Assembly: GCF_008831285.2 (NCBI RefSeq)
Contig: NC_045138.2
Span: 15,285,934 to 15,349,933 of the forward strand
Length of the DNA: 64,000 nt
DNA from: Nymphaea colorata
Taxonomy: Eukaryota; Streptophyta; Magnoliopsida; Nymphaeales; Nymphaeaceae
Reading direction: 5' to 3'
The position numbers and the translations under genes are program-made. Positions within the stretch are counted from its first letter, which is position 1. Every line of letters begins with the position of its first letter. Positions 1 through 64,000 of the stretch are shown here, piece by piece. The notes under the pieces were generated by a model. The model did no database searches. It worked only from the letters and a program-made list of their open reading frames with translations, and was not told where the DNA came from.

Positions 1-1079
1 CAAACACTGGAAAAACTTGTCCAACCCAAGTGTTTACATTGATCAGTTCTTCGTTTGCCAGTTTTTTTTAATGCATAACTCCGAATGCTAAGCGTTTAAT
101 AATACTTAAGGTATACTTCGTACATGCGAGGGAGCTGAACATACCATAGTAGTCCACAAGTTTCGTTTGCTAAGAAAAAATGGTGGGCCATGAAACTAAG
201 CTGGCCTTTACCTATAATATGCACTTAGTCTGATGTTGATTATTTTTCTATAAAAGCTTGATATAAAAGTCATGCTTTACCCTCCGGAAATCGACTACTA
301 ATCTCGAGCGAAAGGCCTTACTAGAATTTGGATCGGTATAGACTGCCTATGTCTCATAATTGAATTATACCCAATCCAAATCCAGGACGGACTTCCAAGA
401 GTTGGATATCTGAGCTCAAGTAACTGGAGATATTGTATATGGATTTCATAACCTTCGAATTCTGGCATTTTAGATCGCTGTGTTCCGTTGTCTTTAAGAC
501 ATCCTATTTAGTAAAAATCTGAATAATTTACTTAGGAATTACATTTACATTGGGCGATTTTTGTACAATATTCGTATATTCTAGAATGAATGCATCCGGG
601 AACATAGTAGCATTCTTCATCCGATCTATCTATTTCTATTAATTAATAGTAAAAACCGGTCAAGTTCAGTCCACGTCTAGGAATGACTACATCCGACTAG
701 TAAGAATGATAAAGTGGTCAGCAATCAATCTTCTTTCCTTAGCCAAATCCAACCACCAAAAAATTGGATTGAGATCGGACGTCGAATTCATTGGCATACC
801 TTCCAACTAATCCAAACCGGGTTTTGATCGGAGATCGATCCAAATCGGATCTGGCGTCGTTGTTTTCAAAATTAGGATCGGGTATCAAGCTAATTTGACC
901 CGTTTGAATCTATAGTGGATTGACGCGGACGTCTGAGGCGAGGTAGGTCACCCGTCCTCCTGGGGTCTCCGGCCCTCGGCCCATAAGAGTCATACCCACT
1001 TCTCCGACCACTGCGCCCCTTTCCTCTGTCCGCTACCACCACCTTCTCTCCTCCACCTCTGCCACAGAGTTCCGCCGCC
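1..1079. other. 5' flank of the first NHL gene, no gene seen
   Basis: AT-rich sequence without a convincing ORF, RNA gene or transposon end. The last 150 bases become GC-rich and CT-rich and probably hold the promoter and leader of the NHL gene starting at 1080. No clear TATA box could be assigned. Several short degenerate stretches of the type 'ccaaatccg' recur here and throughout the first 26 kb, but they do not define an element. Confidence 0.6.
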
Positions 1080-1700
1080 ATGACGAAGGCAGACTGCGGC
1101 CAGCACGACGACGAGAAGAAGAAGCTCTACCGCCGCATCATTTGGGTAGTCCTCATCTTCCTAGGCCTTGTCCTCCTCACCATCCTGATCATCTACCTCG
1201 TCCTCCTCCCATCGAAGCCGTCCTTCGTGCTCCAGGACGCCTCCGTCGTGCAGATGAAGGCCACCGGCCCCGGCCTCATCACCTCCGCCATTCAGGCGAC
1301 AATCGTGGCTCACAACCCCAACAACCGCATCGGCATCTTCTACGACCGCATCGAGACCAACGTCGCCTACCTCAACCAGCAGATCACCCCGTCGGTGATG
1401 CTCCCTCAGACCTACCAGTCCCCCGACGAGTCCTGCGTCTGGACGCCGCTCATCTGCGGAACCGACGTGCCCGCCGCCCCGTACGTCATCGCCTCCATCC
1501 AGCAGGCGCCCAACTACGCCTCCGGCTCGTTCTCCGTCCGCATCGCAGGCAAGCTCCGGTGGCAGGTCGGCAGCTGGACGTCCAGCCACTACGGCTTCTA
1601 CGTCCAGTGCGACGCCTACCTCCCCCTCTCCGGCGGTCGGGGGCCCCACAACTTTCTCCCATCTTACCCCTGCCGCACCGATGTGTGGTCGCAGCCATGA
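1080..1700 (+). CDS. NDR1/HIN1-like protein (LEA_2 domain), NHL12/NHL1-type, intact single exon
   Basis: A 206-residue protein with a short charged cytosolic N-terminus containing a DDEKKK cluster, one strongly hydrophobic membrane segment at about residues 20-43, and an LEA_2-type C-terminal domain. Family landmarks are the LYRRI stretch before the membrane segment, the LVLLPSKPSF junction, the HNPNNRIGI motif (NPN turn) and FYDRIE. Plant NHL proteins are plasma-membrane-anchored and linked to pathogen responses, hypersensitive reaction and senescence; NDR1 is the founder. It lacks the proline-rich N-terminus of the NHL genes further downstream and belongs to another branch. The ATG at 1080 is the first in frame and gives the usual family length of about 200-230 aa. 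Codon use is very GC-rich. A candidate AATAAA signal lies at 1836-1841. Family assignment is firm; the exact orthologue and the role in this plant are not known. Confidence 0.93.
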   Translation: MTKADCGQHDDEKKKLYRRIIWVVLIFLGLVLLTILIIYLVLLPSKPSFVLQDASVVQMKATGPGLITSAIQATIVAHNPNNRIGIFYDRIETNVAYLNQQITPSVMLPQTYQSPDESCVWTPLICGTDVPAAPYVIASIQQAPNYASGSFSVRIAGKLRWQVGSWTSSHYGFYVQCDAYLPLSGGRGPHNFLPSYPCRTDVWSQP

Positions 1701-4700
1701 CATCTCCCCCTAAAAGTATAGAAGGTGGTGGATGAAGGTAAATGAAGAATATATAGTCTGCTTTTGCTTGTTCCATGTAATCTGTAAAACTCTTTCTCAC
1801 CTTTCAAGTTCTGTTCTAGAACACCAATGATTCTTAATAAATTTTATAGGGAAATTTCTAATGGTCCTTTGTTTATGTTCTTTCTAACTTCATCTTCCTT
1901 TTTCATTTTCCATGATTTTGATTACTTTGTCCGGTCTCCAAGTTTTGAAATGTGGGATTTAGGCAAATTGATCGTCCAACATTTTCTTTCTCCCTTGTTC
2001 CCCTGAAACAGTTCTTGACCTCGAGGGCAAGAAAAAAGAGGAAAGAACTTTGACCTCTTGAACATATCACCTCAAATTGAGAGACTTGGTCGATCACTCA
2101 ACCGTATGAAACCCTGAATCTGTTCCCCTGTTCCCAAAGTCCTAACACACAAGCAAAAGGTCGACGTCCACTAAGACTTAAACTAATAACTGGTTGTTCA
2201 CCGGTTGCTGACCCACCTAAGTTCGCCAAACACCTCGGGATATCCATTTTCTTTTACTTGGCAGTCATGTTCTCTTTTCACTTGGAAAAAAGTTTACTAT
2301 AAAGAAACAAATGAAACATTTCGTTATCTTATATAATCTCTTTTAGTGGCGGCTTTACTGAGCACCAACGACAATATGCCTATCGTTTCGCGAGAAACAA
2401 GGTGCTGGCGACCAATTGTAAGGCAACTTTCTCTCTCTATCTCTCCTGATCGGGATCATAGTTGTCCGGCTCTTAGTTTTCGGCGACACAAATACCTAAC
2501 TTTTGACCTCTAATTTGAAAGTCTCGACTTCAGATTACCAAAGCAAAAGAACAGCGCCGTGAGGTGAGAAGAAATGGAAGATGGCGAAGTGAATTTGAAG
2601 GAGTGATTAATTTGAGAAGAGAATAAGAGGGAGGTTACCCGCTAATGACGCCTTAATTAAGAGAAGCATTTCGTGGTCATAATTTTAGTCGGCTTTCGTA
2701 TTCCAAACGCTAAAATTGGTCCCACTTTCGCAAGGATGGATTCTTTTGTCCTATTGAAACCGGCAGATGGTTCCTTCCAAGTCCCACTTTCCTCGATCTT
2801 TTCTATCCCCCGACGTAGAAAAGAGGTTGAACTTTTCATTTTCAGGAACCGCTTTTCAGAAACAAGCCTCACACGCCTTTTAAATTTCCGAGAAGGCGCG
2901 TCACTTTGTTGATAATTGCCAAATAATGAAGAAATCCCTGAACGGAGCGACAAATGCACGTTATTTATCATATCCCACGATTTTATTAAAAGATGTTGAC
3001 TTGTGGTAAACTTTTAAATTTCTTGCTCTTTTATGATGCAACTACTCAAATTCTGGTGTGCCCCTCCCCCGTTTGAAGAAGAAGTGGGGAGGGAGGTTCA
3101 TAAAAATGTATAGCCCTTCAGTAAAAGTAAACATTCCAATTAAAGGCTTGATTGTTACTTGTAACTGCGAACAGAGCCTCCTTTTTCTTGAAGCGTTTGA
3201 TACACGCAAAAAGTTTCCGAGAATGCAGCCAGAAGATTCTGAATATAGTATTTGCCCCCGATAAGAAAACCGTTTCAACGTTTTTGCCAAAATTTTTTAC
3301 CATACGCTTAAAATAATAGTTGTGCAGGTTTCAGTTTGTTAAAAATAAGTATTTTGTTTCCAGCGGTCCATTGCAGATTGCCTTGAATGTGGGGCACACG
3401 CAATGGGTAGTTGTCATGGAATATTAAATAAATGGTAGGTGTAAGTACTAAAACTACTTATAAAAAAAAAAATTCATCCATAAAGAAAAGTCATCCTCTG
3501 CTGTTATTTATGTATATATACTAAAGTTATTACTAAAGAAAAGTCATCCATGAAAAAAAAAGTCAATCATATATATATATATATATGCTCCCATCTCTAC
3601 CGGCAGCCGTATGGGCTCTTTTTGCCCCGTCACGAAAGGCCCTAAGTGCCGGCAATGGGAGAAAGGAACCGTCAAGGATCCCCTTTCTCCTCCATCCAAG
3701 ATCAAGAGATGAAAATGGAGAAAAATGGAAGGAGTGAGAGAGAGAGCTCGGAATTTGCAGGAGGAAAGATCCACAAACAGCTTAAGTTTGATGTTTCCTA
3801 GTGTGCATAATTTATGAAGTCATCATTCAGCTTCGGTTTGATGTTTTTTGCTTTCTATGTTTTAGAAAGTCATCATTTAGTTTATATATATAAAAGATAA
3901 ATTAAAGTTTAATTAGGAGGAGGTTACTTAACTTCAGGGCCGTTAATGATATTAAAGTTTAGGTGGCTTTTTATTATTACCAAATTTGCGGGCATGACGT
4001 GTTCGGAAAAAATTGTCTAACACGTAAAGCAGTGTTTCTGTCTTCGTCCTCACGCAATAACTTTTCACAGCAAGATTAAGAGGAAGAAAATTTCAATATC
4101 CACCTCGGTATTAAGGCGGTGTTGTTAGGGAGATTCCGGCATTAACTGTTTCGGCCAATGAGGAGGCGGGGAGGGTGGAGTCCACTCTTCGTGGGTTTCT
4201 TTGACCTGGAAATTGGACAAGTGGGGCCGTGACGGCGACGGCGCACCTGTTGTTTAGTTCCCGTCGATTTCCTTCCAGCCGGCGCTGTGTCTTGTCGGTG
4301 ATCCTTATCCCTTGATTGATCATCACATTCCGTCGCCCACGTTTTCGTCTGGATGCGACGGAAAATGCCATGTTCCTTTTCCAGTAGGAACTTCTAAAGT
4401 CCAGGAAGTTTTGGAGTTCCTGGTTTTCTCAGGATGCGCTTGGAACTTGTTCGTATCGATATCCTTTTCTACCTCAAATGAAATTGTTAGAAAGATGTTT
4501 TAGGAATTGTTTGGTCCCTTCTCCCAAACAACTCCTTAAGAGATGACTAATTTCTTATGTGAATCTAATCCGGTACGAAGCTCGGATCAAGGCACTAACT
4601 GGGGCTCTCATGTTCCAAATGCAGTTGTTGTTAAAAGAAGGAAAAAAAAAAAGAAGTCTCCCACCCTGAATTTGATTTTATATCAAAATAAGAATCTAGA

Positions 4701-4749
4701 AACAGTGATTACCATAATGGAAAGTGGTAAATAGCTTTAATTTTGACCT
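1701..4749. other. Intergenic DNA, no gene supported
   Basis: About 3 kb between the first NHL gene and the tandem-duplication block. It contains the probable 3' UTR of the first gene, a short AT run near 3569-3588 and only short ORFs without recognisable domains or coding character. No terminal repeats of a transposon were found. Confidence 0.5.
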
Positions 4750-5489
4750 CATGCAGTAATAAAGTGTCCAAACTCTTATAGAACTTAAAGTGGCTCGAGT
4801 GGTGACAGGGTATGTCACTTCATGGGATTGGTTGTGTTTGTCCTGGACGATCAGGTTGCACTCCACATTATACCAAAAAGCATTATGAGAATAACGAAGT
4901 GAAAAGCAATCAATGGAAAGAGTACTTCTTGCGAGAAAGACAAGGTAAGGCGAGGAAGTGGAAAAAGTAAAGATTGAATAAGCGATAAGGTTTCAAAATA
5001 AAGTGCTTGGCAGTCAATTCTTGGAATATAGAACGAACGCCATGTGTCTCAAGGGTGGTGGATTGCAGCTGATGTTTGCGATAACATATTCTCTTCCAAG
5101 ATAAAGTTACACAATCAGGGGACGGTTGGCAATAGTAACAATACGTTATTATATTCATGTATTCACCAGAAAAAATAAAACATATTCATGAAACACTTTT
5201 TAAAATGTTTCATAAATCTATCCTATTTTGTAAAATTGGCAAAGGCCCATCTCGTTGACTAATCTATGCTGATGAAATTGCATTTTTTCTTGCATGTATG
5301 TTTTGTGTGATCATGAGCATATGCTCTAATACTACTCACAAAGCTCCAATGTTATGTGACTTCCGATTTAACTTTGCTGGAGACTGGGAGATGGGGTTCC
5401 CTACTATTTATTGTTCTTGCTACCATTTATTGCTTAGGTGTTTGTAGCTCACATAGAAATTCAGATTCTTTATCCTTTTGTAATGAAAT

Positions 5490-5637
5490 AGTAGGAAGTA
5501 CTTTCTTGAACTTATTCCTACTAATCAACCTATGTGAGCTATACGTAGTAGGAATAAGTTCAACTTATGTGAGCTACTAATCAACTTATTCCCCACAGGT
5601 TGATTAGTAGGAATAAGTTCAAGAAAGTACCTACTAC
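5490..5637. repeat. Long inverted repeat (foldback hairpin) with a nested copy in the loop
   Basis: The left arm (about 5490-5530) and the right arm (5598-5637) are reverse complements over about 33 uninterrupted bases, extending to about 40 with a small indel. The loop holds a further partial copy ('agtaggaataagttc' at 5548-5562), so several foldings are possible. The paralogous flank around 14830-14880 lacks this structure, suggesting it was inserted or arose after the duplication. It could be a small foldback element or a source of double-stranded RNA; the sequence alone does not decide. Confidence 0.75.
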
Positions 5638-8452
5638 GAGGAAAGAGAATTTGACATAAAAAACTTACTGAAGCAATCATTTTAGCAAAAAGTTCACCTG
5701 AAATTTTTTTTTTCAAGACCATCAAACGGCGCCTGTAAGACCCATTGATTAAGCTATTTTAAAAAAACGATATTAAAGGCAGCCACGCAACACTGATGCA
5801 ATGCAAATCGGCTGACTCGGACCGATTGTGACATCAACGCTTTTCCTTCGACACAAATAGGGGGGAAAACTTTGTCACTCGACTTCTTGTCAATGGCTCC
5901 ATGGTATAGACAAATCCAGGAAATTATTCCAATTTTTTTTCCAGAGATAATAGACTTCTTTTGACTCTCTTGACATTTTTTTTTTCTTTTTGAAAGACAT
6001 GTTTTCAGTTGCTGACCAAACTTTATTTCCAATTTACTGGTGTCGGGCTTAAAATTTTTGGAAACTATAAGAAGGACGACTTTTCTTACCACTATCCTAT
6101 AGTTTAGTTGAAGTCTGTGGTCATTTCTAGCAATCAAACTCTCGAAATATTGGGCTTGAAATTGAATCAATTTGAAAAGAAAATCTACGCGTGACTAACA
6201 ATCAAATTCAAATGGATATAAGTTTTTTAATTGAATGCCACAGATAGACAATGAATATGCAGGACAGTCATGAATCATGATGGCACACGTAGAAGGCCTC
6301 CATATGTGCAACGAGAATTCCTGCAACTGCTTCAATGGTGTTTGATAAGAAATTCGTGTTTTAGGAACATACATAAATGATTAAAACAGATATTTAAGAA
6401 ACTTTATATGCTTCTTTCAGGAAACATGATTCAATCACGTAGCGTTGAATGAATCCACATCTGGGTTTGTGTGGGCAATTGCCCCCACAATCCCACAAAA
6501 TTCAGTCATTTCAATATTGGTTACCTCCAACCATTTGCTTGCGCTGCAACGCATACGAAAACGATAGAAAGTGAAGGTTATGAATGAGGACAAGTTATAA
6601 AGGTAAACCACTGAAGCGAGATTGCCACAAAAGAAGGAAACAAACCACCGACGAAATGGGGAAAGGTATTGCCTTCTTTTTTATGGAATACTTTATCACT
6701 TTGATGGTCGATTCCGTCTGCAGCTTTGTTCAACTTTTTCATGTTCCAATTGCAGAACAGTGTGGCTCGCTTATTAAAACAAAATACATCAAATTAAATA
6801 GAATCGGACTCCAGCAACGGTTCAGCCCAAACATTCAAAAACGGCAAATGTTCATTCTCCAAAGGGCTAGCTAGTTAATTTGTATGAGATAGTTGGAGTT
6901 GTGAAACTAGTTTATTTTGTAATCAAGATGAAAAAGATCTGTTATGTTTATTAAGTGGTAATAAATACAAAAGTCGTTGCATGCTGCTACCAAATTCAAA
7001 ATATCAACTGACTTTTAGGGTGTATTAGAATGCATACAAGTGCTGAGAGTAGCACTATCAGCGTTTCGGATTCAAATCATATGTACTTTGAATCTATCTG
7101 TTTTTTTTTCTTTGGGGGATATTCATACACTTGGATTCAAACTTTGATTTGATCTCGAATGAAAAAAACGTATCCAAATCCGAATCGAAATCTCATCTCA
7201 CAATCTGAACCTTTCCAGAATCCAATTTTTACATTAATATCCGACTCTGCATCTGAATTTTGAACTAAATCCGACTGATTTTCAAAACTTAAGAGTATTG
7301 AATAAATAATATTTATTTAAAACTGAATCTGAAATTTGATCAGATGTTTATGTACATCCTAATCCAATCTGATGTCTAAATCCCAATCCAATCTGACTTG
7401 TTAATTGGGTATTAATTTTTTTCATGTCCAATTTTGTCGGAACAGTTCTGTTGGATTATTCAATTCAAATTGGATATGTTAACTTACCCTAGCAGAGAGA
7501 GAAGGGGACTAGGGGGGGCAATGGCACCCCCCTCAAGTTTTGAAATTAAATAAATTTTTTTTAAAAAAAACAAAATCTCAGTTCGACCCATGTAAAACCA
7601 TTGAAATATAAAGCATTTCCCATGTTAAAAATTTCCCAAATTTTATTTAATGGTTGTACAATTATTCAGCCCTGTTAAAGATAAAATCCTGTTTGGAAGT
7701 CCCTGCGTCCTTATGTACACCCCCCCTATCAAACACAATTGCAAAAGTCCCGGATGATTTTAACATGTTTGGTATACGTTTTTCCAGTTGAATTTCAAGG
7801 ATGCGACTAGCAATCGATTACTTTTGCTTCCTGATTTTCACACCCGATACAAGCGTTTGGGACGATCAAATATGTTCTTAGATGTTTGGTAAACTCACTT
7901 GGTGCTTGGTGGGGAGGAGTACATTATACGATCTAACACGTTTATACCAATTCTAAGATTTTCCTTTTTTTAAATCTAGCGAGTCAAGATATGTAAGAGC
8001 AAAGAAGACTTAAAAGAGTCTTTAAAAAACGATATACATGTTGACTAGACCAAATTACAGCGCCAATTCCCTAGCACCATTTGAACTTCCTTAGATGTTC
8101 AATCCATGCATGCTTGTGGTCAGATCTATGACAACTAATAGATTTGGTAGAAAAAAAGGTTAACAGGACCGTAGATCCAAATCGGGCCCTCTTCAGCTCT
8201 AATCTGGCTGCAGAATGAGGCTGGATCCGAGTATTCGAATAGAAACGATTAAAAATCGATTTGATTCACCGGCCCGTTCAAAATGAAGCCGGACCCGACC
8301 CGACGACCGAGTAACTGAGCATTTTCCATGGCATGACAGAAACTGCAGAGAACTATCCCAAATCGACGGCATGAAAATTTTCCAACGTCCACAGGTTGGA
8401 AGCTTCCGTTCTCTCCTGCCGATTCCCCGTTTCTCCCCCACATCTCCAACTA

Positions 8453-8460
8453 CTATATAT
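8453..8460 (+). promoter_or_regulatory. TATA box of gene A, shared with the NHL paralogues
   Basis: 'ctatatat' sits 117 bases before the ATG at 8570. The same string with nearly the same surroundings lies 118 bases before the ATG of the NHL gene at 20245 and 99 bases before the ATG at 25494. The TATA box and the CT-rich leader behind it are therefore an inherited NHL promoter. Confidence 0.8.
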
Positions 8461-8569
8461 TGAGCTTCTCGATCTTCCCTGCTCTTCATCTTTCTCCTTC
8501 TTGTTCTCTCTGTTTTTCCTGAGCCTCAACAGCTCTTCCAGTTTTACACAAATTGGCTTCCTCGCCCAC

Positions 8570-9064
8570 ATGGCTAACAACAACAAGAAGCCGGCGGGCA
8601 GGCTCAATAAGCCGGCGCTCAACCCCAACAAGCAGGCAGATAAGCTGGCTCTCAACCTCTACAAACAGAGAGATAAAATGGCACTCGACCTCTACAATCA
8701 GGCAAATAACCTGGCGCTCAACCTCTACAAACTGGCAGATAAAATGGCATTCAACCTCTACAAACAGGCAGATAACCTCAACAAGCCGGTATTCGATTAC
8801 CTCAACAAGCAAAACAACCTGGCAGCTAACTTCAACAAGCCGGGGGCCAACAGGATGAAAGCCGTCAACCGGGTGGCCAACGTCGACAAGCCAGCAGCGA
8901 ACCTCAACCAGCAGGCGGCCCGCCCGGTTGGCCGGGGCCATCCAATTGGCCGCCGGCTTGTTGACGTTGGCCACCCGGTTGGCCGCCCGCTTGTTGTGGT
9001 CGGGGGGCCGGCTGGCCGGGCATTCAATCGGGTTGCCAAACTCAAGAAGAAAAACCAAATGTGA
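8570..9064 (+). CDS. Chimeric repeat protein in an NHL gene frame (gene A), 164 aa
   Basis: I do not recognise this protein. It starts MANNNKKPAG, at the position of the NHL start codon (the paralogue at 20245 starts MAESKPAN). Residues 15-69 are five consecutive 11-residue units of the type [LM]-A-[LF]-[ND]-L-Y-[KN]-Q-A-[DN]-K. Residues about 70-115 are Asn/Lys/Pro/Ala-rich with repeated NKP. The C-terminal third is Gly/Arg/Val/Pro-rich and ends KLKKKNQM. There is no membrane segment, signal peptide or LEA_2 domain. The leader, TATA box, 3' UTR and AATAAA (9195-9200) match the NHL genes C and D. The last NHL codons (TKCDV) survive at 9053-9067 in another frame, and the ORF's TGA lies inside them. 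An in-frame ATG at 8396 lies upstream of the TATA box and is unlikely to be used. Whether the gene is expressed is unknown; it could be a pseudogene with a fortuitously open frame. Confidence 0.6.
   Translation: MANNNKKPAGRLNKPALNPNKQADKLALNLYKQRDKMALDLYNQANNLALNLYKLADKMAFNLYKQADNLNKPVFDYLNKQNNLAANFNKPGANRMKAVNRVANVDKPAANLNQQAARPVGRGHPIGRRLVDVGHPVGRPLVVVGGPAGRAFNRVAKLKKKNQM
8612..8776 (+). repeat. Five tandem 33-bp units coding 11-residue repeats
   Basis: Five in-frame 33-bp units starting at 8612, 8645, 8678, 8711 and 8744. Units 2-5 are clearly alike at DNA level, with a core of the type 'ctcaacctctacaaacag'. Unit 1 is more diverged. The 11-residue period fits an amphipathic helix with 11/3 periodicity, as known in group-3 LEA proteins, but the residues here are Leu/Tyr/Asn-rich rather than the usual Ala/Lys/Glu/Thr. 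Confidence 0.85.
8864..8983. repeat. Inverted repeat inside the gene A reading frame
   Basis: Bases 8864-8894 and 8953-8983 are reverse complements at about 28 of 31 positions ('ccgggtggccaacgtc' left, 'gacgttggccacccgg' right). This GC-rich palindrome explains why the minus strand is also open across most of gene A, and why the C-terminal part (GHPVGR-type) differs in composition from the NKP-rich part. Confidence 0.8.
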
Positions 9065-9657
9065 TGTGAACCACTATTAAGTTTTGAGCTTTTCTTTTTT
9101 TTCAGTCTTTGTTGTGTCCATAAGATCATCTTACTATGTTTATTAAAGATGTGTTTGGTGATCGAGATTCTTTTGTTTTTTCTTTTTCTCATATAATAAA
9201 GCTCATTTTCTCTGAGGGGGACACATGTATTTATATTTTTCTTTGTATTGTTATTTTTATTGTAGCTGAGCTTTTGGTTGGAAGTTAGGTTATTCAGCCG
9301 TTGAGCTCATGCAGTTGTTGTAAAGCGTGCAAACTCTCATAGAACTTAAAGTGCCACAAGAGGTGAAGGGGTATGTCACTTCATGGGATTGGTGGTGTTT
9401 GTTCAGGTCGCACTTTATGAGGCCTGCATTGCACCTAGGGCTGCATAACGAACTCGTCTATATAAGTTTGACTCAAACTCAACTTGTTTATAAACGAGCC
9501 GAGTTTGAGCTCTAACTTAAGCTCGCTCAATGTTGATTGGAGGAACTCAACTCAAGCATGGCCTTTAATCAACGACTCCAGTATGCAAATGAGCTGGTTA
9601 AAACTTAAAAGTCCAGCAAAACTCATCCTCTCACCTCAAAATATTTGTGGGGTTCAA

Positions 9658-9702
<45 letters not shown>

Positions 9703-10191
9703 GGTTAGCATGTTAGGATTTCTCTTTCGTTCATCCATTGGAGTTAAGGTTTTCTCCTTCGTCTTCTTCACGAGAGAGAGAGATAGAGAGATGTTGGGCT
9801 TCAAAGCAAGGAGGCTCTAAGACTTGTCAGCGGCAATGAGGTTCTTCCTTCAATCCATGGAACGTTGGCTCCTTCAACAAAAATGTCCCTGCTTGCAGCA
9901 ATGTCTTGAAGCTTCAAATCAAGGTCAATAAACAGTCCAGCAAGATCGTAGGTGCCTGTTTATTGTGTCATTTTCCCTCTAGTATGGCGGCTTTTCTATC
10001 GACATTTTCCTTTCAATAAGATCGTTCATGTTTGCACCAATACATTTGGGCATATTTGGGTATGAATATGCTACCGCCTCATTTTTGCTCAGTATGGCTA
10101 ATCTTCTATCAAAATCTAAAGATCTGCCTTTACTTTTTGCTTTTCAAATGGCCAATGGGCTAGGATTTGGCTTTTCTAGGATGCTGACAAG

Positions 10192-13100
10192 ATGCAAGTT
10201 GAGACATCTAAAGTGCAAGCTCATTGGATTTCTATAGAGGTGAAGCACCAAAGTTTTGGGAGATTTTTCTTTGTTCTAGGGGTGTATCTCCATTCGGATT
10301 TTCACATCCGTAGGTTTCAGTATGATGAGCTTAATGAGGAGCTTTCTAGCCTATGTAAGCCCAATGTATGCTTTGGCCAACCAGTTTGTGAAAATTTGTG
10401 ACCCTGACACCAAGTTCTCTTGGTCTAACAAGAGAGAGGGGCCTGCTAATGTGCAAAGTTTAATTGATCACTGCCTTGTCTCTCATGACTAGTGGGACTG
10501 CCGGGAGTGGATTTTCAGTCTTCGAATTCTTCCTCTTACTTCTTCTGATCATAGTCCTATTGTTATGGAGGTTGAGAGAAACCATATCTTCACCTATGGC
10601 AAATCGATCTTCCATTATTTCAATTACTGGGAACAATTTCTCCAGTGCACCAAACTCATTGCAGACTATTGGTCTCATCATGTTGTTGGCTGCCCCATGG
10701 TTAGGCTTGTTTCTAAACTTCAACTTACTAGAGATAAGCTTCGGGAGTGGTCTAAGCAAGGCCCTAATGATCTGAACAGAATTATTGAGAGACTCGGAGT
10801 GTAGGTAGGAGTGGCTCAGAACCTTATGGAGCGGGGTGATTTGTTGGTTTCCTCTCGTGAGATTAAGCTCCACCACAGTCTCCTTAAGCTTATCAAGATG
10901 GATGAGGAGCGGTTAAGGCCAAAGGCTCATGTGAGGTGGATGAGGGAGGGCGATTCTAACTCAAATTTTTTTCATGCCATTGCTAAAGGCAGACAACAGA
11001 GAAACCATATCCGCACTATCAAGGATGGAGAGAGGGTTCTCTCTGACATGGATGAAATTTTTGCATCTTGCACTACTTACTTCAAAGACCTATTGACTGA
11101 CAATGCGGGTTCGGGGCTCCTTCCTTTCAATGTCTGTCCAGATCTAAGGGTGACAGAAGAAGAAAATGAGCTTTTGGTGAGTCCTATTCGCGATGAAGAA
11201 ATACAATGGACAATATTAAGGGCGAATAAGGATTCAGCTGTTGGACCAGATAGATTCAACAATCACTTTGATCAAGCATACTGGTTCATCATTGGGCCCG
11301 ATGTGAGCCTCGCAATTAAGGAGTTTTTCCGGTCTGAACGCATGGTAAAAGGGACCAACAAAACACATGTTGTTTTTCTTCCCAAAGAAGAGGGTGCATG
11401 CACTATGAACAAGTTTTGGCCTACCTCTCTTTGCAATAGCATTTTACGCATGAAACCCATTTTGAGTAGCATTCTTCACCGGAATCAGGCAGTATTTTTT
11501 ATGGGACGCAGCATCCAGGACAGCTTTTTACTCAGTCAAGAGGTGATTCAATCACTTGCTCACAAGAAGTCTAAAGCTTCGTGCATTAAAATCAACCTTA
11601 GCAAAGCTTATGATGGAGTGAATTGGCGGTTCCTAGAGAGTAGCCTTAAGCTGCAAGGCTTTTGCTCCAACTGGACTAGGCGATTTATGGTTGTTGTTTC
11701 TACTGTCTCCTCTGCACTGCTCATTAACGATAAGGAAGGATCATGGTCCTTCACCTCAAAGGGGTTGCGGCAAGGAGATCCCTTATCCCCCTACTTGTTC
11801 ATCATTATGATGGAAATACTTAATCGCAGCATGTTGGCTTATATGCAATTGGGTAAGATCCGTTGCCTAAAGGTTAGCGCTCTAAGCTCTATTCATTCCT
11901 CCTTCTATGTTGATGATGTCTTTGTTTTCATTGAAGGTAGGAAAAAATTCCTTTTAAGCCTTAGAGATTGTTTCTTTGAGTTTGAGGCTTGTTCGAAGCT
12001 CAAAGTTAATCCCAACAAGACCTCTATTTTTTTCTTTAATATTTCTGACGTCGAGTGTAGTAGACTATGTGCTATCACGGGCTGGAAAAGAGGTATCTTT
12101 CCAGTTATGCATTTGGCTCTGCCTCTCCAAGGACATGCCATCACGGAGAGCCAATGTGAGCACATAGTGATTAAAGTTAATCAGAAGTTGACTGGCTGGA
12201 AGCAGAAGCTGCTTTTTTATGTTGGAAAACTCTGCTTGGTTAAGCATGCTTTGACATCTATCCTAGCTATTGGATGATGCTCTTGTGGATTCCTCCATCA
12301 ACGTGCCACCAAATCGAAAAATTGTGTTCGGGTTTCATTTGGAGGGATGATCTGGAGGCCAAAGGGGCACACCTTATCAGCTGGAATACTCTTTGCAGAC
12401 CGAAGGTGGAGGGTGGAGTAGGGCTTCGACGCATGGTAGACATCAATCGGGCTAATTTCTGTTTTCTCGGGGTCAAAGCTATCACGCAGGACTCACTCTG
12501 GGCTGATCTTGTCAGGGCCAAGTATCTAACCAAAAAGAGTCTGTGGTAGTACACAAACTTAGTGGGAGTGAATCTAGCTCAAGGAAAAGGGTGATCTAAT
12601 GTTGGCAGTTAATTGAATCTCAAGTTCATTGGAGAGTCAACAATGGCCCAAGAGTCTAATTTTGGCGTGACCGGTGGAATGTTGTCATCATCTCCAATAT
12701 GATCTCACCTACTATTTTTCCGCTAATTCAAGATACCATGAATTGCACTTTTAAGGAGTTGTTTGCCGAGCAGGATACCTATGTCCATATGTTCCTTGAT
12801 TCTATGAGCATTTCCGTGCACCTCCCGATGCTTGATGATAGTCGATAGGATGTACTTGAATGGGTAGACTGCGGTTCCCGGCCACTGTCAAGACATCATC
12901 TTTGGGACATGCTGCGTGATAGTAATCCCACTCAGCAGTGGATGAATGCCATTTGGAATGTTGGAGCCCCTCTCCATGCTGCATGGACGACCTACCTGGC
13001 AGTTGAAGGTCGTCTCCATGTTGATGCTAGAACTTAGAAGCATGGACTCTACCTTGCCTCCAGATGTTATATTTGCAAAATGGCTTAAGAAGATATCAAC

Positions 13101-14000
13101 CATGTGTTCATCCATTGTAAAGAAGCTAAAAAACCTGTGAGAGTTAGTTATCAAGAAGTTCAGGCAGAGTAATTTCCAACCAGAAACGGTCAAAGACGCT
13201 CCCGTTTGGTGGACTTCGTGCAAATTTAAAAATAAAGTCCTCTTCAAGTGCTGGAAGAATTTGCTGCACATAATCCTCTGGTATATATGGAAATAGTGCA
13301 ACAGTTGCAAGCACGGGGATAAAGCTGCTATGAACCATAGTGGTAAGGCACTATGGAACTAGCGCAGTGACTTTATGATCTCTAGAGATTGGAAGTAGAC
13401 AAGCTATCCAAGCTTGGTTTCAAGTTGGGATTCCTTGGAGAGGTTGGAGGTGGGAACATGAAACTTCCCATAATATTTACATTGCAGTGTGCCAAAACAA
13501 GGATAGCAGGGATGTGGCTGCTCTTGTTAGGGAGAGTAGTGGGCGTCATGTTTTTGGTATTGCCTACTAGAGTGATGCAGCCAGAGCCACTGATGAAGCT
13601 TGGGTTCTTGAGCAAAGTCTTCTAGCAGTTCAGGAAATTGATAGGAGTGCGGGCAATATCAAAGTCATTTGTAATAATGGGTTTTTCATCAGCCGCTGCT
13701 GCAAGTGCTTCAGAGATGATTCAGTTCAGCAGATTTTGAGGGGCGTTGTAAGTCGACTATATAACAAACTAGTTTTTATTAGAGATGACCCTGCTTCCAA
13801 GGTGTTTCATCTTCCTATAAGAGGTGACAATGCCACTATTTGCAAGGTATGGCATCAGCCATCTCCAGACTGGAGGCTATCCAAGGATATTTTGTAAATC
13901 ATTAGGATCTCACAGATCCCATTTTTGCTATAAATACTCTCACATTTTTTGTCAGTAAATTCTAGGGCAACCCCCTAATATCAGTTCACCTAAAAAAAAA
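10192..14000 (+). mobile_element. Degenerate L1-type LINE, ORF2 remains (endonuclease, reverse transcriptase, zf-RVT, RNase H)
   Basis: Broken ORF2 pieces appear in the right order. An endonuclease N-part lies at about 10192-10345 (LGVYLHSD, then RRFQYDELN). An endonuclease end lies at about 10395-10575 (LIDHCLVS, then SSDHSPIV), with material missing between them and a stop inside. The longest intact piece is 10811-12277, with linker (WMREGDSNSNFFH), AVGPDRFNNHF, INLSKAYDGVNW, GLRQGDPLSPYLF and the catalytic motif FYVDD, where FADD or YADD is usual. A frame change leads to a zf-RVT-like stretch at 12274-12549 (FIWRDD, then WNTLCRPKVEGGVGLR). RNase H-like remains run to about 13897 (VWHQPSPDWRL). 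The copy ends in a run of nine A at 13992-14000. Several stops and frameshifts make it inactive. The exact 5' end and target-site duplication could not be identified. Confidence 0.88.
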
Positions 14001-14122
14001 GTTGTTCTCTCCCTCTCTCCCTTTTTCTTTCTCTCTCCCTCTCCCTCTTTTCTCTCTCTCTCTCCCTCTCCCCCTCCCTCTTTTTTCTCTCTCTCTCCCT
14101 CTCCCTCTCTCTCTCTCTCTCT
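14001..14122. repeat. CT-rich low-complexity tract
   Basis: About 120 bases of CT and CCCT repeats directly after the LINE poly(A) tail, inside the hAT element. A similar pure (CT)n run lies at 9657-9702 on the other side of the LINE. Confidence 0.85.
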
Positions 14123-17100
14123 GAGCGACAGTCCGCTAGCGACAAATCAGTGGACGAATTCCCGAAGTAATAAGTTTTCTCTATCTTAATCTCAAGTTTA
14201 TTGCTATCAATTTCCTGTTTTGCATTCTTTTGCTTTACCACATTTCTTTATCGTTTCTCTGGACTAATAAGTTTATTCTTTTCCATGTTTTAAATTCTGT
14301 TGTCTCTTGTTCCTCAATGCATCTGTTGTCTTTTGGTTTGTTTCTCAATCTCATTTTTTGGTTTGTTTCTCAATCTCGTTTTTTGTTTTGTTCTTTTTCA
14401 GGATTGTTGCATGTGTTGGTTGGGATACTTTACCGTCTTAATTTTTTTTTTCTAGGATGTGTTCTTTTTGAGTTTCTAGAATTTGGATGTTTCTGCATTG
14501 AGTCCTGAACTTGGGAGATGAAAAAGTTGTGGAATTTTTAGTTTAGGCTTTTTGGAAAAAACGTACAAGATAAACTAGTTTAAACGAGCCAACGAGTCTA
14601 GATCGAGTCTCTTGAGTCAAATTCTAGTTGGAGTTGTGAAAGCTCGTGTCGAGTGTCTAGTTCGAGCTGACTAAACGTGAGTCGAGCCAAGCTCGAGTTC
14701 GACTCAGCTCGTGTGCAGCCCTAATTGCACCCAAAGCAAAAAGCAATCAATGTTGGGGGTATTCTTGGACTGTGGAGCTCAAAGCACTTCTTGGGAGAGA
14801 CAAGGTAAGGTGCGGAAGAGGAAAAAATAAAACATGAAATATAGTCTGACTTTTTTCTTCGAGGGGCGTTTGATGGCCTTATGACAGCAATGCTTTTCCT
14901 TCGTCATAAAACGGAGGAAAACTTTGTCACACTGATTACTATCATTGGTTCGTCGACATAGACAAATCTAGGAAATTATTCCAATGTCTTTCCATAAATA
15001 ATAGACAATTTTTTACTATTTTAACTTTTTTTTTCTTTTTGAAAAAACATGTTTTTAGTTGCTGACCAATTTTTATTTCTAATCTCAAACATAACACTCA
15101 TGCCTTCTAACTTCCTGGTGTCGAGCTTCAAATTTGTGGAAACTGTAAAAAGGACGACTTTTCTTACCATTATCCTTTACGTTAGTTGAAGTGTATCGTG
15201 GTTTCTAGCGATCAAACTCTCGAAACATTACCCTCTCCTTTCCTATGAGGTGAAATGGACATCTTTCATTCCTAGAACGTCGTATCTGGAGACAAAAAGT
15301 AGTTATTTTCGCAGTTCAATTGATAGGACCCAATGTTTAAAATTTACAAATGCTCGTTTTGGTTGGCACTAACTGCATTAATAAATTGTTTTGATTAAAC
15401 AGTATATACGCGATGTCTAAGCGTATGAGTCGTTCGAATACTATCCAATCTTGGACTTGAAATGGATCCAATTGATAAGAAAATTTAACATGATTAGCAA
15501 TCAAAATTCGAACGGATATAAAACTATTAATTGAATGCCACGACATGCAATGAGTGCGCAGGACAGTCATGATGGTACACTGATGGCCTCCCGGATGTCA
15601 ATATATTCAATTTGAATTGGATATCCGATTGAACTAATTGGAAGAAAACAGACATGCAAAATAAATTATAATATCGGATGAAGAAATCAAATCAGATTCA
15701 GGATTAAGAAATGACATTTGACCGGATTCAGATCAGAATCGGATATACATAGATTTCTGATCGGATTTATTTTAGAAAAATATCATGTCTAATGCTCATT
15801 TTGAAAATTGGCAAAATTCAGTTCAAAATTCGGATTCAGATATGAATATAAAAATGAGATTCAGATCATATTTAGATTGTAAAATCGGATTTCTGAAAAC
15901 TTGATTCAGTCATGGAGGGGTGAAGACACATTTGAGCTTGTGTGGGCAATTGCCTCCAACCATTGGTGTGCATCGATTATTTTCTCAATGACCCTAGTAC
16001 CTATTTGAAGGGCCCAATATTTTTGAATTAGTGCCCTTCACCTTAAAATTTTTTGCTCTACCAATGCAATTATGTGCTACATTTGAATATTTTGTGATAA
16101 TATTTCATAATCGTGTCACATTTTCTTCACAAGAACATGGAATTCTTGGATCATGGGTTTTTAGAAGCATGGTTTAACAAGTTAAAATGCATTTTTCAGA
16201 TATCATGGGTCATTCTTTTCATTAGAAAGTTTGGGCACTATCATTAGTCAGTGCTCCTCAAACAACATCTCTAGGGTTTCTTATGACGACCTTTTCATTG
16301 CAGGAAAAGCACATGCCACAACACATACGAAAATGAAGCTTATGAATGAGAACAACTGATAAAGGTAAGCCACTGAAGCTAAATTGCTATAAAAGAAGCG
16401 AACAAGCCACCGACGAATGGGGAAGGTATCAAATTCTAAATAAAAATGGACTTTTAGGGGTATCTGCTTTGTCAATATTCATATATATGGGATCAAATTT
16501 GGATTTGGATTTGAATGTGAATGAAGAAGAGATGTATTTAAATCTGAGTTTGAATCCAATTTCACTATCCAAATCTGATTCACATTGAGATCCGAATCCG
16601 AACCTGAATTTTGAATATAAACCAGCTGATTTTCAAAACGTAAGTGCATTGGTGAATATATGACAATATATATATATAGATATATATGTGTGTGTGAGAG
16701 AGAGAGAGAGAGAGAATATGATCAGATGTCATTCTTAAATGCGAAGTCGAATCCGATTTTTTAATATTAAATATTTCTTCATATTCAATTTTTTCAAAAT
16801 GGTTTCGGTTGAATTATCAATTCAAATGGGATTAGGGCAGTGAGGAGGGCCATGCAAACAGGCCAAGTTTTTAAAGTTTAAAATTTTAGTCTGGCCCATG
16901 TAAAATTTTTGAAAAAAAAAAAAAGAAGAAGAAGCAATGCCCATGTTAAACATTACCAAAATATTTATTTGATGGTTACAACCATTCAGCCTGTTAAACA
17001 TAAAATCCCGGCATGGACAATGTGTTTGGAAGTCCGTACGCCCTTCTGTACATCCTCTGATCAAACACAGTTGCAAAAGTCCCGGATGGTTTTAACATTT

Positions 17101-17486
17101 TTCGTATACGTTTTTTAACTTGAATATAAAGGATCTGACTAGCAATCGACTACTTTTGCTTCCCGATCTTCACACCCGATACAAATATTTGGGACGATCA
17201 AACATGCCCCGAGCGTTTAGGTAAACTCACTTGGTGCCTGGTCGGGGCTACATTATATGATCTAACAAGTTTATATCAATTCTAAGATTTTCCTTTTTCT
17301 TTTTTAATATTAATGAGTTATATGTACGCCGGCGGCCGCATAGAAGTTTCTTAGGCGAAAGCCAGCTTAGGTCTAAATCATGATACAATAAAAAGTCTAA
17401 AAATCTAGACCAACCACATGAGCTCAACATTTAGTACATAAATAATTAATCGAATGTCAAATCAGATCAACCAAAGAAGACTTTAA

Positions 17487-17708
17487 GGTTGTGTTTGTTT
17501 GGCTGCAGATTTGAGATCCGCGGTGATCTGAAATCCTTCCAGCTCAAATTCATAGATTTAAAATCAGATTACCCTTCCATCTGACCTTAAATTCATGGTA
17601 CATGTAACTTGATTTAAAATCCACGCTACTAAAATAAACATAGGATCTACCAAAACACACCTTTTTATGAAGCCTCAAATCTTAAATCCGAAGCTACCAA
17701 GCGCAACC
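17487..17708. mobile_element. Tourist-like (PIF/Harbinger) MITE, 222 bp
   Basis: Imperfect terminal inverted repeats GGTTGTGTTTG and CAAGCGCAACC are flanked by TAA on both sides (17484-17486 and 17709-17711), the 3-bp target duplication of the PIF/Harbinger group. The duplicated flanks near 8005 and 19190 ('agaagactt...' and 'agaagccgtagagtcttt') pass through this point without the insert and act as natural empty sites. There is no coding capacity. Confidence 0.8.
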
Positions 17709-18212
17709 TAAAGAAACTTTAAATGTGATATAAATGTTGACCGGACCAGATTATCGCGCCAATTCCCTATTAATGCACGAACTTCCTTAGACCGATAAAT
17801 GGCCCAAACAAATAAAATAGTTACTGTTCAAACTAGGTTTGCATCAGATATATGACAACTAAATGGGTCGGCCCCAGGTCAGATGTAGATTTGGCAGAAA
17901 AAAGGTTGGCAGGACCCAAGATCCAAATCGGACCCGCTTCAGGTCTAATCTGCCAGATGGTGGCTGGATCTGACTATTCGAATAGAATAGGTAGAAAAAT
18001 CAATTTGATTCAGTTTCCAGCACTCGACCGGACCAAACTCAAACCAGAAACAGACCTGAACCCAACCGAAGGACAGGGTCCAATATTTAAATCCAAATCC
18101 GTCAGCAGTATATTTAGTTTTTTTTTTTTTTTTTCCTTATAGATACCCATCATGAAAGATAGTTATATTTAACTATATGTGGAATTTTCGTGAACCCTTT
18201 TCCCGCTATTTG

Positions 18213-18545
18213 TATCAGGGGCATAAGAACACCACCATACTGCAGCCTGCTTTCATGGGGGAAGCTTTGTTGGTTCCTGGGAACTCCGTTGCTGGCTTCC
18301 TCGATGCTCAGAAAGCCAGTGTGTTTTACAATGTAGATGTGAAGATGAAACCCAAGATTGGGCATTTGAAGACAACCAAGTATAGTCCAAACGTCTGGTG
18401 CTTCTACTTGCAGGTTCCGTTGAACTCCATGAGCTCATCATCTTCTGCCACTGGTGGGTTCACATGGATCAAATGTGATGTGAACAGATCTTTGTTGTGT
18501 CCACATGATCTGCGTTCTACTTGCACAGATCTTACTGTGTTTTGA
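18213..18545 (+). pseudogene. NHL10/YLS9-like pseudogene (copy B), C-terminal half fused to its promoter region
   Basis: From TAT-CAG-GGG at 18213 the frame reads YQGHKNTTILQPAF and continues through KTTKYSPNVWC to IKCDV, the C-terminal half of an NHL protein closely related to the gene at 20245. The cytosolic N-terminus, membrane segment and NPN motif are missing. The bases just before (18130-18212) match the far-upstream flank of the gene at 20245 (about 19745-19825). One deletion of roughly 840 bp therefore removed the proximal promoter and the first half of the gene. The frame is open from an ATG at 18177 in former promoter DNA (122 codons), but nothing supports its use. It also lacks two residues in the MRFKIG stretch and has a changed C-terminal tail after KCDV. 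It is probably non-functional. Confidence 0.85.
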
Positions 18546-18689
18546 ATTTAAATATAAAAAACAAACAAGCTTTAATGATTAAAACTATGGTTAAGAGTTT
18601 GGAGAATGTTTTAGTGTATGTCTGTTCTTCCACGTATCTTACACCAAACGTGGTTTCTTTATTATGCAAACAAATGTTTGCATTTTCCT

Positions 18690-20244
18690 TGAAAAGTTTC
18701 ATTATGTATGAATTGGAAAATACCCATCTCATGGACTAATCTATGCTGATGAAATTGCATTTTTCTAGCATATTTTTTGGAAGTCCATGTGTCTATGTGC
18801 ATCCCCGTTTCAAACACAATTGCAAAAGTCGCGGATGGTTGTACATTTGTGGTCTACGTTTTTTCAGTTGAATCTAAAGGATCTGACTAGCAATCGATGA
18901 CTTCTGCTTCCGCAATACGTTATGTGACGTAACCAGTGGGTGCCACATGTGCCAGTCTCACAAAATTTATTTATTTTTATCTTAATAATTTATATACTTT
19001 ATTGTTTATATATATAACTGCTCTTAAAATCATTAAATTAATGCCTCCATCAACCAAAATTTCTATAACAGTTATATATGTATATATATAGAACCATCCG
19101 CGACTTTTGCTGAACACTTAGTATATAAATAATTAATTGGAATTATGGCCGAACCAAATCTAGCGAGTCAAGTTATGTAAGACAAAAGAAGCCGTAGAGT
19201 CTTTAAAGAGCGATTTAAATGTTGGCCTGACCAAATTATAGCGCCAAGTACCTAATGCCGGAAGTATGCATATGGGTCAGATCTAAGATAATTAAATGGG
19301 TCGTGGCCCCATGTCAGACTGAAATTTGGTAGAAAAAAAGGTTAACAGGACCCCAGATCCAAATCGGACCCGCTTACAGCTCTAATCTGGCTGAATGAGG
19401 CTGAATCCGACTATTCAAATAGAATCGGTAGAAAATCGATTTGATTCACCAATCCATTCATGGATGCCACATATAGTAACGTTTTGTTATTCAAAAATAT
19501 TTTAAAGGCTTCTATTTTTATTCATTTAAATATATCTTGTCCTTGTCTTTGAGAAAAGATTGATATAATAATAATTTTTTTCTGATTCAAAATTTCAATT
19601 ACTTAATCGGCCTATTCAATAGATATTTGATTCAGTTTCCGACCTTTACAACACTCGAGTGGACCCAACTCAAACCTGAACCCAAATGAAGAGACAGGGT
19701 CCAATATTTAGAGCCAAAGCCATCAGCTGATTCTTATTATAATTAGTTTTTTTTTTTTTTTCTTATAGAAACACCTCATATTTTACTATATATGGAATTT
19801 CTTTGAACCTTTTTTCCTGATATTTCCTCCAATTTTCATGGGCTCCCCAAATCGGATCCTAGATCATTAGCAGCCCGAACTTTCCTAGAAACTGGTCTCC
19901 CCAACTCGGACCCGACCCGTCGACGGACCATTCCCTTCCCTTTGGACTAACATCCTTTTCAGTTTTGGAAGCTTCCATGACATAACAGAAAGAAAACTGC
20001 ACAAACTTCCAATCGCCGCCACGACGAAAATTTTCCAATGTCCACACATTGGAATCTTCCGTTCTCTCCTATCGGTTCCCGCGTTTCCCCCCTACATACA
20101 CAACGCGTCGCGCGTGTTTCCAACTGCTATATATTGAGCTTCTCAATCTTCCCTTCTCTTCATCTTTCTCCTCTCGATCTATCTCCTTCTTCCTGGGCCT
20201 CAACAACGCTTCAAGTTTCAGACCAATTAACTTCCTTTGCTCTC
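18690..20244 (+). repeat. Tandem duplication block, copy 3 (upstream flank of NHL gene C)
   Basis: Bases 18690-18770 match 5215-5290 ('ctaatctatgctgatgaaat'). From 18778 the sequence jumps to the equivalent of 7690 onward, so about 2.4 kb present in copy 1 is missing here. Bases 19310-19450 match 8130-8270, and 20030-20244 match 8390-8569 and 25380-25493. The block serves as the long upstream region of the intact gene C. Confidence 0.78.
20127..20134 (+). promoter_or_regulatory. TATA box of NHL gene C
   Basis: 'ctatatat' lies 118 bases before the ATG at 20245 and is followed by a CT-rich leader. It is identical in type and spacing to the boxes before gene A (8453) and gene D (25395). Confidence 0.8.
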
Positions 20245-20955
20245 ATGGCCGAGTCCAAGCCGGCCAATCCCAATGGAGCCTACTATGGTGGTGCTCAAGG
20301 GATCCCAACCCCTCCCCAGAACCCCCCACAGGCCTACTACAGCCACGGCCGCGGCCACCGCTCCTGCGGCTGCTGCTGCATCATAGGCACCTTACTCAAG
20401 CTCATCGTCTCCATTGTTGTCATTCTTGGCATCGCCGCTCTCATCATCTGGCTCGTGCTCCGGCCATCGGCAGTCAAGTTCTACGTAGAAGATGTATCGC
20501 TGACGCAATTCAACCTGGCGAACACGAGCACTCTGCACTACGATCTCAAACTGAATGTTAGCATCAGGAACCCCAACAGGAAGATCGGGATCGACTACGA
20601 CAAGCTCGAGGTGGCGGCGTACTACGCCGATGAGCGTTTCGGATGGGTTCAGCTGCCTGGTTTCTATCAGGGGCATAAGAACACCTCCATACTGCAGACT
20701 GCCTTCAAGGGGCAATCTTTGATGGTTCCTGGTGACTCCATTGCTAATATCTTCAATGAACAGAAAGCAAGCGGATCTTACTATGTAGACGTGAAGATTA
20801 AGCCCAAGATGAGGTTCAAGATTGGGCAATTGAAGACAACCAAGTATAGCCCAAATGTTTGGTGCTACCTGGAGGTTCCGTTGAACTCCGTGAACTCATC
20901 ATCACCTGCCACTGGTGGGTTCACAAGGACCAAATGTGATGTGGACTACTTTTAG
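20245..20955 (+). CDS. NDR1/HIN1-like protein, NHL10/YLS9-type (gene C), intact single exon
   Basis: A 236-residue protein. Residues 1-38 are Pro/Tyr-rich and cytosolic (PPQNPPQAYY). A cysteine cluster CGCCC at 41-45, possibly acylated, precedes the membrane segment at about 46-72. The LEA_2 domain follows, with SLTQFNL, NPN (109-111), YQGHKNTS and the C-terminal TKCDVDYF. YLS9/NHL10 proteins are plasma-membrane proteins induced by senescence, salicylic acid and pathogens. The ATG at 20245 is chosen over an upstream in-frame ATG at 20038, which lies before the TATA box. It shares promoter, leader and 3' UTR with genes A and D; AATAAA is at 21111-21116. It converges with the minus-strand NHL gene at 22799-23548 and is nearly the same length as gene D, with which it was tandemly duplicated. 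Confidence 0.95.
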   Translation: MAESKPANPNGAYYGGAQGIPTPPQNPPQAYYSHGRGHRSCGCCCIIGTLLKLIVSIVVILGIAALIIWLVLRPSAVKFYVEDVSLTQFNLANTSTLHYDLKLNVSIRNPNRKIGIDYDKLEVAAYYADERFGWVQLPGFYQGHKNTSILQTAFKGQSLMVPGDSIANIFNEQKASGSYYVDVKIKPKMRFKIGQLKTTKYSPNVWCYLEVPLNSVNSSSPATGGFTRTKCDVDYF

Positions 20956-22798
20956 GTTTTTGGGTTTTTTTTTTTTTCTTTTCATTCTTTTTTATGTCCA
21001 CATTTGTTCTTGTTATGTGCTTTTGGACAGATCTTGCTGTGTTCATTAGATGCGTTTAGTGATTAAGATTCTTCTCTTTTTTTGGTCTTTTTGTGTGTAT
21101 ATCAGTATGTAATAAAACTCATTTTCTTTACAGAGGATACATATATTTATGTTTTGCTTGGAAGTTAAGGCATTCTGCAGTTGACCATTGATTTTTCCCA
21201 TTTATTCGGCTGGTGTGTTTACATGAGGAGCTGTATGACTAAGTGAAAGCACTTTTCTTAGTTGTTAAGGTAGTCATTGTCCACCAAAACCTGTGTGTGT
21301 GCACGCATATATGTGCTCATAGTCGGTCAGATTCGTTCGACATAGCAATACCAATTTTTTTTTCTTATTGCTTAAGAATAGCAAAGACTAAGTTAAAGAT
21401 GTCTGTTTCTGTTTCAAAATTTAAATTTGATTAGACACTACTACTGAACTTAAATCTAAAATCAAACTAGTTATAATGTTTAAAAGTTGATCTACAGCGT
21501 ATTTTCTTAATTGGAAATAGAGATTTCAGAAAGAATGAACATTATATGAAAAAGATAAACAAATCAGATAGCAGAAGGCCCAACCGCCGAAGGACATTAG
21601 ACAGAGATAGAGACTGCGGACTTGATTAGTCCTTCTCTGAATTAATAAAAGCCCAGTTCGACCCTGTGACTAATTTAATCGTGTCATGTTGACCAAGCTT
21701 AAATCCTACCACTCTGTAACCTGAGCTTCTTCATGTCGGCTCACCAGAAATTTTACTTGATACAGACGAGATCTAGTAAGTGGTCTAATCCTCAAAGGGC
21801 TCTTGTTATGCTCATAATCAGGCAATGGCCAAACTTGAGTTAGAGCCAACCTGATTCACGAAAACTATGTTAAATTTATACTGTTCATCATGTAATAAAT
21901 AATTCTTGCAGAATACTAGATATGTACGACCAATATAATTTGGTGGCCCCGTGTCAGAGGACCCACATGCATATAAAATAGGAGGAATATTCGCATGCCA
22001 ACCACATACGTGCATGTTGAAAAACTTGACAAGTTCAGTAAAAGCACTAAGATTCCCAAGTTCCACTTGAAGGATACAAATCACCAATGATGACATTGTG
22101 GCAGAATGAGACAAGAAAAATATCAAGCATATAACATTGTCAGGAAGGTAAATTTTATACCTGAACAACGACATCAAAGCTACATGCAAGATATGCGCCT
22201 TAAATGGTTATCCATGAAGAAAATTGTTGGTCTAATAGTTCCACATAAAACTGGTGTACTCAATACTGTGCTTGAGTTATACTGTGAAGACATGCCTGGC
22301 TTTGAGAACCATGTGGTGCATTCTGCTATAAGGGAATAATGTTAAGAGCTGATACATCCAGAAAATTGAGTCCAAGATGAGAGTTTACATTTGAGTTTCC
22401 ACCGAGTTACATGGAACTTTGCCCTCAGGAACCAGAGATACATGTATATCTGATCCTCTGAAGTAAATAATAAACTAGCCAAGGTAAAATTTTATATTGG
22501 AACATGAGATTGATTGCTCGAATGCGTCTCATATTTGCTTTCCTGAACTTCTCTGAGTTAGCTTCAACAGCGAAAGGGAAAAAGAGGAAAAAAGTTAATT
22601 TTCTGCCGATATGCATGATTCATCTGAGATTCTGAACTCGGCACAAGCAGTTGAAGTTTTCGAGTTACAGAAAATTTCTTGCCTTCAATCTCAATGATCT
22701 CTATATGTGATGTAATAATAAATCAAGGCCGAAAATCTCACGATAGTTTGAACTTAGATGAAATGAGTAATTTATATTATTCTTTCCATACAAAATAG
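20956..22798. other. Intergenic DNA between convergent NHL genes
   Basis: Holds the 3' UTR of gene C and downstream DNA that recurs at 26205-27749. For example, 'gaccaagcttaaatcctaccact' or a close variant occurs at about 21690 and 26980, and 'ttcttcatg' follows both. This shows that the whole interval was duplicated with the genes. No additional gene was recognised. Confidence 0.7.
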
Positions 22799-23548
22799 TC
22801 ATACATTAACAATCACACTGGAGTCCATGAAGGGATTAAAAGGAAATAACCAATTTAGGAATTCCACTTTACATTCCGTTCTTGTAAATTCACCAATTCT
22901 TGAGGCGCCAGAGTTATTTGAAGGCACCAGGGGAACCATCAATTCACACCAAATCTTCTGAGAGAACTTGTGTGTCATCATCGCCCCAATTTTAAGCATC
23001 ATCTTCGCATGAATCTCAACATCGATACTGTAAATACCATCTGCTCTATGCTCCATGAAGTCAACCACACTCGATTCACTAAAGACAATCACAGACTGAC
23101 CACCAAAAGCAGGGTGAATCATGACCGCCTCTTTGCGCCTCAGATAGAAGCCAGGCAGTAAAACCCAGCCAATCAATTTTTCATGATAATAAGCAGACGT
23201 GTCGAGCTTCTGGTAGTAGACGCCGAAGTTGTCGTGCGGATTCGTTATATTAACATCCAAATTGAGATGGTATCGCAGGGTGTGTTTGCTGGTTAAGTTG
23301 AACTCTGTTAAATACGCATTCTCTACGTAGTAAGTCACAGGACGAGACCGCAGAACATACAGGGTGAGGAAAACAGCTGCGCCAACGATGGCCAGAATGA
23401 TGGTTGTGCAGTACATGAGCACAACAAAAGTCCGGCAATGGCCGGCGGATCGGCCGGCCTTGTGTCCGGAATACTGTGGCAGGAGTGGGATATCATGGTG
23501 AGCAGCTGGGTGGGTTCTGTTAAAATGGTTTGGCTCCGAATGAGCCAT
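22799..23548 (-). CDS. NDR1/HIN1-like protein, second subtype (gene E), intact single exon
   Basis: A 249-residue NHL protein. The N-terminus is His/Pro-rich and cytosolic, a membrane segment lies at about residues 42-66 (TTIILAIVGAAVF), and the LEA_2 domain follows. Landmarks are YLTEFNL, ITNPHDNFG (NPN changed to NPH), VYYQKLD, PGFYL and FTRTECKVEF. The C-terminal tail after the ECKVEF block is longer than in genes C and D. It is a sister of the minus-strand gene at 27750-28478. A TATA-like box on the minus strand (tatataatc, about 23631-23639) lies some 85 bases before the start. It converges with gene C. The role in defence or senescence is inferred from the family only. Confidence 0.92.
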   Translation of the reverse strand: MAHSEPNHFNRTHPAAHHDIPLLPQYSGHKAGRSAGHCRTFVVLMYCTTIILAIVGAAVFLTLYVLRSRPVTYYVENAYLTEFNLTSKHTLRYHLNLDVNITNPHDNFGVYYQKLDTSAYYHEKLIGWVLLPGFYLRRKEAVMIHPAFGGQSVIVFSESSVVDFMEHRADGIYSIDVEIHAKMMLKIGAMMTHKFSQKIWCELMVPLVPSNNSGASRIGEFTRTECKVEFLNWLFPFNPFMDSSVIVNV

Positions 23549-25394
23549 TCTCTAGGAAGAAATCTGAACACTTGAAGGGAAAATAGAGAGTGGTAAGAAG
23601 GAACTAATGAGAAAGGCAGGCGGACAATTTGATTATATAGCCGTTGAAAATATGCGACTGGCTTCTAGTTGCAGAGGAGGGGCAGCCTTTGTGTTTTTTT
23701 CTCCTTTGTGAAGCTGACAGACTTTCCGTTGCTCCGATCACAACATCATTCAGATATAATAAGATGCTTCTTAGAAAAAGTAAAAAAACATAACGAATTC
23801 CGGTTGAGTTCTTCTCTTGTTTAATTGATCTAGTCAACATCGCTAGTCAATCTCCTATTTTCTCTGTAACAGTGAGTAGCAAGAACGATTGTCAGCTTGA
23901 ATAGGTTTCAAGATTACTGTCATCTGATACGAGAATATTCTTCAACAGTGAAGATCACGATAAGAAGACAGGAGATGAAGATAAGGATAAACTACGATCC
24001 GTTACAACAGATTCATTCTAACTGTAGAACACACAGATTTACGAAATCTGATTTATCTTCATTAACTAGAATATTTCAAGTGCAAGGTATCAAGGATCAT
24101 GGCAGACTTGGTGTTTCTTCTGAACCATATCAAAATCTGGTTTTTCTTCTGTTTTATCTCTATTTTGACCCTCACTTCGTAAGAGCAACTTAAATAGTCA
24201 GGCCTGAGTAGGGTGGCCCAAGTAGTTGGTGCAAAGATGAGGTAAGGGTTGGTAGATGGTTAATATCCATTTCCTATATCAATTTTATGTGCTACAAAAT
24301 GGACGACACCAATGTGTAGATTAAAGCATAACAGGGACATCATCCGAGGCAACACGAGAGGAAGGGTGGAAGCTGCGCCTCTTTGATTGAGCATGAGATT
24401 AAATATTTTTCATGCTCACCCATAAAGGAGCAACAGGTTTTAGTTCAGACGTATAATTTAGGGCAATTACATACATCATGTATGCAGTTTTACTTAAAGG
24501 CGTTGGCTTAAGAGATTCCAGTTTATCGGGTTCATTGATGCTAGATGTGCAGCATGACCACCAACTTTTTAAAAAAAAAAAAAAAAATCTTCGTTTCGAT
24601 TCTTAATCATCTCATAATTTTGGATCCACTGCCGCTAACAAATCAATTCAGTTGCTTTCATCCACCCTAAAATGAGAATTTGCTAGAAATTAGAAAAAAA
24701 AAAAGAGGCAAACAGTGATACATAGTCGCGTTTACGCAAACGTTTCTTATGCTAAAGACAGGTTTGAGTCCAAATCATGGTGCAATAGAACAGCAAAATC
24801 CAAACTAGATCAAATAGGTTTGAGTATTTTAGTATATAAATATTTAATTGCATGGCCGAATCAGGTCTAACCAGTCAAGTTTGGCAAGACCGAACGCTCT
24901 TTAGGGTCTTCATATTAAATGTTGAGCTGACCCACATCATTTATCAAATCATATCGAATTGTAGCCACGTCCCTAACCCCTTCTTAGACCGGAAAACCAT
25001 GGAGCCCAAACAAATTAAATGCCAAGTGTTCAAACTTGGGATGCATGTGTGGGTGGGATCTAATGTTTAGATCCAGGTCCATCTGCATATCCTTATTATC
25101 ATTCGTGTTTTTCCTGTTTCTCATAGGAATCATTGATGAGAAACAAGTATTTTCAAATGCTAATTATATGTGGACCGTCCACGATTTTTTTTTTTATGGG
25201 CTCCCAAAACCGGAACTTGGATCCAAATTAAGAAGTCAGAGACTTCCCGGAATCCGGTCAAGTCGGATCCGACCCGTCTCCATGGCTGACTTCCTTTTCA
25301 CCTCTGGCCAAGTTGGGAAGCTTCTATGAAATTCCTACTGACGGGAGGAGAAATTTACAACGTCCCCGCCGCACCACAAACAAACTTTCAACTG
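23549..25394. other. Divergent promoter interval between NHL genes E and D, including duplication copy 4
   Basis: The left part is the upstream region of minus-strand gene E and corresponds to 28479-28830 upstream of gene F ('gacgaattccgttgag'-type block near 23790 and 28752). From about 24730 the sequence matches the upstream flank of the plus-strand copies (17330-17470 and 19115-19200; for example 'tagtatataaataattaat' at 19121 and a close variant at 24832). No ORF with coding character was found. The interval acts as a divergent promoter region. Confidence 0.65.
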
Positions 25395-25402
25395 CTATAT
25401 AT
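25395..25402 (+). promoter_or_regulatory. TATA box of NHL gene D
   Basis: 'ctatatat' followed by 'taaggttcttg', 99 bases before the ATG at 25494, in the position conserved with genes A and C. Confidence 0.8.
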
Positions 25403-25493
25403 TAAGGTTCTTGATCCTCCGTTATCTTCGTCTTCCTTTTCTGGTTCTGTCTCTTCTTCCTGAGCCTCAAGTATTCTTCAAGGTTTTGCTCTC

Positions 25494-26204
25494 ATGGCCG
25501 ACTCCAAGCCAACCCACTTCAACGGAGCCTACTACGCCGGTCCACAAGGAGCCCCAACTGTCCCCCAACAGCCGCCACAGGCCTACTACCGCCCCGGCCG
25601 CGGCCACAGCTCCTGCGGTTTCTGCTGCATCATAGGCACCTTCCTCAAGATCATCATCACCATCGTTGTCATCATCGGCATCGCCGCTCTCGTTATCTGG
25701 CTCGTTCTCCGGCCGACGGCGATCAAATTCTACGTAGAAAACGCGTCCCTGACACAGTTCAACTTGACAAACACGAACACTCTGCACTATGATCTCAAAT
25801 TGAATGTTAGCATAACGAACCACAACAGGAAGATCGGGATCGACTACGACAATCTCGAGGCGGCGGCGTATTACGCCGGAGAGCGGTTCGGGTGGGATCA
25901 GCTGCCTGGCTTCTATCAGGGTCATAAGAACACCACCATACTGCAGACTGCCTTCAAGGGGCAGTCTTTGATTGTCCCTGCGGATTTCGTTGCCAATGTC
26001 TTCAATGATCAGAAAGCACGCGGGTTTTACTACGTAGATGTGAAGATTAAACCCAACATGAGGTTCAAGATTGGGCATTTGAAGACAACCAAGTATAGTC
26101 CAAAGATCTGGTGCTACTTTCAGGTTCCTTTGGACTCTAAGAACTCATCATCATCTGCCGCTGGTGGGTTCACTAGGACCAAATGTGATGTGGATTACTG
26201 GTAG
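25494..26204 (+). CDS. NDR1/HIN1-like protein, NHL10/YLS9-type (gene D), intact single exon
   Basis: A 236-residue protein, the same length as gene C and very similar to it. It has a Pro/Tyr-rich N-terminus (PQQPPQAYYRPGR), a cysteine cluster CGFCC at 41-45, a membrane segment at about 46-72, and an LEA_2 domain with SLTQFNL, YQGHKNTT and TKCDVDYW at the end. The usual NPN turn is NHN here (residues 109-111). The start is fixed by the shared leader and the TATA box at 25395; AATAAA lies at 26352-26357. It converges with gene F (27750-28478) and repeats the gene C / gene E arrangement, so both genes of the module were copied together. It probably encodes a functional plasma-membrane NHL protein. 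Confidence 0.95.
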   Translation: MADSKPTHFNGAYYAGPQGAPTVPQQPPQAYYRPGRGHSSCGFCCIIGTFLKIIITIVVIIGIAALVIWLVLRPTAIKFYVENASLTQFNLTNTNTLHYDLKLNVSITNHNRKIGIDYDNLEAAAYYAGERFGWDQLPGFYQGHKNTTILQTAFKGQSLIVPADFVANVFNDQKARGFYYVDVKIKPNMRFKIGHLKTTKYSPKIWCYFQVPLDSKNSSSSAAGGFTRTKCDVDYW

Positions 26205-27749
26205 CCTTGGGGTTTTTTCCTTCTTGTTTGTTTCCGTCTTTTTTCTCCATATGTTCGATTTGCACAGATCTTACCGTGTAAATTAGATCAAGATGTTGTT
26301 GGTGATTGAGATTCTTCATTGAATTTTTGGGATTTTTGTGTGTGTACATGTAATAAAAGTCAATCTCTCTATAGTGGATATGTTTTTTTTATGTTTGTAG
26401 TTTTATTTTATTCTGGCTGACCTTTTGCTTAGAATTTAAGGCATTCAGCGGTTCACTACGGATTTTTTCCTTTTTATTTGCCTCGCTGGTGGGTTTATAT
26501 AAGCTGCGTATGACTAAGTAAAACCTCTTCTCTTAGTTGTTAAGGTATTCAGACATTGACGTTGTGCTTATCTATCAAAGTATGTGTGTGTGTGCATGCA
26601 CGCGTGAGTGCTTACGATCGGTCAAATTCGGGTTCGACATAGCCATATCGATTTATTGCCTTGCGAAGGAAAAAACAAAGTCTTAAGTTGAAGGTGTCTG
26701 TTTATGTTTCGAAATTCAAAGTTGATTAAGTACCATCACTGAACTTAAATGTAAAATCAAGATAGATATGATGACTGCAGCAAATTTTCTTAGTTAAAAC
26801 GGAAGAGATTAAAGAGAGAATGAACAATACATGAAGAAGATAAACAAATCAGTTGGTAGGAAGCCCAAGAACTTACACAGAAAGAAAGACTGTAGACCCG
26901 GACCTTGCTCTGGATTAAGAAAAGTCCCGTTCGATCCTGCGACTAATTTAATAAAGATACAGCAAACTATCTTGTTGTATTGGTCAAGCTTAAATCCTAC
27001 CACTTTGCAACCTAAGCTTCTTCATGCTGTTCTCACCAGAAATTTACTTGTTACATAACAAATATAGTGAGTGGTCTGATCCTCGCTAGCCCTTGTTATT
27101 ACATTTGGCCAGACTGTACTAGAGGGTGCTGAAAGTTCAGGTTAAATTATGCTGTTTCCTTAATAAATACTTCATAAGGAATTGCAAGAAAATGCATATT
27201 AAGTGTCCAATATAATCTCATGGCCTGTCATTCACTAAAACTCCCTCTCATAGGATCCACAAACATGTTATAGAGAAACTTGGGCCAGATCATGGATGAA
27301 CATTGGGGTGCCAACCGAGTTGCAGATAGGGCTGGTCAACTGGTCGAACAGGCTGAGCCTCATGTATCTGCCTTGGTTTGTCCTATCACAAACTGGCCAA
27401 GGCGAAAAACTGTAGATTGGAATGCACTGGTTGCTCAAATGTGCTGCAAAAGGAATTGCCTCAAAAATCTGTACTTCATACTTCTAGAAATTCTTTGATT
27501 TTGCATCAACAGCAAAAGAAAAAAGGAAAATAGAAATCTCAACTGACATTCATAATTCACGAAAACTCCGCACAAGTGTTTTTGCTATCCTGGAATGGAA
27601 AATGTCATCCATTTAATCTCAACGATCTCCAGACGAGATGCACTAACAAATTCAAAGCGCAAAAATCTCATGATAGTCTGAACTTAGATAAACGAGTAAT
27701 TGATATTATTCTGTCCATACACAATAATCATACATTAGCAAGAATCACA
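26205..27749. other. Intergenic DNA between convergent NHL genes D and F
   Basis: Contains the 3' UTR of gene D and DNA paralogous to 20956-22798 with many small indels. No gene or transposon end was recognised. Confidence 0.65.
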
Positions 27750-28478
27750 CTAAAGTCCTTGAAGGGATTTAAAAGGAAAGAACCAATCCAGGTATTCCAC
27801 TTTACATTCGGTTCTTGTAAATTCACCATTTCTGAAGGCAGAGTTGCTCGATGGCATCAGGGGAACCATCAATTCACACCAAATTTTTTGACAGAACTTG
27901 TCTGTCATCAATGCCCCAAATTTAAGCCTCATCTTGGCATGAATCTCAATATCTATACTGTAAAAACCATCTGATCTCTGCTTCATGGAATCACTGACCC
28001 TCAAGCCATTGAGCCCGATTACAGACTGCCCACCGAAAACAGGGTGAATCGAGACCGTCCTGTTGCGTCCCAGATAGAAGGTAGGCAGGAAAACCCAGCC
28101 AATCAATTCTTCATCATAATATGCAGATGCGTCGAGCTTCTGGTAGTAGACGCCAAACATCATGTTCGGATTCGTTATACTTACATCCAGTTTGAGATTA
28201 CATTGCAGAGTGCCCTTGCTGGTTAAGTTGAACTCTGACAAATATGCATCCTCTACGAAGTAAGTCACGGCACGAGGCCGAAGAACGTACAGGGCGAGGA
28301 ATGCAGCTGCACCAAGGATGACAAAAATGACGACCACGCACATAAACATGGCGCAGATCCGGCAATGGCAACTGGGTCGGCTGGTCTTCTGATCGGAGTA
28401 CTGTGGCAGGACTGGGGGCACATCATGGGGAGCAGCAGGGTAGGTTCTGTTGAAATGGATTGGCTCGGAATCAGCCAT
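27750..28478 (-). CDS. NDR1/HIN1-like protein, second subtype (gene F), intact single exon
   Basis: A 242-residue protein closely related to gene E (22799-23548). The N-terminus is cytosolic with HFNRTYPAAPHD, then comes a membrane segment at about residues 42-67 (FVILGAAAFLALYVL) and an LEA_2 domain with YLSEFNL, ITNPNMMFG (NPN kept here), VYYQKLD and FTRTECKVEYLDW. The start codon is in the same place as in gene E. The TATA-like block of gene E is degenerate here (aatatagtc on the minus strand near 28580), so expression may differ. It belongs to the convergent pair with gene D. Confidence 0.92.
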   Translation of the reverse strand: MADSEPIHFNRTYPAAPHDVPPVLPQYSDQKTSRPSCHCRICAMFMCVVVIFVILGAAAFLALYVLRPRAVTYFVEDAYLSEFNLTSKGTLQCNLKLDVSITNPNMMFGVYYQKLDASAYYDEELIGWVFLPTFYLGRNRTVSIHPVFGGQSVIGLNGLRVSDSMKQRSDGFYSIDIEIHAKMRLKFGALMTDKFCQKIWCELMVPLMPSSNSAFRNGEFTRTECKVEYLDWFFPFKSLQGL

Positions 28479-29323
28479 TGGGCATTGTCTTCAGGAAGAT
28501 GAAGGAAGAAATCTGGGCACTTGATGACCAAATAGACGGTGGTAAGAAGGAATAAATGAGAAGGGCAGGCAAAGAATTTGACTATATTGCCAGCCATTGG
28601 CTTTTTGGTTGCAGAGGATGGCAGCCTCTGGTTTTTCCCTCTTTTTTCTTCTGGTTGCAGCTCATGGTTTTCTTGCCCACCGCTGAGCTGATCACGACGT
28701 CATTCAAGACATAGTCAGAAGTTGCTTATCGAATTCGAAAATTAATATATAAGATGACGAATTCCGTTGAGTGTCTCATTTTAAACCCACGAAGCCAACA
28801 ACGCTGTCCATTTCTTATTTTCCCTCAGCAATTCAATGAATACCAATCAAACGGCTACTCTCTAAACTCTTCTTTTCTCTCTTGCGTTCTGTCCCCCTGA
28901 ACCAGAGGAACTCTGTCACGAGAACATGCACGCCCACAACCGGCTCACTTCAAAAGACCCTCCATTGCAGATCCCAAAGCACTCTGTTCCAATGTAAAAG
29001 TTTTATATATATATATATATATAGGAGCCTTTTGCCATCAATTGTTAGTGCAGTCTTAAGGTATTAAAAGTTTATTTTTCACCTTTTAGAAAAAATTTAG
29101 CAATGCATGCCCTCTAGTCTATAGTCTATACTGAGTAACCATGTTAAAATTTGTGTACATCATCAATTTAGATTGAGAGAAAACAAGCATATACCATGTT
29201 TTTCTGCTGCAGAATGAAACAGGCCTTAACCAAAAGGCACATGGATGACTGTATTCATCTCCTGACTAATTGGGTCTTTAAATATGTTAATTATGATTTT
29301 CCCTTGGTTTTTTTTACATAAGG
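28479..29323. other. Upstream region of gene F and spacer before the receptor pseudogene
   Basis: The first 350 bases match the upstream flank of gene E. The rest is AT-rich with a short (AT)n run at about 29007-29024. No gene was seen. Confidence 0.6.
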
Positions 29324-29417
29324 TGTCGATTTGGCATCTTTATAATGGACTATTTTCATTGGCAAGAACTTGTCGATTTGGCATCTTTATAAGGGACTAT
29401 TTTCATTGGCAAGAACT
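29324..29417. repeat. Two tandem copies of a 47-bp unit
   Basis: Copies at 29324-29370 and 29371-29417 differ at one position (ataatgg versus ataaggg). The repeat lies in what used to be the intron before the first remaining exon of the ethylene-receptor pseudogene. Confidence 0.9.
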
Positions 29418-29456
29418 TCTTTCCTCTTTGTTCATCTTCATTGATTTCACTGGCAG

Positions 29457-30807
29457 GTAGCTGTAGCCCTTTCCCATGCTGCAATATTGGAAGAATCAAT
29501 GCGTGCAAGGGATCAGCTCATGGAGCAAAATGTTGCACTAGATTTGGCACGCAGGGAAGCAGAAATGGCAATCCGTGCTAGAAATGACTTTTTGGCTGTT
29601 ATGAACCATGGAATGCGGACACCTATGCATGCAATGCAATTGTTGCTTTGTCTTCTCTACTTCTTGAAACTGAACTAACTCCTGAACAGCGTCTAATGGT
29701 GGAGACCATCCTCAAGAGTAGCAATCTTTTAGCTACACTTATAAATGATGTTTTGGATCTTTCAAGACTTGAAGATGGAAGTCTTGAACTTGAGATTGCA
29801 ACTTTCAATCTTCATTCTGTTTTCAGAGAGGTGCTTTATTTGTTCATAATTATGTAATCAGTGTTTTTTTGTTTATGATTAGACCTGAATCTCTTGTCTA
29901 GACAAGCATCAGGAAAAGCATAAATGCTTTGTTTTCTGATGGAGGTTGTTAATCTGATAAGGCCCATCGCTTCTGTGAAGAAGCTCTCAGTTTCACTGAG
30001 TTTGGCTTCAGATTTACTGTTGGTGATGAAAAACGCCTTATGCAGATTCTTCTTAATGTTATTGGTAACTCAGTTAAGTTCTCAATGGAAGGGAGCATGT
30101 CTGTTTCAACTGGTGTTGCAAAAGTAGAATCTCTAAAAGATGCACGATCCCTTGCACCATGAGTTCTATTTGCAAGTTCAGGTTGACATTTTGTTTTAAC
30201 TTTCACCAACACCACTATTTGTTGTTGCTTAATGCATGTGTTTTTTGTGTGTGTGTGTGTGTGTGCATATGACAAAGTGGTGTTTATGGCTGCAGGTTAA
30301 GGATTCTGGGATGGGAATTAGTCCTCAGGATATTCCACATATATTCACCAAATTTTTGCAGTCTCGTAACTCTGCAAATAGAGTTTCTGCCGGCACTGGT
30401 CTTGGGCTTGCTATCTGTAAAAGGCATTATAAAAAATGAAGTTGGTGCTCATTGACATAATATACTGTTCTTTTGGGCTGAGATGATTAATTCTTCTTGT
30501 TTTCCCCATTCCTTATCCAATTTGCATTTGGCAAACCAAATAATTTCTGCTCCTTGAATTCTTATGAACTTCTTCTTGGATGTATAGTGCTCCCCCAAAA
30601 TGCTGCATTTCAGGTTTGTGACTTTGATGGGAGGACAGATTTGGCTTGAAAGTGAGGGTGTGGGAAAGGGATCTGCTGCTATTTTCATTGTAAAATTAGG
30701 GATCTCTCAGAATTCAAATGAATGTCTATCGCAAATTGCTTCTAGAACTCCATTGAACTTCCGGCCAGACAAAGTTCTTGGAGCAGATGATAATGATGTG
30801 GTCCCAA

Positions 30808-30811
<4 letters not shown>
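29457..30811 (+). pseudogene. Ethylene receptor (ETR1-type) pseudogene: histidine-kinase exons only
   Basis: Four exon remnants keep the ethylene-receptor order and intron positions. The first (29457-29830) reads [19 protein letters not shown], the kinase H-box [11 protein letters not shown], then, after a frame change near 29636, [19 protein letters not shown] to VFRE. The second (29945-30181) has [16 protein letters not shown], a frame break, [18 protein letters not shown], a stop, then EFYLQVQ. The third (30296-30423) has [20 protein letters not shown] and TGLGLAICK; its donor has become GC. The fourth (30614-30811) has [25 protein letters not shown] and the first strand of a receiver domain (KVLGADDND). 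The ethylene-binding membrane domain and GAF domain are absent, and an AT microsatellite cuts off the receiver. The Glu after the phospho-accepting His is Gly. Retained introns indicate a segmental copy, not a retrocopy. It is dead by at least three lesions. Confidence 0.9.

Positions 30812-30886
<75 letters not shown>
30812..30886. repeat. (TA)n microsatellite, about 37 units
   Basis: Uninterrupted TA dinucleotides directly follow the receiver-domain start of the receptor pseudogene, marking the break point of that copy. Confidence 0.95.
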
Positions 30887-30889
<3 letters not shown>

Positions 30890-31847
30890 GAGAAAGTAAC
30901 TATGTGCATAATATTTGATGAACTATTAATTTAATCGATCAAATAAATAATAAACCTTTATCATATTTAATTAATATATTAAATAACATGGATCCGTTAA
31001 TTAAGTCTGTACGTGTGGGATTTTGACAGTTGATCAAATGTCTATCAGGTAATATTATTTAAAAAATTAAAAAATAACTTAAAAGTAATCTAAAAGTGAA
31101 ACAAATTAAAGATCAGATTTGTACAGGAAAAGAAAATCCATAAGGTGGGATGAAAGACGAGAACAAGAACCAAACCTCAAATGGAAAATTCGAAAATCTT
31201 TTGCATTAGAGTATCAAGCCTTGTTCTTGTTTCCATTATAAGGACCAGGACTCTTTTAAAGAACAACATATAACTGAACCTGGATCTAGTTTTTCCATTG
31301 ATGGATCTCAGAGAGCCTGGATCTGGATCTGGATCTGGGTTTGGACCATTCTCTTCTAGCAGCGGTTTGACCTGATTTCCGGCCCCAACCGAGATTACCC
31401 AGATCTAAACCATAAGCAAGAGCAGCCTCAACTTTCTTAAACCATGTTCATGTAAACGGGTTGTTACTTAGACATTTGAGCGTGTTGTATTCCCTTCATT
31501 GCCACCCTTGTTAAGTTTCTGCATGTTATGAACTCTCCAATTTAAGAGAATCCCACTAACCTACAAAGCAATGAGCCGCACTAACAGACCAATCCCTCAA
31601 CTTCCTAAACTGGATCTTTCTTCTCTTCCTTCCAAATTCCTTCACCATGCTGGTCTCGTCCACCTATACATCCCTGTTCAAGTTTCAATCTCCACGACTT
31701 GATCCGGACTCGATCGACTCGAGTTTGCAAGTAAAACCAGCACAGCCTGGTCTCCTACCCTGAAACTGACTTACTTTGGCAAATTTGAAGAAAAAAATCT
31801 GTGGCCTATTTCCTCTCTTCCCAAACTATATGGGCACAATCTCAACC
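30887..31847. other. AT-rich spacer without a gene
   Basis: No ORF with coding character. The stretch 31260-31430 has repeated 'ggatctgg' strings. The final part, shortly before 31848, may be decayed NHL upstream sequence, but this is not demonstrable by eye. Confidence 0.5.
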
Positions 31848-32070
31848 AACCTACTTCAATGGGCAGACTTGATCTCCAGTCGCTTTAACAAGGAGAGAGC
31901 AGAAGGTTTGTTCAGCATAGGGATCAAGATTCAGTCCAATATGAGGTTTAAGATTGGTTATTTGAAGACTACCAAGTTTTCTCCAACTAGTTCCGCTGGC
32001 TTCATCGACCAACTGGTCTTCTCCAAGCAATGGCTTTACAAGGACTCAATGTGATGTCGACCATCTCTAG
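31848..32070 (+). pseudogene. Decayed 3' end of an NHL10-type gene
   Basis: The frame DLISSRFNKERAEGLFSIG leads into IKIQSNMRFKIGYLKTTKFSP, recognisably the C-terminal part of the NHL genes at 20245 and 25494 (compare KIKPKMRFKIGQLKTTKYSP). After this the frame shifts: the original C-terminus GFTRTQCDVDHL followed by TAG (32068-32070) is in another frame, and the block around WCYxxVPL is missing. No N-terminal half, membrane segment or promoter was found upstream. This is the most distal trace of the NHL cluster. Confidence 0.8.
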
Positions 32071-32695
32071 ATCAGACTCTTCCTATCTGGTTCTCTTCAT
32101 ATAGTTTTTTGTTGTTTCATGTTTTGAATTACTATGTGAGTAAAGAAAAAGAATAACGTTCATGATGATTATAGTATACTGTTGCTGTTGTTATATTATC
32201 CTTTTGCCTTACCTAATGGGTGCAGGAAGAATTTCCCGGCATGTCAACGAAAAGGATGCAATTACTAATATGAATGTGAGTCTATCTAACAGGATCTTGT
32301 AAAGAAAACCGACCCTATCAGATTACTAATGCGATGCATATATATGTGGTCTCTAGATTCGGTGAAGATAGTATTCATTGCTTGGATCTTGTGCTGGACA
32401 GATCCGGACTCAGTTTTAGAATACAACATTAGAAACAACTAATTTGTTGTGTTACATGTATTTTTGTGGTATTATTGAAATTGTAAAAAAAAGATTTCTT
32501 TTAATAAAAAATAGTACTCACTATAAAAATGTGGTTGTCATGTTGAGAAACTGGCAAACAAGATTCGATCTATTTGCAGACCTTTTGGCACTCTGCCTGA
32601 ACCTGGGGTCCTGGACCGAGCCTTCTTCTGAGGTAGAACTTGGAAGAACTCGAAGTGTTGAGAAGATCCCGGACCAGCCAAACGCGATACTTGAA
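32071..32695. other. Spacer and distal promoter of the helicase gene
   Basis: AT-rich up to about 32560, then GC-richer. It contains no recognisable gene; the ORF starting at 32640 runs through the CT repeat and overlaps the helicase start codon in another frame, so it could only matter as an upstream ORF. Confidence 0.5.
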
Positions 32696-32704
32696 AAACC
32701 CTAA
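32696..32704 (+). promoter_or_regulatory. Telo-box (AAACCCTAA) upstream of the helicase gene
   Basis: An exact AAACCCTAA lies 159 bases before the ATG. In plants this element is enriched near the transcription start of ribosomal-protein and ribosome-biogenesis genes, which fits the predicted role of the downstream helicase in 60S subunit assembly. Function here is inferred from position and gene class. Confidence 0.6.
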
Positions 32705-32761
32705 ACACCGTGGACCTTCAGCAGGGCCTTTTCTCTTCTTCCCTCCCAAACCCCTCAGAGT

Positions 32762-32766
<5 letters not shown>

Positions 32767-32824
<58 letters not shown>
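32767..32824 (+). repeat. (CT)n microsatellite in the helicase leader
   Basis: Nearly pure CT repeat ending 38 bases before the ATG at 32863 and followed by an 'agaagagaagag' purine stretch. Such CT/GA repeats are frequent in plant 5' UTRs and can bind GAGA-type factors; no effect can be read from sequence. Confidence 0.9.
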
Positions 32825-32862
32825 GAGCTCGAAGAGAAGAGAAGAGAAGAAAAGAGAAGAAG

Positions 32863-35800
32863 ATGGATGATACAGAGACGGAGGGAGTGACTGTAATGGA
32901 GGACGATCGGGTGGTGAAGAGAAATAAGAAGAAGAAAAAGGCGAGTAAGAAGGCAAAGTCTGGAGGTTTCGAGTCCCTCTCTCTGAGCTATAATGTTTTT
33001 CGGGGGATTAAGCGAAAAGGGTACCGCGTTCCGACGCCCATCCAGCGCAAGACGATGCCCCTCATTCTCGCAGGCCTCGACGTCGTCGCCATGGCCAGAA
33101 CGGGGTCCGGCAAGACCGCGGCCTTTCTCGTGCCCATGCTGGAGAAGCTCAAGGAGCACGTTTCTCAGGGCGGAGTCAGAGCGCTTATCCTCTCGCCCAC
33201 GCGTGACCTCGCTCTTCAGACATTCAAATTCACCAAAGAGCTTGGCAGATACACAGGTCCCTCCTACTACCATCTTCGTGTCTTTTCCGTAATTTGGCTT
33301 TTACGATTGGATTCTCTATCACGAGTGTTGGACTGTGGTTAAACTATGTCGGCAGTTAGATCAGGGTATGATTAAATTTCGGTACGCCACCTTAGCATTT
33401 TTATCGGTTTTACTTCTGATGCGGATACAAATGATTATGCCATTATTTCGTTGGGTCTGGACCATGCTAGCAGTAATTGTGCAGATGAGGTATATGTGGA
33501 GCATTTCATTGCAGCGGACCTGTAAGTCCTAAAAAATTGGCCTGTTCGTCCTAAACCATTGAACTTTAATGTCGTAAATCAAGTATTTCATGGTAAGGGG
33601 GCTCTTGATTCCTGATTGTCCTATTTGGCTAATCTTTTAGTTGCATTTTGTTGGTAGTGAACATCAGTCCGAGTGTGGTAAGGTACATACTGGGACGATT
33701 TTGTCGATCATTCTCTTCAATAGGAACTACGTAAAACCGTGATTGGCCATTCTTTAAATTTCTGAGCTGTCTGCGTTGATGGCAATGCATAAGTACTACT
33801 TGTCTCTTCTTTGCGATTGTTCGGATCAGGAAATGACCACTCAGTCACTCGGTTATTTCTTTTTTCCAATTGTATTTTGGTTCCAGATTACATTGTGCTA
33901 GGTTCTTTCATCCTCTCTTTTGGATTGTAATGAGTACAACTCGAGTTTATTCTTCTTGTTTACATCCTCATTTTGCGGACTATGGATTCAAAGATTAAAT
34001 GAGAAACGAAGTGTTGGTATTTGGTTCAAGTAGACCGAAACCATAAGAAGGTGGATAGGAAATTTTGATATCCTTCGTGTTTTGGTTGTTCTATGTGCGC
34101 TCCATGCTTATTGTTTCACATATAGTCTATATTTCTTTTTCATTTGGTCTTTTCTTTCGATGGTGCAGACCTTCGTACTAGTGTATTGGTTGGTGGTGAT
34201 AGCATGGAGAGCCAGTTTGAAGAATTAGCACAGAACCCTGACATCATAATAGCAACCCCTGGTCGACTTATGCACCATTTAGATGAGATTGATGACATGT
34301 CCTTGCGCACAGTGCAATATGTTGTGTTTGATGAAGCTGACTGTCTGTTTGGGATGGGTTTTGCGGAGCAGTTGCATAAGATTCTTGGACACTTGAGTGA
34401 GACTCGCCAAACTCTGCTTTTCAGTGCAACTTTACCAAGTGCACTTGCTGAATTTGCCAAGGCTGGATTGCGTGACCCTCAACTTGTGCGGCTTGATCTA
34501 GAGACTAGGATAAGTCCTGACCTAAAGCTCATGTTCTTCACATTGCGTCAAGAAGAAAAATATGCTGCTCTTCTCTATTTAGTCAGAGAACGTATAAGCT
34601 CAGATCAGCAGACCTTGATATTTGTGTCAACAAAACATCATGTTGAATTTCTAAATGTTCTTTTCAAGAAGGAGGGTATAGATGCTTCTGTAGTTTATGG
34701 TGACATGGATCAAGATGCACGCAAAATCCATCTTTCTAGGTTTAGGTCAAGGAAGACAATGCTATTAGTGGTCACTGATGTTGCTGCACGAGGCATTGAT
34801 ATTCCTTTGCTTGATAACGTTATCAACTGGGACTTTCCTCCAAAGCCAAAGATTTTTGTCCATAGAGTGGGCCGAGCTGCTCGGGCTGGTCGTACCGGTA
34901 CTGCATATTCTCTTGTAACTTCAGAAGACATGCCTTACCTATTGGATCTTCATCTGTTTCTTTCTAAGCCTCTTAAGCCTGCACCCACTGAAGAAGAGCT
35001 TGCGAAGGATAAAGATGGAGTCCTTTCAGGAATTTTTAAAGCTATCGAGGGTGGAGAAACAGTTTATGGCCGCTTTCCCCAAAATGCTCTGGAACTGATT
35101 TCCGACAAAGTTCGGCAAATAGTTGATGGCTGTGCAGAACTAACTTCCTTAGAAAAGTCTTCCATAAATGGTTTCAAATTGTACTCAAAGACAAAGCCTT
35201 TACCTTCTAGAGAATCCATAAAAAGGGCAAAAGATTTACCTCGTGAAGGGTTGCATCCAGTTTTTAAGAATGAATTGGAAAACCAAGAGTTAGCAGCATT
35301 GGCATTTTCAGAACAGTTGAAAGCTTTTAGGTCAGTTTTTCTCCACAATCATCTGCCATTTTTATCCAAACTTGTTAGCATATATTTAAATAGAGTTGGA
35401 ATATTTCTCCTTTCTGATGACCTTTTCCATCGCTCAATGCAACTTGCTTCTTTTTTTCCCTGAATGCGTCACTGAAAACCAATTTTTTTCTTATCTATGT
35501 GCCAGGCCAAAGCAAACCATTTTGGAGTCTGAAGGTGAAGCTGCTAAATCAAAAAATTTGCAAGTAATGTTTTCTTGCTTTAGCAGTATCCTTACATTAT
35601 TAAGCATTTTGATTGATAGCGAGTTGTAATCAAGATAATTGCATTCAGGGTTGAACATCTGTTGCATTATCATGCATTATTTGTTTAGCACATGCGAGAA
35701 GACAATTTCTATTAATTTATGTTAAATAAACGTGCAATAATGTCACTCAGCAAAGCCTTTTTGATTGTATCATTGATAGTTTCATCCTTTAATCCTGTCA

Positions 35801-38800
35801 GATAGTTAAAATAATAACACAGGCCAGATGTTTTAGGACCTTGTTGGATAAAATTGCTAGAGTTTGGTTATACTGTTCTCTTGGTTGAATCTAACTATTG
35901 TGTCGAAATCCCTGTTTTCTGGTGACCAGCAATCCAAATTGCTTTAAAAGCTTCAGTGCAGGTTTTGTGATAAGTGCAGCTTCATAAACATTCTGGCATT
36001 TGATGTTTAGATCGCTGGTTTATTATCATCATATGTCAAACTCATCCAATGAGCATCTATATTTGCATGAATGATTGATTGCTGACCGCAGAAACCAGTC
36101 TGACAAGAGGACGATTCCAAGTGCAAATGTGCATTCAACTTAGGATAGCTTTGCATAAATAAAAGGTCTCCTGCAGTTGCATTTTCCTAAGCATCACACA
36201 CCAAGCAAAAGATATGTTTTTTGAATCTTTGTTCAAGAATGATGTAAAACCTTTCTGGAACTTTGTCTCCAGCAGTATGAAAGGTAAAAACTTCCTTTGT
36301 CTAGGTGGTCAGTCTATGAATCCATGCTCATTTGTTTCATAATTAATTCAATATGATTTATATCATCATTTGTTTTTATTCATTTAGGAAAGCAGAATGA
36401 ATGTGGCTTCTTATGTTACTGTCTTTGTGACTGGTCTCATATTCTAAAGCTTTTAAGCAATTGCAGGGCCCTGCCAGTCAATGGGTTGATGTGATGAAGA
36501 AGAAAAGAGCTGTGCATGAAGAAATCATAAATAAGGTTTATCAACAAAAGTCTAGTGGATTATCCTCTTCTCAGGTAAAAGATTTTTTTTTTTCTTTGGT
36601 ATTTGCATTTCTAGACTTTAACTATGTTTTATGCTTTATGTTTACTTGAATAGAACTCTGGGCCAGCGGCTATAATTTCGAAGAAGAGGAAGGCAAATGG
36701 TAAGTCTGATTCTGCACATATATGTAAAATGTTATGATTAGGCACACACACAGTCTTGTTTAGGAATTGATGGTGATATTGAGATGAAAGTGACCAGTGC
36801 TCTTCCTCATCAGCCTTTTTGTTTCTTCTTCCATCAACTTCCTGCAGGTCTTGATGGTTCTAAATTTGGAAAGACCTTCAAAGATGAGGAATACTACATA
36901 AGTCCTGTGCCGATGAATCAGGTTAAATCTTATACATGATACATCTTTTACTAGTTTCTTGTCTATAGGACATGCTCAATTACCTGGCACTGTGGTTGAT
37001 TTGGAATTTATATAAGCTTGTTTTGTTTTCAGCATCTAGAAGCAGGGTTATCAGTAAGAGGAGACCAAGGTTTTGAATCTAATAGGTAATATATGGTTTA
37101 TGCGAACTCTGCTACATATTCTTGTGTGCCACTTGGTTGGTGTTCTTTCTTTTGATGCTGCAAGTCTTCCAGAGATAAGGCTTGTCATTTATTGTTTTGC
37201 ATTTTCGACTGGATTTGGTATTATTACCCACTAGCTTCTTTATGCATACCGAGTATGTCTTAAGTGGCTGCGAGAAATGGTTACACACATATATAACTGT
37301 TATTGCTTGTTTATAAGTTTAGCTTCCACACTAACAAGGTAAGCACCGTGGCTGCCTGGGACAATATGTAAAGAAACATAGAGATAGGCATAATCAAGTA
37401 AAATGGTTGTGTTTCAAACTGTTTATTTTTATCGGCTACATAAGAATTATTTCATCTGCAATGATGTTTCCAAAACACGATGGTCGCATGTGATACAAAC
37501 GTATGTGCTGATACTGACTTCATATTTTCTTTGTGAGGAAGAAGCGTCATTTGAATCGAAGCTGTGAAATGCTTTACCATGGTCAAAAAAACAGTCTAAG
37601 ATGCTGAAAAAAAGCATCTTCATCTGCATTTTGATTTTTCAATAGTCTTCATTGAAATCGCAAGACATGTTTATAACCTGTTAAGAATTCTGTGAATCTC
37701 TCCAAATATGAGCATTTTATTCCTGTTTTTATTTGTGAAATTAGGAACTATGTTTTATGCTTGCAGGCTAGAATCTGCTGTTCTGGATTTGGTTGCAGAT
37801 GACAGTAGTGGCCTTGGAAAGCATAAGTCTGTGTATCACTGGGACAAGGTTTGCATAGTCATTAAGCATTGCATATAGTCATTATTGCATTACCTTTACA
37901 TTTTGAAATTTGTTTTTTGCAGAGGGGTAAAAAGTATGTGAAATTAAATAATGGGCAGCGCGTAATGGCATCTGGAAAGGTACTAATTCAAAGTTTCCCT
38001 ATTTCTCTTTCAATAATCAAGTTTTATTATGAACTCCTTAGAGTTGGAGTTCTTTCAACTGTCACGCCAAAGCTTATGGGAACTCAAATGTCTTTGGCTC
38101 TAAATGATGTTCTTTTGCTGTTTGAACATAGTCGTATGCACGGTTCTTGAGTTGAACACTGAACAATGTTAGAACACTTGAACATTTTCAATTAACTGAG
38201 CGTAGAGTTGCCTCTTCGGAGACATCAGATAAAATTGCAAGGGTACAGGCATAGCGTAGAGTTATTTTGTTTTTATGTTTGTTTCTTTTGTCTATGTGTT
38301 CATGTACTAGTCTTCATCTTGATGTTGATGTTGCATAGTGTTGTCTCTTAATAAGAGATGGGACAGTTGATCCAATTGCTGGTGAAAATGCAATCCTGGA
38401 TGTAAAAATGAACATAAAAGTGTTGAAGATGGTAATATTGACAAAAAATTGTGGATGTTCCCTTCTTTGCTTGTCCGACTCATACATTCCTATGGCTTGT
38501 GATTTCTCTGTAGAATTTGATAGTACTGGTGGTTGATGGTTCAAATATTTCATGAAGGCATGGTATCTTTTATTGCTGACACACAACTTGATAATTATTT
38601 GATGAACAGATTAAAAATGAGAGTGGGGCCAAAATTAAGAAGGGGAAAACAGGGATCTACCAGAAATGGAAACAGAAGTCACATTCAAAGATTTCACATA
38701 GTGGAGCGCAGGATGAAAGAACTCTTGACAATGAGCAAGTTTTAGAAGGTAAGCACATAAATATATCCTTTTGCTTGTTTTCGGATGCACGTGCATTTTC

Positions 38801-39260
38801 ATGTGTGTGGAATTTCCTACATCCTTGAAAAGTGTTATAGGATTCAACCATGGTATGATAGTTTCCTACTTTTGTTCACCGGTTAAATGTGAGAATCTGC
38901 ATAGAAGCTCATTTATAAGCATTGTCAACTAATTTTATTACGGGAGGTTCTTTAGATGAAGCAACGTAAGCTACTTCGATAACCAAAAGGCAAATCGAAT
39001 GTGCACCTCCAACTCATTTTATGCAGATTTTAACTGTACTTTTCAAAACCCCCCGATAAATTCTCAGAGACGTGAAGACATACATAGCCCCAGAAATTAG
39101 CGACCGTGCTTCGAAGTGTGAGCTGTAGTTAAATTTTGAAATTCTTCGAAGTGTGAGCTGCAGTTAAATTTTGAAATTCTTATCTGTACAGCATAGTCGT
39201 TGTGTGGTTGGCAACACTATGAGTTAGTTGTAAATTGTAATAGAGTTCTGTTGTCTCGTT

Positions 39261-39319
<59 letters not shown>

Positions 39320-39672
39320 TTTTAAATCTCTGATTCATTTCAGGGGGTAATAAGCATGGTCTGGGTAACAAGAGAGGCTTCAGAAGCCAGAAGAGTGGAA
39401 GGTTGATTCCCAACTCAAACTTGCGACCGGAGCTCCGAGATACAAAGCAAGTTCAGAAAGCACGGAAGCAACAGGGCGGAAGAAATTCATTCTCTAAAAG
39501 AAGTGGGAAGGGTGGGAGGCAAGAAAATTCATTCTCTAGAAGAAGTGGGAAGAGTGGGAGGCAAGAAAATTCATTCTCTGGAAGAAGTGGGAAGAGTGGG
39601 AGGCAAGAAAATTCATTCACTAAAAGAGGTGGGAAGGGTGGAAGGCAAGGAACAAAAAGGACAAGGAAGTGA
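32863..39672 (+). CDS. RH29: DEAD-box ATP-dependent RNA helicase 29 (RH29 / Dbp10 / DDX54 orthologue), 11 exons, 833 aa
   Basis: Exons: 32863-33256, 34169-35330, 35506-35563, 36467-36574, 36654-36699, 36848-36921, 37033-37085, 37767-37848, 37923-37979, 38610-38748 and 39344-39672. All introns are GT-AG and the joined frame is open (2502 nt). Landmarks are a lysine-rich N-terminus, Q-motif region (F36, Q61), ARTGSGKT (78-85), PTRDLA (112-117, Asp where Glu is usual), TPGR (161-164), DEAD (186-189), SAT (217-219), [10 protein letters not shown] (333-342) and [11 protein letters not shown] (363-373). The DBP10CT-type region follows ([18 protein letters not shown]), then the conserved [12 protein letters not shown] block, and a basic tail of four 14-residue repeats. 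Dbp10/DDX54/RH29 act in the nucleolus in large-subunit rRNA processing. The length agrees with Arabidopsis RH29 (about 845 aa). The telo-box at 32696 suits a ribosome-biogenesis gene. Splice sites were placed by eye; the short exons 5-9 are the least certain. Confidence 0.92.
39110..39179. repeat. Two tandem copies of a 35-bp unit in the last RH29 intron
   Basis: Copies 39110-39144 and 39145-39179 start 'ttcgaagtgtgagctg' and differ at one base (gtag/gcag). Confidence 0.9.
39264..39323. repeat. (AT)n followed by a T tract at the last RH29 splice acceptor
   Basis: About 39 bases of AT repeat and 21 T lie just before the acceptor AG at 39342-39343. The T tract probably serves as the polypyrimidine tract of the last intron. 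Confidence 0.9.
39484..39651 (+). repeat. Coding minisatellite: four 42-bp units in the RH29 tail
   Basis: Four in-frame units at 39484, 39526, 39568 and 39610 encode [14 protein letters not shown] and variants. Units 2 and 3 are nearly identical, indicating recent duplication. The product is a Ser/Gly/Arg/Lys-rich basic tail, analogous to the RGG/GR-rich tails of other plant RH29 proteins. Confidence 0.93.
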
Positions 39673-41298
39673 GAGTTCTTTCCCTCAACAATTTTTGTTT
39701 TCGTTTTTTTTTTTTTTTTGGCAAACGAAGAGCATGTAAATTCTCTTCAGAAAAATTTTGTTTCTGATGATTTCCTATTTTTGTTTTTCTTGGATTTTAA
39801 TGTAGTTTGTATTTTCCATTAATGTCTCGATATTGATTTATCAAGAATGTAATACACAAAATTGTACCAAAATCAAGAAGGAAAATTGATCACTGTCCTC
39901 CAGATTCCGTTGCACGGCATTATGAACCTATGCAAGTTGAAAATTCGAAAAATTCCCGACATCGGATCGAGTCCTGTCGCTGTCATTTCCAGCTTCTTTC
40001 TATGGCGTTCTCGTTGGAAGACTTGGTAGTCGGGTCTCGCCCTTCTACAAAATTTCTTTTCATCAAATTGCAGCTTTATGGTTTAATATTCCAAGCGTCC
40101 GTCCTCTGCCTTGAAACTAAAGCAATGAAAACTTTTATAACGGGCAAGGGAGTAAAGAATTTCGCCGTAAGGGCCAAGTGAATAGGACTCTTTCCAGGCC
40201 GGCTGGCCCAACACGTCGGAGAACTCCGCTGTCCTCTTTTTTAGGAGGAAGATGCAACTTCGACAGATGAGCCATTTATCGTGCTTGAAAATTTTGAGGA
40301 AAAAAACGTTTGCTGCCAAGTCTGAAGTAGCAGTGTTCTCCTGAGGCGAAGCTGTTATATGTTCGACTCCATGCATGTTCGTATAACACAAATACTTAAA
40401 ATGTCCTCAAGGATAAGGAAAAGGAGCTTTCCCAATCAATACACAATAGAAAAATGAAAAGTAGTTTTTCCGTTGATTTTATCCTTACCTATTAAATTAG
40501 GATATTAATTGGGTATACACTCCCCTACTACCTGCCAGCCTCCGCGATGCATACTTTTCCTTCAGAGATATAACTGCACTTTGCTTTCCTGTTTGAAGCT
40601 TTGTATGAGAAAGAGATATGCATGCATATACATTTATTACAGTTTAAAAATATACAAAAGACTTGTACAAAGACTATGAAAGTTGAACTACCAACAGTAG
40701 CATGAAGTCAAGCCAAGTCAAGTCAAGAGGGCCCTTATAGGCGTGCCAACATGTAGGATGGAGTCGACAAGATCATCACAATCTTTGTTCTGAATAGTCT
40801 TTTGTTTTCTTGTCCTTCATGCAATATATTTATGACACAAATAAGTGAATGTCCTAAAAGTTGATCTCAGTCCACATATTTTGTCGCCTTGCAGACAGAT
40901 GGACTTGAGATATATATAACTTTAAAGAATATGAATCTGAAATGTTGCATGACACGATAGACAGAAAAATGAAAAAGGTCATGGACCACTTTCTCCAAAA
41001 TCCACACGAGAAATTTTTTTATATATGTGTATTTGATATACAATCTCCCTGTGTCTATGAGGTACTATTTCAATGAAAAGTTGCAACATCCCAACGACAC
41101 AGACGCAGATCTTGCTTGCCTATGGCATATCCCCAGCTTCTTTGGCTTAATTTCTAGTTTGAGATTGAGTGGTTCGTATCTGGATCTTAAATATATTTTT
41201 TTCTCTTGGATGAGCAATTTAGCTCAGTTTACAACTTCCAAGCAATTTTCAGCAAAATTATTTGTGGGGCTACAAAGGTCTGAACTCTGATGAGTATA

Positions 41299-41336
<38 letters not shown>

Positions 41337-42129
41337 GTATGAAAGGACGAAATCCTGCCAATAGTGTCCCAATAAATAACCGACCATAAGATAGCTTGTC
41401 TGTGAATGATAACGACCATGGAAAGTGACTGAAAAGAGCAAGTGGAGACGGATAAGAAGAAGCTGCTTCCTAGAAATTTCATGTGGACACCCGATTAAAT
41501 TTCAATTGTATCGAGAAAGAGATTGAGGAAAGGAAATAGAGATAGATAGGAGAAGCTGCTTCTAAGAAATTTCATGTGAACCACACGAGAAACTTTGCAG
41601 GATGTTCACAATTAAGTACCAATAGTTCCAACTCTCAATTGCCTTCACGAAATGAATAAAAAGTCCAAGACTCCACGGAAAGGGATGAAATGATATAGAG
41701 AAATGATAATGATGAAGATGATGACGACGACGACGATGATTGCTGTTGTTGTCATTATTATTATTATTATTATTATTATAGTTGAAGTGGACTTGGTCGT
41801 GACAATGGTAGCTGTAAAATGAAGCAGATTGGGTTTTCTAAAACCATTCAAATGTCTAATCTTGAGGGGTTTGGCATAACTAGTTGGCCTAACACCTGAT
41901 CGGCCGCCAGTTTGGCGGCAACCCTGCTGAGGAAGGAAGAAATTCTAACACCTTCTAGGCCACCAGTTGCTGCTTCAAATTTGAGTGGTACGATGCATGT
42001 CAAACTGGAGCAAGCAACGAAAATCTCAACTTGGGGCTGGGGTATGTAGTTTCTTAGGCAAGTAAAAAAAAAAACCATTCAGGTGCCTAAAATCACTATC
42101 ACAATATCTTAAATCCGTTACTCAAAGGA

Positions 42130-42165
<36 letters not shown>

Positions 42166-42573
42166 GAGTAGCTGTTAGACCTTATTATATAGAAATGGTT
42201 TGGGCCATTGATGTTAACAAGATCAAAGGTTTCTATTTTCTTCAACCAAATCTCCGTGAGAAGCAAAGTTACAATTCCCATAAAATCTGGTACACATACA
42301 TGTAGATGTTCATTTTTATCCAAATATTAGCTACTAAACAGATCAGATTAGCAGAATTATCGTGTGGGATCTTTTGCTTCACGAATTAAGGCTTCTTCTC
42401 AGATTATTGATTTCATTATTAACCAGAAATACTCCAAATACAAAAACAACTCAAAAGAACTTACTTTGGAACGAAAAGTTACGTACATGAGCAGATCCAG
42501 AATGGGAACTATACAAAGTCAAACTATTTACGTCCTAATCTTTGGAAGAGATCAAAGTTGGGAGTTAAAAATA
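39673..42573. other. Intergenic DNA between RH29 and the minus-strand membrane-protein gene
   Basis: Contains the RH29 3' UTR (T-rich run near 39702-39719), an (AC)n(AT)n microsatellite at 41299-41337, a GAT/GAC/ATT trinucleotide stretch at about 41708-41780 and an (AT)n run at about 42133-42161. The short ORFs show no known domain. The 3' end of the minus-strand gene lies at the right border. Confidence 0.55.
41299..41337. repeat. Compound (AC)n(AT)n microsatellite
   Basis: About 11 AC units run directly into about 9 AT units. Confidence 0.92.
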
Positions 42574-43371
42574 TTACCCAACGATGATCTTGACATGAGG
42601 CATCTCTTTGAACATAACCTTCTTAGGATAGAACCTCCCCACAACATCATGAGAACCTGGTAAGGAAGATGATGTGTGAAGATTAGATACCTCTTCTTCT
42701 ATTGTACCACGCTGGGGAGAGGACACAGGAGTATAGAAAGGCGGCGACACGGCCGGAGTTGTGAAGACAAGCTCAGTTGATGGCGGCCGGAAGAGGTTCC
42801 CGGCTGTGATTTGTGTCGCCGAAGATCCCGATCTTTCACCATCCTCAGGTACATCTTTTTCCGTGAACAAAGTCCCGTTCTCATTGGGGTAAATTTTATA
42901 TTGTAAGACGTTATAGCCTGGTCGAATTGGCGCTCGGTTGAGGTCTACATCCCTATCAGCCTGTCGCTTGGGTGGTAGGTCCATCCTTTCAGGGACAGAC
43001 GGCTTAGTTGGTGCTACAGGCGGCGACGGCGGCCGTGGTGGCGATGCTAGCGGCGGTGGATGCATGTCGATGCCAACAAAGGCTGGTGGTTCCTTATGCG
43101 TGGTGATGATGGCCGGTGGCTCCTTGTTGGTGCTGGCAGGACTCACTGGGACTCCAAGGGCTGCGACCTGGCTGCTGTTTTCCCAGCTCATGAAGTACAT
43201 CATTTCCTTGGAGGCCGTTGAATGCGTCGAGTGCCCAGTAACCGAACCCACGTCGTCGGAGTGTTCCTGACGGAATTTTCTAAGCCACCAGCGGACGTAG
43301 ATGATTGCCGACGATATAAGAACAAAAAATAAGACGCCGAGCAGCGTGAGCAAAATCAGGGGCCCGGTCAT
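42574..43371 (-). CDS. Unrecognised single-pass membrane protein with a proline-rich cytosolic tail, 265 aa
   Basis: I cannot name this gene. The protein begins MTGPLILLTLLGVLFFVLIS, with one hydrophobic segment at about residues 4-25, followed by a basic stretch (RWWLRKFR) that predicts the tail stays in the cytosol. The tail is Pro/Ser/Thr-rich (PPPLASPPRPPSPP, about residues 104-118). It has a charged middle (ADRDVDLNRAP), a motif-like block ELVFTTPAVSPPFYTP near residues 200-215 and a basic C-terminus (FYPKKVMFKE, then IIVG). Small plant membrane proteins with a hydrophobic N-terminus and TP/SPP-rich blocks are known but mostly uncharacterised. Coding support comes from a long GC-rich frame that ends abruptly in AT-rich DNA, a single exon, and a plausible leader with a CT repeat (about 43474-43490) behind a TATA-like box. 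It could act as a membrane adaptor, but no function can be assigned. Confidence 0.75.
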   Translation of the reverse strand: MTGPLILLTLLGVLFFVLISSAIIYVRWWLRKFRQEHSDDVGSVTGHSTHSTASKEMMYFMSWENSSQVAALGVPVSPASTNKEPPAIITTHKEPPAFVGIDMHPPPLASPPRPPSPPVAPTKPSVPERMDLPPKRQADRDVDLNRAPIRPGYNVLQYKIYPNENGTLFTEKDVPEDGERSGSSATQITAGNLFRPPSTELVFTTPAVSPPFYTPVSSPQRGTIEEEVSNLHTSSSLPGSHDVVGRFYPKKVMFKEMPHVKIIVG

Positions 43372-43531
43372 GGCGGCTTGCTGCCGAAACTCACAAGGGC
43401 CCTAAAGAGAGATTGAGGAGTGAGGGCCCTGAACCAGATTGTAAGTAGAACCAGTGCGACCAAATCTCCTACATGAGAGAGAGAGAGACGGGAGGAAGAG
43501 GGGCAGATGCAGACTGGAGAAGGGAGTAACG

Positions 43532-43542
43532 TATATAATATA
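43532..43542 (-). promoter_or_regulatory. TATA-like box of the minus-strand membrane-protein gene
   Basis: On the minus strand the sequence reads tatattatata about 160 bases before the start codon at 43371, with a CT-rich leader between. Position and composition fit a plant core promoter; no other support. Confidence 0.45.
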
Positions 43543-43699
43543 GGCGTATCATATGCGCTACTTTCGCTGTCATGAGGAGAAGAAAGAGGAAAAAAACTTT
43601 TCCAGATGTACCAAAAAAAAAAAAACTTTTCCAGATGAATACGCCAAATGTCTCTAAAATTAGAGAACACACCATATGTTCGTCATCATAATTTTTTTT

Positions 43700-46600
43700 T
43701 TTCATGCATTCCAATTAGGATGTACATCTATCTTCGGACAAGCGTGACCCTCCTCTTTCCCTTGTCTTCAAATTCTATAGTTGCAGATGTCTGGTGTAAA
43801 GACAATTAACCACCAACTAGGTGTTATACTTTAAGCCATAAGATTTAGAACCATTAAGCCCATGGAATGAAATTGGCAATACATTTTATCATATCCTACC
43901 AATCTAACCAATTATGCTATGCCCTAGGCTACATGTTATCTACCACAAACTTCCAAAGTGACTGTCATATATGAAGCTTATGCGGCAAGCTGGTTGAATC
44001 GGTTATGTAAAGTCGAAATGCATTTTTGAAACATTATGGAGCAAAGATGAATTTTGGAATTTGTCCTTCCTTGTAGCAAACTTCCAAAGAAATTTAGTTG
44101 ACACAGAGCATGTGGCGGTGGGTGGCAAATTGTAGTAGAAAATTCTTTAGGTGGTGGGAGCCTACCGAACTTGTAGCATTGACATACGATTCTTTCTTTT
44201 TCCACAAAACATGCAAGTATCGGGCGTGTATGTGCCCAATAGCACAATATTTTCATTGACTTTGACTTGGAAAAAATCAATTCTTATCTTAGGTTGCGTT
44301 TGATTACTGCCTATCTCAAGTTCACAGTGATCTCATATCACTCCCGATTTGAAATCCGTGGTCTTCAATTTGATTCCCCTACATCTCATTTGAAATCTAT
44401 ACTTTTTACATTAGAGTGTTGATTTGGAATTCATGTTGGAGGTAGATGCTGAGATTTACAGTTTGATACAATTATGGATTTCAGCTATCATAGATTTGAG
44501 ATTTCATCGGATCTGAGATCTGTGGGGAATGAACACACCCTTACTTCCTTCTTTCAAACCTCATTTAATGAACATCGGGTTCAGCGCACGAGAACGAGAG
44601 GTGAAATGTCATCCCCTTCTTCCGTTCTGAAGTTACTTGGAGATCTAAGAGAAGGTGATGATAATGGTGATTTTATAATGAACATTGACTTGACTTTGAG
44701 TAGGTCATGCAGTAGTACACTTTGACGTAACCTTGTTTTATTTCTCTACCGTGCTTCAAAATGCGACAAAAAATACGAAAAATCCAAACGTTTTCATGTC
44801 TTTTCTGGGAGGCCAAAAGGTGCCCAACTTTTCTTCCACATTCAAACAGCCAAACAGGTACACCTTTAAAATGAGGGTTTATATGATTATTCATAATCGA
44901 ACAGACTTTCAGTGTCCAAGAACGAAGTGATATGGGTTCCATGCAACGGGGAAGTTTTTTATCATAAGAATTTGAATCTGTTATTGTACTTTCAACATAG
45001 TCGACTGACTGAAGTTCGATCTGTTTTTCACCATAGATGAACTTTTACAGGCAAACAGACATGAAAACAATCTCAACTTACCATTTTGTGAATTGTAAAA
45101 CCAGCTTATAAGCGCGATTAATCGTAAAATCATGTTGCACACAAATTACGTAAATTTACTGATTAGTTTAATACTGAAACCAGGTTTCTAACATTGTTTT
45201 CTATATCTTCGCGCTGACAGGCCAAGTTGTAATTGCCAGGAAAGAAAAGAAAACATATAGATAGTCAGACAAGCAACAGTGCATTAAATAAATATAAGTA
45301 GGTTGATATTTGTTGCGGTCCTGGTTGAATGAGTTTCATTGGTGTGCATGAGAAAGTAGTTTAATGCAGGGTACACAGAATTAGGTAATCTGCTGTGTCA
45401 CTAGTGACTAGCTACGTATTCATTGTATGAAAAATAGATTAATTATTGCAATAACTTTCCTTTTCATATAGTTCTTAGTGGATATTCAAATCCCACTTGC
45501 ATGCTAGTTTGGCTAACTCCCACATCCGAGCCCCAAACTCCTGCCTCCCCACAAAACCACGCACCATGGGAGAGGATCCCTTCCCATTTCATGAGAAAAC
45601 AGGCCTTTTTCTCAGGGAAAAAGTGGAACTTTTGCACGGAACGTGTGAAAAGCAGTCGTGGGAAAAGCATGGAATTCCTATTTTCCTGGAAGAGGAAAAT
45701 CCTTTCCTGCTGCATAAGTCGCTTCTACAATTTCTTTGGGATCCTTTTCAAGGAAATGTTCAAGTGTTCCCTTGCAAGGCTTTGCAAGCTTTCAGGAAGG
45801 CCGCCTTCCTTGACGGTAGAGAAATTTACGCGACCCAGTCAATCTGAACCGGATAACTAGAGTTTCGGTTGGATTTGGATTAGTATTACTAACTGGATTT
45901 GGAACCAATATGCAGATTTAAATATAAGCAATCCAAATTTCTCTCTATATTCAATACGGCTTCACGTAAATATTATTGGATTTTAAACTAGTCGGAGTAA
46001 GTTTTAGACTTAGAAACTCATATTCGGGTTTGAATATGAACCGAAATCCGATTGAATCCCGGCTCTCGTGTGCCTTCGAAAAAGAGAGGGAGAGGGAGTT
46101 CTTCAATTATGAGACAATGGTGGATTTCAGGGGTCCATAGATCTTTGAAAGGAACAACACTTGAAAAAGAAAGAAACGAGAAATTGCTGGGGAAGTCCGC
46201 CAACAGTATAATTTCCACTGTTTCTGAAGCTATACTTTCTTCATTCGTTATGATTGGCATTCTCCCATCAGAAGAAAAGGGAAGAAATAGTTGGCACCAC
46301 CAATCACCACTGTTTCTGATGCCACAAACTTCACATCTCTGGGCAAAATCATATCCAATGACATGGAAACAACAAAAATGATATTGGGTAAACTATTCCT
46401 GTGTAACTCCTCAAAAGGATACTGCAAGGGACATGACATAAATTGTAAAGTTGTTCTTCAACTTGTCCACGACACGAATTCACCATTCGATTTGAATATC
46501 TGAGGATGCGTGATAGACTATGGTATAATGATTAGGTGAACCACTTTTGGAGCGAAGATAGTCTACTAAATTGTCATCTTCCTTCATTCGTTGGGAATAA

Positions 46601-49600
46601 AATTTGCAATATGGTCACTCTTTGGCAATATGAATCATTTGGAACATAATTGATGCATATTAGTTCCGCACTGGATCTATTACAGGATCAAGTGGGATTT
46701 GCATTGGTTAATCTGCTTGGAAAATGTGGCCGTAGCAATTCAGAATGAATTGATGGAACAATGGATGATAATTCGGTAACACCCACGACCGCTAAAAAGA
46801 ATTTTTTGTTTCTCATACTCCAACCACATTGGAGTTCTAAGCGAAAGGGGTGAAATATCGCAAGCAATTGGTGAAATAAATCAACAATATGTTCACAAGT
46901 AGGAGAACATAATACATTAATTTGGAAGTTTTTAACAGAACTAAATCCTGTTTTAATGAAGGTAGAGCTTGTGAGGTAGAAGAGATAAATTCAAGAAGTT
47001 GAATGGAAACTCATATGACTAAAGAACTCATGGAGAAACATGACCTTCTCGATGGTCATTAATGAATATTGGCAACGGTATTTGGGCAACAGCAGACAGG
47101 GTCAGACTTAGTTGTGCCTACTGTACCATCAAATGAAGCTTCTGATGTTTCAGGCTTTGCCAATATGTGTGTGTTGTAGAGGGGGAGAGAGAGAAAGAGA
47201 GAGGAAGCTTAGTGTGGGATGTATGAAGAACTTGTCAGATGATGACTTGATCCTTGTAGTTGAAAGAAAATGGGTTTAGTGTATTGAAAGATATGGGTTC
47301 ATGCCCTTATTAAAGAGCATCTTTTATAAAGTTATTTTTGAAATCTTCAATAATAAGTCTCCAGAAAGTGAATCACCAACATTGGTTTACCTTATAGTAG
47401 AAAAAAGCCCAAACTGCAAACTAGGATGATAGGTTGTGAACCGTTGGGTTCAAAGCAATGGAAAGGCTTATAATGTGAACAAGCTAAAGATGGAAACAGA
47501 ACGCAAGTAAAAGTTTTGAAACATTCTTTGCCGAAGAATAAACCACTGCCACTGTATATTTAACCAAACTCCACTGTGTATTTTGCAGAGAGAAGAAAGG
47601 CATACTGCAGAATTGAGGGTAGGCAGCCATGGAACCCTTCAAGGAACTGTTCTGGTTATATATAAAGCAGTTCCAACAATGAGTTCTGATATTTGGGAGA
47701 AAGTAGCATTGAAAATAAGTTGTGATACATTTCCATTCCCGAAACCATATTTCAACACCATCATATATTCATAAGTAGGCAGCCATTGGCTCTGGTGCAG
47801 CTTCATCGCTTTCTAACATGTTAGAGATGTTCTTCAGGTCGCCCTGTTGTAGGGCTTGAAACTCTGTAAATTTAGACCATCATGCTTTGTCAAAACATGG
47901 AAACCACATATATAACTACTATACATTTGATTCAGCCAAACTATCAGTATACTGATGATAGTACACAGGCAATCGTAAGGAGAGATTCTTTTGTGTTTGG
48001 GTGATACAGGAAGTAGAAACAGGCGACAACCTGATCTCAGTTCACTCAGACGTTCCAATAATGAAAAAAATATTTTTATCGCCGGAGTTGCTGGAACCAT
48101 GAAAGTTTAAGCCGATGCTGGTTTAGCAGAAGGAAACACTTGCCTCTGAAACCAATGAATGCTTGTGAGGACCAAAGCAGACTGGGAAATGCATGTGCAT
48201 CTGTTTTTTGGACAAGACATGTGCTTGAGGAACTGTATAGGATGAGAAGTAGTGATTCTGTGTGCGCGTTTTGGTCTCCACACAGAAATGTTGAAGGCAT
48301 GAAAAGGATGCACATGCTTCATTCTTACTGATCATGCTGCATCTGTCATTGTATAATAGACTATAGGCCTGTAAGCCATGGTGGTCGGGCTCATTCAGGG
48401 CTTCTCTTTTAAGAATTACTAGACTCATTAAGTACTGGTTCACTATCATGAATAAAATTAATGAAAATAATAACAATTAGACACATAAGACGCTGGATTT
48501 AGGTAATCAAACGTACGTAGGCAAGAGTCCTCATGCTTAAACAATTGAACACCAAGTCCAGGTCCGGGGTTGCACGGATCAGACACATATCAGCCATGTG
48601 CATCAAGACTCCTACAAAGTATTGTACAGCAAAAAATTGACAAGGATAATATCAGATCCTACCTGATTGCGACCCTAAATCCCATTAAGGGTGAAAAGGA
48701 TTGGTATTGATCAGATATATGGTCCATTATCTAGACATTCTCACCACATAATCTGATTGGAGTTAGATTGTTATTTAAACTAAGATTCATTTGGTGCCGA
48801 ATCAAAATCAGATTCCATTTTTTACATGTTAATTGTATGTGTGTCTACACCTTTTGTCATATCCAACAAAATTTTGGATTGGGATTTGGTAAGAGTTTGT
48901 CAGATTTCTCAAGTTTAAGTGATACCATTTGGGGACATAATTAGATTCAGACGCAACAGGATCTGTTTTCTTGATTCAGTATTCCTATGCATGTGGTGTC
49001 TTGAACAGAAGTTGCTAGAATTGCGACACCCACAGTCATCTTATCATTGTTTCTGATTATAAGCAGCTCCACTATTAACTTGACTAAAGCACTACCCATT
49101 ACAAACTACTTCATTTGAGACAAACGAGATTTGCATCATCCAAACAGGATTTTGATTGGATGCATCAATGAGACAACACCTAATTTTGTGTAAGATGAAC
49201 TCTTGGGAGCCTTTTGTCACAAAAGCTACCAAACCAAAAGTTGTTTCCAAGCTTGTTGAAACTTGAAAGAATAGGAAGCATATGTTTTACTAGATCATCC
49301 CGTCGAGTTTCCGCAGAACCTTAGCGGATCATGCGATGGTTCACGTTTCATATATTGAAATGAGATTCAATCTTTGCAAATCTTAAGTTCGATCTCGTAA
49401 CCTGGTGGATGGAGCTTTCATTAGCCCAAAGATGTCTATTTTAAGTACTAAATATGTCATCATACAACTCAAATATTTGATGAAAGTGCATGCCCCCCTT
49501 TGTATGTATATTCCTACTCATATGTCCCCACTGCTTCATCATTCCTTGTCATTTTCTCCAGCATCCCCTTCATTGTGTTCCGTGAACATTTTCCTCATTC

Positions 49601-52600
49601 CATAAAGGCAAACTTTTCACTTTTTCATTTTCCATTATTGTTTCTGCTTACTGCATATTGGACCAAGAAAAAGAATGCCCATAAAAGTTTATCAGGATAG
49701 GGTGAACCAGTGGTGCTCTTTCGCAGGAAATTACGGTTCAATTTTCATAGGTCTCACTCTTTGTGCAATTGCCGGACAACTCGGAGTCATCGAAAGCGAA
49801 TCCGAAGGGTTTACTGTTGCTCTCAAGAGGGTTTAACTCTAGATTCCTATCCAATCTCAGTTTAAACCAAAGGATTTCAAAAGAAATGTTGTCTGATAAA
49901 GAAGCAATGTGGACATAATTCCACTACCTTTAGATCTTAAGTAGGCTGTCAACTTGTCATTCTAAAGCTATGAACTTTTTCCAAAAGTTGGATAACCAAA
50001 CACTATTGACCTCTCCTTTATCACATGTTTCAAACATAGTGCTTTGGCCCACATGCCACCTAATATAAGAAAAAGTTGGATTTTGCAAATCAAACAATCT
50101 TCAATTCCCAAAGCTCTCATTTAAAAGTTAAAATCCCCATTTTAATTGACTTGTTAGATGTAAAAAAGGCAAATTGTGCTGTAGATGGGTCAGCAACAAT
50201 TGACTGATCGATGGATCGGATCCGTCGTTGCCGGAATCAAGATAAAAGTTGCTCCTATAAAACAGAAACGAGTGAGAAACTGCGATTGAATCCAAATTAA
50301 AAGGATTTATGGCATTAATGAATCAAATAACAGATGCCCAAAAAACTTTTACGTGTAAAAATCATATCCAGATCCCAAATGTAGTAAAAACAAAAAATGC
50401 CCAGCATTGGATGCCATAGTTAGGATCCTTATCCAGATAATGGCATGTAGAAAGGTATCAAATGCAACATATACAATCACATTATTGGAAGAACCAATAT
50501 AGAGGCTTCCTAGAGGCAAAGCTGTAAGAGAATCCAACTATATTTTGCATGTTCCTCTAAAGAGAATGATGTCAGGGGAAACAGGGGATGCCCCATATCG
50601 GTTTTACTTTATTTGGGACCCAACTCTTTGATCCATTCATCAGCAGATGATCATGTACATTCCTAAACTTGGGTTTCCCTTTTGTCCTAGAACATGCCTT
50701 TTTCTCCCTCTAGCTCTGGCTCTTGTGTCTTTTAAGTTATCAGACTGACGTCACCTTTTTGTGCGTGAAAGACCGGTCGGATCCAGTTTCGGTTCAAGAT
50801 CCAGAATCGGACAATGGTTCTTTCATCAGGTTCAGACCCGGATTCCATTGCCTCTGTGGATGGTCAGGACATGAGCTGGATCGGACCCCCCAGCACAGTT
50901 ATCATGAACCGGAAGGTTCAAAATCCATGGGTTTCGTCTCCGGGTTTCGAGGTGGTACACGCAATATAATCATGTAGATGAACCGAAGGAACTTTTTAAT
51001 CTTTAGATATTTAGAAAATATAATATACAAATCAGACTTTCGTGATTAGTTTTTCTTTAATCTAAAGTTGTGGACAGGATGAATTTCGGACAATTGGGTT
51101 CATAAAAAAACATATGTATTGAATAACGTGTTTGGATGCATAAGGAGAAAGCAAGACATAGGAAAACAATGTCACACCTTGCATCAAACTTTGTTGGCTT
51201 AGAAAATTATAACTTTTTCTTCAAAAGAGCATGTTGTAAAATATGTTTTTATGATCCATTTGCACTATCAAAATCAAGTGAAATTATGGCTTAGCAGCAT
51301 AAGGGGTACACCACAAAGTCTCTTTTTCAATACATACATGTACGCGTGCAATTGTGTCATCTTTGCGGGTTTACAAAGACACCCAGCTCACTTGTGAGGT
51401 TGTTTGATCTACTGTGATGGATGGCTAAGAGAAAAACAAGAATGAAAATGTGTGAACTAATACTAGATAACAAGAATTCTCATTATTTGTTTTTCTATCA
51501 ATAGTCCATCGTAATGGATAAGATGACTTTCATGAGCGAACCAGTGACTCTAGATAGTCCGAATCATCATTTAAACAAAGCTTTAAATTTTGTCCTTTCC
51601 CTTTTGTTTCTTTTAGACGGCAGTCACATTTGAATTGAGATATGATTCAATTGAATATGAATCAATCTAATGTTCCGAACTTTTTTTTCTTTTAAACTCT
51701 ATTCGATTCAAACAACAAAGTTAGCGCCAGCGATCGGTAAGATCAGTTGTGCAATAGTATAAAGCATTTAACGAATAGTTAAAGTTTAAGCTCAAAAAGG
51801 AACAGTTGTGTGACCGTTACGAGCAATGGAAAAGGCTTCAAGATAAATGCCTTTCTTCATTCCATCACTTCTTTTCCCATGAGTACTTTGGGTTATCAAT
51901 TCTTTTGGAGCTCACTTTTTGGTCTAACAAGATATCTATTACCTTTGACTGGCTCTCCAAAAGAAGAGAAGAAAACCAGAAAAAAAAAAGGAAAAGAAAA
52001 GCCCAAAAAAACATGATCAAAAGGGAAAAGGAAAAAGAAAATATGCCCACATACCTTGGTTTCTGAACCAGCTTCCTAAGGGCATTTCTGTCTTATCAAG
52101 CGTCATATTATTTCTTTTACCATGACTGTGGATAGTATTTGGTCGAAGGTATGGAACTAACGAGAAATGCGTCCTCTGCTTACATATTTTCTTGAATTTG
52201 TTCTGAAACTAAACCATATAATTGCGGTCATGCGTGCAAACGTGTCTTCAATTTAGTTTTTGCAAATAGAAGATCTAATATATATATATAAGAGAAAGAG
52301 AGAGAGAACTAAATGGTGTTGCGTATGTATCAGCTTGCAGTCGTCTCCTCAATTCTTAAAAATATAATGTCCTTCAATAGTTTCTAGATTCAATAAAACC
52401 CTTTTCGTTAAAAGTCATGTTTTAGATTACATTTTTATGAAACGAAATCATGATTTTTTAACTCGTCAAGTTTTGATATATTGGGAGCCACAGCTTTCTC
52501 AATGGTTTTCCTTAATGCACTTTCAAATCATGTTATTCAAAAGTTCTATCTTTGATCGCGTTATTTTAAGATAGGGGCATTAGAATACATGTATTTATGC

Positions 52601-54936
52601 ATGTATTATAATATTTTGGTAGTTCAAGACGTTGGGAAAGATGGGTTTTGGAAAAAAATAGTAAAAAGGACGCAGGCATGATGATTGAGGAATGAATAAA
52701 ATCTCTCTCGTTACTTGTGTAGGGCCATCCGCTGCCGTGTTTGTACAGGGAGCGTTAACCAATGGAGCTCCATTCTCCTAAGCATATGATCGACCACGCT
52801 CTCCACCGTGATTTCATGCGGTAGCAGAGGACACGAGATCCGACTCAAACAAGAAGAAACATAACGCATTGGTCGTATGTATATATATTAAAAATGAATC
52901 GCCCTCAATAGAATTGTGATCCACATCAGGTACCCTTGTCATGTTTTAGAACTGTTTTACAGCACAACGGGCGACCTAATTTGCCGGGTAAAGTTTCAAA
53001 TTCTAAGTATGTTGGCGCTTTTCTCTTCCAAGATTCAAAATCTTACTTTCTCCGATTCAAGACAAAGGATTTGAATCGATTCGGTCACTTTTTCGAACCC
53101 GATTTCTAACAAGACATCGGTTTCTGGCCCTACCCGCGGCCACTTTGGGGATTAATTATCTTCGGATCATATGCAAAATGTTGCTGCGCCTTTGGTGCGA
53201 AAAGAGAAAAACTTTTACCGGATTAAATTAATGAGAACGTATCTCCCTTTGTTGCACCATCAACAAGATATCCATGAGACGATCATTTCCCCTTTATTCC
53301 TTCTCCTTTTGGGGTACACACTTCCCGAACACCGTGACCGGACCTCCCAGCGCCCCTTTTCATGTACCTGACCAAATGGAAGTGGGTGAATATACCAAAA
53401 CAGCCCTCGCCTTTGCAGTCAAAGACATTTTTCAGATGGACGCACTGGAGTCCAGCCAGGACCATGGAAGCATGCTAACTGTCTCGGCTTTTGGGCTTTT
53501 GAAATTTGGGTGTTGGCCCACTGTCTTTGCGTTGCGGGTCCTCCTTTTCCTCTTTAAGATCAACGGTGTTCCGATAGAACACACTCTTAGGAGAGATTAA
53601 AGGTCAAGTTCCGATATAATGTCTTTAACCTTTTGGTTTATTTGGAGTAGTTTAGTTGCTTGATTAACTTGTCTATGAAGATGAGAAGTTTGTTCTCTAC
53701 AAAAGCTATTCAATTGTAGTAAAAGGATCTTGGAGAGCTTCGACATCAAGATTTTGATTGGATTTGGAGAGGTTCAACGGAATTTTTTTTTTAAAATTTT
53801 GCTTGTACATCATCCCTTTGAAATAAATATATAAAAAATCACCCCAAAGGGCGTAGCATAAATGACTGGACAGACAGACACTGCGTTTGAAGTGTGTCAT
53901 CGGTTTGATTTCTATAGGTGATATTTCTTAAATCCGTAAATGGTGGTGGGATTGAGATACTTTTTGATAAGTGTACCATACTTCACTCAAGTCGTGTTGG
54001 CTTGCGTGACCAATTGTTGCACACAAACCCATACGATTTGCTTATTGATACATTGTTGCTTCGTAGTGAATCATTTTCTTAATGTGCATACTGATGCCTC
54101 TTAAACGTCAAATATTTGATGTATTGATGGTCGTTAGTGAGAAATTTTTGGCTGATCTGCCACTGCTTCGGCGGCGTGTTTGCATGTTGATTGGATGTCA
54201 TGACAGACATGCTAGTCCCAGACTTACAGTCATGAAAAAAAGTTTCGCTTAAAGCACTCCTTCCGGACACCTATTTCTTGCCTTACCGTCATGAAAGTCA
54301 GTCTTGCATAACTGTCTCACTCTATAGCGACACTCCGTGGTGTTTGATTGTGGAGATGTACTTTTTGAGACAAAACGTCTCCAAAGTGCGTTACTAAACA
54401 CCTCCATCCACCCCCATCAAACATGCCCTTGCTCACACCTAATCATGTATTTTTGAAGTAGATGAATTGCGTCTAAGTGGGTAATTGCCTTAAAGCATAT
54501 AAACTAAAAGAAGATTAAAGCTCCGTAACTACGATATGCATCCGTTTCTTATAGTAAAGGAGGGGCAAAAACTATCGATCGGATTCACATCTATCGGTGT
54601 AAACGGTTTGAATATAGGTTAGACTTAAACTCAAGGCCTTTTCTTAAAAGATCGAATGTGAATCCAGCTAACACAAGATACCGACATTGTTAGGCAATTG
54701 GGTCAAATCTTTATAAAGTTATAGACTTATGCTTAGCTCGGATTTGAACTCAATTGTGAAATTGTGTGTCATACCTAATCAATAATCATACCTGGTTTTC
54801 AGATCTGCTAAATTATTTCATTCCAACTCATTCACAACCCTTATATTTCAACATTTAACAAGGAAATTCACCAAAAATGTCATTAAATTTCAGCACCGCC
54901 CTGTACGGCAATAGTGTGTGTATATATATATATATA
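43700..54936. other. Gene-poor interval
   Basis: About 11 kb of AT-rich DNA. Short ORFs occur (for example 45497-45847, 46052-46381 and 51806-52066), but none has a recognisable domain, GC-rich codon use or splice context like the real genes here. A Tourist-like MITE is at 44292-44540. A purine-rich GAAAA stretch lies near 51960-52040. No tRNA or rRNA gene was seen. Confidence 0.5.
44292..44540. mobile_element. Tourist-like (PIF/Harbinger) MITE, 249 bp
   Basis: Terminal inverted repeats GGTTGCGTTTGATTAC (left) and, read from the other end, GGGTGTGTTCATTCC are imperfect but collinear. TTA flanks both sides (44289-44291 and 44541-44543). The internal 'gatttgaaatccgtgg' and 'gatctgagatctgtgg' strings are related to the MITE at 17487-17708, so both may belong to one family. 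Confidence 0.72.
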
Positions 54937-55297
54937 TATAACACCCAAAACATTTAGTCTCGTATTGAACATTATGAGAGATCTTCAAGAGCTTATAGAG
55001 AGAGTTTCTGAATAGATGGTTGTCCTGATTCCTAACCTTTTTGAGGTTGGAGCCAAAACTGCTAGGAGACAGGTTGGGATCCGCCGAACCAAGCACCTAA
55101 GCCCAAGAGTGGGTCAAGTTGTTACTATGGTATCAGAGTCGGTTCAACACTCGGATCTAAGGTCTCACACATGCGGACGCGTGTGCCTTAAGGAGGGTGG
55201 ATTGTAACACCCCAAAAGTTTAGTCTCGTATTGAAGGTTGTAAGAAATCTTCAATATGGGATCAGGCGCCCGACCCCAGGAGTGGGTCGAGTTGTTA
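54937..55297 (+). mobile_element. TRIM-type miniature LTR retrotransposon, about 360 bp
   Basis: A left terminal repeat (about 54937-55126) begins taacaccc and ends near gttac. Directly behind it lies a primer-binding site 'tggtatcagag' (55128-55138), complementary to the 3' end of plant initiator-methionine tRNA. A short interior ends in a purine-rich tract (aaggagggtgga, about 55191-55202). A right terminal repeat (55203-55297) begins tgtaacacccc and shares 'tttagtctcgtattgaa' and a 'gagtgggtc' block with the left one. The left repeat is about 95 bp longer because of an internal insertion. There is no coding capacity, as in the TRIM class. Confidence 0.85.
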
Positions 55298-56593
55298 TAT
55301 TAGCTGGGTTCCTCATCATATAAAATAAATTAATCACCCTTAACTTGTCCCATCAGCAAACCATGGAAGAGCCACTGCGGCAACCATATGTACAAAATTA
55401 TCAACCTCATGTGGCCAATGCGGAGCAGTCTACAATCTGAACACCAACACACCAAATTAGAAAACTGGTGTTGGCAGAAAGTAACTTATGTTGATGTGAT
55501 ACTTATGAGAGATAGTCTATTCAAAGCAAATTCACTTTGGAAAAGCTTCAAAATTCATTTTAAACTGGTCATTATTTAACTTTTTAAAAGTAGAAATTTA
55601 TTAAAACCAGATGCCCTTGTCCTGTTATACATTAATGCTTGTCCTGTGGATATGCCCTAATGCATCCCAAGTGGGGGATGAGGAAATCAGGAAGGTGGAA
55701 GTCCCAAGTTCAATTGGCAAGAAAACAAAATGGCATATGCTTTCTTTTCTTTTATAATTTTTTTGTTCATATTAAACAAGAGATAGAGCCAACCGAAGAA
55801 GGACCCAAGCTCTCCCTCTTTCTCTTAGAGTTTAAGGCTGCTTCTAGACTTGGGTAGATGTGTGTGTAATATTTGCAATTTGAAGTAGTGTGCTAACAAG
55901 AAAGAAAGAGAGAAAGGGATAGAGAAAGAAGCAATGATTGGAATAGAGAAGAGTAGGAAGAGTACCAAGGAGACGAACCATCTCTTAAAACACTCTTCTT
56001 CATGCGCAGCAGAGCGAAAATCAAGCAAAGAATATAAACGATCATCTCAATCAATTAGAAAGAGATAATATCTCAGCTGGTCATAAAAACCTAGTAGATA
56101 TTGACAATTGCAACAGAAAATGTAAAAATTATTTGTGTTGTATAAATGAAGGTTCTGCGTCGCGAATTTCAAAATTTTCACCTTCATCATATTAAAACCT
56201 TAATCTTTGTTTCTTACTGTCACTTAATTTTAACACATTAAACGAGAGAGAGAGAGAGAGAGAGTAGATTTTTCACGTACATGCAAGTGCGTGTGTGGTG
56301 GAGGGAAGGAGGGTGGCCCAGCAACTAAGTGGCGCGTAAGAAGCCATGAAATGCGGTGGAAATTGCCACAACATTTCACTTGGAAGGCAATTGCAAGTTA
56401 AGTTCCTAAAGGGTGAAGGCTGAATGGAGCCACCAGCACATCCATCGTCACATTCCATCCTTGTGCCCATCAGGGAAAAAGATGGCGTACGTACTGTCCT
56501 CATCCTTTTAATGGGGTTATGGATTATGGAAGCCATGAGAAAGTCTATCGGAGTAGTTAACTACATAGCTTCTGTTGCAAAAAGCCATTTCTG

Positions 56594-56638
<45 letters not shown>

Positions 56639-56639
56639 C

Positions 56640-56705
<66 letters not shown>

Positions 56706-58411
56706 CATACCAAATTAAACGTAACATAGCTCTAGAAATTGAACAAATTTTCGACATTCATACATAACAAAATTTTGGAAATTTGACACAAAATTCAAGA
56801 GGTTTTAACCTTTCTGCTTTAGGAAATCAAGAGTATGGGTTTCTATTTGAGCGTCTGTCTGAGAAGATCCAGTATAATCTTTCAGCCCTTAATATTTCTT
56901 CAATCTCTGACCGTTTCTTTTTTTATGATGAGAAAAACCAGTAAGGCTGCCTTCTAGATGTATTGAAATACAAATCGAGTAAAACATGTTTAGCACAGTC
57001 CCGTCTGGTTGACTTCCCACGAACACAGACCTAATGCTCTTCAATATCGTCAAAGAAGTAGAAGACGAACAAGAAGAAGAAATAAAGGCTAAAAGATGAT
57101 GGAACTGTGAATTATACTGTTTATGGAAGACGAAAACGCACTAGGAATTATGGAATCAGGCAAGAATCAACTCCTCCTTTTTGTGAGAAGATTGCCTTCA
57201 GTGGTTTTCTCTAACATCATTGGGTGTTGATCACAACTTGAAACTTTCGAGATAATTTCAAAAGAAGGCGTGCTTTTTTGGCTAAACTCTAAACGCGGGC
57301 CTATTTTGAAAAGAAAATGAAGAACCTGGTTTGTTTCTTGTTTTCTACATCTCTTCAAGAAAGATCAACACGCTGGAGGCTGATGCTGATTCATGAAGTT
57401 GGTGAATTCTGTATGTATTACTCTTGCAGGTTAAACGTGCAAGGAATCCAAGAAAATAAGTCCCTTGTTTGAGAAGTCCCGCCTTCATTAGTTCTACCAA
57501 AATGAAATCACTTGCATGAATTAAGAACCAACTTGAGGTTTTTAATCATTTTCTGTCAGATTGTTCCGACGGGCTTTTTGACTGGCACAGCGTAATGCAG
57601 TAAATACAGGATCTTTTCCATTTTCATGATTAACAGGAGATGAGAGGCAGCACACAGTGCTTGAAAAGATTGAAGGTAAAGCCACCATCCAGGAGCTTCT
57701 TTGGATACTTTGAGTTTCAAACTGGTTTTCATGATAAGCAGGAAAAGTTTTTTCCATTTTTCCGCCTAATAATGGCCGAAATTTGCAGGTCATTTTTGAC
57801 AATTCAAGAAAGCCAAATTGCGGAAACTTTTTCCTTTGCATATCATCTGTCTTTGATAATTCTGTAGTTCAAAAGATGGCACGAGGGTACTTTTATTTGT
57901 ACCAAGATGCATAAATGTCATCATGTTTTTATGTCATAAATGCAACGCAAACCAGTGTGCAGATATCAGACACTTGAAATGCTAAAATTTTCAGGGAAAA
58001 CTTTCTGATACATAAAGATGAAATTTTCTTGATTAATAAGTAATAAAGAACCCAATGTCTTCTTAAATACATCATTTATGTTTTTCAAAAAGAAAACAAC
58101 AATATTTGTCACTATTCTAGAGAGAGAGAGAGAGAGAGAAAAGAGGGCAAAGAAGGCAAAGTAGCTTGTCCTCACATGCCTACCACTTTCCACTACAAAA
58201 TCAACTTTGGACCCACATTTTAAAGGAAAAATTGAAAAAGGCAAAAGATGAGAGGGGAAAAAAAAAGGTAGAATCCTTCTCCTCTCTGATGAAGAAAAGC
58301 ACACACTCCCACAAATCCAAAACCCACTTAAAAGCTCCTCCAACACCAACATCCTAGAAACCTTCAAACTCTCTCCCTCTCTCTCCATCTTCCATTTCCC
58401 TCACCTAGCTC
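55298..58411. other. Intergenic DNA and distal promoter of the SMXL gene
   Basis: No gene recognised. It contains (GA)n runs at about 56245-56265 and 58119-58139 and a large AT/GA microsatellite at 56597-56705. From 58150 it becomes the probable promoter and CT-rich leader of the SMXL gene. Confidence 0.55.
56597..56705. repeat. Compound AT-rich microsatellite ending in (GA)n
   Basis: AT repeats interrupted by 'gt' and 'ac' steps at regular places, followed by about eight GA units. The AT part is self-complementary and could form hairpins. Confidence 0.93.
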
Positions 58412-58435
58412 ATGTCTAGGCGATACGCAGCCTGA
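58412..58435 (+). promoter_or_regulatory. Upstream ORF 1 in the SMXL leader (7 codons)
   Basis: ATG at 58412 reads MSRRYAA and stops at TGA 58433-58435, 52 bases before the main ATG. It matters only if transcription starts upstream of it. Confidence 0.5.
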
Positions 58436-58451
58436 TCTCTCTCTTTCTCAC

Positions 58452-58484
58452 ATGTCCGAAGATCAGCAACAACAAAGACAGTGA
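58452..58484 (+). promoter_or_regulatory. Upstream ORF 2 in the SMXL leader (10 codons)
   Basis: ATG at 58452 reads MSEDQQQQRQ and stops at TGA 58482-58484, only three bases before the main ATG at 58488. The very short spacing would limit reinitiation, so this uORF could lower translation if it is in the mRNA. Confidence 0.5.
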
Positions 58485-58487
58485 ACC

Positions 58488-61147
58488 ATGAGAGCAGGAG
58501 CAAGCAGCCTACAGCAGACGCTCACCCCGGAGGCCGCCTCCGTCGTGAAACAGTCGGTGATGCTGGCCAGGAGAAGGGGGCACGCCCAGGTCACCCCACT
58601 CCATGTGGCCAACACCATGCTCTCCTCCTCCACCGGCCTCCTCCGCACCGCCTGCATGCAGTCGCACTCCCACCCCCTACAATGCAAAGCCCTCGAGCTC
58701 TGCTTCAACGTCGCCCTCAATCGCCTCCCCGCCACTTCCTCCACCACCACCTCCACCACTTTCCACCACCACCACCCTTCTCTCTCTAACGCCTTGGTTG
58801 CTGCATTCAAGCGCGCTCAGGCCCACCAGAGGCGCGGCTCCATCGAGAACCAGCAGCAGCCGCTGCTTGCAGTGAAGGTAGAGGTAGAGCAACTCATAAT
58901 CTCCATCCTAGACGATCCTAGCGTCAGCAGGGTGATGAGGGAGGCGGGTTTCTCGAGTACCCAAGTGAAGAATAACGTGGAACTGGCTGTCTCTCTCGAG
59001 ATCAGTTCCCATCCTTCTCTCTCTAAGCCAAAAGAGCCAAATTTAGGGTTCCCCATTTTGAATTCTGGCCTTAAACAGACTCCTTTCTCTAGCTTGGACT
59101 CTGTGAATAATGAAGACGTACTTAGTCTTGTGGACGCACTCTTAAGTAGGAGAAGGAAGAGTACTGTTGTTATAGGGGAGTGTCTAGTGACAGCAGAGAG
59201 CGTAGTGAGAGGGCTTGTAGGAAAGATTGAAAAGGGTGAGATTCCTGACCCTCTGAAGAGCGCTCAGTTTCTATCTCTCCCACTTTGCTCCTTTAGTCAT
59301 CAGTGTAAGGATGACGTCGAGCAGAAGCTGGGAGAGCTGAGGTGTGTGTTGAATAGGTGCATAGCAAGAGGGATTATCTTGTATGTAGGGGACCTGAAGT
59401 GGACAGCAGAGGTTACAGAAAGTTATGATGATCAAAGAAGGAAATATTTTTGCCCCATAGAGCATATAGTCCTCGAGATCGGAAGATTGGTGTCTGATTT
59501 TGTGGAAAGCGGGAGATTTTGGCTACTGGGAGTTGCAAGTTATCATACTTTTACTAGATGTAAGATGGGTCATCCTTCTCTGGAAAGTTTGTGGGGACTT
59601 CACCCCCTTCTCATTCCTGCAGGAAGCTTGGGACTTAGTTTGAATTCAGAAAGGTACTGTTTATCCAAACATTCTGTAAAGAATTTTTGTTATTCCTATA
59701 CATGTTTTGTTTTCTTTTTAAATTTGTCTCAAGCCTTTGGTTTCCAGGTCTTAATTCTTTGAAGGGTTTGCTATTTTCTCAGGGACATGCTGGGTAAAGG
59801 ACATGATGCTGGTGCCGGGAAGCAGCTTACTTGCTGTGCTGACTGCCTCAATAAGTTTGAGATGGATGTACAAGCATTAGCTAGAACCATCCACGGCAAC
59901 CCTACCAACCTACCTTTATGGATGCAGCAATGCAAAGATCAGAAATTGGATCCCCTTAGCAATGATTTGGTGAGTACAGCTCCTTTCTTGAATTTGATGC
60001 TGCGGTTCAGTGGAATTATAAATTGAGTCTCATTGGTGTGAGTGTTGCGCTTTGGCAGGATCAGTTTCAAATAAGAGAGCTTTGCAGGAAATGGAACGGT
60101 ATATGCAATTCTTTGCATAAGCAGCATAAGCAGCAGGCAGAAAACACCATGAGCTTCTTTTTTTCCTCTCCATCCTCTTCCGTTAAATTCTCGAGCAGCT
60201 GGAACCATACTGAACTAACCTCAACAAATCACTCCTGGGAGCAACACTCCATCTGCATTCCAGGAAGGCAAGCTACCACCCTCTTGGATCTTCCCAGCTG
60301 CAACTCTAGCCCTAACTCAAGAAATCCTGACGCAGACACAATGAAATTCAAGCAGTTCAATGCCGAAAGCCTGAACAGCCTCTGCAGTGCCCTTGAGCAG
60401 AAAGTGCACAGGCAGAAGGTCATCATTCCTGAAATTGCAAGCGTGGTCTTGCAGTGCAGGTCAGGGATGGTTAGAAGGAAAGGGTTGAGAACAAGGGAAA
60501 GAAAGGAAGACACATGGCTGCTGTTTGAAGGTGGGGATACAGAAGGCAAGGAAATAATTGCAAGGGAGCTAGCAAACCAGATTTTCAGCTCGGAGAAAAG
60601 TTTTGTTTCCATTGGGTTGAGCAGCTTCTCCTCAGTAAGAGCAGACCCATCTGAAGATTTCAGAGGCAAACGATGCAGAGAGGAACAGGATGGTTTCAGT
60701 TACTTTGGGAAGCTCAGTGAAGCCATAAGGTACAACCCTCACAGGGTTGTATTCCTAGAAGACATAGAGCAGGTGGACTATCACAGCATGATCAACATAA
60801 AGAGATCCATAGAGAGGGGGATGGTGTTTGGACCCGACGGTGATGAGGTTAGTGTTGGGGATGCCATCGTCATCATGAGTTGTGAGAGCTTTAGGTCCAA
60901 GTCCAGAGCCTGCTCTCCCTGTGTTAAGCAGAAATCAGGGGGCAGCAGTGAGGAAGTAGAGGAGGAGAGACTTAGCAGCGTTGAGTCTGGTGAGAGGGAC
61001 AATGGTAGCAGTCCATGCATTTCGTTAGATTTGAATCTGTCTGTGGAGGATAATGAAAGCGTGGAGCAGTATTGTGAGGTAGAGCTGCCCAAGTGTGTGG
61101 ACAGAAGTTTTGTTTTTGAGGTTGAAAGAGCCGAGAGATTTGTATAG
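58488..61147 (+). CDS. SMAX1-LIKE protein, SMXL3/4/5 type (Clp-related transcriptional regulator), 3 exons, 813 aa
   Basis: Exons 58488-59653, 59783-59969 and 60059-61147; both introns are GT-AG and the joined frame is open. The protein starts MRAGASSLQQTLTPEAA, the hallmark of the SMXL double Clp-N domain (about residues 8-165). A D1-type AAA region follows (LVDALLSRRRKSTVVIGE, GELRCVLNRCI) and a cysteine pair region in exon 2 (TCCADC). In the D2-type region the P-loop is degenerate (GGDTEGKE, 609-616) and the Walker-B-like stretch is VVFLED (681-686). The EAR motif LDLNL at 774-778 recruits TOPLESS-type co-repressors in this family. SMXL6/7/8 and SMAX1 carry an FRGKT degron needed for strigolactone/karrikin-induced destruction; here the corresponding site is FRGKR (652-656). 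The length (Arabidopsis SMXL3 is about 815 aa), the KRCREEQ-type stretch and the lack of FRGKT point to the SMXL3/4/5 branch, nuclear proteins needed for phloem formation. The start is the first ATG with a full Clp-N domain. Confidence 0.9.
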
Positions 61148-61226
61148 AAACGTTTTTTTTTTTGTGGGAATTGTGGATTGGTTTTTAATTAGTATGTAAA
61201 AATTGGAACTGGTTCATGGGATCTGG

Positions 61227-61276
<50 letters not shown>

Positions 61277-64000
61277 GCATGCAAGTAAAAGTTTGCAGGT
61301 AGGCAGACTAAGGTGGCTAAACAGATAGAGGGCCATGCAGATAGCAGAGCTGAGATGGGCTCATGATCACGGTCATGTCTCGATCTTGCTTTGTGTTCTA
61401 TTTTTTAATGTGGTTTTGGCAACGTCGCCATGAAAATTGGCTAATTACTATAAAAGGAAAGAGTAAATATTTGTTATTGTTTAAGCACACGTTAATATTG
61501 AAGCATATAATGAGTGTTTACCACACCAAAAGAAAAAAGATTGCTTAAAGAACCTACCAAACGAATTGAGATCATCTCTCTCTCTCTCTCTCTCTTTTTG
61601 TTTTCAAATGATGGGTAGCAACTGGTCAGGCCGGATGGCTTCATGTCCTAGTTCTTGTCTTTGGAACCTCATTTTTTGGTTTGAATAAATTTGGGGCAAT
61701 TCCCCAACAGGTGTTATCCTGAATGTTTTCCCCTTTTTTTTTCTCTCTCTCTCTCTCCACAGTCCCGGCATTTTAGTTCTCCTTCAAAGACATATGTCTT
61801 TACTTGATTAATTGACGCTAATTTGAATGTTCGTTCAATGCCAATTTATCATTGTGCAAACACGCAAATGAGTTATTTACATGAGAACCCAAAATAGGAT
61901 ATGCTTTTAATGCTCACATATATATGTATTTGTCCGTTTCTATGCTTTTCCATACCTACAATACTAATTTAATTTGAAAACCTAAAGATCTTGTCGATCG
62001 GACAGCACGTCTGTGACATTCAGCGTGTTTTGTTGAAAAGATGTATGGAATATCAAGTCATTCAAATGGAAAAGATGAATCAATGTCAACAATCAGATGG
62101 GAGAATATATGAGTTTAAAACCTTCAGAAAAGCATGTCTTCGGATCAGAAATTAGTTGTGTCACATTTAAAACACTTGAGCAAAAGAATGTAACAATATA
62201 TCAACAAAACAGTGGCAAATTCTTCCACGTCAGCCTGATTGCCTTGTTTGACAAAAATGTACACACGAGAATGAACAATCTTGTAACTAGTTAACAGTAC
62301 AATATGAGAACTTGTTCTCAACCACAACTGCATGTAGATGAAAATTGATCCGACGGCTAAGATATGATCTATAGTCCCAGTCGATGTCGATTAAAGTTTT
62401 GGCAATTATTTTGATGTTTATAAGCTACCTTCCATAGGTGCTGCAAGTCAAAAAGGATATCGGAATCACCGGTAGTATTGACCGGAATGTTGGTCGGCGA
62501 TAGTTGAGGAAGCACTCTCAATCCATACGTATTCTTTGTCTTCTTTACTGCTTGATACAACTTTGACGTTGTGTTCATTAAACAAGTACCTAAATGGAAT
62601 TTATGCTTGTCCTTAGTTCAACTTTAGCTGCCTTTATGCTTCCTCTTGCTTCGCTATATTCTTTCCTTCCGTCCTCCATTCGGCCGATCAATGATTCACT
62701 TTATGGCGATCTTTTTCATCGTCATAAAGTATATCAGCAACTCAGAGAGAGAGAGAGAGTGAGTAGCGACCATATGAACTAAAGTTAATCTATATCCAGG
62801 GATTGGTGCAGTGTGGCAATTATGTTCAGTTGTTATATGGTCAGTGATGTTCCTGGTTTTAAGTGTTCTGCTTTTAGCAAAAGTTCAAGCAAGGTACACC
62901 TGCTGCATCAAGGTGGTACTCCTGAAGGATTTTGCCACTGTTCCCAAGAGGGTTCTGGTTTCCCTTCAACTTGTGCAGAAAAGTGGACATAAAGAGACTA
63001 GCAAGTGAAGAGCCGTCTAAATCTTGCCTTAAAATTGCTTTAGTTGAAGCTGTGAACCTCTAAAGGAAGGAATTTGATCAGATAATCGATTTTAAGTCAT
63101 ATTGAAGGTCGCATATATCCCACATTCAATTTGGAATGATCAGTCTTCACTCATTATGTAATATGGTAAGAATACGTAATCTGCAATGTTTTTCTCGTTG
63201 GCTGTTTGCTTGCATGCCTCCACCTTATTCTAATTACAATTTATACTCTTGATTATATTGGGCGACCTCGACAAGGTGGCGTTGGAGATATGGGAGGACC
63301 TCAAGCCTGTGATATAAGTTGAGATCCCCTATTTTAAAATAGATTTCATCGGCCTCATTAGTTTGGGGTGCACAGAGAAACCCACAGCCTAACTGAAGGC
63401 CAAATTTGCTCACCTAACCCTCATCCTTTTAAAATATAAGGTCTGCTTGTAGTATCTTGAGATGCCGCCCCCACCATGCTGAACCCTGTAAAGTTGAATA
63501 TAATGTGTAGAGAAAAAGAATTCAACTTCATATCCGAATCTGAGATAGTCGGTGATCGAGATCACTCTAGCACCACAACCTCTTTCTAACCAGCTAGCTT
63601 GCATCAATCTTTTTCGAACAATTAACGCTTGTATTAATACGTCGCACAAGGCCTTTTCCTAATTAACCATTAGGAGCATATTCTTTATCTTTTATAGTTT
63701 TAAGTCCTTTCTTTCGTCTCGTTTAAAAAAGAAGGTCCTTTCTTTCAAATCATCAGGATGGAGCTCGACGACTTCATGTCCTATCGATGCTTTGCTTTCA
63801 CTGTTATGGATGCCATTAAAGAATTCTTAGTGGCCGATATGAAAGAAAGGGGGCGGCTCCTGGTCATGTCGCGGGGCATATGCATGGTGAGTGGCAGGCC
63901 CAAAATAGCTCGTATCAACGGGCTCTATGAACGGAGATGACTTTGAGGTCAGACAAATTCATAATATATAACTGCCTCTGTGTAGGCCAACCTGATATCC
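61148..64000. other. 3' flank of the SMXL gene, no gene supported
   Basis: Begins with the SMXL 3' UTR and a (CT)n run at 61231-61272, with further CT runs near 61575-61594 and 61742-61758. Small ORFs at 62594, 62811 and 63758 have no recognised domain. The last one (63758-63940, 60 codons, GC-richer than its surroundings) might be an exon of a gene that continues beyond the window, but nothing shows it. Confidence 0.5.
61231..61272. repeat. (CT)n microsatellite
   Basis: About 20 CT units, 84 bases after the SMXL stop codon, probably in the 3' UTR. Confidence 0.93.

What the first reader, a model, noticed from the sequence alone, without database searches (positions are those of the whole stretch)
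8390..9200. An NHL gene whose coding body was replaced by a new repeat protein
Gene A keeps the NHL promoter, TATA box at the same distance, CT-rich leader, start codon, 3' UTR and AATAAA of its paralogues C and D. Between them is an unrelated 164-codon frame of 11-residue repeats and NKP-rich and GR-rich segments. The end of the old gene is still there: ACC-AAA-TGT-GAT-GTG (TKCDV) is readable at 9053-9067, but the new frame crosses it and stops on the TGA created within it. This looks like birth of a new coding sequence inside an old gene's regulatory shell, by local repeat expansion or insertion. The sequence comparisons are direct; that it makes a protein is inference.
Basis: partly seen in the sequence, partly recalled or inferred. 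Interest (0 to 1): 0.78.

Follow-up and report, generated by a model that had tools for sequence, protein, structure and literature searches.

The report
NHL gene shell with new repeat frame
A plant stress-gene copy has kept its control regions and both ends but has had its coding middle replaced by an array of short repeats that still reads as one open frame; it may be a new gene in the making or an ordinary dead copy, and no expression data were available to decide.

Summary
Locus A (8324-9243) is a tandem relative of intact NHL/LEA_2 gene C: same promoter, leader, ATGGC, last eight codons, stop and 3' UTR. Between 8575 and 9053 the NHL body is gone; a 21/33-bp repeat array fills the gap. 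A paralogue on contig C2 has the same shell around an intact NHL body, so A is the derived copy. No other copy of the array was found in the 408-Mb genome, at the sensitivity of the search.

New here: the 'GR-rich' part is largely the same array inverted (25-29-pair RNA stem); the self-matches found keep one triplet phase (9 of 9 direct, 5 of 5 inverted); codon usage in the ORF frame is LEA_2-like.

Against a selected protein: unit-to-unit pN/pS 0.89, an equally open antisense frame, no homologues in the collections searched (plant proteomes were not available).

Best reading: the body was replaced by repeats inside a duplicated gene's regulatory shell, as described for flounder antifreeze protein from Gig2. 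That it makes a useful protein is not shown. Transcripts, ribosome footprints and orthologous loci would decide.

The parts
8324..8569 (+). Retained NHL promoter and CT-rich leader
   Evidence: Aligned to C 19973-20249, score 238 vs at most 34 in 100 shuffles; to the C2 paralogue L021, 93 vs at most 30 in 200. The genome DNA search with 8100-8575 listed only local cluster sites, but it missed L021, so it is not exhaustive
8454..8461 (+). TATATATT box, 116 nt before ATG (C 117, D 98)
8570..8574 (+). ATGGC, the last 5' bases in the alignment with C
8570..9064 (+). 164-codon open frame made of the repeat array
8578..8605 (+). 21-nt type units
   Evidence: the repeat finder family D1, spacings 21, 21, 21
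8606..8770 (+). Five 33-nt units (11 residues, consensus DKLALNLYKQA)
   Evidence: consensus
8771..8919 (+). Degenerate direct units; spacings 54, 51, 21, 24, 72, all multiples of three
8920..9026 (-). Inverted part of the array, read in + as the GR-rich segment. Inverted matches cover about 8920-9000; the right border is not resolved
   Evidence: inverted repeats I1-I3, I10; own-orientation reading; TRF repeat 8947-9018
8864..8892 (+). 5' arm of RNA foldback (29 pairs in two of the three stretches folded, 25 pairs from 8868 in the third)
8955..8983 (+). 3' arm of RNA foldback
9026..9052 (+). Return of a direct-orientation unit (NRVAKLKK) in the same frame as NRVANVDK upstream
   Evidence: by eye on the translation; not tested
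9054..9080 (+). Remnant of the old NHL 3' coding end and stop, TKCDVNHY*
9081..9243 (+). Retained NHL 3' UTR with AATAAA at 9195
   Evidence: genome search finds C only, missing D and L021
20245..20955 (+). Gene C, intact NHL/LEA_2 paralogue, closest to A on the 5' side
   Evidence: LEA_2 6.4e-11; dN/dS 0.27 against D
25494..26204 (+). Gene D, intact NHL/LEA_2 paralogue
   Evidence: LEA_2 1.5e-9
18209..18494 (+). B, 3' fragment of another NHL copy
   Evidence: aligns to C 20661-20962 only

Best explanation
Locus A is a tandem duplicate of an NHL/LEA_2 gene like C. It lost about 680 bp of coding sequence (C 20250-20928) but kept promoter, leader, start codon, last eight codons, stop, 3' UTR and poly(A) signal. 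The gap holds about 479 bp of 21/33-bp repeats, most likely amplified in place, with an inversion or inverted duplication of roughly 80-107 bp inside. Units and length changes are multiples of three, so one frame runs from the old ATG into the old tail. If the retained promoter still works, the locus makes a roughly 0.7-kb RNA that could encode a basic (pI 10.8), Asn/Ala/Lys/Leu-rich orphan protein without the NHL membrane anchor. Shown: shared shell, polarity, replacement, inverted segment, and no second copy found. Inferred: in-place origin, transcription, translation. Not shown: selection on, or function of, the protein. I call it a proto-gene, not an established gene. This claim about structure is compatible with both the dead-copy and the working-gene rivals, so the confidences do not add to one.
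For: Shell alignments. The C2 paralogue L021 has the same shell with an intact NHL body. The body DNA search gives only itself and its own inverted parts. The protein search gives itself, its antisense, and two hits with E 3.57 and 6.68 that look copia-like by eye. Array and inversion. Triplet phase in 9 of 9 direct and 5 of 5 inverted self-matches above the score threshold, while three A-C flank alignments carry 49 gaps per 141 substitutions, a third of them multiples of three. ORF-frame codon usage of the five 33-nt units is reached by 104 of 20000 column permutations, and by 30 of the 6650 stop-free ones; by 4 of 2581 with LEA_2-only training. The inverted piece scores -0.053 in the ORF and 0.176 in its own orientation; 3 of 2000 base shuffles reach that in any of six frames.
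Against: pN/pS between units is 0.89 in the ORF frame (0.56-1.35 in the other five frames), so residues look unconstrained. Antisense frame 0 has no stop either. A third of permuted five-unit arrays are stop-free. Training on three non-LEA_2 genes gives no signal (1536 of 2639; synonymous part 2057 of 2559), though gene C scores negative there too. No seed in the old NHL body is convincing. The genome DNA search missed known diverged shells, so a diverged source of the array could also be missed. A against D upstream shows only 1 gap per 21 substitutions, so the flank indel rate is uneven. No noncoding array was run as a control for phase. No expression data.
Confidence: 0.62

Rival explanations
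1. Dead NHL copy: a pseudogene whose lost body was filled by a GC-rich minisatellite. The open frame is a by-product of unit length and composition and nothing is selected.
For: pN/pS 0.89; antisense frame 0 also open; P(stop-free) 0.333 for permuted units; internal inversion; neighbour B is a decayed copy. In simulation the frame survives with probability 0.43-0.71 if the array is young (1% change).
Against: If the array has changed by 7% the frame survives in 0.039 of simulated runs at the flank indel ratio, 0.065 and 0.137 at ratios of 0.2 and 0.1 (today's ORF used as ancestor). One phase in the self-matches found. LEA_2-like codon usage.
Confidence: 0.45
2. Functional new gene: an orphan repeat protein expressed from the NHL promoter and kept by selection, a plant parallel of flounder antifreeze protein born in a Gig2 shell.
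For: Same anatomy as in PMC9122973 (passages). Phase and codon usage.
Against: pN/pS near 1; the inversion turned roughly 27-35 codons into antisense; helix amphipathicity is not above a repeat-preserving control (2974 of 20000); no expression evidence.
Confidence: 0.2
3. Hairpin RNA gene: the inverted units form a young MIR-like or siRNA-yielding foldback driven by the NHL promoter.
For: Fold z -6.25, none of 200 shuffles as stable; stem of 25-29 pairs; 10 of 12 Rfam matches at E up to 5 are miRNA precursor models.
Against: All 12 are far below gathering scores. One stem 21-mer was searched with up to 3 mismatches: its own two arms plus two sites at 3 mismatches, against 3 for the control pattern.
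Confidence: 0.06
4. The array was inserted from another gene or an outside source rather than amplified in place.
For: No convincing seed in NHL coding sequence (codon shuffles reach the match in 216 of 3000 for C). G+C is 0.73 in 8920-9026 and 0.49-0.57 in the rest of the body, against 0.30 in the 3' UTR.
Against: No source found in the own genome, none confirmed in prokaryote or viral contigs, only chance-level PDB matches. Codon usage is LEA_2-like.
Confidence: 0.2

Closest known systems
Flounder type I antifreeze protein genes born from Gig2 (PMC9122973; 12 passages seen, including part of the abstract)
   Same: A redundant copy of a duplicated gene; [quoted passage not shown] new body with 11-residue repeats
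   Different: Fish, Ala-rich helix with known function and expression; there a 35-bp seed was proposed, here no seed is significant; here an NHL/LEA_2 parent, an inverted segment inside the array, and no functional evidence
Antifreeze glycoprotein genes from trypsinogen (recalled; the 9-bp seed is mentioned in a PMC9122973 passage; PMC8622921 on codfish AFGP seen in a listing only)
   Same: Ends of an old gene kept, middle made by repeat amplification
   Different: Nine-base seed there; 21/33-bp units and no known product here
NHL/LEA_2 genes (Pfam PF03168)
   Same: Promoter, leader, start codon, coding tail and 3' UTR
   Different: No LEA_2 domain and no membrane anchor in the new frame
Young MIRNA foldbacks from inverted duplications (search listing only)
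   Same: Long stem from inverted copies
   Different: No target site found and no small RNA evidence

Membership tests
NHL/LEA_2 proteins (PF03168) | LEA_2 domain | tested here: not met
   LEA_2 not among the matches of the ORF with E-value limit 10; C 6.4e-11, D 1.5e-9
NHL/LEA_2 proteins (PF03168) | N-terminal membrane anchor | tested here: not met
   Highest 19-residue hydropathy 0.89 against 3.18 in C
Old-shell, new-body gene (Gig2-to-AFP type) | Flanks and UTRs homologous to an intact parent up to the start codon and from the old stop on | tested here: met
Old-shell, new-body gene (Gig2-to-AFP type) | Coding body unrelated to the parent and made of short repeats | tested here: met
Old-shell, new-body gene (Gig2-to-AFP type) | Short seed in the parent that was amplified | tested here: inconclusive
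   KPANPN match 205 of 5000, 216 of 3000; the NPN site scores as well
Old-shell, new-body gene (Gig2-to-AFP type) | Expressed protein with a selected function | not testable with these tools
   No RNA-seq, proteomics or plant relatives held; pN/pS 0.89 gives no support
MIRNA gene | Stable foldback | tested here: met
   z -6.25; 25-29 contiguous pairs
MIRNA gene | Curated precursor family match | tested here: not met
   Highest score 28.3 bits against gathering 82
MIRNA gene | Target or source locus with a near-complementary site | tested here: inconclusive
   One stem 21-mer tried; two sites at 3 mismatches, control 3
MIRNA gene | Discrete 21-22 nt small RNAs | not testable with these tools
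   no small RNA data

The most novel reading that the evidence does not exclude
A plant counterpart of the fish antifreeze genes: a working orphan protein of 7- and 11-residue repeats born inside a duplicated LEA_2/NHL gene's regulatory shell from amplified scraps of the old LEA_2 coding sequence, caught early enough that the old stop and tail are still legible and an internal inversion has already turned part of it into a new GR-rich segment.
Probability: 0.18. Interest if true: 0.8.

Novelty: new variant of a known kind. Interest (0 to 1): 0.52.

Why it matters
Cases where a gene's regulatory shell and ends survive around a wholly new coding body are few, and those I know of (recall, and PMC9122973) are fish antifreeze genes. 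Here intact paralogues and a decayed sister copy lie in the same cluster, so the steps (duplication, loss of body, repeat amplification, inversion) can be read and dated, and whether such a frame is used can be put to simple RNA and ribosome data. Even if the frame is dead, it shows how easily a promoter-equipped open frame can arise from repeats.

Tried and rejected
Residual NHL coding sequence in the body: 24 DNA comparisons (6 coding sequences by 4 stretches). Nominally low ones were the gene at 1080 against the first half (0 of 200 in both shuffles), the same gene against the inverted second half (0 and 23 of 200), D against the inverted second half (1 and 1 of 200), and the minus-strand gene at 22799 against the first half (2 and 1 of 200). 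In a family-wise test of the whole body against five of these genes (fragment B left out) the best score was reached in 15 of 400, so I set them aside. Protein comparisons with the same six: 86 to 265 of 300 shuffles reach the observed score. Seed from the NHL N-terminus: anchored test 598 of 2000 for C, more for D and the two minus-strand genes; local test 205 of 5000; 36-nt test 216 (C), 313 (L021) and 1016 (D) of 3000. The NPN site at codons 108-109 scores as well. Left as unproven.

Hendecad helix: the moment at 98 degrees beats free shuffles (0 of 2000), but a repeat-preserving control gives 2974 of 20000; rejected as evidence. BUD31 and C4bp and colicin E9 are chance-level. Codon tests: the base-shuffle control ignores the repeats, so one search replaces it for the five 33-nt units; the control for the inverted piece again ignores repeats. 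Synonymous-only signal is weak (87 of 2641), absent with three genes (2057 of 2559). Training used 24 of the 30 loci (dropped: C, D, the two minus-strand window genes, B, and L032 with a stop) plus three window genes. The inverted-arm pair has 4 of 6 differences at third codon positions, too few to use. The species was not identified: size and chromosome-scale contigs would fit Nymphaea colorata (409 Mb, 804 scaffolds, 14 pseudo-chromosomes; passages of PMC7015852), but this is a guess from recall and the 783 contigs were not reconciled. Paper searches for a plant parallel: one search held none; others (10 of 211 listed; 10 listed) showed none I recognised; listings only.
Full report
Observation. 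Locus A was compared with its paralogues by local alignment and 100 shuffles each. A 8324-8574 aligns to C 19973-20249 (score 238, shuffles at most 34) and 8447-8545 to D (86, at most 30). Downstream, 9054-9243 aligns to C (130, at most 40) and 9054-9302 to D (137, at most 43); against fragment B nothing exceeds chance (37, at most 37). Similarity stops right after ATGGC and resumes at ACCAAATGTGATGTG (9054). In the old frame the remnant 9054-9080 reads TKCDVNHY*, where C ends TKCDVDYF*. The 164-codon ORF 8570-9064 is as described.

Polarity of the shell. In the window's genome (G000, 407.8 Mb, 783 contigs) a DNA search with 8100-8575 lists A and four sites, all in the local cluster; a search with 9040-9340 lists A and C. 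These searches are not exhaustive: they missed the shell of L021 and, on the 3' side, of D, both of which align directly. A protein search with C lists 46 matches at E up to 0.001. The nearest outside the window is on contig C2 (L021, 78% identity). L021 has an intact NHL body and the same shell as A: 93 (at most 30 in 200 shuffles) on the 5' side and 103 (at most 37) on the 3' side. The shell is therefore older than A's body, and A is the changed copy. Noncoding divergence between A and C is 14-19%. C and D differ with dN/dS 0.27, as expected for conserved proteins.

What fills the gap. The body is a direct repeat array of 21- and 33-nt units. From about 8920 to 9000 it matches the same array inverted; the right border (9000 to 9026) is not resolved. 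Arms 8861-8901 and 8946-8986 are 85% complementary, with 26 of 27 positions in the core. Read in its own orientation the segment gives HNKRAANRVANVNKPAANWMAPANRA. It may be an inversion or an inverted duplication. A direct-orientation unit returns afterwards in the same frame (by eye). As RNA, 8800-9020 folds at -125 kcal/mol, z -6.25, none of 200 shuffles as stable. The longest uninterrupted stem is 25 pairs in that fold, and 29 pairs (8864-8892 with 8955-8983) in the two other stretches folded.

Uniqueness. The body DNA finds only itself and its own inverted parts in the genome. The protein finds itself, its antisense, and two hits with E 3.57 and 6.68 that look like copia elements by eye. 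None of 113 pattern matches in prokaryote genomes or 26 in viral contigs was confirmed by tblastn. PDB sequences and Pfam give only chance-level matches. Plant proteomes could not be searched, and a diverged source in the genome could have been missed.

Is it coding? For: all 9 direct self-matches above the score threshold have spacings that are multiples of three, and all 5 inverted ones share one phase; no noncoding array was run as a control. Three A-C flank alignments carry 49 gaps per 141 substitutions, a third of them multiples of three. Other noncoding pairs vary, from 1 gap per 21 substitutions (A-D upstream) to 11 per 30 (A-B upstream); the C-D coding comparison has 2 per 102. Simulated neutral decay of today's ORF by 7% keeps the frame open in 0.039 of runs at an indel ratio of 0.35, and 0.065 and 0.137 at 0.2 and 0.1. 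At 1% it survives in 0.43-0.71. The force of this depends on the age of the array. Codon log-odds in the ORF frame (0.228) are like those of C (0.195) and D (0.214). With repeats preserved, 104 of 20000 column permutations of the five 33-nt units reach the observed value, and 30 of the 6650 stop-free ones; with LEA_2-only training 4 of 2581. The inverted piece (8920-9026) scores -0.053 in the ORF and 0.176 in its own orientation. In base shuffles 3 of 2000 reach that in any of six frames, and 1 of 2000 for 8920-9000; these shuffles ignore the repeats. It looks as if coding-like sequence had been flipped. These codon tests were devised after seeing the data. The training set is 24 LEA_2 and 3 other sequences; with the three others alone the signal vanishes (1536 of 2639), but gene C is negative there too.

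Against: pN/pS between the five 33-nt units is 0.89 in the ORF frame and 0.56-1.35 in the other five frames. Antisense frame 0 has no stop either, and + frame 1 has one. One third of permuted five-unit arrays are stop-free in a given frame. The inverted segment turned roughly 27-35 codons into antisense. The protein would be basic (pI 10.8) and without a membrane anchor; amphipathic helicity is not above a repeat-preserving control.

How it likely arose (inference). Tandem duplication of a C-like gene; loss of about 680 bp of coding sequence between ATGGC and the TKCDV codons; filling by local amplification of a short, LEA_2-like coding scrap; inversion or inverted duplication of part of the array, possibly through its own repeats. 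A seed in the old N-terminus (KPANPN) is suggestive but not established. The same cluster shows another decay path: B has kept only a 3' part of the gene.

Comparison. The anatomy matches that reported for flounder antifreeze genes derived from Gig2 (PMC9122973, passages): similarity up to the start codon, none significant in the coding part, similarity from the old stop through the poly(A) signal, 11-residue repeats, and an open choice between an amplified seed and replacement by GC-rich repeats. What is missing here is expression, function and an orthologue series. I therefore hold body replacement as shown, translation as open, and function as unlikely but possible.

Noticed in passing
18209-18494 (with 17710-18012 upstream): B is a truncated NHL copy that aligns to C only from 20661 on, although more distal upstream sequence is shared with A and C.
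   Followed up: partly
10826-12549: Reverse transcriptase domain (PF00078, 9e-26) in the ORF 10826-12277, LINE-like by recall; the next ORF 12274-12549 has no Pfam match. It lies between A and B.
   Followed up: partly
G000 C2:7941950-7944444 (L021, L025): A second pair of NHL-type genes close together on another contig, perhaps a whole-genome-duplication counterpart of the cluster here; synteny was not tested.
   Followed up: partly
22799-23548 and 27750-28478, minus strand: Two divergent NHL-like genes interleaved with C and D on the other strand; LEA_2 scores 20.3 and 24.6 bits lie below the cut-off of 25.4.
   Followed up: no
8864-8983: RNA foldback of 25-29 pairs inside the ORF; it could stall ribosomes or feed small RNA pathways.
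   Followed up: partly
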